From the NCBI RefSeq assembly GCF_039555335.1, contig NC_092628.1, positions 79,176,713 through 79,240,712 of the forward strand: a DNA stretch of 64,000 nucleotides, given 5' to 3'. Position numbers and translations under genes: made by a program. Positions 1 through 64,000 of this stretch are shown here, piece by piece; position 1 is the first letter of the stretch, and each line of letters opens with the position of its first letter. The notes beneath the pieces were generated by a model. It saw nothing but the letters and a program-made list of their open reading frames with translations. It ran no database searches and was not told the origin of the DNA. This stretch comes from Amphiura filiformis. Lineage: Eukaryota; Echinodermata; Ophiuroidea; Amphilepidida; Amphiuridae.

Positions 1-1315
1 TGAAAATAAATGACTAGATGCATAGTTATTGGCCCTATTTACTTTTATTTCCATTTTATTTTCAATATTGGGGCCAATTTGACTTTCAAGCCTTCCGAAT
101 TCGGCACATTTGCACTACATGCAATCATAAGAAAATGGTCAACTTTGGGCTTGTCATTTTATATGAAGTCAACCTATACAATTACTGGGACTTAGCAAAG
201 TTGTAATTTAAGACTAGTAGTTATATAAAAGTGATATTTTATAAATTTTGAAGGTGGACCACATCGACTTTGGGCCCCCTGAAAATGTTGAATTTGCAAT
301 AAATTTCATCTTCATGAGGGCGCTGTTCGAAATGTAAATGAGTTGTGACCTCAATTTTTTGGATATGCATTGTATTTATCCTATATATAGCATCAGTGAC
401 AAAAAAAAAAAAAAAATCTGACCAAAAATGTGAATTTAAGGGGCTAAACTTGCCAGTTTACAAAACATTGCATTTTTCTTGCATATTTAATGACCCCGTG
501 ACACAACACGCAATTACAGAAATTTTTATTTTTATTTTTGACAAATTGGGCATGCAGTTAGTGTGTACACAAAGTTTCAGACCTCTATCTCTTTTTATAA
601 AGAAGGCACAGCCTCCCAAAGATGAAATTTGTTTAAAGGGCAACTTTTGGGTCCAAATTTAGAACCCCCTACTCCAACTTTAAATTGCTGCCACAGAAAA
701 TCCGTAAGAGATACAGACCTCAAATTTGCAGGTTTTTAATATTTTTACAGGTACAACATATGACTAAAATATAAAGCAAATCTGAGGGGGTCAGGTGGGG
801 CGACTCCTTGATTTCATATGGAGTGACCCACAGAGAGTACTTTAAATGTAGCTTGTACCGTTTTCGTGTGGCATTCTTCAGAAGTGAGCGGTCCGTTTAC
901 CAAAATTTTCGGTCAAATCTCCATTCAATTAACACGGGAGTTGGCTAGCTATGCCTTGCCCTCACTCACTATTTTACCAAAGTACCAAATTTCTGAACAT
1001 CTAACCTATAGCTGTAATTTTAGGTCATGTACTTTTAATATTGGCCGGTTAACCCTAACCCTAACCCTACCACAATATACTGCCGGCCATTTTGAAAAAG
1101 TCCACTGAACCAATGTAGATACCTTTTATGCAAAAAAACCCGGCAAAAAAGCTTTCCGGATTCGGTTTCAGCAGCCAAAATGGCTATAGAATCCACTCGT
1201 CTAATAAATGATTTGCAAAAATGCTATCATTTGCCCAGGTACGGTATTGTGCAAAATTTTACTAAACAGCAGAGTAAAATCTTTCCCTTACTCAACACCG
1301 GGTAATTTTACTCAA
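1..1315. other. No gene recognised
   Basis: AT-rich sequence with one A15 run near 401-416. An open frame at 345-662 has no recognisable protein character. A three-copy telomere-like run lies at 1051-1070. Confidence 0.5.
1051..1070. repeat. Short interstitial telomere-type repeat
   Basis: Three consecutive CCCTAA units, the complement of the animal telomere repeat TTAGGG. Too short to show chromosome-end proximity. Confidence 0.6.
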
Positions 1316-1319
1316 TTCA

Positions 1320-1540
1320 TGTGATGTTTGGTTTATAATGTGATTTTTGGTTTACATTGTGATATTTTGGTTTAAAATGTGATTTTTGATCAAAAAATTA
1401 GTTTTTGGTCTAAAATGTGCTTTTTGATCAATAATTAGATTTTTTGTTGGTCAAAAATCAAAATGTGACTTTTGGTCAAAATTAATGTGATTTTTGGGTT
1501 GGAAGGTGTTTTGGTCAAAATGTGATTTTTTTTTTTGTAT
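1320..1540. repeat. Degenerate tandem repeat, ~20-25 bp units
   Basis: Repeated variants of AATGTGATTTTTGGTTTA / TTTTTGATCAAAA run through the stretch with drift and small indels. Confidence 0.7.
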
Positions 1541-1845
1541 GTATGATTTGTTTTCCTTTTCTAAAACATCTTGTTTTAAAATTGGGAAACAAATGATAAT
1601 GACGTAGATATTCATTTGTTTTATACACATTACCCTAAAAAAATGCGGACAGTCCTATATTGCATAATATGTATTTCGATTGAACATCTGCATTTTGTAC
1701 CATTCAAAGAACAGTAGTTTTAGCTAGTAGTAACTATACAGTTAATATTGATGAGAATTTCAATAATATGATATTGGAATTAAATTCATAGTCCCTCTTT
1801 AAAAATAAAATGTTATCAATTTCAGACAATTGAGGCCCGATTTAA

Positions 1846-2189
1846 GGGGGTAAAACACACATAGCCAATTTTGTGCCTATTTTAAAATTTTTCTCAAAAA
1901 TTATAGCGTATTGGTGAAAAGTAAGACATGTATATTATAGGGACAAGGATTACAACTACTGCACTGAAAATTCAGCAACTCAAGCCAAGTAGTTATTGAT
2001 TTATTGATCAAATATTGGGTTTCCCTCATTTTTGACTGTAACTCCACAACTGCTGTCTGTGCTGAAATAAAATTTCCAGTGCAGTAGTTGTAGTCCTGCC
2101 CTGTAATATACATATCTTACTTGTCACCAATGCGCTATAATTTTGGAGAAAAAAAAAAATAGGCAAACAAAATTGGCCAGGGGTGTAAA
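1846..2189. mobile_element. Foldback element, family F1, copy 1
   Basis: Arms of about 130-150 bp are inverted around an asymmetric centre. The left arm includes CCAATTTTGTGCCTATTTT and the right arm its complement, followed by GGCCAGGGGTGTA. A second copy with the centre in opposite orientation lies at 36829-37175. No transposase is visible, so it is probably a non-autonomous MITE. Confidence 0.75.
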
Positions 2190-2204
2190 CTATTCAGGAA
2201 AGTT

Positions 2205-3262
2205 AAAATGAGAAAGAATCCTCACTTTGCAGTTTTTTATGTTTCTTATTATTTTGTGATGATAAAAGTAAGGATATTTTAACACTTTAGAAATTTCTCG
2301 TTTGTTATGTTTCTTATTACTTTGTGAGGAAAAGTAAGGAATTTTTGTATTACTTTGGAAATTTTTCACTTGTTATCATCATGTTTTGTGATGACAACAG
2401 TGAGAATTATTTTCATCATTTCGCCAACTTCTCATTTGTTATGTTTAACGTTTCTTATTATTTTGTGAGGAAAAAGTGAGGATTTTTTATCACTTTGGAA
2501 TGTTTTCATTTGTTATATTTCTTATTATTTTGTGATGAAAAAAGTTGTTCATTACGACGCCAATTTTTCATTCATTTTTTAAAATTATTTTGTGATGAGG
2601 ATTTCTATCACATTCGAAATATAATTAGATATGGCACGATTTGGGGAGAAATTTTGGCACCTATTTTTTGGACATCATAATAATTCATCACTTTTTTCAT
2701 CACTTTGAAAACAATATTACAAAATGCAATCAAACAATATCAAGGCATGGAATAATAATATTAAATTTCTCAATCCATGGGCTTAAAGCAACATTGTAGG
2801 CCTACATTATACAGAAAATTTAAAAAAATCCGAAGTAATTTCAAAATCTTTTTTTCATACAAAATAATGTGAAACGTAACAAATGAAAAATTTGCGAAGT
2901 GATGAAAAAATCCTCACTTTTGTCATCACAAAATGATAGAAAACATTAAAAATCAAAAATATAAAAGTAGTAAAAAATCCTCACTTTTTTTTCACCAGAA
3001 AAATATAAGAAACATAATAAATAAAAATTTGCAAAGTTATGACAAAATTCTCACTTTTTCCTCACAAAATATTAAAAGACATAAAAAATTCAAAATGTGC
3101 AAAGTGATGAAAAACTATCACTTTTCCTCACAAACTATAAATAAGAAACATAACAAATGAAAAAAATTACAAAGTGATAAAAATCCTCACTTTTTCCTCA
3201 AAAAATATTAATAAGAAACATACCAAATGAAAATATTACAAAGTGATAAAAATTTCAGGTTG
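2205..3262. repeat. Two opposed arrays of a ~70-75 bp AT-rich repeat
   Basis: From about 2205 to 2620 several degenerate units read TTTGTTATGTTTCTTATTA then TTTGTGAGGAAAAAGTGAGG. From about 2870 to 3262 the same unit occurs as its reverse complement (CCTCACTTTTTCCTCACAAA, AAGAAACATAACAAATGAAA). The ~250 bp between is unrelated. Overall it is a large imperfect palindrome of tandem repeats. Confidence 0.8.
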
Positions 3263-4014
3263 GTACAATTTGTGACCCTAACTTCTCATACCCGACTTTT
3301 CAACCTAAAAATTTCAGCCAATATGGTACATATTTTCTAATGATTTAAGCAAAATATTTTTTTTTAATTCTCAAAAACCCAACTTAACTAAACTTCAAAT
3401 GTGTATCCATTATTTAAATTCAATCAATCCCGGAAATTAAGCATGTTATTAAAACCCTAAGCCACGATGGGTAGATTTGTTTTTGATTACCCAGATCAGC
3501 TATAATGCGTATAAAGGCTACTGCATGGAGGTGAGGTTTATGACCAAGAAATGTAAATATTGACTTTCCCTCTGTGTGTGTCATCACATGAACAATTACG
3601 TAATCGTATTGACTTTTGTTGAACCATGGTTGAACTTGTTAAAAGGTCAGTGAACTCATCATCACTCCTGCCAGAGACCATTTTCTCGGGGTGCCCTGTG
3701 CAAGGCAACATGATTCAGCTTTGGCCCTTCAGATCTGTAACCTAACTTTTCCAAGCTGTCCCAAAAAATCTCTTTCCCCGTGAAAATTTGCTATCAATGC
3801 TAAAATGCGACGGGGGATACCGGAGCCAGGGGCCAAAATTTCCACATCGCATCGTTCAACTAAAAACATTAATTACCAGGACAAATGCGCGCGAAAAAAT
3901 TGCAATGAACAAAATAATCATGTGCCATAAAATCGTGCCAAAGCCCACCCCTATAGCCAAAGTCATCCTTAAAGAACTAATATCACTTTCAAAACATACT
4001 GAATCTTCAATTAT
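3263..4014. other. No gene recognised
   Basis: Non-repetitive by eye within this window. The open frame at 3788-4048 shows no known motif. Confidence 0.4.
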
Positions 4015-4150
4015 TAGGGGGGCTGAAAAATATGTAGGGGGGTTATAAAATTTTGGAGTTCTGAATATAGGGGATTCAAAAGTTTTGGGTGTATGAAGAG
4101 GGAGGTTAAAAAGTTTTTGTGCACTTAGAGGGGGGCTGTAAAAACTTTAG
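4015..4150. repeat. Degenerate G-rich repeat
   Basis: About four copies of a ~30 bp pattern: a run of G followed by CTGAAAAA/TTATAAAATTTTGG-like sequence. It resembles the G-rich arrays at 6610-6865 and 31440-31945. Confidence 0.55.
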
Positions 4151-4282
4151 CAACATTAGTCAGTCCTGAAGCAAAAAAATAAAGAATAGCCTGCAATATT
4201 TTCGTAAATGTTCCAGTATTAAAAACCAAAACAAAAGTTCATTCCAGATAAGGGTATTTATTTGATACAGTTAACATAATTT

Positions 4283-6520
4283 AACTACGTCCACGCCTAA
4301 ACGCAAAACCTGTTATTTTTGAACTACGTCTGCGCCGACTGCGCCGACATAAAAACCAAGACCTACGGTCCAAACACTGCCGGGAACACTGCATGTAGCA
4401 GCAAAACACTCAAACGCTTCTGGTATCAAACACAAAACAACATACCATCCCAATTCAACTTCAACGGGGACAAATCCCCCTCCAACACTGCGTCCATGCC
4501 CCATTTATAAAATCACCCATTTTAATTACGACCACACACAAAGCCCAAACATGCTAAATTTCGACTACGTCTGCGCCGACATTAAACCAGGACCTATACT
4601 TTGTCCAATTTACATGTACCAACAACAAATTCAAACACTATCAAACACAAAACAACATCTTGTAGGCCTACTCCTTCAACGCCATTGTGGGACAAATCCC
4701 CCCGCAACACTGCGTCCACGCTCCATTTTTAAAATCACCACTTTTAACTACGTCCACGCCCAAACGCAAAATCTGCCATTTTCAACTACGGCTGCGCCGA
4801 CTGCGCCGACTTAAAACCAAGACCTATGTCCAACATACTGTTCATGTACTGCCAGTCTGCCACCACATTCACACACAATTTAACATATTATACTAATTCA
4901 ACATCATGGGCACAAATCCCCCAAACACTATGTCCCATTCATAAAATCACCAATTTTATCCACGTCCAAGCCCAAAGCCCAAACCTGTTAATTTTCAGCT
5001 ACACACTAAAAACTACGGGGTTATATTTTCCGTGGTCATTTTGAATTGACCACGTTTGGGGTTGTTTTGACCCTTCAAGGGGGTTGTACTGTTTTAATTT
5101 GACCACATTCACGAGGTCATTTTAGCCACGACGAACGTGGTCAAAAACTTAGTGGTCATTTTGCCGATACCATCGCGCATTGATATCAGTTTCAATCTTC
5201 CGCTTTGAAAATCTCAATTCATAAATGAGTTTAAACATGAGCTGCAATTAATGTTTGTTGATTAATAAATAAAACTAATTTTTTGACTGAAGTTACCCAA
5301 TTTGTCAACTTTATAATGACTTGCATTTCGGAACTATTTGCACACACGGTGTGCATCGGCTCACGTGGTCACATCAGCGCCATATTTGTTCTGATTGTGC
5401 AGCTCAGCGGATTGTCGTGTGCTTGTCTGCATGATGGAATATGAAAAGTTAGTTGAAAAGTGAGACTGCAAGGATGCATAGACCCTTGTCTATGCACGCA
5501 GATTCATTCAATTTCATGCTGTCGTGGCTGGTGTCTTGGCTGCAGTTGTTATAAGCTTATATCATGTAAGCTTATAATATGTGAACTGTCATAGGCGATG
5601 ACTGACTGTGTGTGAGTGTGATACACAGATGCATTTTGCAGTTTGCTGTTTATGTAATGCTTTCTCTGTGCAGAAACACACTTATGTCCTGGTGGGACCA
5701 GCATGACCATAGGCCTACTAAAAAAATCCAAACAACCCCTAAATGTGGTTATTGAGTAACCCTATAAAACAACCCTTTTAAATGGGTCATTTCATTTGAC
5801 CCCGAAATGAGGTCATTAAGTAACCCAATAAGGCAACCCTTTTGAAGGGGTCATTTCATTTGACCCCAAAATGTGGTAATATTTTGACCCCAATGGGGTT
5901 ACTATTTGACCCAAATACGTAGTCATTGCAATGACCCCGACCAATGGGGTCAAAATGACCCCGTTAGTGGTATGGTGTTTAGTTGATAACTATGCTGGGG
6001 TCAAAAATGACCCCGTTTGGGTCATTTTTGACCCCGGTAGTTTTAAGTGTGTACGTCTGCGCCGACTACGCCGACATAAAAACTAGACATATAATTTGTC
6101 CTAGTAGGCCTATACATGTACCAACAACTAATTCAAATACAATCACACAAAAAAATACCACATCTTGAACTCCTTCAACGGTATAACGGGGACAAATCCC
6201 CCACAATACTACGTCCACGCCCCATTTTTAAAAACCTGTCAATTTTCAACTACGTCTGCGCCGACTGCGCCTTGTTAAAACCGACACCTAGGGCCTATAG
6301 GCCTACTCCCGAGTAGTACCAGCAAACATACTTCCTTTGTTTCATCTGCAACTTAAATAATGCATCTACGCTGCATTGATCAACCCGCCAATTTAAACTG
6401 CGTCCACGTCAAACGCCAACTCTGTCGGTTTTTTGACTACGTCTGCGCCAACTGCGCCCACAAAAAAAACCAAGACCTATACTTAGTCTCCAGAATAACA
6501 CACTCACAACATTACCATAC
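4283..6520. repeat. Satellite array, ~190-240 bp units, interrupted by a transposon
   Basis: Units are marked by ACTACGTCTGCGCCGACTGC near 4323, 4564, 4785, 6249 and 6436, with one more unit split at 5001/6052. Each also carries AACTACGTCCACGCC, AAGACCTA, and a GGGGACAAATCCCCC hairpin in most units. The array is cut by the element at 5002-6051 and resumes in phase after it. Confidence 0.85.
5002..6051. mobile_element. ~1.05-kb TIR element inserted in the satellite
   Basis: The left end CACACTAAAAACTACGGGGT and the complement of the right end (CACACTTAAAACTACCGGGG) form ~20-bp terminal inverted repeats. Both sides are flanked by TA, and removing the element restores the satellite unit. Subterminal regions carry many GGGTCA/TGACCC motifs in both orientations. 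No transposase frame is seen, so it is non-autonomous. A TA target site suggests Tc1/mariner-like mobilisation, but that is inference. Confidence 0.8.
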
Positions 6521-6609
6521 ACAAATCATTAAAACAGAATACCCCACTCAAGCACAAAACACCCTATTCCAATACATACAAACATGTTACAACTTTATAC
6601 AACTATACC

Positions 6610-6865
6610 CCCGAGAGGGGTATTCTGTAGTCGTATTATCCGTATATCATATGGTAAGACAATTTAAGGTTTTAAATTCGGGTTCCCCAAAATCTTGCAT
6701 GTGTAAGGGGGAGGCAAAGATTTTTTGCACGCCAAGGGCGGGGGGCAAAGCATTTTTGGCATATCGAAAGGGATTTTTTGGCACGGCCAAAGGGTGGGCA
6801 AGCGATTGTTGGCAGACCATTTGGAGAATTCACCACCCCGGGGTACAGATAATTAATATTGCACC
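6610..6865. repeat. G-rich repeat, family G, copy 1
   Basis: Shares GGTAAGACAATTTAAGGTT-like, GGGGCAAAGATTTTTTGG and GAGAATTCACCACCCCGGGG blocks with 31699-31945. The inner part is a short tandem of G-run plus CAAAGATTTTTTGGCA. Confidence 0.7.
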
Positions 6866-6975
6866 ACCCGTAAGCTACTAGTAGCTTCAAATCGTAAATC
6901 GTCAGTCGATCTGCAAATAAAATTAAGAAAAGATTCTTTCGTCGTGACGCACACTCTCTGAGCCTAAATATTGCC

Positions 6976-7001
6976 AGGTCAGAGGTTGAGGTCAGAGGTC
7001 A
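6976..7001 (+). promoter_or_regulatory. AGGTCA half-site cluster with a perfect DR1, upstream of TTC23
   Basis: Four tandem half-sites lie 86-111 bp before the TTC23 start codon: AGGTCA, one base, AGGTTG, then directly AGGTCA, one base, AGGTCA. The last pair is a perfect DR1, the type of site bound by RXR heterodimers, HNF4 and COUP-TF (established knowledge). Whether it is used here is inference. It sits where the promoter or 5' UTR is expected. Confidence 0.45.
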
Positions 7002-7086
7002 CATTTCATCGTCAAGTAAAATTTTGGGTTGTTTACATCGTTTGTGTGTAATTTAGTGCCTACGTTTTATGAGATATTGACAGAAA

Positions 7087-10000
7087 ATGAGCACTGAATC
7101 CGATTATTCGGATTCAGAGCAATCTGACCATGGGTCTGGAGGTAAGGCAGACGTAGGAGGATTGGGTCTAGCGATTGTAGATATTCCAACAGGGAACGAT
7201 TCATCATCGCCGCCACTTTCGCCTGCCAAGTCAAGACAACGAAGTGATTCGGAGTGAGTGTTTTTGTTTTTACAATTAACTTTAATATCATGAATATGTG
7301 AAATATTGGCTGTAAAATACCATATGTTCGTGTTATAACTAGGTACAATGTACATTGCTGCTGTGACTAAGGATACTGAGTTTGTTGATTGAAGGAGATT
7401 GAGATTATATTTTAATTTTGAAAAAGTACCATATTATTTTTTCCAGATTTCCTTTTACGCCAGTCGTCCAGCGCATATTATTTTCTATAAGGTCCTATGC
7501 ACACGCTTGACATTGCGCACATATACGCGATGGTTAACGCATAAAGGGAATCCTGAATAATTGTATAATCTAAAACTACAGCATTGTTTTGCAAAAGTGC
7601 CATACTAACGCTTACTTTCCTATTTGGAGAGGTGAGGATGTCAATTTTGACATCCTTGTCTGTTTACAAACAGGAAGGTAGACAAAAGACCTGTCACAAC
7701 CGTTCCGGTTGTCTAAACACTCAAGTATCAGAAGGATGGTCCACAATAGAGTGATTCACACAATTTTTATGAATAGGAATTAATTTAAAAAGCTGTCATA
7801 CATTGTACATAGAACCACATAATATAGCTAGTTTGCCATCAAGATTTTGAAGATCATGTCAGTAAATAAATATTTTGTTCTGGTTCTGGGACTGATTATT
7901 TGGACTATACTACAGATAGGTATCCCAGGCAAACCTTAGTTAACACATTTGCTAGTCAGCGAAATTCGCCGAGACCGGGGTCCAAACACAATCAATGCAT
8001 ATTTACATAGAAATTTGAATTTTTTTTTTCGAGAACAGGTCGGTGAAGGAAACCTACATAAATATGTTTTCTATACTTCACTTGACCCAAATTTATGATT
8101 TTTTATGGTGATGAGCCACTCGCTCATGGAATTTTAGAGGGATTTTTATAGCAGTTCCATTAAAAAAAGCTGCTATTGCCATGAGACTAAGATCTAGAAA
8201 CACCCCTAAATGCTGTTTTGGGGAATTTTGCTAGCAGAATCTTTTTTGATTAAAGTCAATCTTTGACAAGATGTAACTTTGTTACGGAAAGTGCTATGAC
8301 AAAAATGTTTTCAGTTTTGGCTTTACTCAAGGGCTTTAATTTGATACCGTATGTAAAATGATGCAGTTTGATGGCAAATTGAATTTACCTAGCATACCTA
8401 CTACAGAGATGTAGGGTTTTTAATATTTTTAAACTCTTATTTAATGGATCTACTAAATAGGGTTTTTAATAGGTAGGCCTACAGGTAGTTAGTGAAGGCA
8501 CAATGTATCTGAAAATTTTATCAATAATCAAAATAAATGTGGCCTATAAAAATGACATCATTTGAGGATGATATTTACCTAATTTTATAGTGAAAACAAA
8601 TACATACAAAAAAAAAGAGCTTAAAAATCTACAACTAGCAAAAAAATTCATTCACCAACTTGCAAGAAATAGCTGCAGATCAGTGGCTGAGAATTGGAAC
8701 TGTTTTGTTGATGCTGGACAATGTATTTTCTGAAGATTTTTGGCAGGAAGTTGAGTGAATAATTGATTATTTGAAGCAAGATGTTACCAAGGCTCTTATA
8801 GCATGATGGCAGGAATCCATATCTATGAATTCATGGCAAATTCTCCACATGTTTTTAGCATGAAAATTAATTGAAAAATGTGATGACATGTGAATGACTC
8901 CAAAAATGAATGCAAGGCTACGAATGTTATCTGAACTGCAGGAAATTTTTTTGTAGATCCAATGGTTGATTCAACAGGTGGCATATTTTTGTTGATTGAT
9001 TGATTTCCCCTCCCCCCCCCAAAAAAAAAATTAGGTCTTTTTGGGAAAATGTATCTACAATATGAAAGGTCAAAATTTTCAATTGATCATCGACTTTTCC
9101 TGCCAGCTACACTTTAAGTACATAGCATTAGATTTATAAAGTTTACTTCGAGGACTGTTATATATCAAAAATTTTAAAAATATCAAATGGTAATAATTTG
9201 TCATAAAATTTGTATTATATCGCGAGTTTCAAAAAAGTAAAATTATTTGATATCAGAAGGACATTCTTTGTATTTTGAATGCATATCAAATGTCTGATGT
9301 GCTCTCATGTCCCACAAAAATACTGTCGAAACGCTCATACCAGAGCCTTTAAATGTGATCAATAATAATATATTCTGTCAACATGTGTTTTCACAGATCA
9401 GACCATTCCTTCTCAGATGAATATTCTGGCTCGGAACTTTCAACTCAAAGAAGTGACAGAACTCCAAGTCCTACAAGACAGAAGAAGTCAAAGGTGAAGC
9501 TAAAAGATGGTACTACCTTGGATCTTACTCCTCCTGAGGATCTCCTTCCCAATGCTGAGAAGAGAGCCAGAAGGCATATAAAGCATGAAGAGGTAGGGAA
9601 TTAAAAAAGACAAACTGTGAAATACAGTCTTGTTATACTGGAAGGTAATTCAGTTTGTCATGCTGAGGCCCAGAAATAAAATTAAGGTTGAGTGTGACCT
9701 TTAATGTAAAGAGAATTAAAGAGGAATTTTTGTTTTGAGACAGCTTACAATATACATGTAGGCAGGGCCAGCATTGGTTTATTCCAGTTGAAATCCATAC
9801 ACCCCTATGGAAGACATGTTGTGCTTTATCTCCCACACAGGGGTGTATATTTCAAATGGACTCATCTCATACAGTTTAGGTAATCCCATTTGAAATTCAC
9901 ACTCCCTGTTTGGGAGATTAAGGTCATGTATTCCATAGGGGTGTTTGGGTTTCAACTGATATAGCCCATTTTGTGAAGTGGATGCTGGCACATACTATTT

Positions 10001-13000
10001 ATTACATTATATTATTGCATACTGGTTTTGTAATAAATATTCAAATATTCTTTGTGTCATTAAAACTTGTTTGTTTTTGTGTGTTATTGATTTGGAGTAA
10101 CTATGCAAGACACTGCTATCCATTGCTTTGTAATGATATCAAATGATGCCCCAAACAATTTTTTCAATCCTACATCCAAGCAAGAAAGGTAACTAACATG
10201 TTACTAATATATCATGATAACTTCTAAAATAGATGTAAAAATTACTAGTTTCTCCTAATGCTTCCCACCACTTACATTTTCTTACAAGTAGGTATGGAAG
10301 AAAGTATTAGGACAATGCAACCACCCTGTAGGTTTTACCAAGGATTCTCGAGTACTAATATACTATAGGATAAGCCACTCGTTTGCGCAAATGAAGTCAG
10401 TCATTCAGCCTATGCGCCTTCATGCATGTGATGGCATAGCTGTACCCAAATGCGTGTAGGAGTGTATAACCTGTGGAAGAGATGATGCAATGTTTACGTC
10501 ATCGTTTCCAAAAAAAAAAATTAAATGGCGAAAAAGCGGCGAACATTTGGTCGAATCTTTCTATTACTATCATATCGTGAAAAACCAAATAGCTGAGGAG
10601 TTAGCTCAATATGCTAGGAAAATATTCTGTTCGATGACCCTATGACGAGACTGGCTAAATAAGCTGTATTTTTTCTGGAAAGGGTCCGAAAAATTGGCAG
10701 TCGATGGGCGCCATCTTGGATAAATTTGGTGTACTGAAAATGCCCAGCAACTGTCAATCAAATACGAACTTGTCAATTGAATATAGGATAAGTCTGTTCC
10801 ACCGTGGCAGAATCGCTAACGTTGTTGTGCGAAACGTCTTGTCGTAAATTTTAGGCTAAAGTGCCTGAGCGTTACCAGGGCGTTACTAGGTGTACTGAAA
10901 AAGCCTAGCAACCGTCACTCAAACTGCCGATGTGTCAATTAAGTTGCCGTAAAGTGACTTCAATTTTTATACAGGGTTTGAATACGAGTGTCACAGCCCT
11001 GGTTTTACTTCAGAACACACCCCAGCATATATCAACATACAATTTGCTTGCAGAGAATAACAGCCTTTGTTTTTTCTGATTAGCTTATTCAATCATCAGA
11101 CAATCATAATAACAAACTGGTAATCTGATTGACCAATTATGCATCAAAGCTGCACTCTGTTCTCGTGAAGGGTCTCAAAAGGACTACAAAGCTCTGTCTA
11201 TGTCGCTCATTAACAAAGCATGTGCATCAATCAGAGCAAAAGAGGGCTATTCTTATATAGAAGCTAGTTAGAAATAATATCAAAATTATGATTTCTATTT
11301 TCTTTTTCACCTAGGTGTCTGATGCTATTTACGAATTAACAAAATGTACAGCATTAGCCAGACTGGTGTATGGGGATGACAATTGGAAGTTAGCAGAAAG
11401 TCACACAAACCTGGCATATGCTTACTTAACACTTAAAAGTAAGAAAAATTATTCCATACTTTTTGGTGGTTACCACTATTATAAACCAAAGCAAATCAAG
11501 GTAGTGGCAAATCTTAACTAATTTCCATTTCAAGTTAAAATTTTCAAATTGGTACTTAAATAAAAGGGTTGAGCATATAAGAGATTACAAATTCAACATA
11601 ACAAATGGTCATTACCATACAATTTCATAAAAATACCACCATGCCTTTATGCTTGTAGAAGTGGCTCATATTTTAGCAAGTTGTGGTGATAAGCGGGTCA
11701 TTTTGAAATAGCATAAATGTGTGATTTTTAATGGTTTGTGGCATCCTCTGATGCTTTCAACTTTTTAATTTTCTGTTTGAAGAAAAAAAGAGAATATAAG
11801 TGTTATTTAAAACTCTTTATTTCTTGTTTGCCTTTCTTCGAGCCTCTTTATCAATCTGTTTTCTTTAATATTAAAGAGTTTCATTTGTAGGATTGTTTCA
11901 TACGATTGGTGATTTTTTGGTAGACAAATTCAGAAAAATTGTACTCACTTTCTGAGCTTTCGATGACCGGTTATGCCATCTTGATCACAGATGTCCAGGC
12001 TCACTGCACTTCCCACCATGGGACTTGGTAGTTTCATTCCCATAGGTTCTTGATTGTTTTGTTTAAGATTTGATTTGTGAACTGATTTTTCACTTTCCTT
12101 TCCATAATTTTCTGTTGTCACTTTTTTGTTTAAAAATGTCATTGTCTCTGCTTTGCATTTGTAGTTATAAAAAAGTGCACTAAAGTAACAGTGATATTTG
12201 GTTTATAAATTGTACAGATTTGCCAGTGCAAGCTCAGTACCATGCAGACATAGCTAAGAACATCATGTTGTCTGGTCTACATACCTCGGATTCAAGCAGC
12301 TCTAAGGCAGAATTACTACTCATGCTGGTCAAGATGTACTATGTGTTAGGAAGGGCCTTCACCATTCTTAAGAAATATCCTTATGTTTGAAGTTGTTGTG
12401 ACTTTTAATTATCTGAGAGACATTGTATGTGAAGAGGGGTTGTCATGTTGGTCACAAATGGTAAAAAAGTGACATAATAATTGTAAATGTGTTAATGAAG
12501 GTTTGGTATAGCATTGTTTCAGACAATTTTTGAATATGAACATTCTATAATCTAAGAGTATGACGGATCATCAATGATCATCTGAAGGTGTTTTATAAAT
12601 GGGTAAAATAAACAATCATTGGTTGAAACAAAATGTGCACTATAAGTATAAGTGATAGTAATTATGTATAAATCTTCAAACTTGATGAACCTATTTCCAA
12701 TAAGATGCTGTGTTCGATACCATATCATTCCTGGGATGAGTTTTACTGTGACTGTATTTCCTTAACTGATATATTTACATACCCTGAATCTGAGCAGAAT
12801 CTAATGAAAGCAGAGAAGGTATCAGATGAAAGAAAGAAACTTGGACGATCAGAAGGCACAGAGAAAATTGACTTGGATATCAAGATAGCAATAGCAATGG
12901 CAAAGTAAGTAGTAAAATAGGTTTTGGCATCACAGAACTATTGTAATAATTTCATACACTCTTAGATAGGAACGCGTATTACTTGTTGCTCGATAAATTA

Positions 13001-16000
13001 GACAAAATAATGCACTTGCGCTGATGTTGATGCGTCTAATGCACTCCCCTTCGGGGCTCGTGCATTAGACACATCAACATCAGTGCGCATGCATTATTTT
13101 GTCTAATTTCTCTCCCAACAAGTAATACTTGTTCATTAACCTATAAATATCATATGGAGTAAAATGGTAGTCACATCTCTAAGGTTTAGAGTTGCAAATT
13201 ATGGCAGGTCAAAGGAGCAATATTCAGTGTAAAATGCATAGTAAGCAGGTTAGGTTATTGTGTAGGTCTAATCTTGGCACAGGATGTTACTTTTTTAGTG
13301 TTTTTAGATTTACACTTCAAAATATCCTAAACTGGAAGTGATGAACGAATGATTGGTTGATTGATTGATTGATTGATATGTGTCATAAAATTCTAGTAAA
13401 AAGCACTAATTCCTGGGCACTAATTACCCATTTTATCAAGACAAAAATACAGGACATGAAAGAGGAGATTTTAAGGTATTTGCTTTTGGGAAAAAGAAGA
13501 CCTATTGATCTTTTGCAACCACCAATCGTGTATATTTTTCCTCCACTGTAAATTTTATATTTGCTGGCATCCGTCTCATTCACCCTTGTATTGCTCATAA
13601 TTATAGTGGTAATATATAGATGATGGTAGAAACCAAACTCCAAGATGCTTTTACTAATTGATAGTGTATCTCGTCTCAAGTTGAGAGCTGCACCATGTTG
13701 GATTTCGCAGTTAGCAGATTCAAATCGTACATGCTAACCCAATCCTGCAAGGCATACAACATGTGCGTAGAAGAACGATTTGTCCGTACAGTGGCAACGC
13801 AATCCCATAAATGCACAGATTTTAATCTGCCACTGTGAAATCCAACATGCCGTTACTCTCAAATTTAGACAAGACACCAGGTGCATACTTCAGGCAGTTT
13901 TTCATCTTCTTCAGCAATGAAATATTATGATATAAAAACAAAACTGATAAAATGAATAATTTTTTATTCTGTCATGAGACCATTGATGTTTTTTGTTGTT
14001 CTATATTTGTTGACAGGTTATTTGCCAATCAGAACAAACAGGCTGCCAGTCAGGGGTACTATGAACAAGCTATGAAGAAGGTTGAAAAAAATTATGGCAA
14101 TGATAGCATGGAACTCATCGCTATATACCAAGACATGGGGAAAATATCCTTTAGTTTTCAAAAGATTTATGTAAATTTTACTTGAACTATTAGACTGCTA
14201 TAGAGGTTATCCGTGTTCTATAAGTTGCATATCCTATCAGCGACTGCTATACCTTGTTTAGGACTTTCAAAAGAAGTACCTGCATGTGCAACCATGACTG
14301 CTTCAAAATAGCCCGCCAAAGTCTGAAAGTCATGCAGGTAACTCCGAGGTTGTGCATTGAATTGGTTTGAATGAGGAATACTATTGGAATCAGCGGCCTT
14401 TGTTAGAAGTCACGCATGAGTAAAGTGGATACCCTCTATTATATGTGTTTGTTTGTTTGTTTGTTTGCTTGTTTACTATATTCCTTAACTTGTAATTTAC
14501 TTGGAACAGAGTAAAGGTAAACATGCAGACCATGATAAAGCTACAGAGAGCTACTTGCAGGCATATTCTATTTCACTGTCAAAGTAAGTAGTTGATAAGT
14601 TGATATACAAAGACCTTTCACAGTGTCCTATTTGGCGCAGTTTATGGCTTAAATATGAAGTCTGATTGGCTAATTGAATCATGTCATCATCACATCAGCA
14701 CCTCATTCGCCAATCAATCACGTGATGCAGGCGTTCCTTTAACGTGATTGATTGGCAGCAGTGCAAAGGTCTTTGCAAAAGCCTGTAGCTGTGAAAACCA
14801 ATATTACCCGAGAAACATGCAGACTGGTTCTGGGATAGCATTAGTTTTTGGAGGCCATAGTAAAGGGGGCATATCTAATAGGGCTAGGAAGACCATACTT
14901 CCTAGGAGTGAATTGATATAAATAAAGCTAGCCTGTAGTATTCGTGAAGTGTTTTTTTTCATTGCAAGCAGAGAAAAAAAAACCTACTTCAAGGCAATCA
15001 TGTAAATATGTAAGACTCTAGTAGGCCTTTCTCATATAGAGTTATTTAAGCCAGGATAAGTCCTGTACTGTTTATGTATCCTTCAGGTAAAAAGTTGAAA
15101 TGAAAATCCATGTTCCCTGAATGATAACTTGACAAGTTACATGAAATATTTTTCTGAGTTGTATCATGGGATGTGGTGCAACGCCAAAGTATTGAATTAT
15201 TTTTGTATTACATGAATCAAGGATAACAAAGTATAAGAATATTACAAAGTTCTTGGTCTCCTATTGAGAATAGTTAATGGAACATTTCAATATATTTTTA
15301 ATATAAATTCATGTATAAGATGGTGATGCTTGAATCTTGTCATGTCGTTGTTTTCAGCTATGATGGACAGAGTGAAGAAGTAGCCGAAGCAGCACATAAG
15401 TTGGCATTGGCCTATTCAGAGGGTGTTACTGTTGAAGCAGAAAGTAAGTGTGTAACTGTGTATGTGGGGGTGCACTTGTGCCAGCATTCTTTTGGGGTAC
15501 TGTGTAACTTGCAGCAATAGCTTGTGGGGTACAACTTCTTTGGGGGGTATAAATCATGGATCCCATAAAGAAAAATAGCTTATAGGACCCATAAGGCCTG
15601 AGACATGCAAAAATGCAATTTTTAGAGGTACCTCATAAGGGGGGTAAGGTGGGTCTGTGTGAAAAAATGTTCCCCACAAACTATTGGTGGTATGTTTTTG
15701 GTACCCTACAAGAATGGTGTGATAAGAAATATACCCCATAAAGAACCACTGGCCTATTTTATACACACATAATGCTGGATCCCACAAGAATCCTGGTGTA
15801 AGTATGTGTGAATGTACACACATACGCTGGGGTGTGTATTCTTTGTGTGCTATAGTTGAAGCAAGCATATGTGTGTGGGGGAGGGGGGTGTATATTCATG
15901 CTCTGAAATGAATCGGTCACAGAATTTTGCTATGTTGTAAATGCAAGTGTAGTACATTGTTAAATGGGAAAGATATTTTGGGAGAAGAAACGTTTTTTAA

Positions 16001-18194
16001 AACTTTTCTTCAAAACTTAAAAGCCTTTTGCTGCTATCATATAAATTGTATTCATAGTTTTTATTCTTGTACAATTTTCATCTCACCTCATACTTGTGTA
16101 TCTTAAACATAAAACCATGTTACCAAATAACTTCAATGTTGGTGTGTTTTTCTTAATATTAAATTTTAGCTGCTGCAGAGAGATATTTAGATGAGAGTCT
16201 TGGTATAAGACAAGTTTTATATGGGCCACATCATCCTAAGACAATATCAAGTCAGGAATCACTGTGTAAACTCATGATTAGAACAGAGAGGCAGGAGGTA
16301 AGGAACACTTTGACATTTGGTAGACCCAAGGAGGTTAGATCCAAAGAGTACCCTATGTGTAATGCTATGGTAAATCCACCATTATGGCTTGTCACTCATG
16401 GAGAAAAAGTAGTGTATCTCTTGCGTTTATTGGCTAAAGCCAAAAATGGAATGATAATTGGTGTATAAGCTAGAGCATTGCAAAGGTATGTGCATGCAGT
16501 GCTATAGCGTGTGTTTTTAGTACCACTTGTTAAACATAGAACGCAAACAACCGCACACGTTATATCGAAGTTTTCCGGGCGCATGGTGAAATAATCCAGA
16601 GATACACTATTAGTGATATTATTAGTGACATGCAAATATGACAGAGTCGGTAGTTTGGTTAAACTTCATGGGGTAGATAGGCCTCATATCATCATAATTT
16701 CTCCATAATTACAAATACCAGATTTAATATATAACCTGTGGAGCACCCTAAGCATCTCACACTCACTGTTTCGTCTTTGATAATCAGTGCTGCATGGTGA
16801 TATCACAGGTCTCATTGGGTAATTCTACTTTATTGTAATGAGTTGAGTGATTGATGAGTGTGACATCCTTGGCTTTTCTTCACACTTAGTATTTAACAAG
16901 ACCATCAGTTCCTCTAGTGCTTAATTTTGGTATTTTTCTTCCCAACTTGTCTGAAATTAGTACTTACAAAATTGGCAAAACTTTTAACTTCATACAAAAA
17001 TCAAAGTTGGATCAAAGCACAATTAAGATTTTGTCCTAGCTCCATTCTATCCCTGCAAATGATAGACCAGTGTATATTTTGACTTTGCAGGATGCATTGT
17101 CCTTACTGAAGACAATCATTGCTGCCAAGAATGCTACATATGGAGATCTGAGTGAAGAAGTTGGTGAATCATACAAGCTCTATGGCTCTATATTACTAGC
17201 ACAAGGGGAGATGGAGAAGGCACTGAGATACTTCAAAAAGGTGAGTGCTTATAAACTATTTGGGTTTCAAAATTTTACTTAAAAGACAAAGGAGTAAGAT
17301 GTGATTGATTTGCTTTGATGATTGATAGATTGATTGACTGACTGATTAGTTGATTGATTACTTGATTAAATATTGATCAATTGATATTGATTAGTTTTGA
17401 CTATGCAGTAAATCTTCTCTCACAATTCTTCCCTATAGTGCCATACCATCCAGAGTAACCTATTTGGAGCAGGACATAGGAAGTCAAAGGCAACACAACA
17501 AACTATTGACATGTTATTACAGTAAGTTATAATTTATTTTGTTGGATCAGAGATGCAATATTCATTCCCTATGAAAGCCAAAATAGTGACATTGGGCTAT
17601 TCCCGTTGAAATCCATATACCTCCTATGATAGACATGACCTTAATCGTCCACACAGGGAGTGTGAATTTCAAATGGGGTTACCAGAATGGGTGATTCTAT
17701 TGGAAATTGTGGGAGATTAAGGTCATGACTTCCATAGAGGGTGTATGGATTTCAACTGGAACAGTCCATTGTTTAACAACCTGTGCTAGGAACTTTGTGA
17801 TTTGGGCTTTTATTTTGTGGGGTTTAGTATCCAGGCCACAAAAGGTTATTCTATGATTAAATATACACATGTCTCATGTTCAATCAAAATTGGGTAATTT
17901 TTACATGTGCTGAAAACAATATCAGAACTTTTTCCTGGCACTTGAGCATCAATCCTGAACAGAGAAGTGTTCCTCTTAGAATCCGGTTTGTGCCACAAAT
18001 TGAAAGCTTTATTAAGTTTTACATCATGTACATTAGACTGATCAGCTTATTCTTACTCTCCCATGTTTTAATCTGGTATCTTTGTTACCATTTTCATTCT
18101 GTTCTATAGATCACCCATTTTAGCAGCTAAGGAAGGGCAGACTAAAGCAGGGCAGCTGAAGAGAAGACCACGCTTCTCAGCCAATGTGAAATAA
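7087..18194 (+). CDS. TTC23: TTC23-like tetratricopeptide repeat protein, 12 coding exons, complete
   Basis: Spliced CDS: 7087-7253, 9397-9592, 11315-11438, 12218-12374, 12779-12904, 14017-14143, 14501-14583, 15358-15443, 16170-16297, 17091-17240, 17439-17521, 18110-18194. It totals 1512 bp, in frame throughout, predicting 503 aa. Residues 1-~100 are Ser/Asp-rich and probably disordered. From about residue 120 the protein is helical TPR-type sequence, with blocks such as KCTALARLVYGD, SHTNLAYAYLTL, LPVQAQYHADIAKN, KATESYLQAYSISLS and GPHHPKTISSQESLC. These match what I know of TTC23/TTC23L. In vertebrates TTC23 sits in the EvC zone of the primary cilium and promotes Hedgehog signalling (family knowledge). 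Human TTC23 is about 447 aa, so the N-terminus here is longer. The start is the first ATG of an open exon (MSTESDYSDSEQ) with a good GTGAGT donor. Introns 4 and 6 are U12-type AT-AC; the others are GT-AG. The paralogue TTC23L cannot be excluded. Confidence 0.88.
7433..7562. mobile_element. Foldback MITE, family P, copy 1 (TTC23 intron 1)
   Basis: Inverted ends (CAGATTTCCTTTTACGC versus GCATAAAGGGAATCCTG) surround a core with ACACGCTTGACATTGCGCAC. A clearer copy lies at 30091-30231. Confidence 0.7.
7936..8232 (+). repeat. Dispersed repeat, family Q, copy 1 (TTC23 intron 1)
   Basis: About 290 bp matched in reverse orientation at 29566-29905. Shared blocks include ACACATTTGCTAGTCAGC, ACTTCACTTGACCCAAAT and GAGACTAAGATCTAGAAACA. 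Confidence 0.7.
8990..9365. repeat. Probable dispersed repeat in TTC23 intron 1
   Basis: Part (9060-9220) resembles 36370-36600: both have AAAGGTCAAAATTTTCAATTG-type sequence, a CAGCTA..ACACTT block and an AAATATCAA..GCCATAAAAT-like segment. Divergence is high, so this is a weak call. Confidence 0.45.
9778..9967. mobile_element. Foldback MITE, family S, copy 1 (TTC23 intron 2)
   Basis: Ends ATTCCAGTTGAAATCCATAC and its near complement near 9935-9965. Internal GGGAGATTAAGGTCATG and CAAATGG blocks are shared with 17594-17768, in intron 11 of the same gene. Confidence 0.75.
10727..10944. repeat. Two-copy direct repeat, ~161 bp apart (TTC23 intron 2)
   Basis: GGTGTACTGAAAATGCCCAG followed by a TGTCAATTGAAT-type end recurs as GGTGTACTGAAAAAGCCTAG with a similar end. 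Confidence 0.55.
12375..12778 (+). other. TTC23: U12-type AT-AC intron (TTC23 intron 4)
   Basis: The 5' end reads ATATCCTTAT, matching the minor-spliceosome donor consensus. Near the 3' end lies an exact TTCCTTAAC branch-point motif at 12759-12767, followed 11 bases later by the terminal AC. Splicing here joins AA to A (phase 2), giving Lys-Lys-Tyr-Pro-Glu and keeping the TPR frame open. Reading through the donor meets a stop within a few codons, and no GT donor at this place fits the frame. Confidence 0.9.
12977..13128. mobile_element. Near-perfect 150-bp hairpin element (TTC23 intron 5)
   Basis: Arms of about 65-70 bp, including AAATTAGACAAAATAATGCA and its complement, close on a CCCCTTCGGGG tip. 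The termini are TATTACTTGTT and AACAAGTAATA. This is a MITE-like foldback, present once here. Confidence 0.75.
13653..13875. mobile_element. Foldback element, family U, copy 1 (TTC23 intron 5)
   Basis: Inverted blocks: GTTGAGAG, CATGTTGGATTTCGCAG on the left and CACTGTGAAATCCAACATG, ACTCTCAA on the right. A related copy lies at 22742-22920. Confidence 0.7.
14144..14500 (+). other. TTC23: U12-type AT-AC intron (TTC23 intron 6)
   Basis: The donor is ATATCCTTTA, a near-perfect U12 AT-AC 5' splice site. An exact TTCCTTAAC branch motif at 14481-14489 is followed by TTGTAATTTAC and the acceptor AC. The join is phase 0, between GGG AAA and TTG GAA CAG, and gives a continuous TPR segment (DMGK-LEQSKG). 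A (GTTT)n microsatellite at about 14447-14475 lies just upstream of the branch site. Confidence 0.92.
14620..14778. mobile_element. Foldback element, family V, copy 1 (TTC23 intron 7)
   Basis: The ends CAAAGACCTTTCACAGTG and GTGCAAAGGTCTTTGC are inverted. Internal TCTGATTGGCTAATTGAATC and ACATCATCACAT-type blocks are shared with 40586-40795. Confidence 0.7.
15470..15900. repeat. Degenerate G/T-rich repeat region (TTC23 intron 8)
   Basis: Loose repeats of GATCCCATAAAGAA, GGGGTATA and GTGTGTGG patterns. An open frame on the minus strand (15554-15868) is a by-product of these repeats. Confidence 0.4.
17295..17390. repeat. Degenerate GATT microsatellite (TTC23 intron 10)
   Basis: Multiple GATTGATT/GATTGACT units. 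A purer (GATT)n run lies at about 13350-13378 in intron 5. Confidence 0.75.
17594..17768. mobile_element. Foldback MITE, family S, copy 2 (TTC23 intron 11)
   Basis: TTGAAATCCATATACCTCC at one end and GGGTGTATGGATTTCAAC at the other, inverted. The interior matches 9778-9967. Confidence 0.75.
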
Positions 18195-18254
18195 ATCCAC
18201 CTAGCTTGTGTGTGCTGCAATACTCTAACTACAAAGTGAATTTCCCAGTTACAT

Positions 18255-18422
18255 CATTTTTCACCCTCATGTGGGGATATCATTGGGCACAGCTTCATAT
18301 CGCTAGTGTTCGCTCAAAGCGCTGGCTTACACACGCATGCGCTTAAAGACGCAGCATAGATGTGTGTGCGAAACAGCTTCCTCAGCGTGTTGGCATCACT
18401 GCCACATCAGGGTGGAAAATGG
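18255..18422. mobile_element. Foldback MITE downstream of TTC23
   Basis: CATTTTTCACCCTCATGTGG at the left and CCACATCAGGGTGGAAAATG at the right are inverted with two mismatches. The ~130 bp core has CGCTCAAAGCGC and ACGCATGCGC motifs. Confidence 0.7.
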
Positions 18423-19118
18423 TATAGCTTCATTTGTTCAGCCAGACAGGCCTCATAACATTACAGATTGATATCATCTTGCATAGTGATATTCAACCTA
18501 TAAACTTCAGAGTGGCAGATATTTATGCCTATGTGCAGTGCAAGTGACAATTTCATCATACTTTATACACAAACAAATTGAACTAATATGATGGATATTG
18601 CACATTCAGTGGATCTTCTCTTCTGTAGTAACAAAAGCATCACATTCTTGTGTTGATCAAATATGATTTTAGAGCCTTCTCTATGGAAGCCCAAAATTCA
18701 CATCTGTATATGGCTGCTCTGAGAAGATTTGTCATCAAACTATCATGGTATGCTAGAGTAAACCTGTCATGGTTGTTGGTGTACCACGGACAAATCATTG
18801 TGAATGATAAACATATTTATATATCTTGTAATCTTTTGTAATCTGATTGGCTAAAAGTGCAGGAATAGTTTTGACTATGCCCATTGCCTTGGGTGACGGG
18901 CATAGTTAAGCCCATTGGCAAGGACTATGCCCATTGCCAAGGACCGCTGTGCGATGAGCATGGTTGATCTGCGTGTAAAAATTCAAGCATCACAATTCCC
19001 AGTGCGGTCAGATGACAAGAATCTTTGTCAGGTATCTTTGTCTACAACCATTACAACTGGTACAACAAATAAAACATATATTGACTGCTTTATATTCGGG
19101 GCACGGTTAAAAGTATAG

Positions 19119-19185
19119 TCCCTTGATGATCTCAAAACCATGCTATGAAGCACCTCTGGTTGTAGCATGGTTTTGAGATCATTGT
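19119..19185. repeat. Hairpin
   Basis: GATCTCAAAACCATGCTA and TAGCATGGTTTTGAGATC are perfectly inverted around a ~22 bp loop. It lies after a short repeated GACTATGCCCATTGCC region (18873-18945). Confidence 0.65.
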
Positions 19186-19973
19186 GGGCCTATAATTTTA
19201 TCTTATATTTTTATATTATGGAAGTGTATTTTCTGGAGCAACATTTCAATTGACAGAATTGGTTTTTCGTAAAGTGAATGTGGTTCATGAACGTGTGGGC
19301 TCATTATACCGCAAGTGTATTTCCATAGAATTGCCTCTCAGACTATAGTACCATATACTTGTTGCTGTAAAAGTTTACTACATTTGATTATGTCAAATAA
19401 AATTGACATTATAATGATGTCAGGCGCTCACATACCACATCCACATAAATTATACAAAAAACTAGTCCTGTAAATTGTCTTGCATGTTACCCGATGAACT
19501 GGAATGTAAGCAGAACATATGTGAAGTGAAATGACATGTGATGGATTGATGACCCCATGATACTATGGTGATCATTTACTTTGTAACTTATATCATGTCA
19601 TTATTATGAACTGATGGAGGGAGTTGTGTGCAACTGTTATCATTGATATGCTATAATAAACATCTTGATAACACTGTGGTCTGTTTTGTAAAATTTGTGT
19701 GAGAACATCACCTTGCTATAGTATTATTGGTAGAATGTAGATTAATATAACATGTATCAAAATGATAAGAGCCTATCCTATCGGTTTCCAGTATCAATTG
19801 GCATGACTGTCCTCTCCACAAGCAGAGGCTATGCAGTGATGATCATCCTCATTTAAGTAACATTCTGCTTGTCCCCCAGTGAGATTTCTGATAGTACAAT
19901 AAAACATGCTAGGTTTGGATGGTTGTTGAATATACAGACCTGTATCTGACATAGAACTATTAGTCCATTTGGC

Positions 19974-20137
19974 TAGCTTCCTCAAAACAGTGATGTCAGT
20001 ACTTTGTCACAGTGCACATGTACAAATGCACTGCCTTTAATCATGAGTGCGAGTGTAAACATTTGGGTTATTTGAGCCACCCACAATTGAATACTTTGCT
20101 CCTGGAGCACGCACTGACATCACTCTTGAGGAAGCCA
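19974..20137. mobile_element. Foldback MITE, intergenic
   Basis: GGCTAGCTTCCTCAAAACAG with GTGATGTCAGT at the left. ACTGACATCAC with TCTTGAGGAAGCC at the right is its near complement. The whole is about 164 bp. Confidence 0.7.
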
Positions 20138-21372
20138 AGAGTGAGTGTCGATGGCTACTGAATGACCACAATCTATATTTCATGTCAAGAAAATTGAATC
20201 TAATGTTGCATTCAGAATTGTTTTTTTTTTTCAATAACCATTGGAATTTGATAGATACCAATATCATTTTGATACAGTTTGTACTATTTGTGTGCAATAT
20301 ATCTTCTTTGTCTGACAATGTGCCTTGCTTTTTTTCTACAATATTTATATTAAAGGGGCTGTATCCATTCAATGTGTTAGGATAGGAGTGTTTATTTTTC
20401 AAAGTTACAGAGGTAGGTATACTAGTACTTTGATGCGTAGAAGAGCCAGTTTGTAAGAGTATGTAGAGAGCATGTTGGCAGAGCTATTAGCTAAATAAAA
20501 AGTCATACTTTCTGTTCAAATATACTGGCAACTGTCTTGGTAATTTGCTTGACATTAACTAGAAAGTGTTGTACTTTGATAGAACCTGTATTAAGTTCAA
20601 TTTCAACTTATGTACCCTGTAAATTGGAAAAGAACACTAAATGGGGGGTGGGGGCTTCTCAACTTTGGTTTGGGTGGAATGTGTAGCTGGGACTCCTAAA
20701 AACTACCTGATTTTAAACCAAATTTGACGAAAAAAATAAACCCGAAATTAAACAACCCTTTCTTAAAGCCAATTTTCATGAAATTGAGGGCCATCAATTT
20801 AAAACCAAAATGATTGAAAATGCACTTTGAGTCGAAACTAAATAGCTGAAAATGCACCCTGAATATGCCGCACATCCCTGAACCCTCTTTTCCACTAAAG
20901 AACCCCCTCCAGGATTTCATCACATTATTTGTAGTCTTTATAACACCTTTTGTATTCATCTGTATGTATATTAATATATTTGCAAACTTTTGTAAATCTT
21001 GTACCAGTAATAGAATAAAATACATTCCATATCATTTCTGTGAATGTGAATTTATTATTTGTGTTTTGTGATCTCACATAATTTACATAGCCGAAAAACA
21101 GCGTGCCACAAAAAAACCTACCATTGGTTAGTTTTTTTCCTTCAAAAATACAAACCATCTCAAAAGTTAAGTCTTAGTAAAAGGAAACTTCGGAACCATG
21201 TTAACAACGCCTAGAAACTTCCTTTTTACCTTGTAAAAGTATCAACATGATCTGCCATTTTCTGTGATTCATTTCTCCAATGAAGGTACCAGGTGTATGA
21301 ACCTCCCTTTATGCGCTAACCAATCACAGGCCCTTCATGAGGAGATTAATTGATCATGACAGGATCATCGAA

Positions 21373-21585
21373 CGCTAACTAGAGAAAATTATTTAATTTG
21401 TGTACATCGTGGAACATATTCTTTGCGTGGCTGTGCGTAGTAAGCTGTTATACGCAGATAACCTCGCTAATATGGACACATAGAGTAGCGTTGTACGCTT
21501 GTATATTAGCATGATTAGTCGCGGAGTAACAAGCATAGTTGAATGTTCCATGATGTACACAAATTAAATAATTTTTCTATAGTTT
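21373..21585. mobile_element. MITE with ~40-bp TIRs, intergenic
   Basis: AAATTATTTAATTTGTGTAC followed by ATCGTGGAAC is mirrored by GTTCCATGAT and GTACACAAATTAAATAATTT. Nothing coding lies inside. Confidence 0.75.
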
Positions 21586-22741
21586 CCTTACATGTATGTC
21601 TGACTTTTATTGCAAGTAATGTTCAGCTTAGTGAATCTGGACTTGATGTCCTGAAGATCCCATTTTCTAATCCGAACTCTAATTCTAATCCTAAATTCAA
21701 CAATTGTTTTCTTACTTACAACCTTAATTTTTATCACCTAACCCTCATCCTTGGCTGGTGACCATTCTGGTATTTTTATCTATATCATTATGATTTTGGC
21801 AAATGGCAATATTTGTTTTAAAATGATCTAGAATTTAAAAACAGGGATCGGACAAGGCAGCCCTGCACCATTAACTAATCCTGTATGATGCCCTCTTATA
21901 AGATCACCTATTACTAAATCACACATTATGGCTTTAATCTATTCCCTATTTGCAGTATTTTAATGTTTAACTTTTAACGAATGTTTGATGATGTAAAATC
22001 AGTATTTTTCCACCAGACATTCGACAACATATAATTGATTTTCTGTCATCACACATTCATTAATAACGAATACCCCCATACTTGGTGAACAAATATTCTA
22101 CATTGAATATTCAGAGTCTGTATGGTCCTTAAAGCCCAAGGATTTTTTCCGAAGCAAACACAATAATAAGAGCATGTACCACATTGTTAACAGAAAAGTA
22201 GCAAAGACAAGTTTATTTGTAAAAATGTGGTTAACTATATATAATATAAGCATTCAAGTGTTAGTACATGAAATATATGCACCACAATTTACTTAAAATT
22301 ACAATACACTTTATGTTTCCATAAGTTGATGGGACATGATCATATTGATTGAAATAATGAATTTATACATGAACCCCAGGATACAAACATAACATTACAC
22401 CAGTAGTGGCTTACCTTTCTGGACCAGAGGACCATGTTGTGAAATTCAGACAGCATGCAGTGTTATTGCTGACTTTTGTTTTCTATATTTGTTATTTTTT
22501 GTAAGAAAATGCTTGGTGGGCAGCATTGGACATCGTTCCAAAAAGTTTGGCCATCCCTACACTGCACTATTCAATGCCTGGGACTATACTTTGTTGATCA
22601 CCAAATTGGCAGCACTCACAGATTGATATCAAAATGTTCCTTAAAGTGAGCTTGCATTGTGATATCGCAGCTATATAAATTGAAAACAATCATTGTCTTT
22701 TTAATGCATTCTATAGGCACAAATTGAAGCAAGTTGTCTTA

Positions 22742-22920
22742 ACTAGAGTGTCTGATCTTAAGTTGAGAGTAGCGCCATGTTGGATGTTGCAGTGGCAGAT
22801 TTGAATTGCACACGCAAACATATTCCTGAGGGGCATATACACAACCAAAACTGATTCTTATCTGCCACTGCAAAATCCAACGTGGCTTTAATCTCAATAT
22901 GAGATCTTATTGAGATGAGA
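22742..22920. mobile_element. Foldback element, family U, copy 2
   Basis: GTTGAGAG, CCATGTTGGATGTTGCAGTG on the left and CACTGCAAAATCCAACGTGG on the right. Related to 13653-13875. Confidence 0.7.
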
Positions 22921-24077
22921 TGCACTATATGTCAATTGTTGCGCAAAGAGGTTTTCTTTTTAAGATGTAGTAACAATAGCCCAATCACTCCTGCCTATTT
23001 GGTGATGTTCAAACTACATGTATAGTGTCTCAGCTACAAATTGAGATTGGCTATTCAATACAATTGCCTGAATTAATTTACTTGGTGTCATCACAAACAA
23101 TCTTTGAGAGTTCATGTTTTAAAATGTGTACAAATATTTGAAATTCTAGGAAATGATGTCAATGTATTCCTTCTTCATATGATACTGGAGTCAACTTGGC
23201 AATGTCAATTGCAAAAAGAACAGGAATTTGTACCAATTGTTAACAATTAAATTATCAATTTATAAGGCAACTTTTATTTGATCAACTGAAAGAGGCATCT
23301 TTAAAGAATCCTTCCAATATAATTGTTGACTCTTGATATCTTGAAACAAACCGAAAAGATTTTACATTTGCAAATTCAGCAAATGAAAACTACAGGAATG
23401 TACCAGAATTGAAAATTTAAATAAGCTATTGCCATAATTCAGACCAAAGTGCATTGTGGGTAATGTCAGATGGATAAACAGTGCAGAACTAGCACTTCAA
23501 AAAAAAAGTTTTGAACTTGTGTTTGCACATTGCACAGCACTTACTAAACAAAGTATTGGTTGAGCCAAGTTAGAATACCAATGTTGTAACTGAAAAGTGA
23601 AATCATGGGAATGCCCAACAAGTCTCAGTTCATTCAGTTGGTCATGTCCACCTGTTATAATATACGGTTTCTGAATTATCAAATTGGCGTATTGAATGTT
23701 GCAACAAATTGTCTTGAATAATAATAAACATTTTCTAATCTTGTATGCACATATTGATATGAAACCACTGTCATCTTCAAGAAGTGAATTTTAGCAATTA
23801 TCTCACATCATTCAATACATTTTCAATCCTAGACTAATCTGTGACCCAATCATGCAAAATGAGTCACTTGTCATCATGAAAAATCACTTTCATTTAACAT
23901 TCTTCCCAATGATATATATGAAAATATGCTGGTAATTCCATCTCCTTTGTAACTCGGATCTAAGTTTAGTAACAGAGGACTCATCCTGCTTGATTGTGTC
24001 ATGTACATTTATCATTCCAAGAATTAGAGTACTTCAGCGTTTTTTTGCTTCCCCTAGGCTGTGTCACATTACATCGA

Positions 24078-24161
24078 TCATCACATACAGAGTTATAAGT
24101 TTAATACCATTTGAACATAATTTTGTCACATACAGAGCTATAACTTTAATACCATGTTACA
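24078..24161. repeat. Two-copy ~44-bp tandem repeat
   Basis: TCACATACAGAGTTATAAGT then TTTAATACCAT recurs at once with minor changes. Confidence 0.65.
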
Positions 24162-24550
24162 CAATGTTACTCAAAAGATTGGCATGTAGAATTCACCAAA
24201 TTTAAAATGTGCAAGTCAATCAAGTGTCTTCTTCATGAAAATACCATGAAAATTAATTGAGCAAAAAGCAAGTTTGAGGCTAAATCTAAAACCAGTATTG
24301 TATAGCTCTGTTTGTGAAACACTTGTTCATATAGATCACTATGCGATGTGACCGCCGTCAAGTGCATTAACCCTTAACATGCCTATTGACTCTTGCATAC
24401 ATGTGCACAATATGGCATGATGGTAGGCATGCATGCTTCTGAGGTTCGAAGTGTTGAATGACAAGAGCAAACACAAAGTGAGTTACAGAAGCACAATATA
24501 CATATTTCCAGTGCTTCAGATTCAACGAATACTAGTACCTTGAATCAAGA

Positions 24551-24977
24551 TCATATGTGACACGATCTGCTCCATGGGGGACAAAAGAGGCATTTTTGAA
24601 AATTGAGTTACTATAATTATTACCTTGTAGTAACATTAGGCTATCATATACTGAAAACACCAAAGCATACTTGGTTCTAAAGTTAGGACTCATATTGAAA
24701 TACCCTACCATGTTTTCACACAGAAAGAAGGCAGGATTCCCCTCACTAAGCGCGTGCCTCAGGATGGATTATATGCATCAGTGATACACCTTGCCCAGGA
24801 TTTTAACAAACGAAGGCTAGCACAGGAAAGCTGCAGGATGGCGCACACCTTCCTGTGTAAGGGAATTTCAATATGAGCCCTTATGAGGTTTTGTGATGTG
24901 TATTTTCTTATGTATTTTATTGTTTTTTACTCCATATTTTTGCCTTTATCTCATGGACCAGATCATGTCACATATGA
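24551..24977. mobile_element. MITE, family A, copy 1, carrying a nested family B element
   Basis: The terminal inverted repeats are CATATGTGACACGATCTG and its near complement CAGATCATGTCACATATG. The body matches 47570-47812 except for the 195-bp insertion at 24686-24880. Confidence 0.8.
24686..24880. mobile_element. MITE, family B, copy 1, nested in family A
   Basis: The ends GGACTCATATTGAAAT and ATTTCAATATGAGCCC are inverted. TTA flanks both sides, a possible 3-bp target duplication. A solo copy lies at 38158-38373. Confidence 0.8.
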
Positions 24978-25976
24978 TTTTGGTGTAGCATTTGATACCT
25001 TTGGGCATACAAGCCCTGTCTGCATGACAGTCTGTTTCCTATCAGTTGGGTACATTTAAGTTTTATCCATACTGGCTGGTGGACACACAACACATGATTA
25101 ACATTTTTTAAATATGAAAAAAAATCTTAGGGAATAGTACTTTCATTATAAATGATATAGTACATAAAACAAAAAAATTATGGCTTTTATATCATGTTTC
25201 AAGCACCTAATTATATCATTTACCAAGTAAAAAGGTACCATTTCAATCACAAAAACTTATTCTTTCAGTGAGCATTCTTTATTTTTGTAGCTCTACATGC
25301 TTTAGAATTGTTCCAACTCTACAAATTTTTGAGGACACAGTAACTCCAGCTTGAGGTTTTTTACTGACTCACTCAATGGAATAGAAATGTATGATATTTA
25401 AATTCATTATCATCAAAATATCTCACTTTGTCTTTCAGATAGTACGAGTCTTGTATATTGAGTTGATACACGTACATGTGTTAAGTTATTATTTTCTTAT
25501 GTTTCTTTTGTTTTTGCAATAACAGTTTTTGTTTTGTTTCTGATTGAGTGGATTAGATTGTCTGAATAGTGGTCTTACATGTCCAAGAGTGCCGTCCGTC
25601 TCTAAAATGTACAAAGGTGAAACTATTACACAGCCTTGTGTAAATTCATTGTATTAATAAGGAAACTCAGGTCAGTTCAATTCAGGTGCTGATGACAGCC
25701 CCTGGCTGGTGGCAAAATCTTTCTCCCAGAGTTGGACATCAGTTTTAGAAGACAACAGCACCAGGCTCAAGCTTATATTCCACACCTGCAGGTTAACCAT
25801 GGTTGTTATCCACAGAAAATACCACTGGTATAAAATGGAACTCAAATCCCATTGAAATGTTTCTTTTTACATCTCAAATAAACAAGTATTATAACATGTT
25901 CTTTGTATATAAACAGAATATACAATGTTTTATAAAAACAAATGTCTTCTTTTGGCAGTACTTGGACCAATCCTGG

Positions 25977-28900
25977 TTAGATGCCAGCTTTTTTATTTGT
26001 GTAATAGTCTACTGCCGTTTCATCCATTTCCCAGCCTCCTGCGTAAAATTCTAAGGCTTCTAAAAATAGTACACGACTGGAGGAAAGTGTATCAGAAGCT
26101 AGTAGTCTCCTACGCAGGTCATCCATCATCTCATCTATCTTCTCAGAATTCTTGGGGTACAGAATTGGCCCGAGATCACACAGCTGAAAAATGATATGAA
26201 ATATATTTTTAGAATTGAGAACACAATGAAACTATGAGTTTCACATGCCCGTCCACATGCCTCTACGGCACCTTTGTAACATTATACACATGATTTGTTG
26301 GGAGTGGCCTTCTTTTCCGTGTTCTTTATCTTCAATTCCATTTCTAAGTGTAGCCTGGCTTTAGCATTTTGCTTGAGCCTGGTCCCATCAGAACCCAATT
26401 GTATCTCCACATGGAGATACCGTTTAAACAAACAAACAAACAAACAAAATTACACTTGTTGTTAGTCAGTTAAAATGGACATTTATAATTTTCAAGAGGG
26501 CAACCTATAGTACAGAGTCAACTATAGAGGGCAGTATTGATAGTGTAACAATGGTGATAAGTACATGTACTGATAAATAGTAACTGTTTTTAGATGATGC
26601 ATACATGTATTACTGATCTATTACAAGGAATTTCACAACAGATTAATAGCTAAAATAATATTCTTCTGTTCGCAATAATAATCCCAATATAATTTGTTAC
26701 ATTTGCTGAATTGTGCTCAATTCAAGCCATAGACAAACATGTAAAGATCATATCTTTCAATAGTTGACACAAATTGTTCATCAACAAAAAGATACATTTC
26801 CCCAGCAAAATTAAGATTTGTTTTTAAGATACTTTCCTCTTACTTTAATTAAGTAAACAGTCCAAATACATATTCATATTTAGCTATTTAAATTTCTTTG
26901 TCAAGATCAAAGGATAAACTTTTGATTTTCTGCTGACAGCCTTCTGGCTTTCTCAAAGCAATTATTGATGTTGTCATTGATCCATCTGCTTGGAGCGGGA
27001 ATCTCGGCTGCAGTATCTTAGCTAGCCACCCGTCTGCCTGTCATTTCAGACGGGGAATTAGCTCCTGGAACGGGCAAAATTAATGCCTTTGACAGATGCT
27101 ACATTATAATTGTAGATGTTGAGAAAGGCTGTTGACCTTTTTAGTAGACCAGATTTGCAAAACAAAGCTATAGCAATACATATTTGAACTATTTGAACCC
27201 CCAATGAGCTGCAGAAGTCTGGTAAATGTTTTTAAGGTCAAATTAAGACAGGCTATTTTATTCAAATGACGGGCAAACCTCAATTCCTAACTAAGACCCT
27301 GCTCAGCCGGATTCAATAACAACATCAATTGCTTTAAGAAAGGCTAAAAGAAAAATGTTAAGGTTTTCCTTTGGTCTTGACAAAGAACTTTAAATAGCTG
27401 TTTAATCAACACACCTGATGAACCTCTACACATATTCATATTGCCTGAAATCCCATGATTTTATGTTAGTAATCTTGGGGAAGAAACCAACAGATTGATG
27501 AAGAATATCCATTATTAACAAAAATATTTTCATTAGGGGTTAATAATATTGATTATGTAACATTGTGTACTGCGTAAGAACAAGAATGCTATTTTAATAC
27601 ACTATGTCTTGGTTTTGTTACAGATGGTGAAGTCAAGGGATCAGCTTTAATAATTACAAAGGCTTCATCAATCTTTTTCAAACAATTTCTTTTTTCAAAT
27701 ACTTGAGCTAACTTACCTGCTCTATTCCATAGACATGGCACTTGATAGATGATGTTGAAAGTAGCTGTATAAAATCAATATCATTTATTAGTCACACTTC
27801 ATATAACATATACTGTACAATGTACATGCAAAGTCACTCAGCATTAGCAATTTTATGAATTTAGCTGACAACTCCAAATGATCAAATGTTCATTATCATG
27901 GGGCATTGATCAGCGATTGCACTGACTTGAGCAGCAGCATAGACTTCTTGTTGACATAGGGCGATGAGGTTGGGAAAATTTTCTTGAAGTATAGTGAAAT
28001 GTTGTTTTTTTAGGCTTAAAAATGGCCAAATATGAGGTTAATTTGGTCAGAAACCCATATACAGGCACCAACATGGGGGGGGGCGGACGAATGTATGGCC
28101 CATTCCCCCATCAAAATATTAAGGGGGGGGGATTTATCCCCAATCCATGCATATGGACTTCCCCTGGTACACAATGCCCTTACTTGACAGTGGGTATAAG
28201 GCTTAAATTTGTCCACACCTTAATTTTGAAGAGATGTCTATATTTCCATGATTTGACATATTTTTCAACGGGTAACAGAGGGCTTTTTTTTCTTCCATAA
28301 CTTCAAAGGTGCTTATTTTTTCCATATCCAAACAAACCACTATTCAAATCAAATATGGGACAACAAGTAGTTCCGGGACAAATAGTAAAGTGTTCAAAGA
28401 AAACTATCAAATAGTCGAGGGCTCAGCGCAACAATTAACTCCAATTTCACACAATACACAATTGATATAAGGCCCTGGCTGTACTTACTGAATCAGAGCA
28501 ATAACATCTTTAACTCCTGAGTTTGCATTGGCCCTGCAGGGGGTCTTTTGCATTCAGCACCACAAAATCTTATCTCCATGGAGTTTTAAAAGATAATGGG
28601 AAATTGTGTGTTTCTCCCAATCACAATTTTGGAGTAAAGTTACGATACTTTTGCCGTGAGAGACCTCGCAATGTTCAAGCTAACAGGTACACATTTTGTG
28701 CTTTAATTCTATTTCGTAGTTAGCACAATAATTTAGGCTTACCATTTCTATACAAGTTAAAGCTGGTGATTCCAAAGCAGCAACGTAGTTGCCTGCGACT
28801 CTAAACTCCTTATAGAATTGGCACACTAAGCAAGCTAAAGAAACCCATCTAGTCTCTTCCACATCCTTCCACTCATTCCTACTATCATAGTCTTTCTTCA

Positions 28901-30981
28901 AAGTCTGCAAAAAGGGTGAGCGGAATTTGATATTGTCTCTTTCTAGCTGACCCACGGCATTGCAAGCAATAGCTGCATTCTTGGCTCGGTCTGGAGCCTG
29001 GAGAGTCCACTTGTACAAAGAGTGTGCAAATTTTGTGACCTCATCTCCAGTGTTGATGCTAGCTTCTGCTTCTTTGAATACTTGTTCTGCTAGGGACTCT
29101 GCATTTGTGGATGGTGGTGCTGTTTCAAGCAGCTCAAGAATTCCTGCAACCTGTGAATAACATCATAAAAATTATCATTATTATAAAATGGAACACGGTG
29201 TACGCGCTACAATGACTTCTGCGTGCACGTGCATGTATACGCTAAGCCTTATGGCAACAAAGACACTAACACAATGCCGTCACGCTTCTGTGATTGGTAG
29301 CTCTTGTTGTCGGCGCTAATGTCAAGTACAATGTAGTTTGCCTGGTCAATTTTTTGTAGGGTAGGATATAACAATATTTAAAACTGTTTATATTTAACAG
29401 CATTTTATCCCATTTTTTTATATGGCATAAAATAACATACCATTTTGATTTGTTCAAAATATTAGATACGACGGTCGATGGCAATGAATGACAATAATAA
29501 CTTTGCACCTTCTATTTTGAGGTCATTCATTGTTTGAAATTGGAAGATTCGGCTAACAAAACAGCATTTTGGCCGTGTTTCTAGATCTTAGTCTCATGAT
29601 GACAGCAGCTTTTCTATGTATCAGTATCGCTCTAAAATTCCATGTGCGATTGTCCGATCACCAAAAAAAATCATATATTTGGGTCAAGTGAAGTATAGAC
29701 CTGGGAACCAAGGGAGAACAAACAGTGCCAGTGCATTGATTGGTCACCCAGGTTAAATAAGAAATTTAATAAATTAATAAATAGACAACATATATTTATG
29801 TAAGTTTCCTTGACCTAGCTGTTCTTTTAAATTTCGATGTATATAAATATATGTATTGTGTTTGGGACCAGGTCTAGGCGAATTTGGCTGACTAGCAAAT
29901 GTGTAATAACTATAGCTAAAATAATAGTTTCTCGATCATGAGAGCTCAATAGGCACGCAATGACAATTGCGTCGGCGTACAACGCCTACCACACATGCTC
30001 CTTGCTTTGGGTGCACGCAGTACATTCATTTTCTCATCGAGAAACTATTATTTTAGCTATAAGGTTTGCTTCTCATACATACCTACTAAAGTATTATTCA
30101 GATTTCCTTTAACAATCAAGCGTACTGCTAGCCGTCCAGCGCGTATTATTTTCCACATGGTCCAATGCACACGCTTGACGTCGCGCACGTATACGCGATG
30201 GTTAATTTGTAAAAGGAAATCTGAATAATACTTACTTACATGTATAATAAATTAACATAAACTGACATGATAAAATTGACTCATCGTGCAATAACAAAAC
30301 CAAACAATTTTCACCCATTATTGATTAGGCAAAATAAAAAAATAAACATGTTTCACGTCCCCTCCCGCTTCCTTTTTTGAGGTTTCCTCAAATATATTTT
30401 TATTTTTGAAATTCAGTTATAACTTTTCAAAAATATGTCTAGGAAGTTGGAATGCTTTCTATAGCCTTGTTAAGATACAAGAAACATTTTAGGAAGGTTT
30501 TGTGATCATTGGAGGGGTGTAACTCTCAGAACAACAAATAAAAAGGGCCTCCTTCTTTTTCCAGGCATTATTGTATACGCTAAAACAGCTCTAAGTATGG
30601 GTATTTACACCAATTTTGTGATAAAAAATAGAAAATAAAAAGCCCCCTCCTCCTCCTTTTTTTCGAAAACCCGGACGTGAAACATGTTTTATTTTTTACT
30701 TGGCCTTATAAGTGGAACAAACTTTAGACTATGAAAAAGCATGAAAGGCATTTGCATTAGATCTTTCTTCCATGCATACATAATTATACATTCATTTATC
30801 AAATCATGTTTATTACCCCCAAAAGTTGTCGTTGGTCAGTGCCAGCAGATCCTGCCTGACTTCCCGGCTGACGAGGGCTACCATCTCCAGCAGCTGCACC
30901 CCTCCCACGGCCACGACCTTTGCCTATATAAGTTGTCCTAGATGTTGGGATTGCCCCACCAAGTGCTCTGGCAGATGCCAT
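25977..30981 (-). CDS. MIF4G-domain protein (MIF4GD/CTIF-type), 4 coding exons
   Basis: Minus-strand CDS: 30981-30817, 29150-28743, 27764-27717, 26183-25977. All junctions are phase 0, predicting 275 aa. Residues 1-55 are Gly/Arg-rich with an RGRGRGR tract, typical of RNA-binding tails. Residues 56 to the end form one MIF4G-like helical domain. Recognisable parts are FAHSLYKWTLQAPDRAKNA, FRSPFLQTLKKDYDSRNEW, the LACLVCQFYKEFRVAGNYV helix, and the C-terminal LEALEFYAGGWEMDETAVDYY, which resembles the closing helix of MIF4GD. Vertebrate MIF4GD (about 220 aa) bridges SLBP and translation of histone mRNAs; CTIF links the cap-binding complex to translation (family knowledge). The N-terminal RG tail is unlike MIF4GD, so the exact orthologue is uncertain. 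An acceptor AG at 30991-30992, 10 bases before the ATG, implies an upstream noncoding exon. Confidence 0.82.
26429..26447. repeat. (AAAC)n microsatellite
   Basis: Five consecutive AAAC units in the MIF4G gene region's downstream-most intron. Confidence 0.8.
27717..27764 (-). other. 48-bp coding exon of the MIF4G gene
   Basis: This small exon (16 codons, LLSTSSIKCHVYGIEQ) is bounded by a TTATACAG acceptor and a GTAAGT donor. Both edges are phase 0, so skipping it would keep the frame and delete one part of the MIF4G helical array. It is recognised by splice sites and frame rather than by length. Confidence 0.75.
29566..29905 (-). repeat. Dispersed repeat, family Q, copy 2 (MIF4G intron 1)
   Basis: Reverse-orientation match to 7936-8232, with an extra ~90 bp near 29700-29790. 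Confidence 0.65.
29911..30061. mobile_element. MITE with ~25-bp TIRs (MIF4G intron 1)
   Basis: TATAGCTAAAATAATAGTTT followed by CTCGAT is mirrored at 30036-30061. The core is 100 bp with GCGTCGGCGTACAACGCC. Confidence 0.8.
30091..30231. mobile_element. Foldback MITE, family P, copy 2 (MIF4G intron 1)
   Basis: The ends GTATTATTCAGATTTCCTTT and AAAGGAAATCTGAATAATAC are perfect inverted repeats. The core ACACGCTTGACGTCGCGCAC is shared with 7433-7562. Confidence 0.85.
30330..30702. mobile_element. ~370-bp TIR element (MIF4G intron 1)
   Basis: AAACATGTTTCACGTCC at the left and GGACGTGAAACATGTTTTAT at the right. Inside are repeated CCTCC-rich and TTTTCGAAAA-like blocks. Confidence 0.75.
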
Positions 30982-31439
30982 AACAATGACCTGAAATTTC
31001 TTCGAAAAAAGATGTCAATGTCAGCAACTATGTTTACACTGTAAGTGACTGCAGAATTTGGCAGCATGGGTAAGAAAAACTCATCCACGGAAGACTTAGA
31101 AATATTATCATTGGTAACATAATGTACGGTGCTGACTGAACTTGGTATTAGAAAGGATGTTGTTATTTTCACATAAAATTGAAGTGCAAATGGGAGAGTT
31201 ACTGATGACGAAACTTATGTTAGGGACCAGTCTCGGATTAGTCTCGGTTATGGGGGGGGGGGTGGAGGCTGGTATTTTCTTTGGAGGGCTCCAAAATATA
31301 CTGGGGGATCATACATTTTGGAAAGAACAATAAGGGGTCATAAAATTTTGATGACCAAAATGTAGGGAGTCACAAGATGACCACGGGTGGGTTCATTTCA
31401 ATACAATTTTAGCCTGTTTAATGGGGAAGGCCTATATAA

Positions 31440-31945
31440 GGGCTGTGCAATAATATGAGCCCCGGGGGTAAAATTTCAAATAGCTCGTTAAAATCAGCTT
31501 GCCCCCCCTCTCAGGCCCGCCAAAAAGCGCTTGGGGGGGGGGGGTGGTCAAGCGATTTTTGGCAGGTCGAAAGGGGGGAGGGGCAAGCGATTTTGGGTAC
31601 AAATATTTTGGGCATCGTTTCTATAATACGCCCTAAAAAGGTGTAGGAAAACATTTATAGGAACACGTTCAAATACTAGTATGCAATTTTCCTGCTCGCT
31701 ACACTTGCATTATATGTTAAGACAATTTGAGGTTATAAATTAGGGTTTCTTAAAATCTTAGTGTGTAGGCCTAAAGGGGGGGCAAAGATTTTTTGGCACA
31801 TCGAAAGGGGGGCAAAGGTTTTTTGGCAAGTCGAAAGGGGGGGCAAAGATTTTTTGGCATGGGGGGGGCAAGCAATTTTTGGCAGACCACTTTGAGAATT
31901 CACCACCCCGGGGGTAGGCCTAGGCCTACACATTGCACAGCCCCC
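31440..31945. repeat. G-rich arrays, family G, copies 2 and 3
   Basis: Two adjacent blocks (31440-31640 and 31699-31945) with repeated units of G7-12, CAAAGATTTTTTGGCA and TCGAAAG, about 31 bp each. The second ends in GAATTCACCACCCCGGGG, as at 6610-6865. Many G runs could form quadruplexes. Confidence 0.75.
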
Positions 31946-33286
31946 TAAAGGATTAGGATTTATCTATGTTTCATGTGGAAAAACAGGATAATATTTTTTT
32001 TGGTTCAAAAAAATTAGTTCTGTATTTTTCTGGAATTTCTCACCTTTTTCTGGAGTTTGTTTGTGGAGGAACTTTTTTGTGGGTATACCGGTAAGTCTTC
32101 TTATAAATAGTGACTCGTCCCTAAAATCAATCAATTAAAGGATCTTTGCCCAGTGTATATTTAGCAAAGTTGCCATATTGGTTCTATGTCGACGTCAACA
32201 GTGAAAAATCATCTAATTTGTTGGCAAATTGACCTCCAGCTGAGTGATTAAATTAGGTGAGTGTGGAATTATGACATAAATGAAACTTTTCTGAATACTC
32301 TGGGTTACATATTATGTGGGATAAGTAATTATGAATTGGATAAATTCAATGTTATTTTCTGTGTGGTCTGTGACGATAAATTTCCAAAGTTGCAGAATTC
32401 ATCAGACAAGCGCTGTGTGTGTATGTGGCATTGCCATTGACATTGTCCATCTTATAAATATTTCTTGATTTGTCTTGTTCCAGTAGTACAGGGAACCCAT
32501 ACTGTAGTACAACGGTATGGGATAAAGTGTATGCAAAAAACTAGTGCAGCGCAATTGCATGATTTCAATTAGAGTTTGCACTAAAAAATACAAGGCTCAG
32601 CTTAAATAGTTGCATGTTTGTCATAATATTTTACACAGCTTTTACTTCTTGCCTAAACTCCTATGCTTGAAATTGGAATTAATACGCCATTATTTTATGT
32701 GCAGTCATTACTCAATGCATTTTAAGGCGCGCGCATAGAGCCCACCTTAAATCACTTTACCGAGTGCGATTTATAGCGCACCTTGTCACCTGAAGGAGTT
32801 TCCAAAGTTGCAGCGGTTCCCGAAAGTGATTTGCATAAAATAAATCGATGTCATGGCCTTTACAAAAGTGACGACCCAAACAATATCTTTTCTACTCGCT
32901 GATTGACCGTTTTCGACAATTTAATATGTAAATTAGCTGACCTTTCTTGTGAGGTCACGCTACTGCGAAATATGATAACATAATCGTGCTGTTCATGTCA
33001 CAACAAAGCCGTGACATGCCATTGCCCACCGTAGTAAATGAGGTAATGTTTATGCATTCAACTGAACTGTATAATTTTATTTAGAAGCTGAACAAGGCTG
33101 ATTTAATATTTTGACATGACCTACACACGTGCGATCTGTCAGCGGTGAGTGTAGCGCTATGATAAAATTGTACCGAGGTTTGCCGATAGAAATATCAGTT
33201 ATACTACTCATCATGGATTCATGGCGGACAAAAAGAACAAATGGGTCCAGTATAAAAGACATGGAAAACCTACAAGCTTAATGATG

Positions 33287-34263
33287 TAGGGGAGATTGGG
33301 GTTAGTTGAAACATTTTTCACAAAATCGTCTTTTTAACGCAAACCGATTACTTTCAAGAAACACTAACCATATCAGTATAAACATATACATACATGCTAC
33401 AAATACAGCCTTAAATTTTATTGGACCTGCTTATGATTATTCATATAATCCAATTTGAAAATTTGAAAAAACGTGTTTCAACTAACCCCACCCCTGGGGT
33501 AAGTTGAAACATAGGTGAGGTTAGTTGAAACATGGCTTGTAAAAATTTCAAAATAATTATTATTGTGTTGTTAGGGTTATACTTCCCTTGAAGGCACCCT
33601 TTAACATACAATCAGTGTGAAAAAATGAATAAATAAATATGTGGGAGCGTGGGTCAATACTTTGGACACAAGGTGACGAGTGTCACCATGGACAAAAATA
33701 TGAGAAGCCTAAAATATTATAAAATGTACTTTCTGTGTGCACTTTTTGCTTGTATTATTGCTTTTAACCATATTAAAGCAATATTGAAGAAATGGTAAAC
33801 ATGTTACAAATTTTAAAAAGTCAAATTTTTAACCATATTTTTCTATGCGATTTTCACGTTTCAACTAACCCCACCTCAAAAGTTTCAACTAACCCCGATG
33901 CCTATTTTTACATTTCAAAGTTCATTACACAAAATAAGAAATACAATAAAACTTTTATTTAACATTATTCTGGGACTTACTGCTAGTGCTTATGATACTC
34001 AAAAAATAATCCCCTGAATCTTCAAACAACATGGAGATAACGCATCTTTTCTGAGGGGTATAAAATTAGTCAGCAAGTCAAAAACAGATATTCCTTTCCC
34101 AAGCCAACACTGGTGGGGCATCAGTGCTGTTGCTAATTTGGTGGATGACCCTTACTAATACCTATTACTAGGTGCCAGTATTTTACCAAATTAATTTTTT
34201 GTGTCAGAAAAAAATACAATGTTTCAACTTACCCAGTGTTCCAACTAACCCCAATCTCCCCTA
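33287..34263. mobile_element. 977-bp TIR element, intergenic
   Basis: The left end TAGGGGAGATTGGGGTTAGT and the right end ACTAACCCCAATCTCCCCTA are perfect inverted repeats. ATG flanks each side (33284-33286, 34264-34266); TA is an alternative target duplication. The motif TTTCAACTAACCCC, or its complement, recurs about six times inside. There is no long frame, so it is non-autonomous. Confidence 0.85.
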
Positions 34264-35094
34264 ATGGGGTTTGAAAAAAACCGAGGCAGACGGGACGATA
34301 TTCGTGTCGAAAGTTTGGTGTTTGAGTTGTTTGAGTAAGCCCATCCCACGAATCGAACTACCCCCATTCACGCTGTACGAAGTTAGAAAAAAAAGGAGCC
34401 AGATAGCACGCCAGGCACCACTAAGCATGCAAAGTGCATAGCATCGGACTTTTGGTGATCCCCGTTATCTTTTTTACCGTGTCAGACAGGAGCGCGCTGC
34501 TCATTAAATATTCATGAACCCAACACGTCACAAACATGTGGTCTTATTCGGCCGATCAGAATCATTGCAATTAACCCGACATGGTTTTATGAATGAATTT
34601 TTGACCTTACTGGGCTCAGACATATGCATATTCAAGATGGCTGCGGGGTCCTGGCAAAGATGGAATGAAAATCAATGGTTCCGTTCGGAAAATATTGCCG
34701 TCTGAAAATTGACTTTTCTGGCGTCAAACGAGCAAAAATTTCGATGACTGAAGATACTCAAATTTCATCTGTAATTTTGGTTATAATTTTTTGTTGGACA
34801 TGGTATATTTTTTCTGACTTTGCTGGAAGCTTATTTCAAGTGGTCGTGGTGGATTTTACTGCGGAGGATCCAGTTTTTCAACGGAGACAGACAATATGCA
34901 CGAGGTGTTTCTTACCAAATTTTACAAAAATTTCACCGATCCTACGCACACGATTCGTCAGTTCTGTGCACGTGATGTCATGCGTGGGGCAGTGCTAGGA
35001 AATTTGCATAATTTTAACTTGGTAAGATGTTTGATTGCCCACCTAAACATTGTAGTCCCACATTCAACACCAATGCTTCTTATCTGAATATCAA

Positions 35095-35235
35095 GTGCAA
35101 TAATTCAAACAGCCCACCTAAACTTCTTACCGAGTGCAAATGATAGCACACCTAAAATCCTTACCGAGTGCAATTAACAGCACACCTGTAGCTCGCCTGA
35201 CTATTTCCAGGAGTGCGATTTATAGCACACCTGCT
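35095..35235. repeat. Short degenerate tandem repeat
   Basis: Units of about 35-45 bp share ACCGAGTGCAA and AGCACACCT blocks. A single related unit is at about 32741-32795. Confidence 0.55.
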
Positions 35236-35699
35236 TTTTTCAAAATTCATTGACTGTATGTGTGGCTCAAGCATGCAATACGAAGTATTGCTGCGTGGTG
35301 AAGCGAGTCTCTTCCGCAGCTATAAAGTAATGGTCGTTTTTTACTCTGTTCAAAACGTGACATGTACACCAAATACAGCCCCCAAAATGGTCTACTTTTA
35401 GCGACCATTAACTCCGAAACAGTTTAGTCAAAGTTAAAAATGCGATCCCCAACCCTTTGCTTACCTTTGGATGAATTTGTAGCAATCTCCGTGTCGAAAA
35501 ATGCCCGGTACTTGCCCGGTACAAACATAGAAATGGCCACATTACTCCAGTCCCGTTAATGAATATTTCTTCCGTACTCCAATGGTTTCAACTGGGCACC
35601 AACGTGGGCATCACGATGATAGTCTCCTACACAACCAGATTGATCCTAATAACAAACCTGTGATAGCCACATATACAGTCTGGCCTAAGACTAATTTTA

Positions 35700-35907
35700 T
35701 ACACATGCGATGACGTATCAGCATGGTATCAGCCAATCGGAAGCCTCGTTAGAGCCGCCATTTTGACATGTGCGTTCTGCTTGTGAGAAAAATTTTTGAT
35801 AATGGGTCATATACTAGGATTTCAATTTTTTATTAATGAAGTTACATGTTGTTTTGAGGAATAACACGGGAAGTTTTGAGTTTTATTTCAACTGGTGGTG
35901 TAGAAAG
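35700..35907 (+). promoter_or_regulatory. DYM: Probable DYM promoter and noncoding first exon
   Basis: Within 60 bp there are a CRE-like TGACGTA (35711-35717), a CCAAT box (35732-35736) and a YY1-type GCCGCCATTTT (35754-35764). YY1 sites of this kind often overlap transcription starts. Downstream, a strong GTGAGT donor at 35908 could close a noncoding exon. The first dymeclin coding exon is preceded by an acceptor (CTTCTACAG ending at about 37720), so such an upstream exon is expected. The assignment is inference. Confidence 0.45.
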
Positions 35908-36828
35908 GTGAGTGCATTCGTGATGAGGTTTTCTTGTTTCAATGATCCGATAGTAGGATACGAGACGTAGGCTAAAAAGGTCTTACACATCATCTAGAAA
36001 CGCTTCATGAGCTAAATATATTTTAAGAGCATTTCAAGATTCACAGCATCATCCCCTCACTTTTCTCAAAAAAAATTGATATTTTTAAACCTCTGGCTAC
36101 ATTGTTTATGTGCAAAAAATTTCTTGCAGATGAATTTGAAAATATCTTGGAATTTGAATTACGTTCAGAGAACGAAATTACAACACATTGTCTATGGAGT
36201 AGTGTAATGCACATATTAATCAACCCTCAAACGCAAAATCGGAATCAACTGCAATTTTGGGAATTAAGCTTTTTTTGTGGATATCTGCTGAAAAATGTCA
36301 GAAAAAGAAGATGCTAGGATCACAAAATACTCACAAAATGTACATAGCTGGAAATGAAAAGCTGACTATCAATTGAAAATTTTGACCTTTCATATTAAAG
36401 ATAGAGATTTTTTTCCTCAAAGACCAACATTTTTTGGGTGTTTTGGGGAAAAAATACAAAATGCCAGAATTTTCATATGATGGACGGCTTTTCATCCCAG
36501 CTATATACACTTCAAGACGTTCAAGTGCATATCATTGCTGTTAAATTTCAAAAATATCAATTTTTAATCATTTGCCATAAAATGTGTGCTATATCCAGGG
36601 GTCGAATCCAGGGGTCGAACTTACATTCACAACTCTGATTTTTCCTAAAATTTGGCTGATTTTCACAAAATTATACATGCACAGGCAAAATTCTACATGC
36701 ACAGAGTAACATGCATCTGTGCATGTATGCATGTGGTATTTCGAGCACTGGCTATAGCGCAAATTTCAAAAAATTAAAATTCAAAATGCAATTTTGTGCT
36801 CTCAGTTTTATTACCCATAAGCTTTATA

Positions 36829-37175
36829 GAGGTACTACACCTGCCCAATTTTGTGCCTATTTTTGCATTTTTCTCAAAAATTATAAGCGCATTGGTGACA
36901 GTAAGATATGTATATTATAGAGGCAAGGAGTACAACTATTGCACTGTAAATTTTATTTCTGCACAGACAACAGTTGTGGAGTTACAGTCAAAAATGAGGG
37001 AAAACAATATTTGATCAATAAATCAATAACTACTTGTCTTGAGTTGCTGAATTTTCAGTGCAGTAGTTGTAGTCCTTGCCCCTATAATATACATCTTACT
37101 TCTCACCAATGCACTATTATTTTTGAGAAAAATGTAAAAATAGGCACAAAATTGGCCAGGGGTGTAGTACCCCCT
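36829..37175. mobile_element. Foldback element, family F1, copy 2
   Basis: The same ~150-bp arms as 1846-2189, with the asymmetric centre in reverse orientation. Confidence 0.8.
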
Positions 37176-37765
37176 TAAATACATTCTAGAACATTTCCGT
37201 TCAAAATAACTAGATGCTACATGTATCTTCAAAAATAATTTACCGGTATCTAATTTTCTTCCAACTAGAGGGACGGTAACGAACTTAAAAAAATGTGTGA
37301 TGGGTATCACAAACATTTTATGCAAATGAGCCAGCCATGCGTCCACCCGTCTTTAAGACGGGTTAATCTAATTTTAGACGGGTGGATTTAATGGATTTTA
37401 CAGATGTTATAGGTTTAAAACAGATGATTTTAAGGTTATATGAACTTGAGACTAATTCAGAGTGACATGTAAAGGCCAAATCAGGACATATTTGACCCCA
37501 GTGACCCTTCCATGGGACAAGTTGTTTTATATTTGAGGGTCAAATTTTGGTGTCTGCTTGGACGGGTGGTTTCTGATTCCTGGCTAAGACTCTGAAACAG
37601 CGCCACTCAGTAAAAACCATTTTTTAAGTAACACAATTTCCTCACTTTCTATACTAATTTTCCAGATAGAGTCAACCAAGGGAATTTTGTTCATTACAAA
37701 ATTCACATCACACTTCTACAGGTTTCACTCTTAAACAAGAGTGCACCTCACTACAGAGCCCAAGT

Positions 37766-40700
37766 ATGGGAGCCAACAGTAGCAGTAGTATAGCGGAGTT
37801 GAGTAGCAATGAGTACCTGCAAAAATTAGTGGGTAAAAACCCCATACCTGAAGAGGACCCATTCTGGAATCAGATGCTATCATTCTCATTCAGTATTTCT
37901 AAGAACAGCTCAGATGCAAGACTGCTGGAGGAAGCCATCACATCCTTATGCAAGACATTTGGTGAGTTTCATTGTATTTTAGTGGTTTAATCCAACCAAG
38001 TAGGAAGCTTCCTTAAAAATGGTTTCTAAATTAAGTATTTTGAGGGAAAGTTCTTTGATATCCGATTACTTGACTTCAGACTTATAACCCATTCCCACTT
38101 AATTCAACAGTTCAAATTAAAGCTTGTATGCTTCTCCACTCTATGACTAACTCCTAAGGGCTCATATTGAAATACCCTACCACGTTTTCACACAGAAAGA
38201 AGGCAGGATTCCCCTCGCTAAGCGCGCGCCTCAGGAAAGCTCGGTCATAAAACGGATGGATTATTTTTCCATCAGTGATACACCCTGCCCAGGATTTTAA
38301 CAAAAGGCGGCTAGCACAGGAAAGCTGCAGGATGGCGCACACCTTCCTGTGTAAGGGAATTTCAATATGAGCCCTTTTGAGCAACATTTGAGCCACCTAC
38401 TTTTAATAGCCATGCCCACACTCATTTCAAACATTTTCTGAGCAACAACTCCTTCCCTAACATTATTGCTTAATTGGATTGGTTCCTGAAGGGTCGTGAA
38501 AGAATCCATTTACATCAGGACAAGCAAAAGTGATTTGAACAAAGACTAGGGCCGCCACAAACTTTCTGGAGGTGACAACCCTTTACTGTGTCAGAGCATG
38601 TCATATGACTTACGTCACGGTTCAATGGTCTCTGACCAGTAACAAGCATCTCTCACCAGTCCATCTACCAAGTGAGCAAAGAATAGTGTTACATTCCGAA
38701 AGCTCTCAGGTGAGCTAATTTCCACTTTGAGTACTTAGGCCTACATGTAATAGTTTAATATTCTTTATTGCTAAATGTTTGTATTATTATCTCTTTATCC
38801 TTACAGCATCCAATAATCTTCAGTCTGGTAACTTGTGCACATTGATACGCATATTCCTAGTCAGAGTCGGAGAACTCAAGAAATCAGCTCAATCAGAAGA
38901 GTAAGTAGCTTAAAAAGAAACTAGAATTATAATGTGTCAAGTGACCTGGCTTATGAAATCACTGTTTAATGTACAGGATAAACATTGCAAGCTGTTGGTT
39001 TGTATTGTGTTCTGCAATCGCTACCATTTTGATATAGAAGTTGTGAAGAATTGTAACATTGTGGATTGATATGGAATTGTTAGACAGATTGAAGATATGT
39101 TAACAAAGATGTGAAAACTTTGTTTTTCTTCATTATCTTAAAATGCATTGAAACATTTCAGGAATCATTTCACATTAACTTGGCATTGGTAAATTATAGT
39201 TTGTGTTTGTGAGTGAATCACAATATTCTGGCATAGGAAACTACTAATGACCCATTTATACCTGACATGCAACTCTTTCCGCATTTCATTCTCTCTACTG
39301 TATGCGTAGAGGAATACAGTTTGCTTAAATAATACATTTTTTGTTTATTATATATTTTCTCATACCTACCTACAGTCATGTGCACACATGGCAGACCTAC
39401 AATGCCCTGTTCATCATTCGATGTGCTATCAAGTACTTCCTGGAGTATCTCTCGGAGGGTCGCATCATCCAACATCTCTCTGTTACACAGCAACCACAGC
39501 AGTTATCTTTAGATGAAGACAGTATGGAGGGTGGTATCAGTGGAGCTGCAGGAGGAGAGCCATTACTCCAACAGTTCTTGCATGGTCTTGTGCAATTGCT
39601 GGTAGAAGTACCTGTGTTGTAAGTATTTCTGTCATGGGCTAAGGCCTAAAAAAGTCTAGGGTCTGGCCTATTTTTAGGGTCGGACGGGATACATCAATCA
39701 AACAATTTCAGGGAGGCCACCGAGGCCATTGCCTGCTCTTTTAAAGTTTTGGCCTTGGTGCCCCCAGATCTTTGTCAACTTCAAGGCATTCTTCATCCAC
39801 TTGTTGATCTTGGTGCCTTCTTTGTCTTTGTGCCTCAAAAAATTAAAATCCAAGGCCTGTCATATGGTAATTCAAAAGTATCCAGAATCAGAATAAAGTA
39901 TGTCTATGATATTGGTGTTAATGGTTTCTTCTGTTTATATGTGACGTAGCAATATACATTGTATTGTAACACTTTTGGATGTTTCATCAATATCAAACAA
40001 AATGACATTTAGAGAGCCTGTGTGGCTGATGAGATTGCATTATGAGTTTCCTTATTTTAGACTAAATGGTTGAAGCTAAAATTGTTTATATCATTTGTGA
40101 GAAGTGGTTTCCCCCCTCTTCAATGTTTTCTTCAATTTTGTTTCTTTCATTTGTTGTCATTAGTCACCAAGCTTGGGTGGAACAATTCCTTTACAATAAT
40201 TCCCAGCAGGAACAAATGTGACCTGCTACCATGAAATGAGCGTCAAGTCGCAAGTTGGTAGTTTCGAGACCTCCTGGCTGCTGCGTTGTGTTCTTGGTTT
40301 CGCATGCACCTGTTCGAGCGAATAGTATATCTGTAGTCCTTTGTGAATGGGGGCATAATGGGCCAATCACGAAGGACATACTAATGGCTTGTACAGGAGC
40401 ACAGCAAACAAAGAACATCAACTCAGCAGCCAGGATGTCTCAAAACTACCAGCTTGCAACTTTGAGCTCATTCTGTGGTAGCAGGTCTCCAATAAAATGT
40501 TTATATGTTCAAAATAACAAAATCAGCATGGCCCATGTTGTTAACATGATCTTTGGTTGAGTTTACTTTTGAATACTACAGTATTTTGTAAAGACCCTTC
40601 GCACTGCCCAATTTGGCGCTGTTTACAGTTGGGTTCTGATTGGCTAATTGAATGATGACATCATCACATAGGCACCTTGTTCGCTGTACAAGCTATGAAG

Positions 40701-43700
40701 CACCGCATGGTGCAGGCGTGGCCCAGTTCTTTTTATGGGCTGATCAGGACAAGCGGTCAGTCAGTGTGAAAGGTTTTTGCGAAATACTGTAAAGGTCATC
40801 ATTGTGTCTTTTTAAAACAGTGTATCAACATGTCTGCTGCTTTTGGTAAATCAATGTATTTGAAAATTACCTTAAAAGAGTATGAAATGAAATAGTTAGC
40901 TAGAACTTTGGCATTAAAATTAGCTCATATGATTCTTGTATAATCTTTGGTTGCATTTGATTTCAGAAACTTCAACTATGTAGTACACTTAGAAGCCATC
41001 AACACACTGCTGGTGATCCTGTCTGTACAAATGTTTATCCCCAGAATTACACATAAAAATATGTTCTATGATTGCATTATGCAGGGAAAGTGGTAAGTAT
41101 ACAGAATTACAGAACAAGTGTTTTAAATGTTTATTCCTATCTCAAAACCAGCATGAATTATAATCAACTAATTTATGGAGTACTGTATACGCCAATATTT
41201 TCGCCTACAGATATTTTCGCGGTTTGAGAAATTTCTTCATTTCAACATATTTGCGGGTTATTATTTTCGCGGGCACATATATTAATCCACAAAATTCGCG
41301 AAAATAAAACCACCACGAAAAATTTCAGCGTATACAGTATTTTATAAAAATTATATAAATCTGCCAAGACTAGGAAAATATAAAACTTGGCATGGGATAA
41401 AAGGCTAGTTTAAAAAATAATTTTGAATGTCATGTGTATAGCAGAAAACAATATTAGTGTATATATTAAAGGTCCGTAACCCGATCGACCGCATCATCCT
41501 CCGATTTTTTTCATTGTTGATGAGGTTTTGGTATCACATAATAGATACTATTTTTCTCATTACTATCCTGAAATTTGACGCTCCAAGTCGATGTATTTCC
41601 GAGAAATCATGAATCACAGCGGTTTTACAGGTATACCAGTTTGTAAACAATGGTAAATACTTTGGAATTCTGGGAGGGAATTATGAACGAAATATCAGTC
41701 ACCGCAACAGCTACTTTGGTTTCACGTCATACACATTCTGTGAAAAAGCGAACCACACTAACTGCTGAGGAGACGGTTTGCAGTATATAGTTATTAAAAC
41801 GGCAAGAGTAAGCGTGGTGTGCTGAATAGCTCAATTGACTAGCTGCGTTTGTTTTTTACCGAGAGGTACCCGGTTCAAAACCCGGTCTCGGAAGGTTTTT
41901 TTCCTCTCCATTTTACCCAAACTTTTTTATATTCATTTGAAATGTACATATTGCAAGGGGAAATATATTTTGTTTCCTTTTTTCTGAAACGGTACGAAAA
42001 TAAAAACATTTTCCGTTCAATACGGGCCGGGCATTGTACAGCATGTCAGCATTCGTCATTGCCTGCCCAGAATGCAATTCACGATACCAAGGTATTGGAT
42101 TGCAAATTTGGCTATTTATTCACATTTACGCTGAAAATGCTCTCGCTTTTCACAAAGCAGCATAAAGGAGGCGATATTTGATATTATTATGTAATTTTAA
42201 AGACAATCCATATCCAAAACCAATAGGGTTACCCCCTTTAATAAGCAAAATTTATGTATTAAATGTAGGCATTTTTCTTTTAGATGGTACACAGTTAATT
42301 GAACTTTAAATTGATCGATTTTGTTTGACTGGAGTTGTTACATCATCTCATATTTCGGAATCAGGAAACAATAAATTCCATGTGTTTCCTCAAGTTTAGT
42401 TTAGTTTTACTTTTATTGCACAACAAAACATCAAAACTGGACATGTGGTGTAAAAGGAAATCCCCTACCAGGCACAAAGGCCCAAGGATTGGGATCCTTG
42501 AATCACATGTTAAACTCACAACAAACATTGCAAATGCAAAATAAAAATATACACACAGAAAAAATATCGATATATATATACAGAGTAAGACAAATTTATA
42601 GGGGATTTGCCATTTGGTCTTATGCCATTTGGTCTAATATCCATTTTGTCTACATTCATTTCGTCTAAACCCATTTGGTCTGTATCCACTACATCCAATA
42701 ATCATTTGGTCCTTTAACCATTCGGTCCGATAACCATTTGGTCCGATAACCATTTAGTCTAATAACCAATAAGTCTAAAACCATTTAGTCTAACAACCAT
42801 TTAGTCTAATACCCATTTGGTTTATAACCAATAGGTCTAATAGCCATTTGGTCTAATACTCATTTGGTCTACAAACCATTTAGTCTTATAAGCATTTAGA
42901 TTATTAATAAATAGACGAAATGGTATTAGACTAACTGGTTATTAGATCATACGAGTATTAGACTTAACGGCTATTAGACCAAATGGGTATTAGACCAAAT
43001 GGTTATTAAAGAAATATTAGACCAAATGGTTATTAGACTATATGGTTAGTAGACATACCGGTTATTAGACCAAACAATATTAGACTAAATGAACATTAGA
43101 CAATATGATTATTAGATTACGTGGCAATTAGCCTTTCTGGTAATAGACGAATTTAATATAGAATAAACGGGAATTAGACAAAATGGTATTAGACCAAATG
43201 GCAATAGACCAATTTATACATAGTAAAAATAATTTGGCTAACATTAAAAATGTTGTTGCAAATGGCATTGCTACCTACATCATATTACACACAATTTTTG
43301 AAAGGAAAGCATGTTGAACAGCAAAGACTGGAATATTATTGCACATGAAGAGAAGAAATGCAAGAACAAGTATGTGTGAATATAATAATCAGAAAGCTCA
43401 TGTTTGAGATCGATTGAGCCCATATTTATTGGTCTGGAGCTATGGGTTTAAAAAATATTGGATGAGACGTAGCGAGAGTGCAAGACCAATAAATATTGGG
43501 TGTAAAGCATCCAATTTTATCATTATTATGTTTGGAATCCAATATTTTCACATGCTTGGATTCATCAAAACATAATAATGAAACAAAGGAGATTGATGAT
43601 TGTCCTTATATAATCATGGATGTCATTCCCTGTATTGCAAATGAGAATATGAATTGATTGACTGAAAATGTTGATCCTGTATTTATTTGGAATAAGGATT

Positions 43701-46700
43701 AGACAGTCAGAAGACAGTAACTGTATGAATTGAAAGAACAGAATGTTGTGTTGACAGAGACATTGATCGAGCTTGAGTTTTGGAGACCCTTGAAAAACTG
43801 GGGTCTGGGGTGGTATTCAAGACTCCAAAACCCAAGCTCTTTGAGGCAATCTTCATTATGGGCTAGACCTTCTCAATTGATATATGGGACTTTCAACTGA
43901 AGTTGTTTGAAACAAGAATACCAAGATCATTTTGATGTTCAATTTTAGAAAGCCTATGCTCATAATTACCAGTATCCAGTATTGACATTATGTAGGGTGT
44001 TGATGTCAGACTGAACAGCATGTTGATCATCCTTGGTGAAAATAGATCTGAAGCAAACATTTGAATGGACACATTTAGGAAGATTATTTAAGTAAATAAC
44101 AAACTGCAAGGACCAAAAGTAATATTGACCCTTGATTTATTGCTTTAGATTGTTTCATCTATGTATGGGCTTTGATTGAAAAACAAACAAACATTTGTAT
44201 TTACAAGTGTGTTGTGTGTTTAGTTTGTGAAAATTACATCTACAAATCTTACGTAAATGGTATTTGTCAAACTGGATGATATGATGATAACAATTTTATT
44301 ATTGCAGTGCAAAAGATGCTCATATCTTGGTGAAGTCATTGCTAGACCAAGTATCAAGAGTGTCCGCCCGAATTGATACAGTTAGGAAGATCATTTAAGT
44401 AAATAACGAACAGCAAGGGCCAAAGTATATTGACCTTTGAGGAAGTGTTTTAGATTGTGTTTCATCTATGTATGGTCTTTGATTGTAGAAAACATTTGTA
44501 TCTACAAGTGTGTTTAGTTTGTGAAAATTACATCTACAAATCTTGGTTAAATGTTGCTTATCAAACTGAATGATAAGATGATTTAACAATTCTATTATTT
44601 CAGTGCAAAAGATGCTCATATCTTAGTGAAGTCATTGCTAGACCATTTCATCAAGCATCAAGAGTGTCCGCCTGAATTACTGGAGGACTCCAAAGAACCT
44701 GTTAGTTTTCTCTATGGTATCACAGCAGCTGTGGCAGGTAAGAACAATATTATGTCTTACTGGTTTACCATTGGACAGGTAGTGTCAAGCTGTCATCAGA
44801 CTTCAGCCTCTTGGTTAAAATGGCCACAAAACGTTGTGTGGAATGTACTAACAAAAGTTTAAGCACATTTTATTTGGCCAACTCATTATATTGGGAAGGG
44901 GAGGGTGTATATTGGTGATTATGACTGTTTATTCAGCCAAGAGAATTCACATTTATATCTTGTTATATAGCGTAGCCATATTTGTACCTTTTGTATCACA
45001 ACAACAACAACAAGAACGTACTTGTGAAGTAATAGGCATTTGCAAATTTACCTGAAAAGTTACCAACATGAATTCAACCTGCTGGGCTCTCATTTGATAA
45101 GCTTATGGCCAATTCAGATGGAAGTTCCATGCAGATTCATTGTATTTATACAGATTAGTGGACAACCTTGAACAGAATTACAATTTTGATGCAGAGGTAC
45201 TCGCTTAAATTGATAATCATTGCTAAATTGTATTTTGAATGGTCAGTGCAAATGGCTAATATGCTCTTGGTCTTCACACAAAAACAGTGTTTGACTTTTT
45301 ACCTATATTTTGAAATGTTCATCTCTTACAGCTGGATTGTGGACCATTCTTACATTAGGTTATGGTGCCAGATCAGGCAAAGATGGTGAGAAGATGGAGA
45401 CAGCTCTATTGTCCAATCAGAGCTTACTTCTCTTATTAGTATTGACCAATCATTACACACATGAGAAAGGTTCACGTAATCCATATAGGGTAGCACTCTG
45501 CAATTTTTCAAATTCTCAAGGTATGTACAAATGAAAATCCATCTGATCAGGGGTCCATTTCACTCAACTTTACAAAGCTTTGTAAGTCTCAAAATCCATC
45601 ATAACTTGCAAAGCATCATAGAACTTGTTTCAGTAAAATGATTTACGATCAGTACTCTTCGTTAGCAAGAGGGATTAACTACTGGGACCCTTTGTAAATT
45701 ACGACTGGTGAAAGGGTATTCGTATCTTGCAAATGGTTACTTGAGGTATGAAGAGTTCAAAGTTGAGTGAAATTGACCCAAGCTTGCATGTTGCTGATTC
45801 CCTCCGTTAATTTGCTGCAACATCTGTTTGAAGTTACATTACCTTTGATATTAGACATTTAACTTCTGTAGGATTCGTTATAAATTGACAAATATTTGTT
45901 GAATTGCAGCATTGTATGATTGTATTTATTTTTAGCAGAGCTTAAAAATAAAGAGGTAATGAATACCCACAACTAAAGTTGTTGAAAGAAGGTGAAATTG
46001 TATCATGGTTCAATATTTGAAAATGAAGTGATGTGTGATGTTGCTGCTACAATTCCTCTGAAAGAACCAACAAAGTACTAACAGCTAAACCATAGAGTTT
46101 TATCAAGTTCAAATGCTAACATGTTGATGTAAGTTAAGGTGTTTACATGTTGAAGTAAGGTGTAACTGTGGCTTGTTTCACAAAGGCCGCTAATCAACCT
46201 TAAGTTTGGTTAAGTTTTCATGCTAGATATCAAGCTTAAGATTGATCATAAATGTGTGAAGTGGGCAGGGGTTACACAAAGATTTGTTTTCTTTCCTTCC
46301 TCAGATGGTGGTACACCAGCCAGTCCATCGGGATCACTCCCTCCTTTCAAAATCAACTTTATGAATTTATACGAAGCATTCTGTAAACACCTGGGAGATG
46401 ATCAGACAACATTACTTCTCTATCTTCTGCTGCATAGGAATCTCAACTTCAGGACATTTATCCTATCTAGAACAAACATCGATCAATTAGTAAGTGGTTG
46501 GTAATGTAGTTGTAACAAGATGATAGGCACCTGTTGCATATTAATCAATTTCGTCCCAGGAAATATTATTTAAGGTAGGGTTTGGGTTGACTACTTCAAA
46601 ATAAACCATATGACTGTATAAAATTTGAACATTTAAAATGGAATTTTAGAACTCAAATTGGTAAACGTGAAACAAAGAATTGGAATCAGATGTACAATTT

Positions 46701-48918
46701 ACTTTATTTTTACTTTACTTCATGTCGCAGTGACTGCACTTCTACTTCTATACAGTTTGTACCACATGTGACATGGACAGGGGGAAAGCATTTTTTTTTC
46801 CACACTAATGTTGTGCTTTGAAAAGTGATAGTGTATTACTGAGACGTGATTGGTAACATGTAGCTTATGATAGGTACACCTACCTGCAGTTTGTACTTGG
46901 TATTCTTAAACAGATGTTGTTTTCCATTTAATTTCATTGATTCTTGCCTTTGTTATAATATATGGGACAATAGAGTACAGCTGGTGCGTACTGAAATGCA
47001 CGGTTGTGTGTGAAGGACTCATTGGATTCACCAATTTTGTGCACAGGAGTGACTGGTTGAGCTTGATAAAAGATGGCCATAAAGAGTGGACGCAAATCAC
47101 ATTCAAAGTCAAACATGTTTTTACAGTGATCTGTTTAAGAATGAGAATAAAAGTATTGTTTTGAGACCCAGTAACATCATTTTTGCTGCTCCGTTGTTCC
47201 ACTTTAAATAATACTACCTCCAGTATATCATGTGATAGTAACACAGAATGGTCTCAAAACAATACTTACATTCTCTAAGTCCACTATTGCATACTAAGTG
47301 ACAGAAAATATATGTGACATGATCAAGGCGAATGAGTCGGATGTCGCTAATATTGTTTTTGAGATACTGGCAAAAACAGTCTTCAAATTCTTTTGTTTTA
47401 TATTGTTTTCAGCCATTGTTAAATTACTCATAACTCAGAAACGAGATGTCCGATTCTGATGGTGTTTGTATCAAAATGAAGTATTCATAAACTGCAAGAA
47501 AATGATGTAAAAAAAATTGAAAATTGCCAACATGTGACTCATTCCCCTTGATCATGTCACATATGTGACACGATCTTGTCCATGGAGGCCAAAGGAGGCA
47601 TTTTTGAAAATTGAGTTAATATAATTATTACCTTATATAATTATTACCTTATACAAACATTAAGCTGTCATATACTCAAAACACCAAAGGTCTAGCATAC
47701 TTTCTTTTAAAGTTCTGAAGTTTTGTGATGTCTTTTTACTCCATATTTTTAGCTTTATCTCAATTTCAAATTTGCAGCCTTTGTCCTCCATGGACCAGAT
47801 CGTGTCACATATTAAAATAAAAGTAGTCACTGATCACAAACAAGAACATGGTAGCTGCCCACAAAACCTTAGAAAAAGAATGGAGACTTTTATTTTAATA
47901 TGTGACATGATCTGGTCCATGGAGGACAGGTCATCATTGCTCTACTCATATCAACAAAGGTTTAATGGTGTGCATATCCCAACAAAGACCACACAGAAAC
48001 AGTTTATTCCCTCTGATCCATCTTTGCACCAGCGTATGAATGTTTTGAATGCCCGCAAATAACACCAATGCCTCAACTTTTGTCCACAGATGATGCCTCT
48101 GTTGAAAATCTTATACAATGCTCAGGACAAGAACTCACATCATATCTACATGGCACTCATCATTCTCCTCATTCTCAGTGAAGATGATGCTTTCAACAAA
48201 TGTGTTCATGAACTGGTTTGTATTATTACATTAGTAGATGCATGGTGCACATGTAGTAGACCTATGTTTCTACCTGCAAGAGGGACACTTTTTAAATAAT
48301 AATGACACTTTTCAAACTTGATTTTTTTGTAAATTTGTTTAAATTGTGGGGGGGTCTGAAATTAATGTTTCCAATAACACTAAACTTGGTGCACAGTGAT
48401 ACTTTTAGTCAGGTATTGAAGAGCAATTGTCTTAATCAATGGGCTTGAAACAACTTTTTCTCACTCTGATTTTAACATAAACGAGGAGAGCCATGACCAA
48501 ACTCAAGGAGGCCAAACTTTATAGTGTCATGTTACTTAAAATTTTGAGTGTGAAGCTATGAATTATATATTCTACATGGATTATCATTTTTTCCTTCTCT
48601 GTAGTGTTGCAACATTTCCATACATGACCGGACATATTGTGAAGTCCTGAAAAAACCCCAAGATTCCTAAATACAAGCCAAAAAGATATGGTCATAACCG
48701 TCATACAGCATGCACAAATGTATCTAAATGTGAAGAGCAATGTCTCATGTTTTAGAATTTACAGTGACTTTTGTAATAACTTAAATATTTTTTTTCTTTT
48801 GTAGATTGTAAAGAATATTTCCTGGTACACAGAGAGGGCAATATCCCAAATTACATTAGGTGGTCTTATTGTGTTAGTAGTCATCAGAACAATACAATTC
48901 AACATGACAAGAATGAGG
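37766..48918 (+). CDS. DYM: Dymeclin, 5' nine coding exons (3' part not found in window)
   Basis: Exons: 37766-37961, 38807-38900, 39376-39618, 40967-41092, 44604-44737, 45332-45520, 46305-46489, 48090-48215, 48805-48918. They total 1407 bp and 469 codons, in frame across all junctions. The protein starts [12 protein letters not shown], an N-myristoylation-type MGxxxS start, followed by [12 protein letters not shown] and [14 protein letters not shown], as in animal dymeclins. Later landmarks are [53 protein letters not shown] and [20 protein letters not shown]. Dymeclin is a peripheral Golgi-associated protein needed for normal secretion and skeletal development in vertebrates, where loss causes Dyggve-Melchior-Clausen syndrome (established). 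Human dymeclin is about 669 aa, so roughly the last 200 residues are missing. No stop codon ends exon 9, so the gene continues. Exon 8 has a weak GTTTGT donor. Confidence 0.95.
38158..38373. mobile_element. MITE, family B, copy 2 (DYM intron 1)
   Basis: GGGCTCATATTGAAAT and ATTTCAATATGAGCCC termini. About 21 bp longer than the nested copy at 24686-24880. Confidence 0.85.
40219..40490. mobile_element. 270-bp foldback palindrome (DYM intron 3)
   Basis: Arms of about 120-130 bp pair almost end to end: GACCTGCTACCA..GTTGGTAGTTT on the left and AAACTACCAGC..TGGTAGCAGGTC on the right. Open frames on both strands come from the palindrome and are not judged genes. Confidence 0.8.
40586..40795. mobile_element. 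Foldback element, family V, copy 2 (DYM intron 3)
   Basis: GTAAAGACCCTTCGCACTG and CAGTGTGAAAGGTTTTTGC ends; core related to 14620-14778. Confidence 0.65.
41181..41339. mobile_element. MITE (DYM intron 4)
   Basis: TACTGTATACGC at the left and GCGTATACAGTA at the right. The core has repeated ATTTTCGCG motifs in both orientations. Confidence 0.8.
41466..42241. mobile_element. TTAA-bounded TIR element, long copy (DYM intron 4)
   Basis: TTAA then AGGTCCGTAACCCGATCG at the left. CAATAGGGTTACCCCCT then TTAA at the right is the near complement. TTAA on both sides suggests piggyBac-type integration (inference). A tRNA-like segment lies inside at 41812-41901. A shorter relative is at 61150-61437. 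Confidence 0.75.
41812..41901 (+). repeat. tRNA-derived (SINE-head-like) segment
   Basis: TAGCTCAATTGACTAGCTGC resembles a Pol III A-box region. CCCGGTTCAAAACCCGG resembles a B box with a T-arm, and T7 follows at 41893-41899 or thereabouts. The anticodon arm is poor, so it is not a functional tRNA. Confidence 0.5.
42600..43215. repeat. Head-to-head minisatellite, ~16-19 bp units
   Basis: From 42600 to about 42900 the unit is CATTTGGTCTAATAAC. From about 42905 to 43215 it is the complement, GTTATTAGACCAAATG. There are roughly 15-18 degenerate units on each side, forming one ~615 bp palindrome in DYM intron 4. Confidence 0.9.
43420..43580. repeat. Imperfect inverted repeat region
   Basis: CCATATTTATTGGTCT and AGACCAATAAATATTGGG-like sequence, then AACATAATAATGAAAC matching ATCATTATTATGTTTGG in reverse. 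Confidence 0.5.
44074..44680 (+). repeat. ~303-bp tandem duplication covering DYM intron 4 end and exon 5 start
   Basis: Unit 1 runs about 44074-44376 and unit 2 begins at 44377. Both contain TTTAAGTAAATAAC, a TTTCATCTATGTATGG block, TTTGTGAAAATTACATCTAC, a polypyrimidine acceptor and the start of exon 5. Small indels distinguish them. Only the second copy continues into intact exon 5. Confidence 0.85.
44308..44398 (+). pseudogene. DYM: Decayed duplicate of DYM exon 5
   Basis: This copy repeats the 5' half of true exon 5 (44604-44737), including its acceptor (ATTGCAG). It has lost 8 bases (TTTCATCA), which shifts the frame. Read from the upstream exon phase, it reaches an in-frame TAA at 44396-44398, directly followed by GTAAAT, a possible donor. 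It could therefore be spliced in as a 91-bp stop-containing exon; whether it is used is unknown. Confidence 0.8.
44998..45014. repeat. (CAA)n microsatellite
   Basis: Five CAA units in DYM intron 5. Confidence 0.7.
45551..45779. mobile_element. MITE (DYM intron 6)
   Basis: GGGTCCATTTCACTCAACTT and AAGTTGAGTGAAATTGACCC are inverted ends around about 185 bp. Confidence 0.75.
47142..47277. mobile_element. Short foldback MITE (DYM intron 7)
   Basis: GAGAATAAAAGTATTGTTTT with GAGACC, mirrored by GGTCTC with AAAACAATACTTACATTCTC. Confidence 0.7.
47570..47931. mobile_element. MITE, family A, copy 2, with an extra inverted arm
   Basis: 47570-47812 is the empty-site version of 24551-24977. Its right end (47781-47824) is repeated as an inverted copy at 47886-47931, through a ~60 bp spacer, making a third terminus. 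Confidence 0.75.
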
Positions 48919-49260
48919 GTAAGTCACATGGCATGCAAAGGAGACAAATCTCAACAGTGACTATATTTAGTTTGACTTACAAATGGCATTGTGCATTGAT
49001 ATAGAATGGCTTGCATGTAGTTGGGCACAGTGCCTACGATAGTTGTGCTTAGCGTAATGTGTGACTTTATGTGAATATATATGAGCTCAAGTTGGAACTT
49101 TATTGATACGTGCAAACCAAATAATGTTTGCCATTTATAAGTTAAACAATGTATAGCATACTAGCATGAAAGCACAGCATGATCAAGTAAATTTGTTTTA
49201 AAGATGTGCTGCAAAGGTTCAATCAGCTTCAACCAGTCACATTGTAGGGTCATCATAACA

Positions 49261-49481
49261 TATAATATTTTGCAGTAAACCTTTGACGAGCGCATACTAC
49301 TGTGATGTTGCAAAGTTGGAGCTAACAACGCGTACGGTTCAAAGTTCATTCATAAATTTCCACTTGGCAATAGCAGATCGCCTCGGCAGCCAATCAGAGA
49401 CGAGTGCATTTCAACGTAGTAAATATGCGATGTACACTTAAAATACGCTTCCGTCAAAGGTTTACTGCAAAATATTATAGT
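49261..49481. mobile_element. MITE with ~27-bp TIRs
   Basis: ATAATATTTTGCAGTAAACC with TTTGACG, perfectly mirrored at 49454-49480. The core includes CAGCCAATCAGAGACGAG. Confidence 0.85.
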
Positions 49482-51034
49482 GGTCAGTCTTCCAGGTTAA
49501 CCGGAGTATAAAAGTTAGTTTGTTTGATATTTTACTGGGAGAGCAAGGCATTTTGTCAACTCAACCAATCTTGTTAGCCTGTGGAGCATCCAGGAGTGTT
49601 GGAAGTGCACATCCAGGTGCTTGTGGATAAGCATGCCCTGCTTCCTGTACATGAACTTGAACTATCAACAAATATACATCACAGTGGGTAATGCCTGTTT
49701 AGAGACCCACTCCCCCAATTTGATCAGCTTTGCAAACTTTTTGGTGTAGAGCTAAATACCTGTATTATTATACATCTAATAGCATACCGATACCACAAAT
49801 ACAGAGAGTACATAGTATACCCTCAGTCTATCTCTTAGGTCAACATGTTACGTATGCCTCTTCAGGGTACTAAAGTATAGCATTAATGTGCAAGGTGGAT
49901 TAGTAATGTTGATGTCAGACCCAAAATTGTTTCTCCTTTGGTAAAGTCAAGGAAATATCAAGTTAGTTACCTCTCATTGCTGGTCAAGTTTTGCATGCAC
50001 TCTCTTTAATGTTTAAATAATACCTCCTAGCATTTATACATACAGTATGTGCCAATGAATGTGACATTCAGAAAAGATATGGATCTACAAAATATTACCT
50101 TGCATGTTGGTCTGCATGGGAAAGTAAGGCATGCATTATGTTGGCTCAGGTGGATCAAACATTGTTGTCACCATTGAATTAGACAGTTGCTTATGGAGGG
50201 GCAGATAGTGTACCACTGGATTATTATACAATGCACATAGCATGGCAGTAGTTTGAATTGTGTCCCCTAAACCTCCCTTATGTGATTGCGTTCAAAATAA
50301 ATGGCAAATTCTCTAGATGTTGGAAATATGCAGGTTTATATATTACCAAAACAAGCTTCAATTTGGAGTGTCTACTTGTTTATGATAGTGTGTGTAATGC
50401 TTTGCTGTGCAATGCTAATTACTACATGCACAAAGTTTGTAATGTTTATACTTGAACTTGGTCAATATTGTCACTAGATTTGTGGCTTTTTTAAATCAAA
50501 AATATATTGCTTAACTGATTTTAGTCTATAGGGCCTATGCAAGTCCACAATTTCATGATTTCCACAGCGTAATGTATGTTGCTATACAAAGTACAAGTTC
50601 TCCTGATCTGGTTTCTTTGGTTTTAATTTGAACACCATGGTATGTCATTAAGATGGTAAGAGCCAAAATATACATGTAGTATGTTTTAGTAGTCAGATAC
50701 TTAAATTGTGACTTTAAGAAATACGTAGGTACCTTTTATGTCATTTTGTCATCTTGTAAGGCAGAAACATTTTTGAGACTCAGTGCAATTAGTTTAAATT
50801 GAAAAGAAATGGACAAACAGACACTAAGACTCAAATTTTTTGAAAAGTCATCATATAATGGCATCATCTTGACTAGTCGCTATAGCAACGGATGAGATGG
50901 CTGATTTAGCTGCAGGGTTTGGTTGGAGCTACCCAGCACTCCCATTTTAGGTAGTCTAGACTTCCTGGAGGTACCTGTGTGCAGTTGTCAAGTGCAGACA
51001 GGCTATACAACTTTTGCAAATAGTTTGACGCCAT

Positions 51035-51480
51035 TTTGAAATGGACAAGTCACTTGTTACGAGTTTGAGCAAATGTACATTAGACTAGGTTACTCATGGA
51101 GGGGCAAATAGTGTACTATAGCGGGAGCATGGTGGCCGAGCAGAACGGGCTCCGACTCATAATCGGAAGGTTGCGGGTTCGAGCCATGGCAACGCCTTCG
51201 TGTTGTGCCCTTGAGTAAGGTACTTAATCTTGATTACTCCTCTCCACCCAGGTGTATAAATGGGTACCGGCATTCTTAAATGCTGGGATGATTACAGACT
51301 CGCTGTAGAAGAGGTGTAGCGATCCCCCTATAGCAACATGGAGGAGTCTGGCCCAATCGCCAATGAAAGAGAGATGGGCACTCCGATCACTGTTTATATA
51401 CAGGATCGCCTCCTTTACCTTTTTACCTTTACCTTTGAAATGGACATGGCACTTGTTACGAGTTTGAGCAAATGTACATT
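51035..51480. repeat. 47-bp direct repeats flanking the SINE
   Basis: 51035-51081 and 51434-51480 both read TTTGAAATGGACA, then CACTTGTTACGAGTTTGAGC and AAATGTACATT, with two differences. The SINE and 39 bp of other DNA lie between. Confidence 0.8.
51121..51436 (+). mobile_element. tRNA-derived SINE
   Basis: The head resembles a tRNA: GTGGCCGAGCAG (A box), a CCGA-CTCATAA-TCGG anticodon arm with CAT, and GGTTCGAGCC (B box). A body follows with TTGAGTAAGGTACTTAAT and CTCCTCTCCACCCAGGTGTA, and a tail of TTTACC repeats. The body block is shared in part with the SINE at 62721-63013. Confidence 0.85.
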
Positions 51481-51887
51481 GTATTGTGTGATATTAAGAT
51501 ATCACTTTGTAAAAGTGTACTTACTTGCATTGTATTGGTGTCTCTGCTATTGGGTATCTGTATCCATATATTAGAGATGAAATGTTAATGATTGGCAGTT
51601 TAAGTATTTCAAGCTTTAACTATAGGTACAATATTCCAGGATGGCAGCTCCTGCCTCTGTGGGATGCTGGCTGGTGTGATATGTGAGATTTCGAGGCAGT
51701 TATTGCACATTTTGTCAGATATTGTCCTTATGCTTATGGTCTCAGTTTGATAATATAAGTAACTTCCTTTAAACGAACAAGGGAAGAGGCTTACGCATCA
51801 TTCACTGCAACATAGAAACATTCAAACATAACAAACTAGTGTGCAAGATCAAATTAATGATGCTTAATCGTTATTCTTAATATATCA

Positions 51888-51999
51888 ATATACAGGGGAA
51901 AGAAGAATCACGCATCGCACACTAGCACAATAAAAGTGAATTTAATTATGTTTGATTGTGCTAGTGTTAGATGCATGATTCTTTTTTCCCCTGTATAAC
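51888..51999. mobile_element. ~110-bp hairpin MITE
   Basis: ATACAGGGGAAAGAAGAATC on the left and GATTCTTTTTTCCCCTGTAT on the right, with ACTAGCACAAT/ATTGTGCTAGT closing on a ~23 bp loop. Confidence 0.8.
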
Positions 52000-52969
52000 T
52001 TCCTTTAGTTTGCATTTGTAATCTTATGGCATTTTAACAGCAAGATACATGTACAAAAATGAACTGATGGACCAAAAACAAAACAAAAATAGTACACTAT
52101 CAAAAATTTGTATGTTTTATATTAAAAATGTAACTCAAACAAAATGGACCAAATCAGGAGCTTCCAATTTGTGCAACTTTAGTGCTGTAAGAATTTTTTT
52201 CAGCTTCGGTTTCATAAAAGCACATTTATATAAATTGAACAACGTTTTTCAAGTATTTTATTGAATTACAAGTCTCCCAGTACTAAACTGATGTTTGTAG
52301 GATTTGTGTGTGCTATACTATCATTAATGTGTCATTTCATAGCTTTGGTTTGCCTGAACAGAGTTTCTAGAAATATCAGAAATTTGCAAGTTTATCGAGG
52401 TTGCACAAATAAAGTGAATACTGATGCATGTTTGGTGATGACAGGTTCTGAATTATGGAATGTAAAAACACAAAATCACAAATTCTAAAAAATATAAACT
52501 TGTATAGTTCAAGTTGTGAGTTTGCACTTGTCATTAGGGGCAGCATCTTAGCATCTATTGATATTTTTTGTCTGGTGGTGAAAACGATAAGCATATGGAA
52601 AGCAACGAGAAACAAAGTGATAATTTGCAAGGTGCCAGACAAGTAACCATAAGCTTAACTCAGCTATACGCATAACAGGTGATCACTTATAGGAATCAAA
52701 TGATATCAGGTCATTGGTATGTGCCTGGGTCGCTGTACAGCTTAGGTAACTTCATAGTATGCATGCTGTTGACGGCATTTGAAGACCAAGGGACGCCACG
52801 CATTGAGCGGCTTGATATAGCAAATGATGTGGCCCTTTGGGAGGATCCTGCAACTTAAAGGAGAATATGCATTATATTAGGGCATGGAGGTGAACTTGTA
52901 TAATTTGGGAATTATGCTAGGGCTCAAAATAGATGAGGGCTAAGGGCAATTTCCCCCATAACCCCAAAA

Positions 52970-53134
52970 TAGCCCTTGAAAATTAAATTATAAAGACCAT
53001 TTTTAATCAAAAGTAGCCCCAGAAAAAAAATTTGCGGCTTGTTTCTCAAAATTAATATTGGTAATTAGCCCCCCGACAGTAGCCCTGAAAGTTAAATTAC
53101 GAGAGTAATTTTTTTCAAAAGTAGCTCCGGAAAT
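52970..53134. repeat. Two-copy ~111-bp tandem repeat
   Basis: AGCCCTTGAAAATTAAATTA..CAAAAGTAGCCCCAGAAA recurs as AGCCCTGAAAGTTAAATTAC..CAAAAGTAGCTCCGGAAA. Confidence 0.65.
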
Positions 53135-54067
53135 ATAAAGCACAGAATCATCATCACGTAAGCTTGTATTTGCTTGTATTGTATGGGATTTAGGAATGGT
53201 AATGCTTGCATCAGGGAACAACACTATTGTGAAAAATGATGTTGTATTGGACGAGATTTAGCAAATTGTTGTGGATATACCATTCACTGTAATAGGCATG
53301 CATTGCTTGTAGGACAAAAGTATTATATGAATGACCTAATGCATCTTAAGTGTTGATCTACTGGCCAGAGAACAGATGCATATAAATTCAGTACAAGAAA
53401 GAGAAAGTCTTAACTTTACTTTATACAACTTTTTGTAGAAGTTGTAGTAACCAGTGTATGGTATCTATCAGCCTTCAAACCTGGAACTGTCACTCCATTG
53501 TTGTATGACTATTTCAAGAATTACGAGCTATAATGCATGTGATTTCAATTTTCGTTTTTGCTAAACCCAAAGAAACGGTCCAAATTCAATTTATCAGATT
53601 TAATGAATGATTTACACAAAAAGGTGATTTAATTTAGGCCAGTAGAAAAGAGACAAAAAGAAAAACAATAAGAATAGTGTTGCTTGTCATCCTGAATGGT
53701 AATCAAGCCTGACAGACGTGTTTACCCCCTCTATCCTTCCTTATTCCCTGATGCATTTAATAATCATAATTATAACCAGCTTGCTCCGCACTGAATCACC
53801 CATTAGTGATCTATAACAAAGATTATGAAACTGCAAATTTGCTCATTTACTCTCGAGTTCAGAACCCTCGTTGATAATATGTAGTGTCAAATTTTCATCA
53901 AAATATTTGTGGAAAAAGTGTTGAAGTTGACACCTTTTAGCTATTTTCCACCGACCACATATGGATGTGATATAGGTGATTTCCTTTTGATTCTACTTGG
54001 GTAATGTTATGTTATAATTGGGATATGGCCATTGCTCAGGTTGGGAAATTAACATCTTAAAACTAAC

Positions 54068-54390
54068 TGACGAATCAGTGATTCGTCAGTGCACTGGCTC
54101 CAAAACTCTTAATCTTGTAATTAATTTTTTGTGAAATCATAGTGTTTTGGGGCAGTCAATCTTAGTATGTTTCGTAACTTGATTTTAGCTTGTCATTGGA
54201 AATGATGATGATGAAGATGAAGTCACTGGCTTTTTTTGAGATGTGGCTCCAAAATTCTAATCTTGTAATTAATTTTAGTGTGAAATCAGAGTGTTTTAGA
54301 CAGTTGATCTGGGTATGTTTCATAACTTCATTTTAGCTTGTCATTGTATGTGATTATGATGGAGTCACTAGTTTTTTCCAAAACTGTTTA
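54068..54390. repeat. Perfect short palindrome plus ~150-bp tandem duplication
   Basis: ACTGACGAATCA and its complement adjoin near 54068-54092. Then two units share GTGGCTCCAAAA-like, TCTTGTAATTAATTTT, GTATGTTTC and TTTTAGCTTGTCATTG blocks. Confidence 0.75.
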
Positions 54391-55924
54391 GATTTTTAAG
54401 TCACTGTTAAAGTATGTCACTTCAATGTATTGGATGCTTTGTATTTGGCACTATGTACAGTGGAGAAATTTCACATGCAGATGCTGTCAAAGATACATGT
54501 ACCATGAGCAGAGTTGGTCATACTGCTGTTTCTGTTTAACTGCCCTGCGCAAAATCAAATGTGGTGCCCCCACAGAAACATTTGCCGGATTTATTTATTA
54601 CATCTTGTTGCTTTTGTGCTCAATTTACCAAATATATACTTCATAGTTCTAAACAAAATTTTAGATATTAAAATACCTTACTACTATCAAAGTCGGCACA
54701 GTGTGTGCGTCCGCGTCGGTACTTTGTACTTCAGAGTAGACAGACTGTACTTAGGGTGTTTTGAGTGTCTATAAATGAATATGTTCTTTTGCAATGTGTT
54801 TAAGTGACCAAAGAATAATAGGCATTAATGATCAACTGGTATGGGGAAAAGTGGTATTTGTTATATTTTTCTCAGCTATTTTTTTCATTTAAGTTGACTT
54901 ACCAAGTGTGTTTGGAATGGAACAAATTAATGTAGCTCAAAATTGCAAGTTCTACAGTAAACTAAAAAAAATCCACAAAGTAAAATGATCGCAAACTGAT
55001 CAAAAAGAAAACCTACGTTCAGGGAAGCTACCTGTATCTCTACCCCACTTGTTATATTTAAGTAATTCTATAGCCTCTACCAGATATGTGCTACCAGTTT
55101 TACTATGATTTTCTTCCCAAAATAAAAATGCAGTGAGGTTATCATGAGAAGTGAGCAGTGAATTCAACACAATTGCAAAGTTGGTTATTATTTGTGTTTG
55201 TAGTTTTTAGCATTTTATATCTAACTAAGCCTTCTTTACATTCCGACAACTAACAAAAAAGTTTCATTGGAAACAGAATGATCCGTCAACAGCATCTTAC
55301 TTGTGGTAACATACCTGCAGTCATTATCACCGTACCACATTTTGAATGCAATTCCACTCGGTTTCCGTGTTTTGCTTTTCGCGCGACAACTGACAAGCGC
55401 CATGAGCCTAGTGATGGGGCCAAGCTGTCACACAGGGTTGATTGACAGGGGAGACAAGGATATAATAGCTTTGGCTGTGGGGGTGATGTCATTGTACACA
55501 ATGAGTCATAAGTGTTAATTTAGAGTGGCAGAAATTCCCCAGCATAGAGAGAGACAGGTATCTGCATTGGTATTTAGGTTATGAATAGTTCAAGGAAATT
55601 AATTCGAGGTTTGTAACCTAACTAGCTATATTAGAAAGAAACCTGTCCATACTTTGGTTTCCCCTCAAGTTTGGTAGTGACATTGACCCTCCAAAGGGAT
55701 CCACCATCTTGCTCCCAATATGAGGTTCTCCCTGCTAATGCATGCACAAAAATGCATTTTTGTTATTCGCGCTTTTCTAGACCGGTTTTCTAGCAACACC
55801 AGAAGGCTTTTGCAAAGCATATGTGATAATTAGGCATGCGTATGAAAGGGCTAGGTTCAAACAACACAAACTTTGTTCATAGAATCTCACTTTAAGATGA
55901 CTGTGCAAAGGGTCAATAGGTCAG

Positions 55925-56075
55925 CGTTCGAAATAGGGCCGGTCAGCCGGCCATTGGCCTGTAACTTTTTGGCCTGGCCGGTAACTTTTCTGACTGGCAT
56001 CTAGTTGCCGCCCGGCTGGCCGGGTAACTTTTAAGGTCAAGCCCGGCTGGCCTGTAACTTTTTGAGGCATATTTC
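55925..56075. repeat. GC-rich minisatellite
   Basis: About four units of GGCCGGTAACTTTT-type sequence with CCGGCTGGCC. It stands out from the AT-rich background. Confidence 0.7.
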
Positions 56076-56610
56076 GAACACTGCAATAGGTGTATGCAGT
56101 ATCAAAGCACACCTGCAACCTACACATACAAGGGCAGTTGTCAACATGCTTGCGGCATAACAGTGTAAAGTCATTAACGTCACAACCAAATTTTGAGGAG
56201 AAGTATAGATAGTCTGTGAACATCCTGATGAGTGAATTGAGGTAATTTCATGCAATAGAATAGAGAACAATTGAAGAATATGACAAACCACTCCAGGCAT
56301 ACACTGTAATGCTAATTAAAAACCCAAATCTCTTGACCCACCTGCTAATTCCAACCCTAATCCTATGCTTAATTAGGACATCTAATACTTAGCCTAATCC
56401 TAGAAACTGCCCTTCAATTGAAGGGTATTGAAATTGATCTAGACCCATTTCATTGTATCTGTAAAAATGATGCAAATTTAGAAATATTCCAGCTCTGTCT
56501 ATTGTGAATTAAAGTATTGGTTATGTTATTAGTAATTTACAGAACAAAAAATGTAAATCTTTTATCTTAAATTCTGAAATTCAGATCATGCACAGCATCT
56601 TGGGGTGGGA

Positions 56611-56937
56611 TAAACTGGTTAATTATGTTAGCCAAATCCAATAAATATTACTCACGGAACTGAGCTTTCACCATCTTGGCTGATGGCTTGATCACAGATG
56701 AACTGGTCCACAAAAAGGGCAAGAACTCACTCAACCGCGACGAGGGTGCGTACTTTCTAGATCATGTATATGACCCACTGCTTAAATCAACATCACTTCC
56801 GGATAACGAGGATGCGTCTTTTCAAGGCGGAAAAGCAGTGGACCAGTTCATCTGTGATCAAGCCACCAGACAAGATGGCGAAAGCTCAGTTCCATGAGTA
56901 ATATTTATTGGATTTGGCTAACATAATTAACCAGTTT
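56611..56937. mobile_element. Foldback element with ~100-bp perfect-looking arms
   Basis: AAACTGGTTAATTATGTTAG on the left is mirrored by CTAACATAATTAACCAGTTT on the right. The arms continue through CACCATCTTGGCTGATGG-type sequence. A 73-codon frame from 56676 spans the centre. Confidence 0.85.
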
Positions 56938-58345
56938 ATGATCTCAACAATCCTACCAAATGAATCTCTTTGCTGATCTTGGGGTGGGGTTGAGGATGTA
57001 TTACAGGCCTCATTGAACTTTCTGTCACCTCCTTCTTGCTCTTCATTTTTGTCTATGTTTTGAGCTTCAAAATAAAGTTGATCATAGGATTATTGAAATC
57101 TCCAAGAAGGTACATCTAAAAATGTTGGCCAAGTTGAACAAAAACCAATTCCATAATTCCTATAAAATAGACTTCATAATAAAAGGAAAAAAATATAGAT
57201 TACTATTATTGTTTCACCTGCATGATACATTCAGCTATTTTCAATGCCTTATTTTTAGTATCGCAAAATGTCGGATATGGTAATTTAAGCCATACGGGCT
57301 CACCTATTATAAGGAAGTAATTGCATAATTGACTTCACCTTTTGAAATTTTTGGAATTCCCTTGAAGTATTATCCAGTACTATGCCACCTAATGCACCTT
57401 AATTGGTCCTGTCAAACAGTGAGTTTATGACTTAGCACTCCTGTCATTCAACATTATGCACAGAATCAGCTGGGGGAAGGGGGCAGTCTGTGCGCGGGCT
57501 CTCTCGTACCCCCAGTGTACGCCTGTCAAGCATTCCACCGGGCAAGCGACTCACCAGTGCAGATTTGAGTGGAGTCGTAATGATTTCTTAGCGCAGCCTA
57601 CTTGGTATGACACATGATGTATCAATAATAGGCTGTGACACCGAGCAGAGCCTCCATGAGCCCTGCGTAAACTAACTTCTGTAGTTCTTAATAGTCTCAA
57701 TGTGTAAATCCAGGATTAAAAACACCAGTGTGGCAACATGCCAGTGTGGGCTTTCCTATGAACTGTACTCACTCCCTCTGCATGATTCGTGGACTGATGC
57801 ATGCATCGTAAGCTAGACGTTGAGTGATTTTATATGGCTTGTTCAGTTTGTGATGCTTGTCTATTAAGACATCCTGTTACATGTTATATGTTAATTACCA
57901 TTTGGGGAACAAAGTCCAGGCAGGCCTATGTTTATCAATTGAATTTTGTGTGCATATGGTGTGCACAAGGTGTTTGGTGGGCTCAATCCGAAATAAGAAC
58001 CCCTCAGCTTTGTCATGTACACTTAATAGGTAACAGTTAAAAATTGGTATCAAATATTGGTAGTATACTTTGTAGCAATTTGATAAAAAGTACTTTTTAT
58101 GAGATGAATGGTATCTATATTCATAAAAATGATAAAATATTGTGTTTCTTGAATAGCAAATATACTATAGTTTGGTTGTATGCTATTTCTATTTCAGTAG
58201 AAATTGTAACAGATACACCCTACAAACTATGACAGATGTTACAAATCTACATTGAAATTTGCAGTTTCAAAAATTTGTTATATTTGGTTTGAAAAATTGA
58301 TTTATGTAGAGTTAAATCATAGAATGATTTTATGTTTCTTCTTCA

Positions 58346-58441
58346 GGTCGTACTGTAAGTCGTAAACTCTTTCTTAATAGGGGGAAAAGAAAGACACACA
58401 GTATAAATTTGGTATCGTCTGATGAATCAACCTCCACTTAA
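58346..58441 (+). other. Possible orphan terminal coding exon
   Basis: A TTTCTTCTTCAG acceptor is followed by a frame, open only if the upstream exon ends in phase 1, that encodes RTVSRKLFLNRGKRKTHS and then a Ser/Thr-rich end before TAA. It looks protein-like, but DYM exon 9 ends in phase 0, so it does not continue dymeclin. No upstream partner exon was found. Confidence 0.25.
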
Positions 58442-58861
58442 GATAAATCACTAAAAACTGGGGAGCATCACAAGTCCTGATATTGATCTCCTGAGTCATG
58501 TGACAGACAATTTATGGAAACAAGTGTATTTTTGCCATCAACCATAGTAAACAGGTGCATTCTGCTGGCGCATACATTGGCAATGTTAGTTGAAGCATTG
58601 TGACAGTGCATAAATTCTGGCTTTCCACTTTGCCGACATTACTGTCAAATGAAATTTTACCAACGCAATAACTAGTTGTTGGATTTACAGTAGCAATGCA
58701 TAGCTGGATTTGGAAGGAGCAATATCACAGTTTACTCAAGGGATGCAAGCCTATATGATATGTGGAAAAGTTCTATTAATGGTTCTATTTTTAATTTTCA
58801 TGAAAATTGGCAATTATAAAGCTGTAATTGAGTCTTATTTATCAGTTTTCTTTAAATAGGA

Positions 58862-58911
58862 TTCCTTCTTCATCCGATAAGTCCCATCCTTCTTCATCCG
58901 ATAAGTCCCAT
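58862..58911. repeat. Two-copy 25-bp tandem repeat
   Basis: CCTTCTTCATCCGATAAGTC plus CCAT, twice in a row. Confidence 0.85.
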
Positions 58912-59383
58912 CTATCCCAAACACAACAAAGTTTTACAATTTGCCTGTAGCATGTTTGATACGTACCTACTGGTAGCGTGACCAAGTTAGACTCCTGGTC
59001 ACTCAATCTGTGTGAGTCAGTAGACCATTAGTCTACTACCAGTTGCTTACTGTATGGCCACTAAATTAAGCAGCGGAGTGACAACACCAAGCTTATCCAA
59101 CCCACAAGCCAGCCAGGCAGCCAGTCGACTTGCTCAGGCTATCACACTGCCCTACTTAATGATGACTTAGTTTTACATATCAAGCCAACATAGACTCAGT
59201 GTCCAAGGCTGAGTCAAAGTCCGAGACCTACTGTCCACTTTGAAGGCGTAGCCTAAGACGTGGGATCAGGCTTGTCTAGCAGAGTCTTAAACTAATATTT
59301 TGCTTGAGATACAATTGTTGAGACATTTGACCTTACAGAAGATTGATATAATTCCAAACTTGATTTGAGTTTATCTCTATCAA

Positions 59384-59760
59384 CATACTGAGGATGATCA
59401 AAATCATTGCATACATGTATACAAAATCAATTTCAGATGTCAAATTTAATTTATTTCTTTTCTGCTCTTTTTCAGATAAAAAAATGCAGGTTTATGTTTT
59501 TCTATATCACATACTGAGGAATGCTAATATCTTTGTATACAAGTGTCAATTTCGCTAGACCAATTCAATTTCCTTCTTTCCTTCTCTTTAATAAAAAAAA
59601 ATGAAATTCAATTTTATTCTTTTCTGTTTCTGTCACAAAAATCACACTTTCAAGTTTTAATTTCGCCGTGAACATTTAACATACTGAGAAATGTCAAAAT
59701 CTTACCATGCGAATGTCAATATCAGATGTCAAATGCAATTCCTTTCTTTTTCAGAAACAA
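59384..59760. repeat. Three-copy degenerate tandem repeat, ~125-170 bp
   Basis: Each unit starts ACATACTGAG, passes a TGTCAAT/TCAGATGTCAAAT block and ends in a pyrimidine tract with TTTTCAGA or similar. Confidence 0.65.
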
Positions 59761-60189
59761 AAACATATAATAACTTCATGTCTTTAAATCTTTGTAAAAA
59801 AAAAAAATTCAAGCAAATATGACGAGCATTGGTTACTTGATATAAAATGTATATGTTGTAAAGAAAAAAAGAGATTGCATATTTCACACATTTTGTGACT
59901 ATGGATCCTGGAGACATATGAAACACATTAAAGCCCTTTCAATAAGCTCATAATTCATAATTTACCTCATTGACAAGAATAGAAAATCACAATTGTTGAC
60001 TTCCGTCAAACATTTCCTGTACCAGTAATGTGATGTTCAACAAAATAAGATACTGTCAAAGTACAGTGATGCTTTGTGCAAAATATATTAAAACTATAAG
60101 CAAGTTAACACTGTCATTTTGCTACTTCTATGTCAGTGCTTTCTTAAAGGCACTACCACTGATGCCTGCAAAAATATTAAAATAATTTA

Positions 60190-60735
60190 GGGAACAAACC
60201 AAAACTTTGATGAAATCCTATAAACGAAAGTCCTTTTATTCAGGGAGGAGTCAAAAGGTTTGATTACATTTGTAAAAAACAAGTTAAAATATTGTTCAAA
60301 GTCATACTTACGTTGGAGCAGGGGTTCAGACGTCTAACAAAAGCCCATTCATTTGTAGAACTTCAAACTTTTGGGTTGTTCCCTTAGGAATGGCTTGAAA
60401 GTGAATGATAAGTCATTAAAATAGTCATGAGGTGTTTTTTCATATAAAATATTGGCAATAGGAAAACAACAGCAGTGTTGATAAATAAACTTGTAATTCA
60501 GGAAAGGAAACAAACCAAAAGTTTGGTGACATCCTATAAATGAAAGTACTTTCATTAGAAGGCTGACGCCCTCCCTTCCTCCCTGTAATGTAAGTTTTAA
60601 ATATTGAAATTTCCAACCCCAAAAGATCAATTTTGACTGATATTTTGACTAGTTTTTTCAATCGTAATCACATTTTTTGACCCCCTCGTTTCATTTATAG
60701 GACATCATCAAACTTTTGGTTTATTTCCTAACTAG
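60190..60735. repeat. Direct and inverted copies of a ~50-bp block
   Basis: GGAACAAACCAAAACTTTGA..CCTATAAACGAAAGT (60190) recurs directly at 60503 and inverted at 60688-60735. Confidence 0.7.
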
Positions 60736-61149
60736 TCTTTTTTATCTCAATTACATAGGCCTAATTAATAACTTCAACACTTGTCTTCCATTTGCATTTT
60801 GTTCTCGGAATTGGCATAAATTTCACATCACAAAGCACCATGCTGCATTTATGAAAACAATGTTTCTGAAGTAACATGTTTGACAATATCAAAACTGAAA
60901 AAATGAAGAGCTAACTAATTATAGCTTAAGTGGCTTACCAAAAAGTACAATGTAATAGAGGAGCCATGTTCAATGTGCTTCTTGTTGCAATGACTCAAAG
61001 GACATGTGTTTGGGCTCAAACTGTGCCGCCATGTGCAATATGGTTTGGGAATTAATATTTGTTGTCTCTTCAACATGTGCTGCAAAATGAAAAGATATCA
61101 AAATATGTGATATTATTTTTGTCATCTGCCAAACAGAAGTTACAATTAC

Positions 61150-61437
61150 TTAAAGGTCCGTAACCCGATCGACAGCATCATCCCCCCAATTTTTTTCATT
61201 GTTGATGAGTTTTTGGTATGATACAATAGATTATATTTTTCTCATTACCATCCTGAAATTTGGCGATCCAATTCGATGTATTTCCGGAGAAATCATGAAA
61301 AACATGCTAATTATGGTATACCACTTTTTACCACTTCTTGTTTTCTCACATAGATGCATAAAGGGGACGATATTTGAAATTGTATGTAAGTTTGAAGACA
61401 ATTCATATCCTAAACCGATAGGGTTACCCCCCTTTAA
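61150..61437. mobile_element. TTAA-bounded TIR element, short copy
   Basis: TTAA, AGGTCCGTAACCCGATCG at the left; CGATAGGGTTACCCCCCT, TTAA at the right. It matches both ends of 41466-42241 but lacks about 490 bp of the interior. Confidence 0.8.
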
Positions 61438-62701
61438 CCAACCTATTCCTATGTTTGATGGAACTCTTTGTATATCTGACCAGTAGCCTACTGGACAATC
61501 ACCCCATGTTCAAAGCTCTCATGTTCATTAAAACTTGAAACTCAATTTGAAGCTATACTTGGCCGAAGCGCCAGGCGATAATCTTGTAATACAGTTTGTG
61601 AACCCATGCGGATCAACGAGTCAAACCTAATTACTGTGTGGATGCTGGTAAGGCATTGCTAATGTGATATCATTGTTAGAGAGATTTTATTATAAAAATA
61701 AGGGTCCAGAATGATTTTGTGTCTTTGGCCTTTGTAAATGATATGAGATACACTACCAGATTCAAATTGCTGTTGCCCCAGAGGTACACTGCCAACGCAG
61801 CTACTTCATTGGTACTCTAGAGTACTTCTGTTCTAGAGTACACACTCCGGAATCAGAAGTACAGTACACACAGTGGACCGGTGCTGTTTTGGTCCTTAAA
61901 TAAGATGTTTGAGGAACAAGGATGTACTGAGTAGTAAATGTGAAGATGGGCACTACTCTTTCATATGAGGCTCTACATAATTGTGTCAGTCACACTGTGT
62001 TGACACTGGTCATCATATCTTGGCAGTAGGCCTAGTCATTGAATTACAGATTGCAGAGCCCACCTCAGGGAAGCCTATGAAGATTTATCTTAAAATGTTT
62101 GCTCTTTCAATTTTAAGATTTTGATACTAGATGCTGTGTATAGGTACAGGATTGTTTCAATAAGAGAAATAAGTTGGTATCTTATTGTCTAGTCTCACTG
62201 AGACTACCCATACCAATTTAGTTCATCCTTTTAAATTCATGTGATCCACATGTCCAGGTCATCGCCAAATATCCTGGAATTGAGAGGAGTTTCCCAAGAA
62301 CCACTGAACAGACTCTGGGAATGTTTTTTTCTTATATAACTGAATGCATTTTGTGTAGATTTTCAGTTTAACAGCAGATGTAAAGGGTTAATAAGACAAG
62401 ATAATATGGAGGCAGGGTGAATTAGTGCTAAATGACCCTCAATGAAAACTTGATAGAAAGTGGAAATGAGAGGTGATTAATGTTGTGATTAGTGATTCAA
62501 ATATTTTGGCACCTTTGGTTAATCGCCTGTAACTCAATTTTGCCTAGATTCTGACCAAATTAACCAGCCTGGTATTGGAACCTGTCTAAATAGCTATATT
62601 TGTGGAGTGACATACCATCAGGTTGGCCTGTGCGTTTGCTGGTGTCCACATGCTGCAGGAGACTCTGGCCTGTGCTTGTGATTCAAGTTCTTAATTGTAA
62701 T

Positions 62702-63032
62702 ATATTTTAGACAGTTCATTGTAAAAAATAAATGTTGACATTTACACAGCGGGTTTTCATATATCAAAGCGCTTTACTCAGCTGTCGTTAGAATATGTCA
62801 GCTGCCATACAAGGCCCAAGGCATGCTTATACCTTTGGGCAGTGCTCAATGGACAATATTCCAAACAGCTCCCCATTTCTCCCCTGCGTAGAGAGGGGCA
62901 AGTGAGGTAAAGCACCTTGCCCAATTGCACAACTCGATGGCACCGCTGGGGCTCGAGCTCGCAACCTTCTCATCTGGAGGTAGAGCCTGTACCTCTGCGT
63001 CACCATTTCCCCAATATTTTAGACAGTTCATT
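62702..63032 (-). mobile_element. tRNA-derived SINE with 19-bp target-site duplication
   Basis: ATATTTTAGACAGTTCATT occurs at 62702-62720 and 63014-63032. The body, 62721-63013, reads on the minus strand: a tRNA-like head with GAGCTCGAGCC, then TTGGGCAAGGTGCTTTACCT and CCTCTCTACGCAGG, ending with AAGCGCTTTGATATATGAAA and an A/T-rich tail. The long TSD indicates LINE-type retrotransposition. Confidence 0.9.
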
Positions 63033-64000
63033 ATAGAATATTCAAGATACACATAAATAGTAAGTCAATTACAATATCAAATACCTATTTTGTTAAGAAT
63101 ATTAAAACTTTGGTTCACCTTAAGTTAGCTAGTGATGTAAATGCTTTTTTGCCGACAAACAGCCCTTATAGTACGCTATTTACTTTATGTGTACAATTTG
63201 ATAAGGTAACCAACCAAAATATGCATGTATTTCACTACCAAACTTGAGATGAATCAAAGTTTACCACTGGCTCAGTGCTGTATAATACCCTCCCTCAGAG
63301 ATATCCCAATACAGCTGCAGGGAAGATGTTTGCTGGTCACTGAGAGGACCAGTTCAAGCTTCACTCTAGCTGTTGGAGGGGTATCATACATCATAGCCTG
63401 CGATCCGAGCCTGTTTTAACCTTGTAAAGTGTAAATATGTTGTCAGTTTTGTTTTTAGATACTTTCAAGATGTGTTGTAGCCCCATGGCACTAAAATAAT
63501 TTCAACACTACTGAAAGAAAAACTAACTACTCATGTTTAATTTTGAACTTTCTCTTCAAAAAATGTATGCTTAATTGACATTCAAAACCTCAGGGTGAAA
63601 CATGGATAAGCTCACCATAAATGTGAAATGAATTATTAAATATAACAGTTAAAACTCTTTTCAAATATGAATTTGCAAATTTCTAGGACTAACTAAAGTT
63701 AATGAGTTAATGAGATTGAATTACTCAGAATCTTAAACGCTAGTTGGTGCTGACATTTTGTAAAGAAAATGATTCAATGTTGAGCTAATTGGTATTAAAA
63801 GTTACAATAGCTTTGGCACCCCTGACTAATCTTGCGGTATTACAGGCCGAGGTCACCGGCCTAGCTGTCCACTCAATGTCTTAATGACTTTGTTTAGGAT
63901 GTGCGGAGACTTGGCCAGATTATGTGTTCTATAAAGGTCTGAATGACATTACTGACTTCATCAATCTAAACATAGTTTTTGATATTTTGAGTCTTTTCAT
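63033..64000. other. No gene recognised
   Basis: AT-rich, no clear repeat. A 64-codon frame at 63225-63419 has no recognisable features. Confidence 0.4.

Follow-up and report, generated by a model that had tools for sequence, protein, structure and literature searches.

Two predicted U12-type AT-AC introns, one ordinary intron apart, in a TTC23-like gene of Amphiura filiformis

The locus studied here raises the question of whether a single gene may carry two AT-AC introns of the minor class with one ordinary intron between them and, if so, whether the pair arose by duplication or consists of introns that are independently old. The DNA analyzed, referred to as the window, is a stretch of 64,000 nt from contig NC_092628.1 of Amphiura filiformis. 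When introns 4 and 6 were removed as AT-AC introns, reading by eye and by script gave a single open frame of 503 aa over 12 exons; the termini are GT-AG in the other 9 of the 11 introns (1, 2, 3, 5 and 7-11). The encoded protein contains TPR repeats (PF13424, TPR_12, E 1.7e-24, 4 stretches). In a local alignment with human TTC23 it was identical in 141 of 413 aligned columns with a score of 595 (77 for the best of 200 shuffles); the human protein used was a working version, called reference human TTC23 below, whose sole confirmed parts are the two primer peptides of PMC12332006. A sequence search of the PDB with the window protein returned 19 sequences at E <= 0.1, mostly kinesin light chains, and TTC23 did not occur by name among these 19. 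The TPR_12 match and the alignment agree with a preliminary description of this DNA, in which the gene had been named TTC23, and the gene is termed TTC23-like here. We consider it highly probable that the gene at 7087-18194 is the TTC23 orthologue, that the minor spliceosome removes its introns 4 and 6 as true AT-AC introns and that the other nine are of the major class. The ttc23 gene encodes a ciliary transition-zone protein and TTC23 participates in Hh signalling (PMC12432116, excerpt); a literature search joining TTC23 with EVC and IQCE found nothing. The gene and the elements surrounding the pair are the following.

7087-18194, + strand: coding region of the TTC23-like gene, 503 aa in 12 exons (continuous frame, TPR_12 match, alignment to reference human TTC23)
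12218-12374, + strand: exon 4, ending at the first U12 donor (gene model)
12375-12778, + strand: intron 4, AT-AC, U12-type, 404 nt, phase 2 (gene model, motif counts, simulation; no other window intron falls between the sites to which the human TTC23 primers of PMC12332006 correspond)
12375-12382, + strand: U12-type 5' splice site ATATCCTT of intron 4, C and not G at +5 (sequence reading, motif count)
12758-12766, + strand: branch motif TTCCTTAAC of intron 4 (motif count, simulation)
12779-12904, + strand: exon 5, 126 nt, with a phase 2 intron on each side (gene model)
12905-14016, + strand: intron 5, GT-AG, phase 2, the ordinary intron separating the two minor ones (gene model)
14017-14143, + strand: exon 6, ending at the second U12 donor (gene model)
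14144-14500, + strand: intron 6, AT-AC, U12-type, 357 nt, phase 0 (gene model, motif counts, simulation)
14144-14151, + strand: U12-type 5' splice site ATATCCTT of intron 6, C and not G at +5 (sequence reading, motif count)
14481-14489, + strand: branch motif TTCCTTAAC of intron 6 (motif count, simulation)
14501-14583, + strand: exon 7, starting past the AC acceptor with LEQ (gene model)

Exon 4 ends in TAAGAA, intron 4 begins with ATATCCTTATG and ends with TTTCCTTAACTGATATATTTAC, and exon 5 starts with ATACCC; exon 6 ends in GGGAAA, intron 6 begins with ATATCCTTTAG and ends with ATTCCTTAACTTGTAATTTAC, and exon 7 starts with TTGGAA. The U12 branch consensus is TTCCTTRAC, located near the 3' end of the intron. 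In introns 4 and 6, TTCCTTAAC is followed by 12 and 11 nt, respectively, ending in AC, and the branch point, which we take to be the A preceding the final C of the motif, lies 13 nt (intron 4) and 12 nt (intron 6) from the last intron base. A distance of 11-13 nt is optimal for the branch (PMC6717393, excerpt). Every AT-AC intron of the U2 type in the sodium-channel genes is described with a G at +5 (PMC2831892, excerpt), whereas the donors of introns 4 and 6 have C at this position. Combined, the ATATCCTT donor, the branch motif, the AT and AC termini and a preserved frame were found in both introns, and their U12-type anatomy is confirmed at the level of sequence. The preliminary description had placed two AT-AC minor introns on either side of a single ordinary one; intron 5, with exons 5 and 6, does lie between them, and the coordinates given there, 12375 and 14144-14500, are exact in the gene model. 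It had also called intron 6 a U12 AT-AC intron with an exact branch motif, and this is borne out by the ATATCCTT donor, the TTCCTTAAC motif and a branch A at 12 nt.

The bare counts of the two motifs in the window were not enriched over shuffles. The donor motif ATATCCTT occurs 4 times for 3.47 expected (at least 4 in 49 of 100 shuffles) and the branch motif TTCCTTAAC occurs twice in the 64-kb window, both strands together, for 0.69 expected (at least 2 in 12 of 100 shuffles). However, both copies of TTCCTTAAC present on the two strands of the window sit at the ends of introns 4 and 6, and two of the four copies of ATATCCTT are located precisely at exon ends set by the reading frame. In a simulation of 200 single-strand 64-kb first-order Markov sequences, a set made of the donor, the looser motif TTCCTT[AG]AC within 3 kb and a suitably spaced AC was present in 8 sequences (mean of 0.04 per strand), the simulated sets being free of any exon-end or reading-frame requirement. 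The evidence for U12 introns comes from the arrangement of the motifs at exon ends, and it is on this arrangement, not on counts, that chance occurrence was rejected.

Other acceptors that would keep the frame with the same donors were listed around both 3' ends. For intron 4, they are the AC at 12766, located inside the branch motif, and the AG at 12832 (within 12740-12859); for intron 6, they are the AG at 14509, the AC at 14530, the AG at 14548 and the AC at 14554 (within 14460-14559). Use of the in-frame AG at 14509, 9 nt past the intron 6 AC acceptor, might yield an isoform without LEQ. The LEQ at the start of exon 7 aligns with VEQ of reference human TTC23.

Introns 4 and 6 would be removed by the minor spliceosome (U11/U12, U4atac/U6atac) and the other nine introns by the major one. 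In this configuration, each of exons 4, 5, 6 and 7 would be bordered by a minor intron on one side and a major intron on the other, and recognizing them would require both spliceosomes side by side. In the 503-codon frame, retention of intron 4 introduces a stop at codon 220 and retention of intron 6 a stop at codon 313; when minor splicing is low, retention of either intron would lead to an early stop. Skipping of exon 5 alone keeps the frame and gives 461 aa; it would require a minor donor to be joined to a major acceptor. Joining the donor of intron 4 to the acceptor of intron 6, which are both minor, results in the loss of exons 5 and 6 and in a stop at codon 251. Given the early stops upon retention of either intron, it is fair to infer that making full-length TTC23 should require two rounds of minor splicing; this double dependence had been put forward in the preliminary description and is supported by the stops at codons 220 and 313. 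The splicing of introns 4 and 6 in this way in vivo and the age assigned to them are inferences, the former with indirect support from the minor intron of human TTC23. In the window, no Rfam family was found at the gathering score, and hence no gene for a spliceosomal snRNA that could be linked with these introns; no tRNA was found in the window in a scan with the bacterial code.

Several repeats were observed in and around the gene. In intron 5, positions 12970-13134 form a long imperfect inverted repeat (81% over 167 columns), and the DNA of 12960-13145 folds at -61.8 kcal/mol compared to a shuffle mean of -15.8; it looks like a MITE-type insertion within the major intron that lies between the two minor ones. 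Two self-complementary repeat copies, 72-76% alike in both orientations, are present in intron 2 (9772-9970) and intron 11 (17589-17772) and represent a small mobile-element-like family in the introns of the gene. Outside, copies of a ~350-nt element are found in inverted orientation at 1840-2187 and 36823-37180; they are 90% identical, self-complementary at 75% and 78%, and form a MITE-like family, perhaps a recent one. Upstream of the gene, at 4280-6480, several direct copies of a phrase like CTACGTCTGCGCCGACTGCGCCGAC were seen by eye and in self-matches. Downstream of the TTC23-like gene and on the + strand, exon-sized open stretches at 37670-37987 and 39329-39619 match Dymeclin (PF09742, E 2.4e-14 and 2.3e-08), and a DYM gene is predicted there.

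A minor intron is known in human TTC23: it is retained in A549 cells upon RNPC3 knock-down, and the primers used are listed (PMC12332006, excerpt). These primers translate to ARQILA and SKELLQC, which are residues 114-119 and 167-173 of the reference human protein and align with residues 175-180 and 230-236 of the window protein. The lone window intron between the two peptides is intron 4; it interrupts codon 215, which corresponds to residue 152 of the reference human protein. The human minor intron, as far as the excerpt of PMC12332006 describes it, and window intron 4 are thus probably the same old intron; with intron 4 lying between the primer sites, one member of the pair, if not both, is probably old. 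The place of intron 6 aligns with reference human residue 236, between AG and VEQ. A search of the literature on TTC23 minor introns, U12 or intron retention found nothing, among the matches listed, on what human TTC23 has at this place. Hypoxia has also been described to alter a cassette exon of TTC23, with no minor intron named in the excerpt (PMC5879922).

The pair may be explained in several ways. Most likely the two are old minor introns that were inherited independently of each other from an ancestor, intron 4 being probably shared with human. A different proposal is that one or both introns are removed by the major spliceosome at nearby GT-AG sites, the U12 motifs serving as decoys or being relics. 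Pairs of GT and AG that keep the frame, defined by the absence of a stop before codon 481, do exist (for intron 4, 16 of the 143 pairs examined; for intron 6, 7 of 44), but their scores are weak: the best summed pair scores were -3.8 (intron 4) and 3.7 (intron 6), and the donors of the top pairs scored -3.9 and 2.0, respectively, compared to 5.0-13.1 for the nine real donors. For intron 6, the best GT-AG alternative, 14171/14509, combines a donor at 2.0 with an acceptor at 1.7 (0.0-9.0 for real acceptors), real donors and acceptors being scored leave-one-out. Moreover, the top GT-AG pairs would add or drop residues at junctions where the AT-AC product aligns with reference human TTC23 without gaps, the aligned runs being KKYPESEQNLMKAE/QKFKEAAENLTKAE and GKLEQSKG/AGVEQALG. 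Major-spliceosome use of these sites, although possible in frame, was rejected as highly unlikely. If both introns are minor, only intron 4 might be ancestral and intron 6 specific to the lineage, either through gain or by occupying a place without a human minor intron; this alternative departs from independent old introns solely in the age of intron 6. The human literature found reports a TTC23 minor intron only within the amplicon to which the place of intron 4 belongs, and PMC12332006 was the only work on TTC23 with minor introns or U12 among the matches listed. Against this, minor introns are reported to be gained only rarely and to be mostly old (PMC10639083, excerpt), and PMC12332006 tested model introns, a whole-gene mapping being absent from the excerpt. 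A lineage-specific intron 6 is rather unlikely.

According to the preliminary description, the pair could go back to a TPR-coding exon that was duplicated in tandem along with its minor intron. The gene does code for TPRs, and over their final 28 nt introns 4 and 6 agree in ~24 of 28 columns. Compared as whole sequences, the two introns score 27 (11 of 300 shuffles as high) and so do the exon-intron-exon blocks (20 of 300), the best match being the intron end in both cases. However, the shared end consists of the branch and the 3' signal expected in any two such introns, and 295 of 300 shuffles scored as high once the ends were taken off. The phases differ, 2 for intron 4 and 0 for intron 6, and from the same anchor residue of the TPR register intron 4 is located at 26 nt and intron 6 at 6 nt, i.e. 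20 nt apart; different phases and different offsets argue that no module was copied. The similarity between exons 4+5 and 6+7 that this proposal had offered as a test was not seen: as protein the score was 25 for a shuffle mean of 25.9, with 544 of 1000 shuffles as high. As DNA, 110 of 300 shuffles were as high for exon 4 with exon 6 and 30 of 300 for exon 5 with exon 7. Among the 36 pairs of exons 3-11 compared singly, 118 of 300 shuffles were as high for 4 with 6 and 211 of 300 for 5 with 7, whereas some exon pairs, e.g. 3/10 (0 of 300), 9/11 (1 of 300) and 3/8 (3 of 300), did resemble each other, as TPR repeats should. Phase, TPR register and the dissimilarity of exon pairs and intron bodies combined led us to reject duplication of a TPR module, which we regard as extremely improbable. 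The TPR register nearly coincides for introns 3 and 4 (25 and 26 nt) and for introns 5 and 6 (5 and 6 nt), each pair being made of one major and one minor intron. Two old repeat duplications, followed by conversion of one intron per pair from minor to major, would make the gene a fossil of class conversion. This reading, to which we give very little credence, holds only if the coincidence is not due to chance; two or more such pairs were obtained in 7.3% of random placements (7 introns, 126-nt repeat), which is not significant, with anchors hand-chosen on the exon-pair alignment and a coincidence spotted after the fact.

Two minor introns in one gene are not exceptional and come as little surprise. 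In human and mouse, 50 genes have two minor introns and 3 have three (PMC6717393, excerpt), U12 introns cluster in the same genes in 21 of the 21 genomes surveyed (PMC7367187, excerpt), and most mammalian genes for voltage-gated Na+ and Ca2+ channel alpha-subunits contain two (PMC2831892, excerpt). Ideas on the origin or working of minor introns are left unchanged by the present pair. It provides a clean non-human TTC23 case in which the minor spliceosome should be required, which agrees with published connections of minor splicing to cilia (PMC13216214, excerpt), and it points to an old age for one or more of the TTC23 minor introns. The human TTC23 minor intron of PMC12332006 is found in what is by alignment the same gene, with primers that enclose the position of intron 4; its subtype and exact position are not given in the excerpt. 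As in the Na+ and Ca2+ channel alpha-subunit genes and the 50 human genes, two minor introns would be found here among many major ones. The TTC23-like gene belongs to a different gene family, and its two minor introns are both of the AT-AC kind, with one major intron between them.
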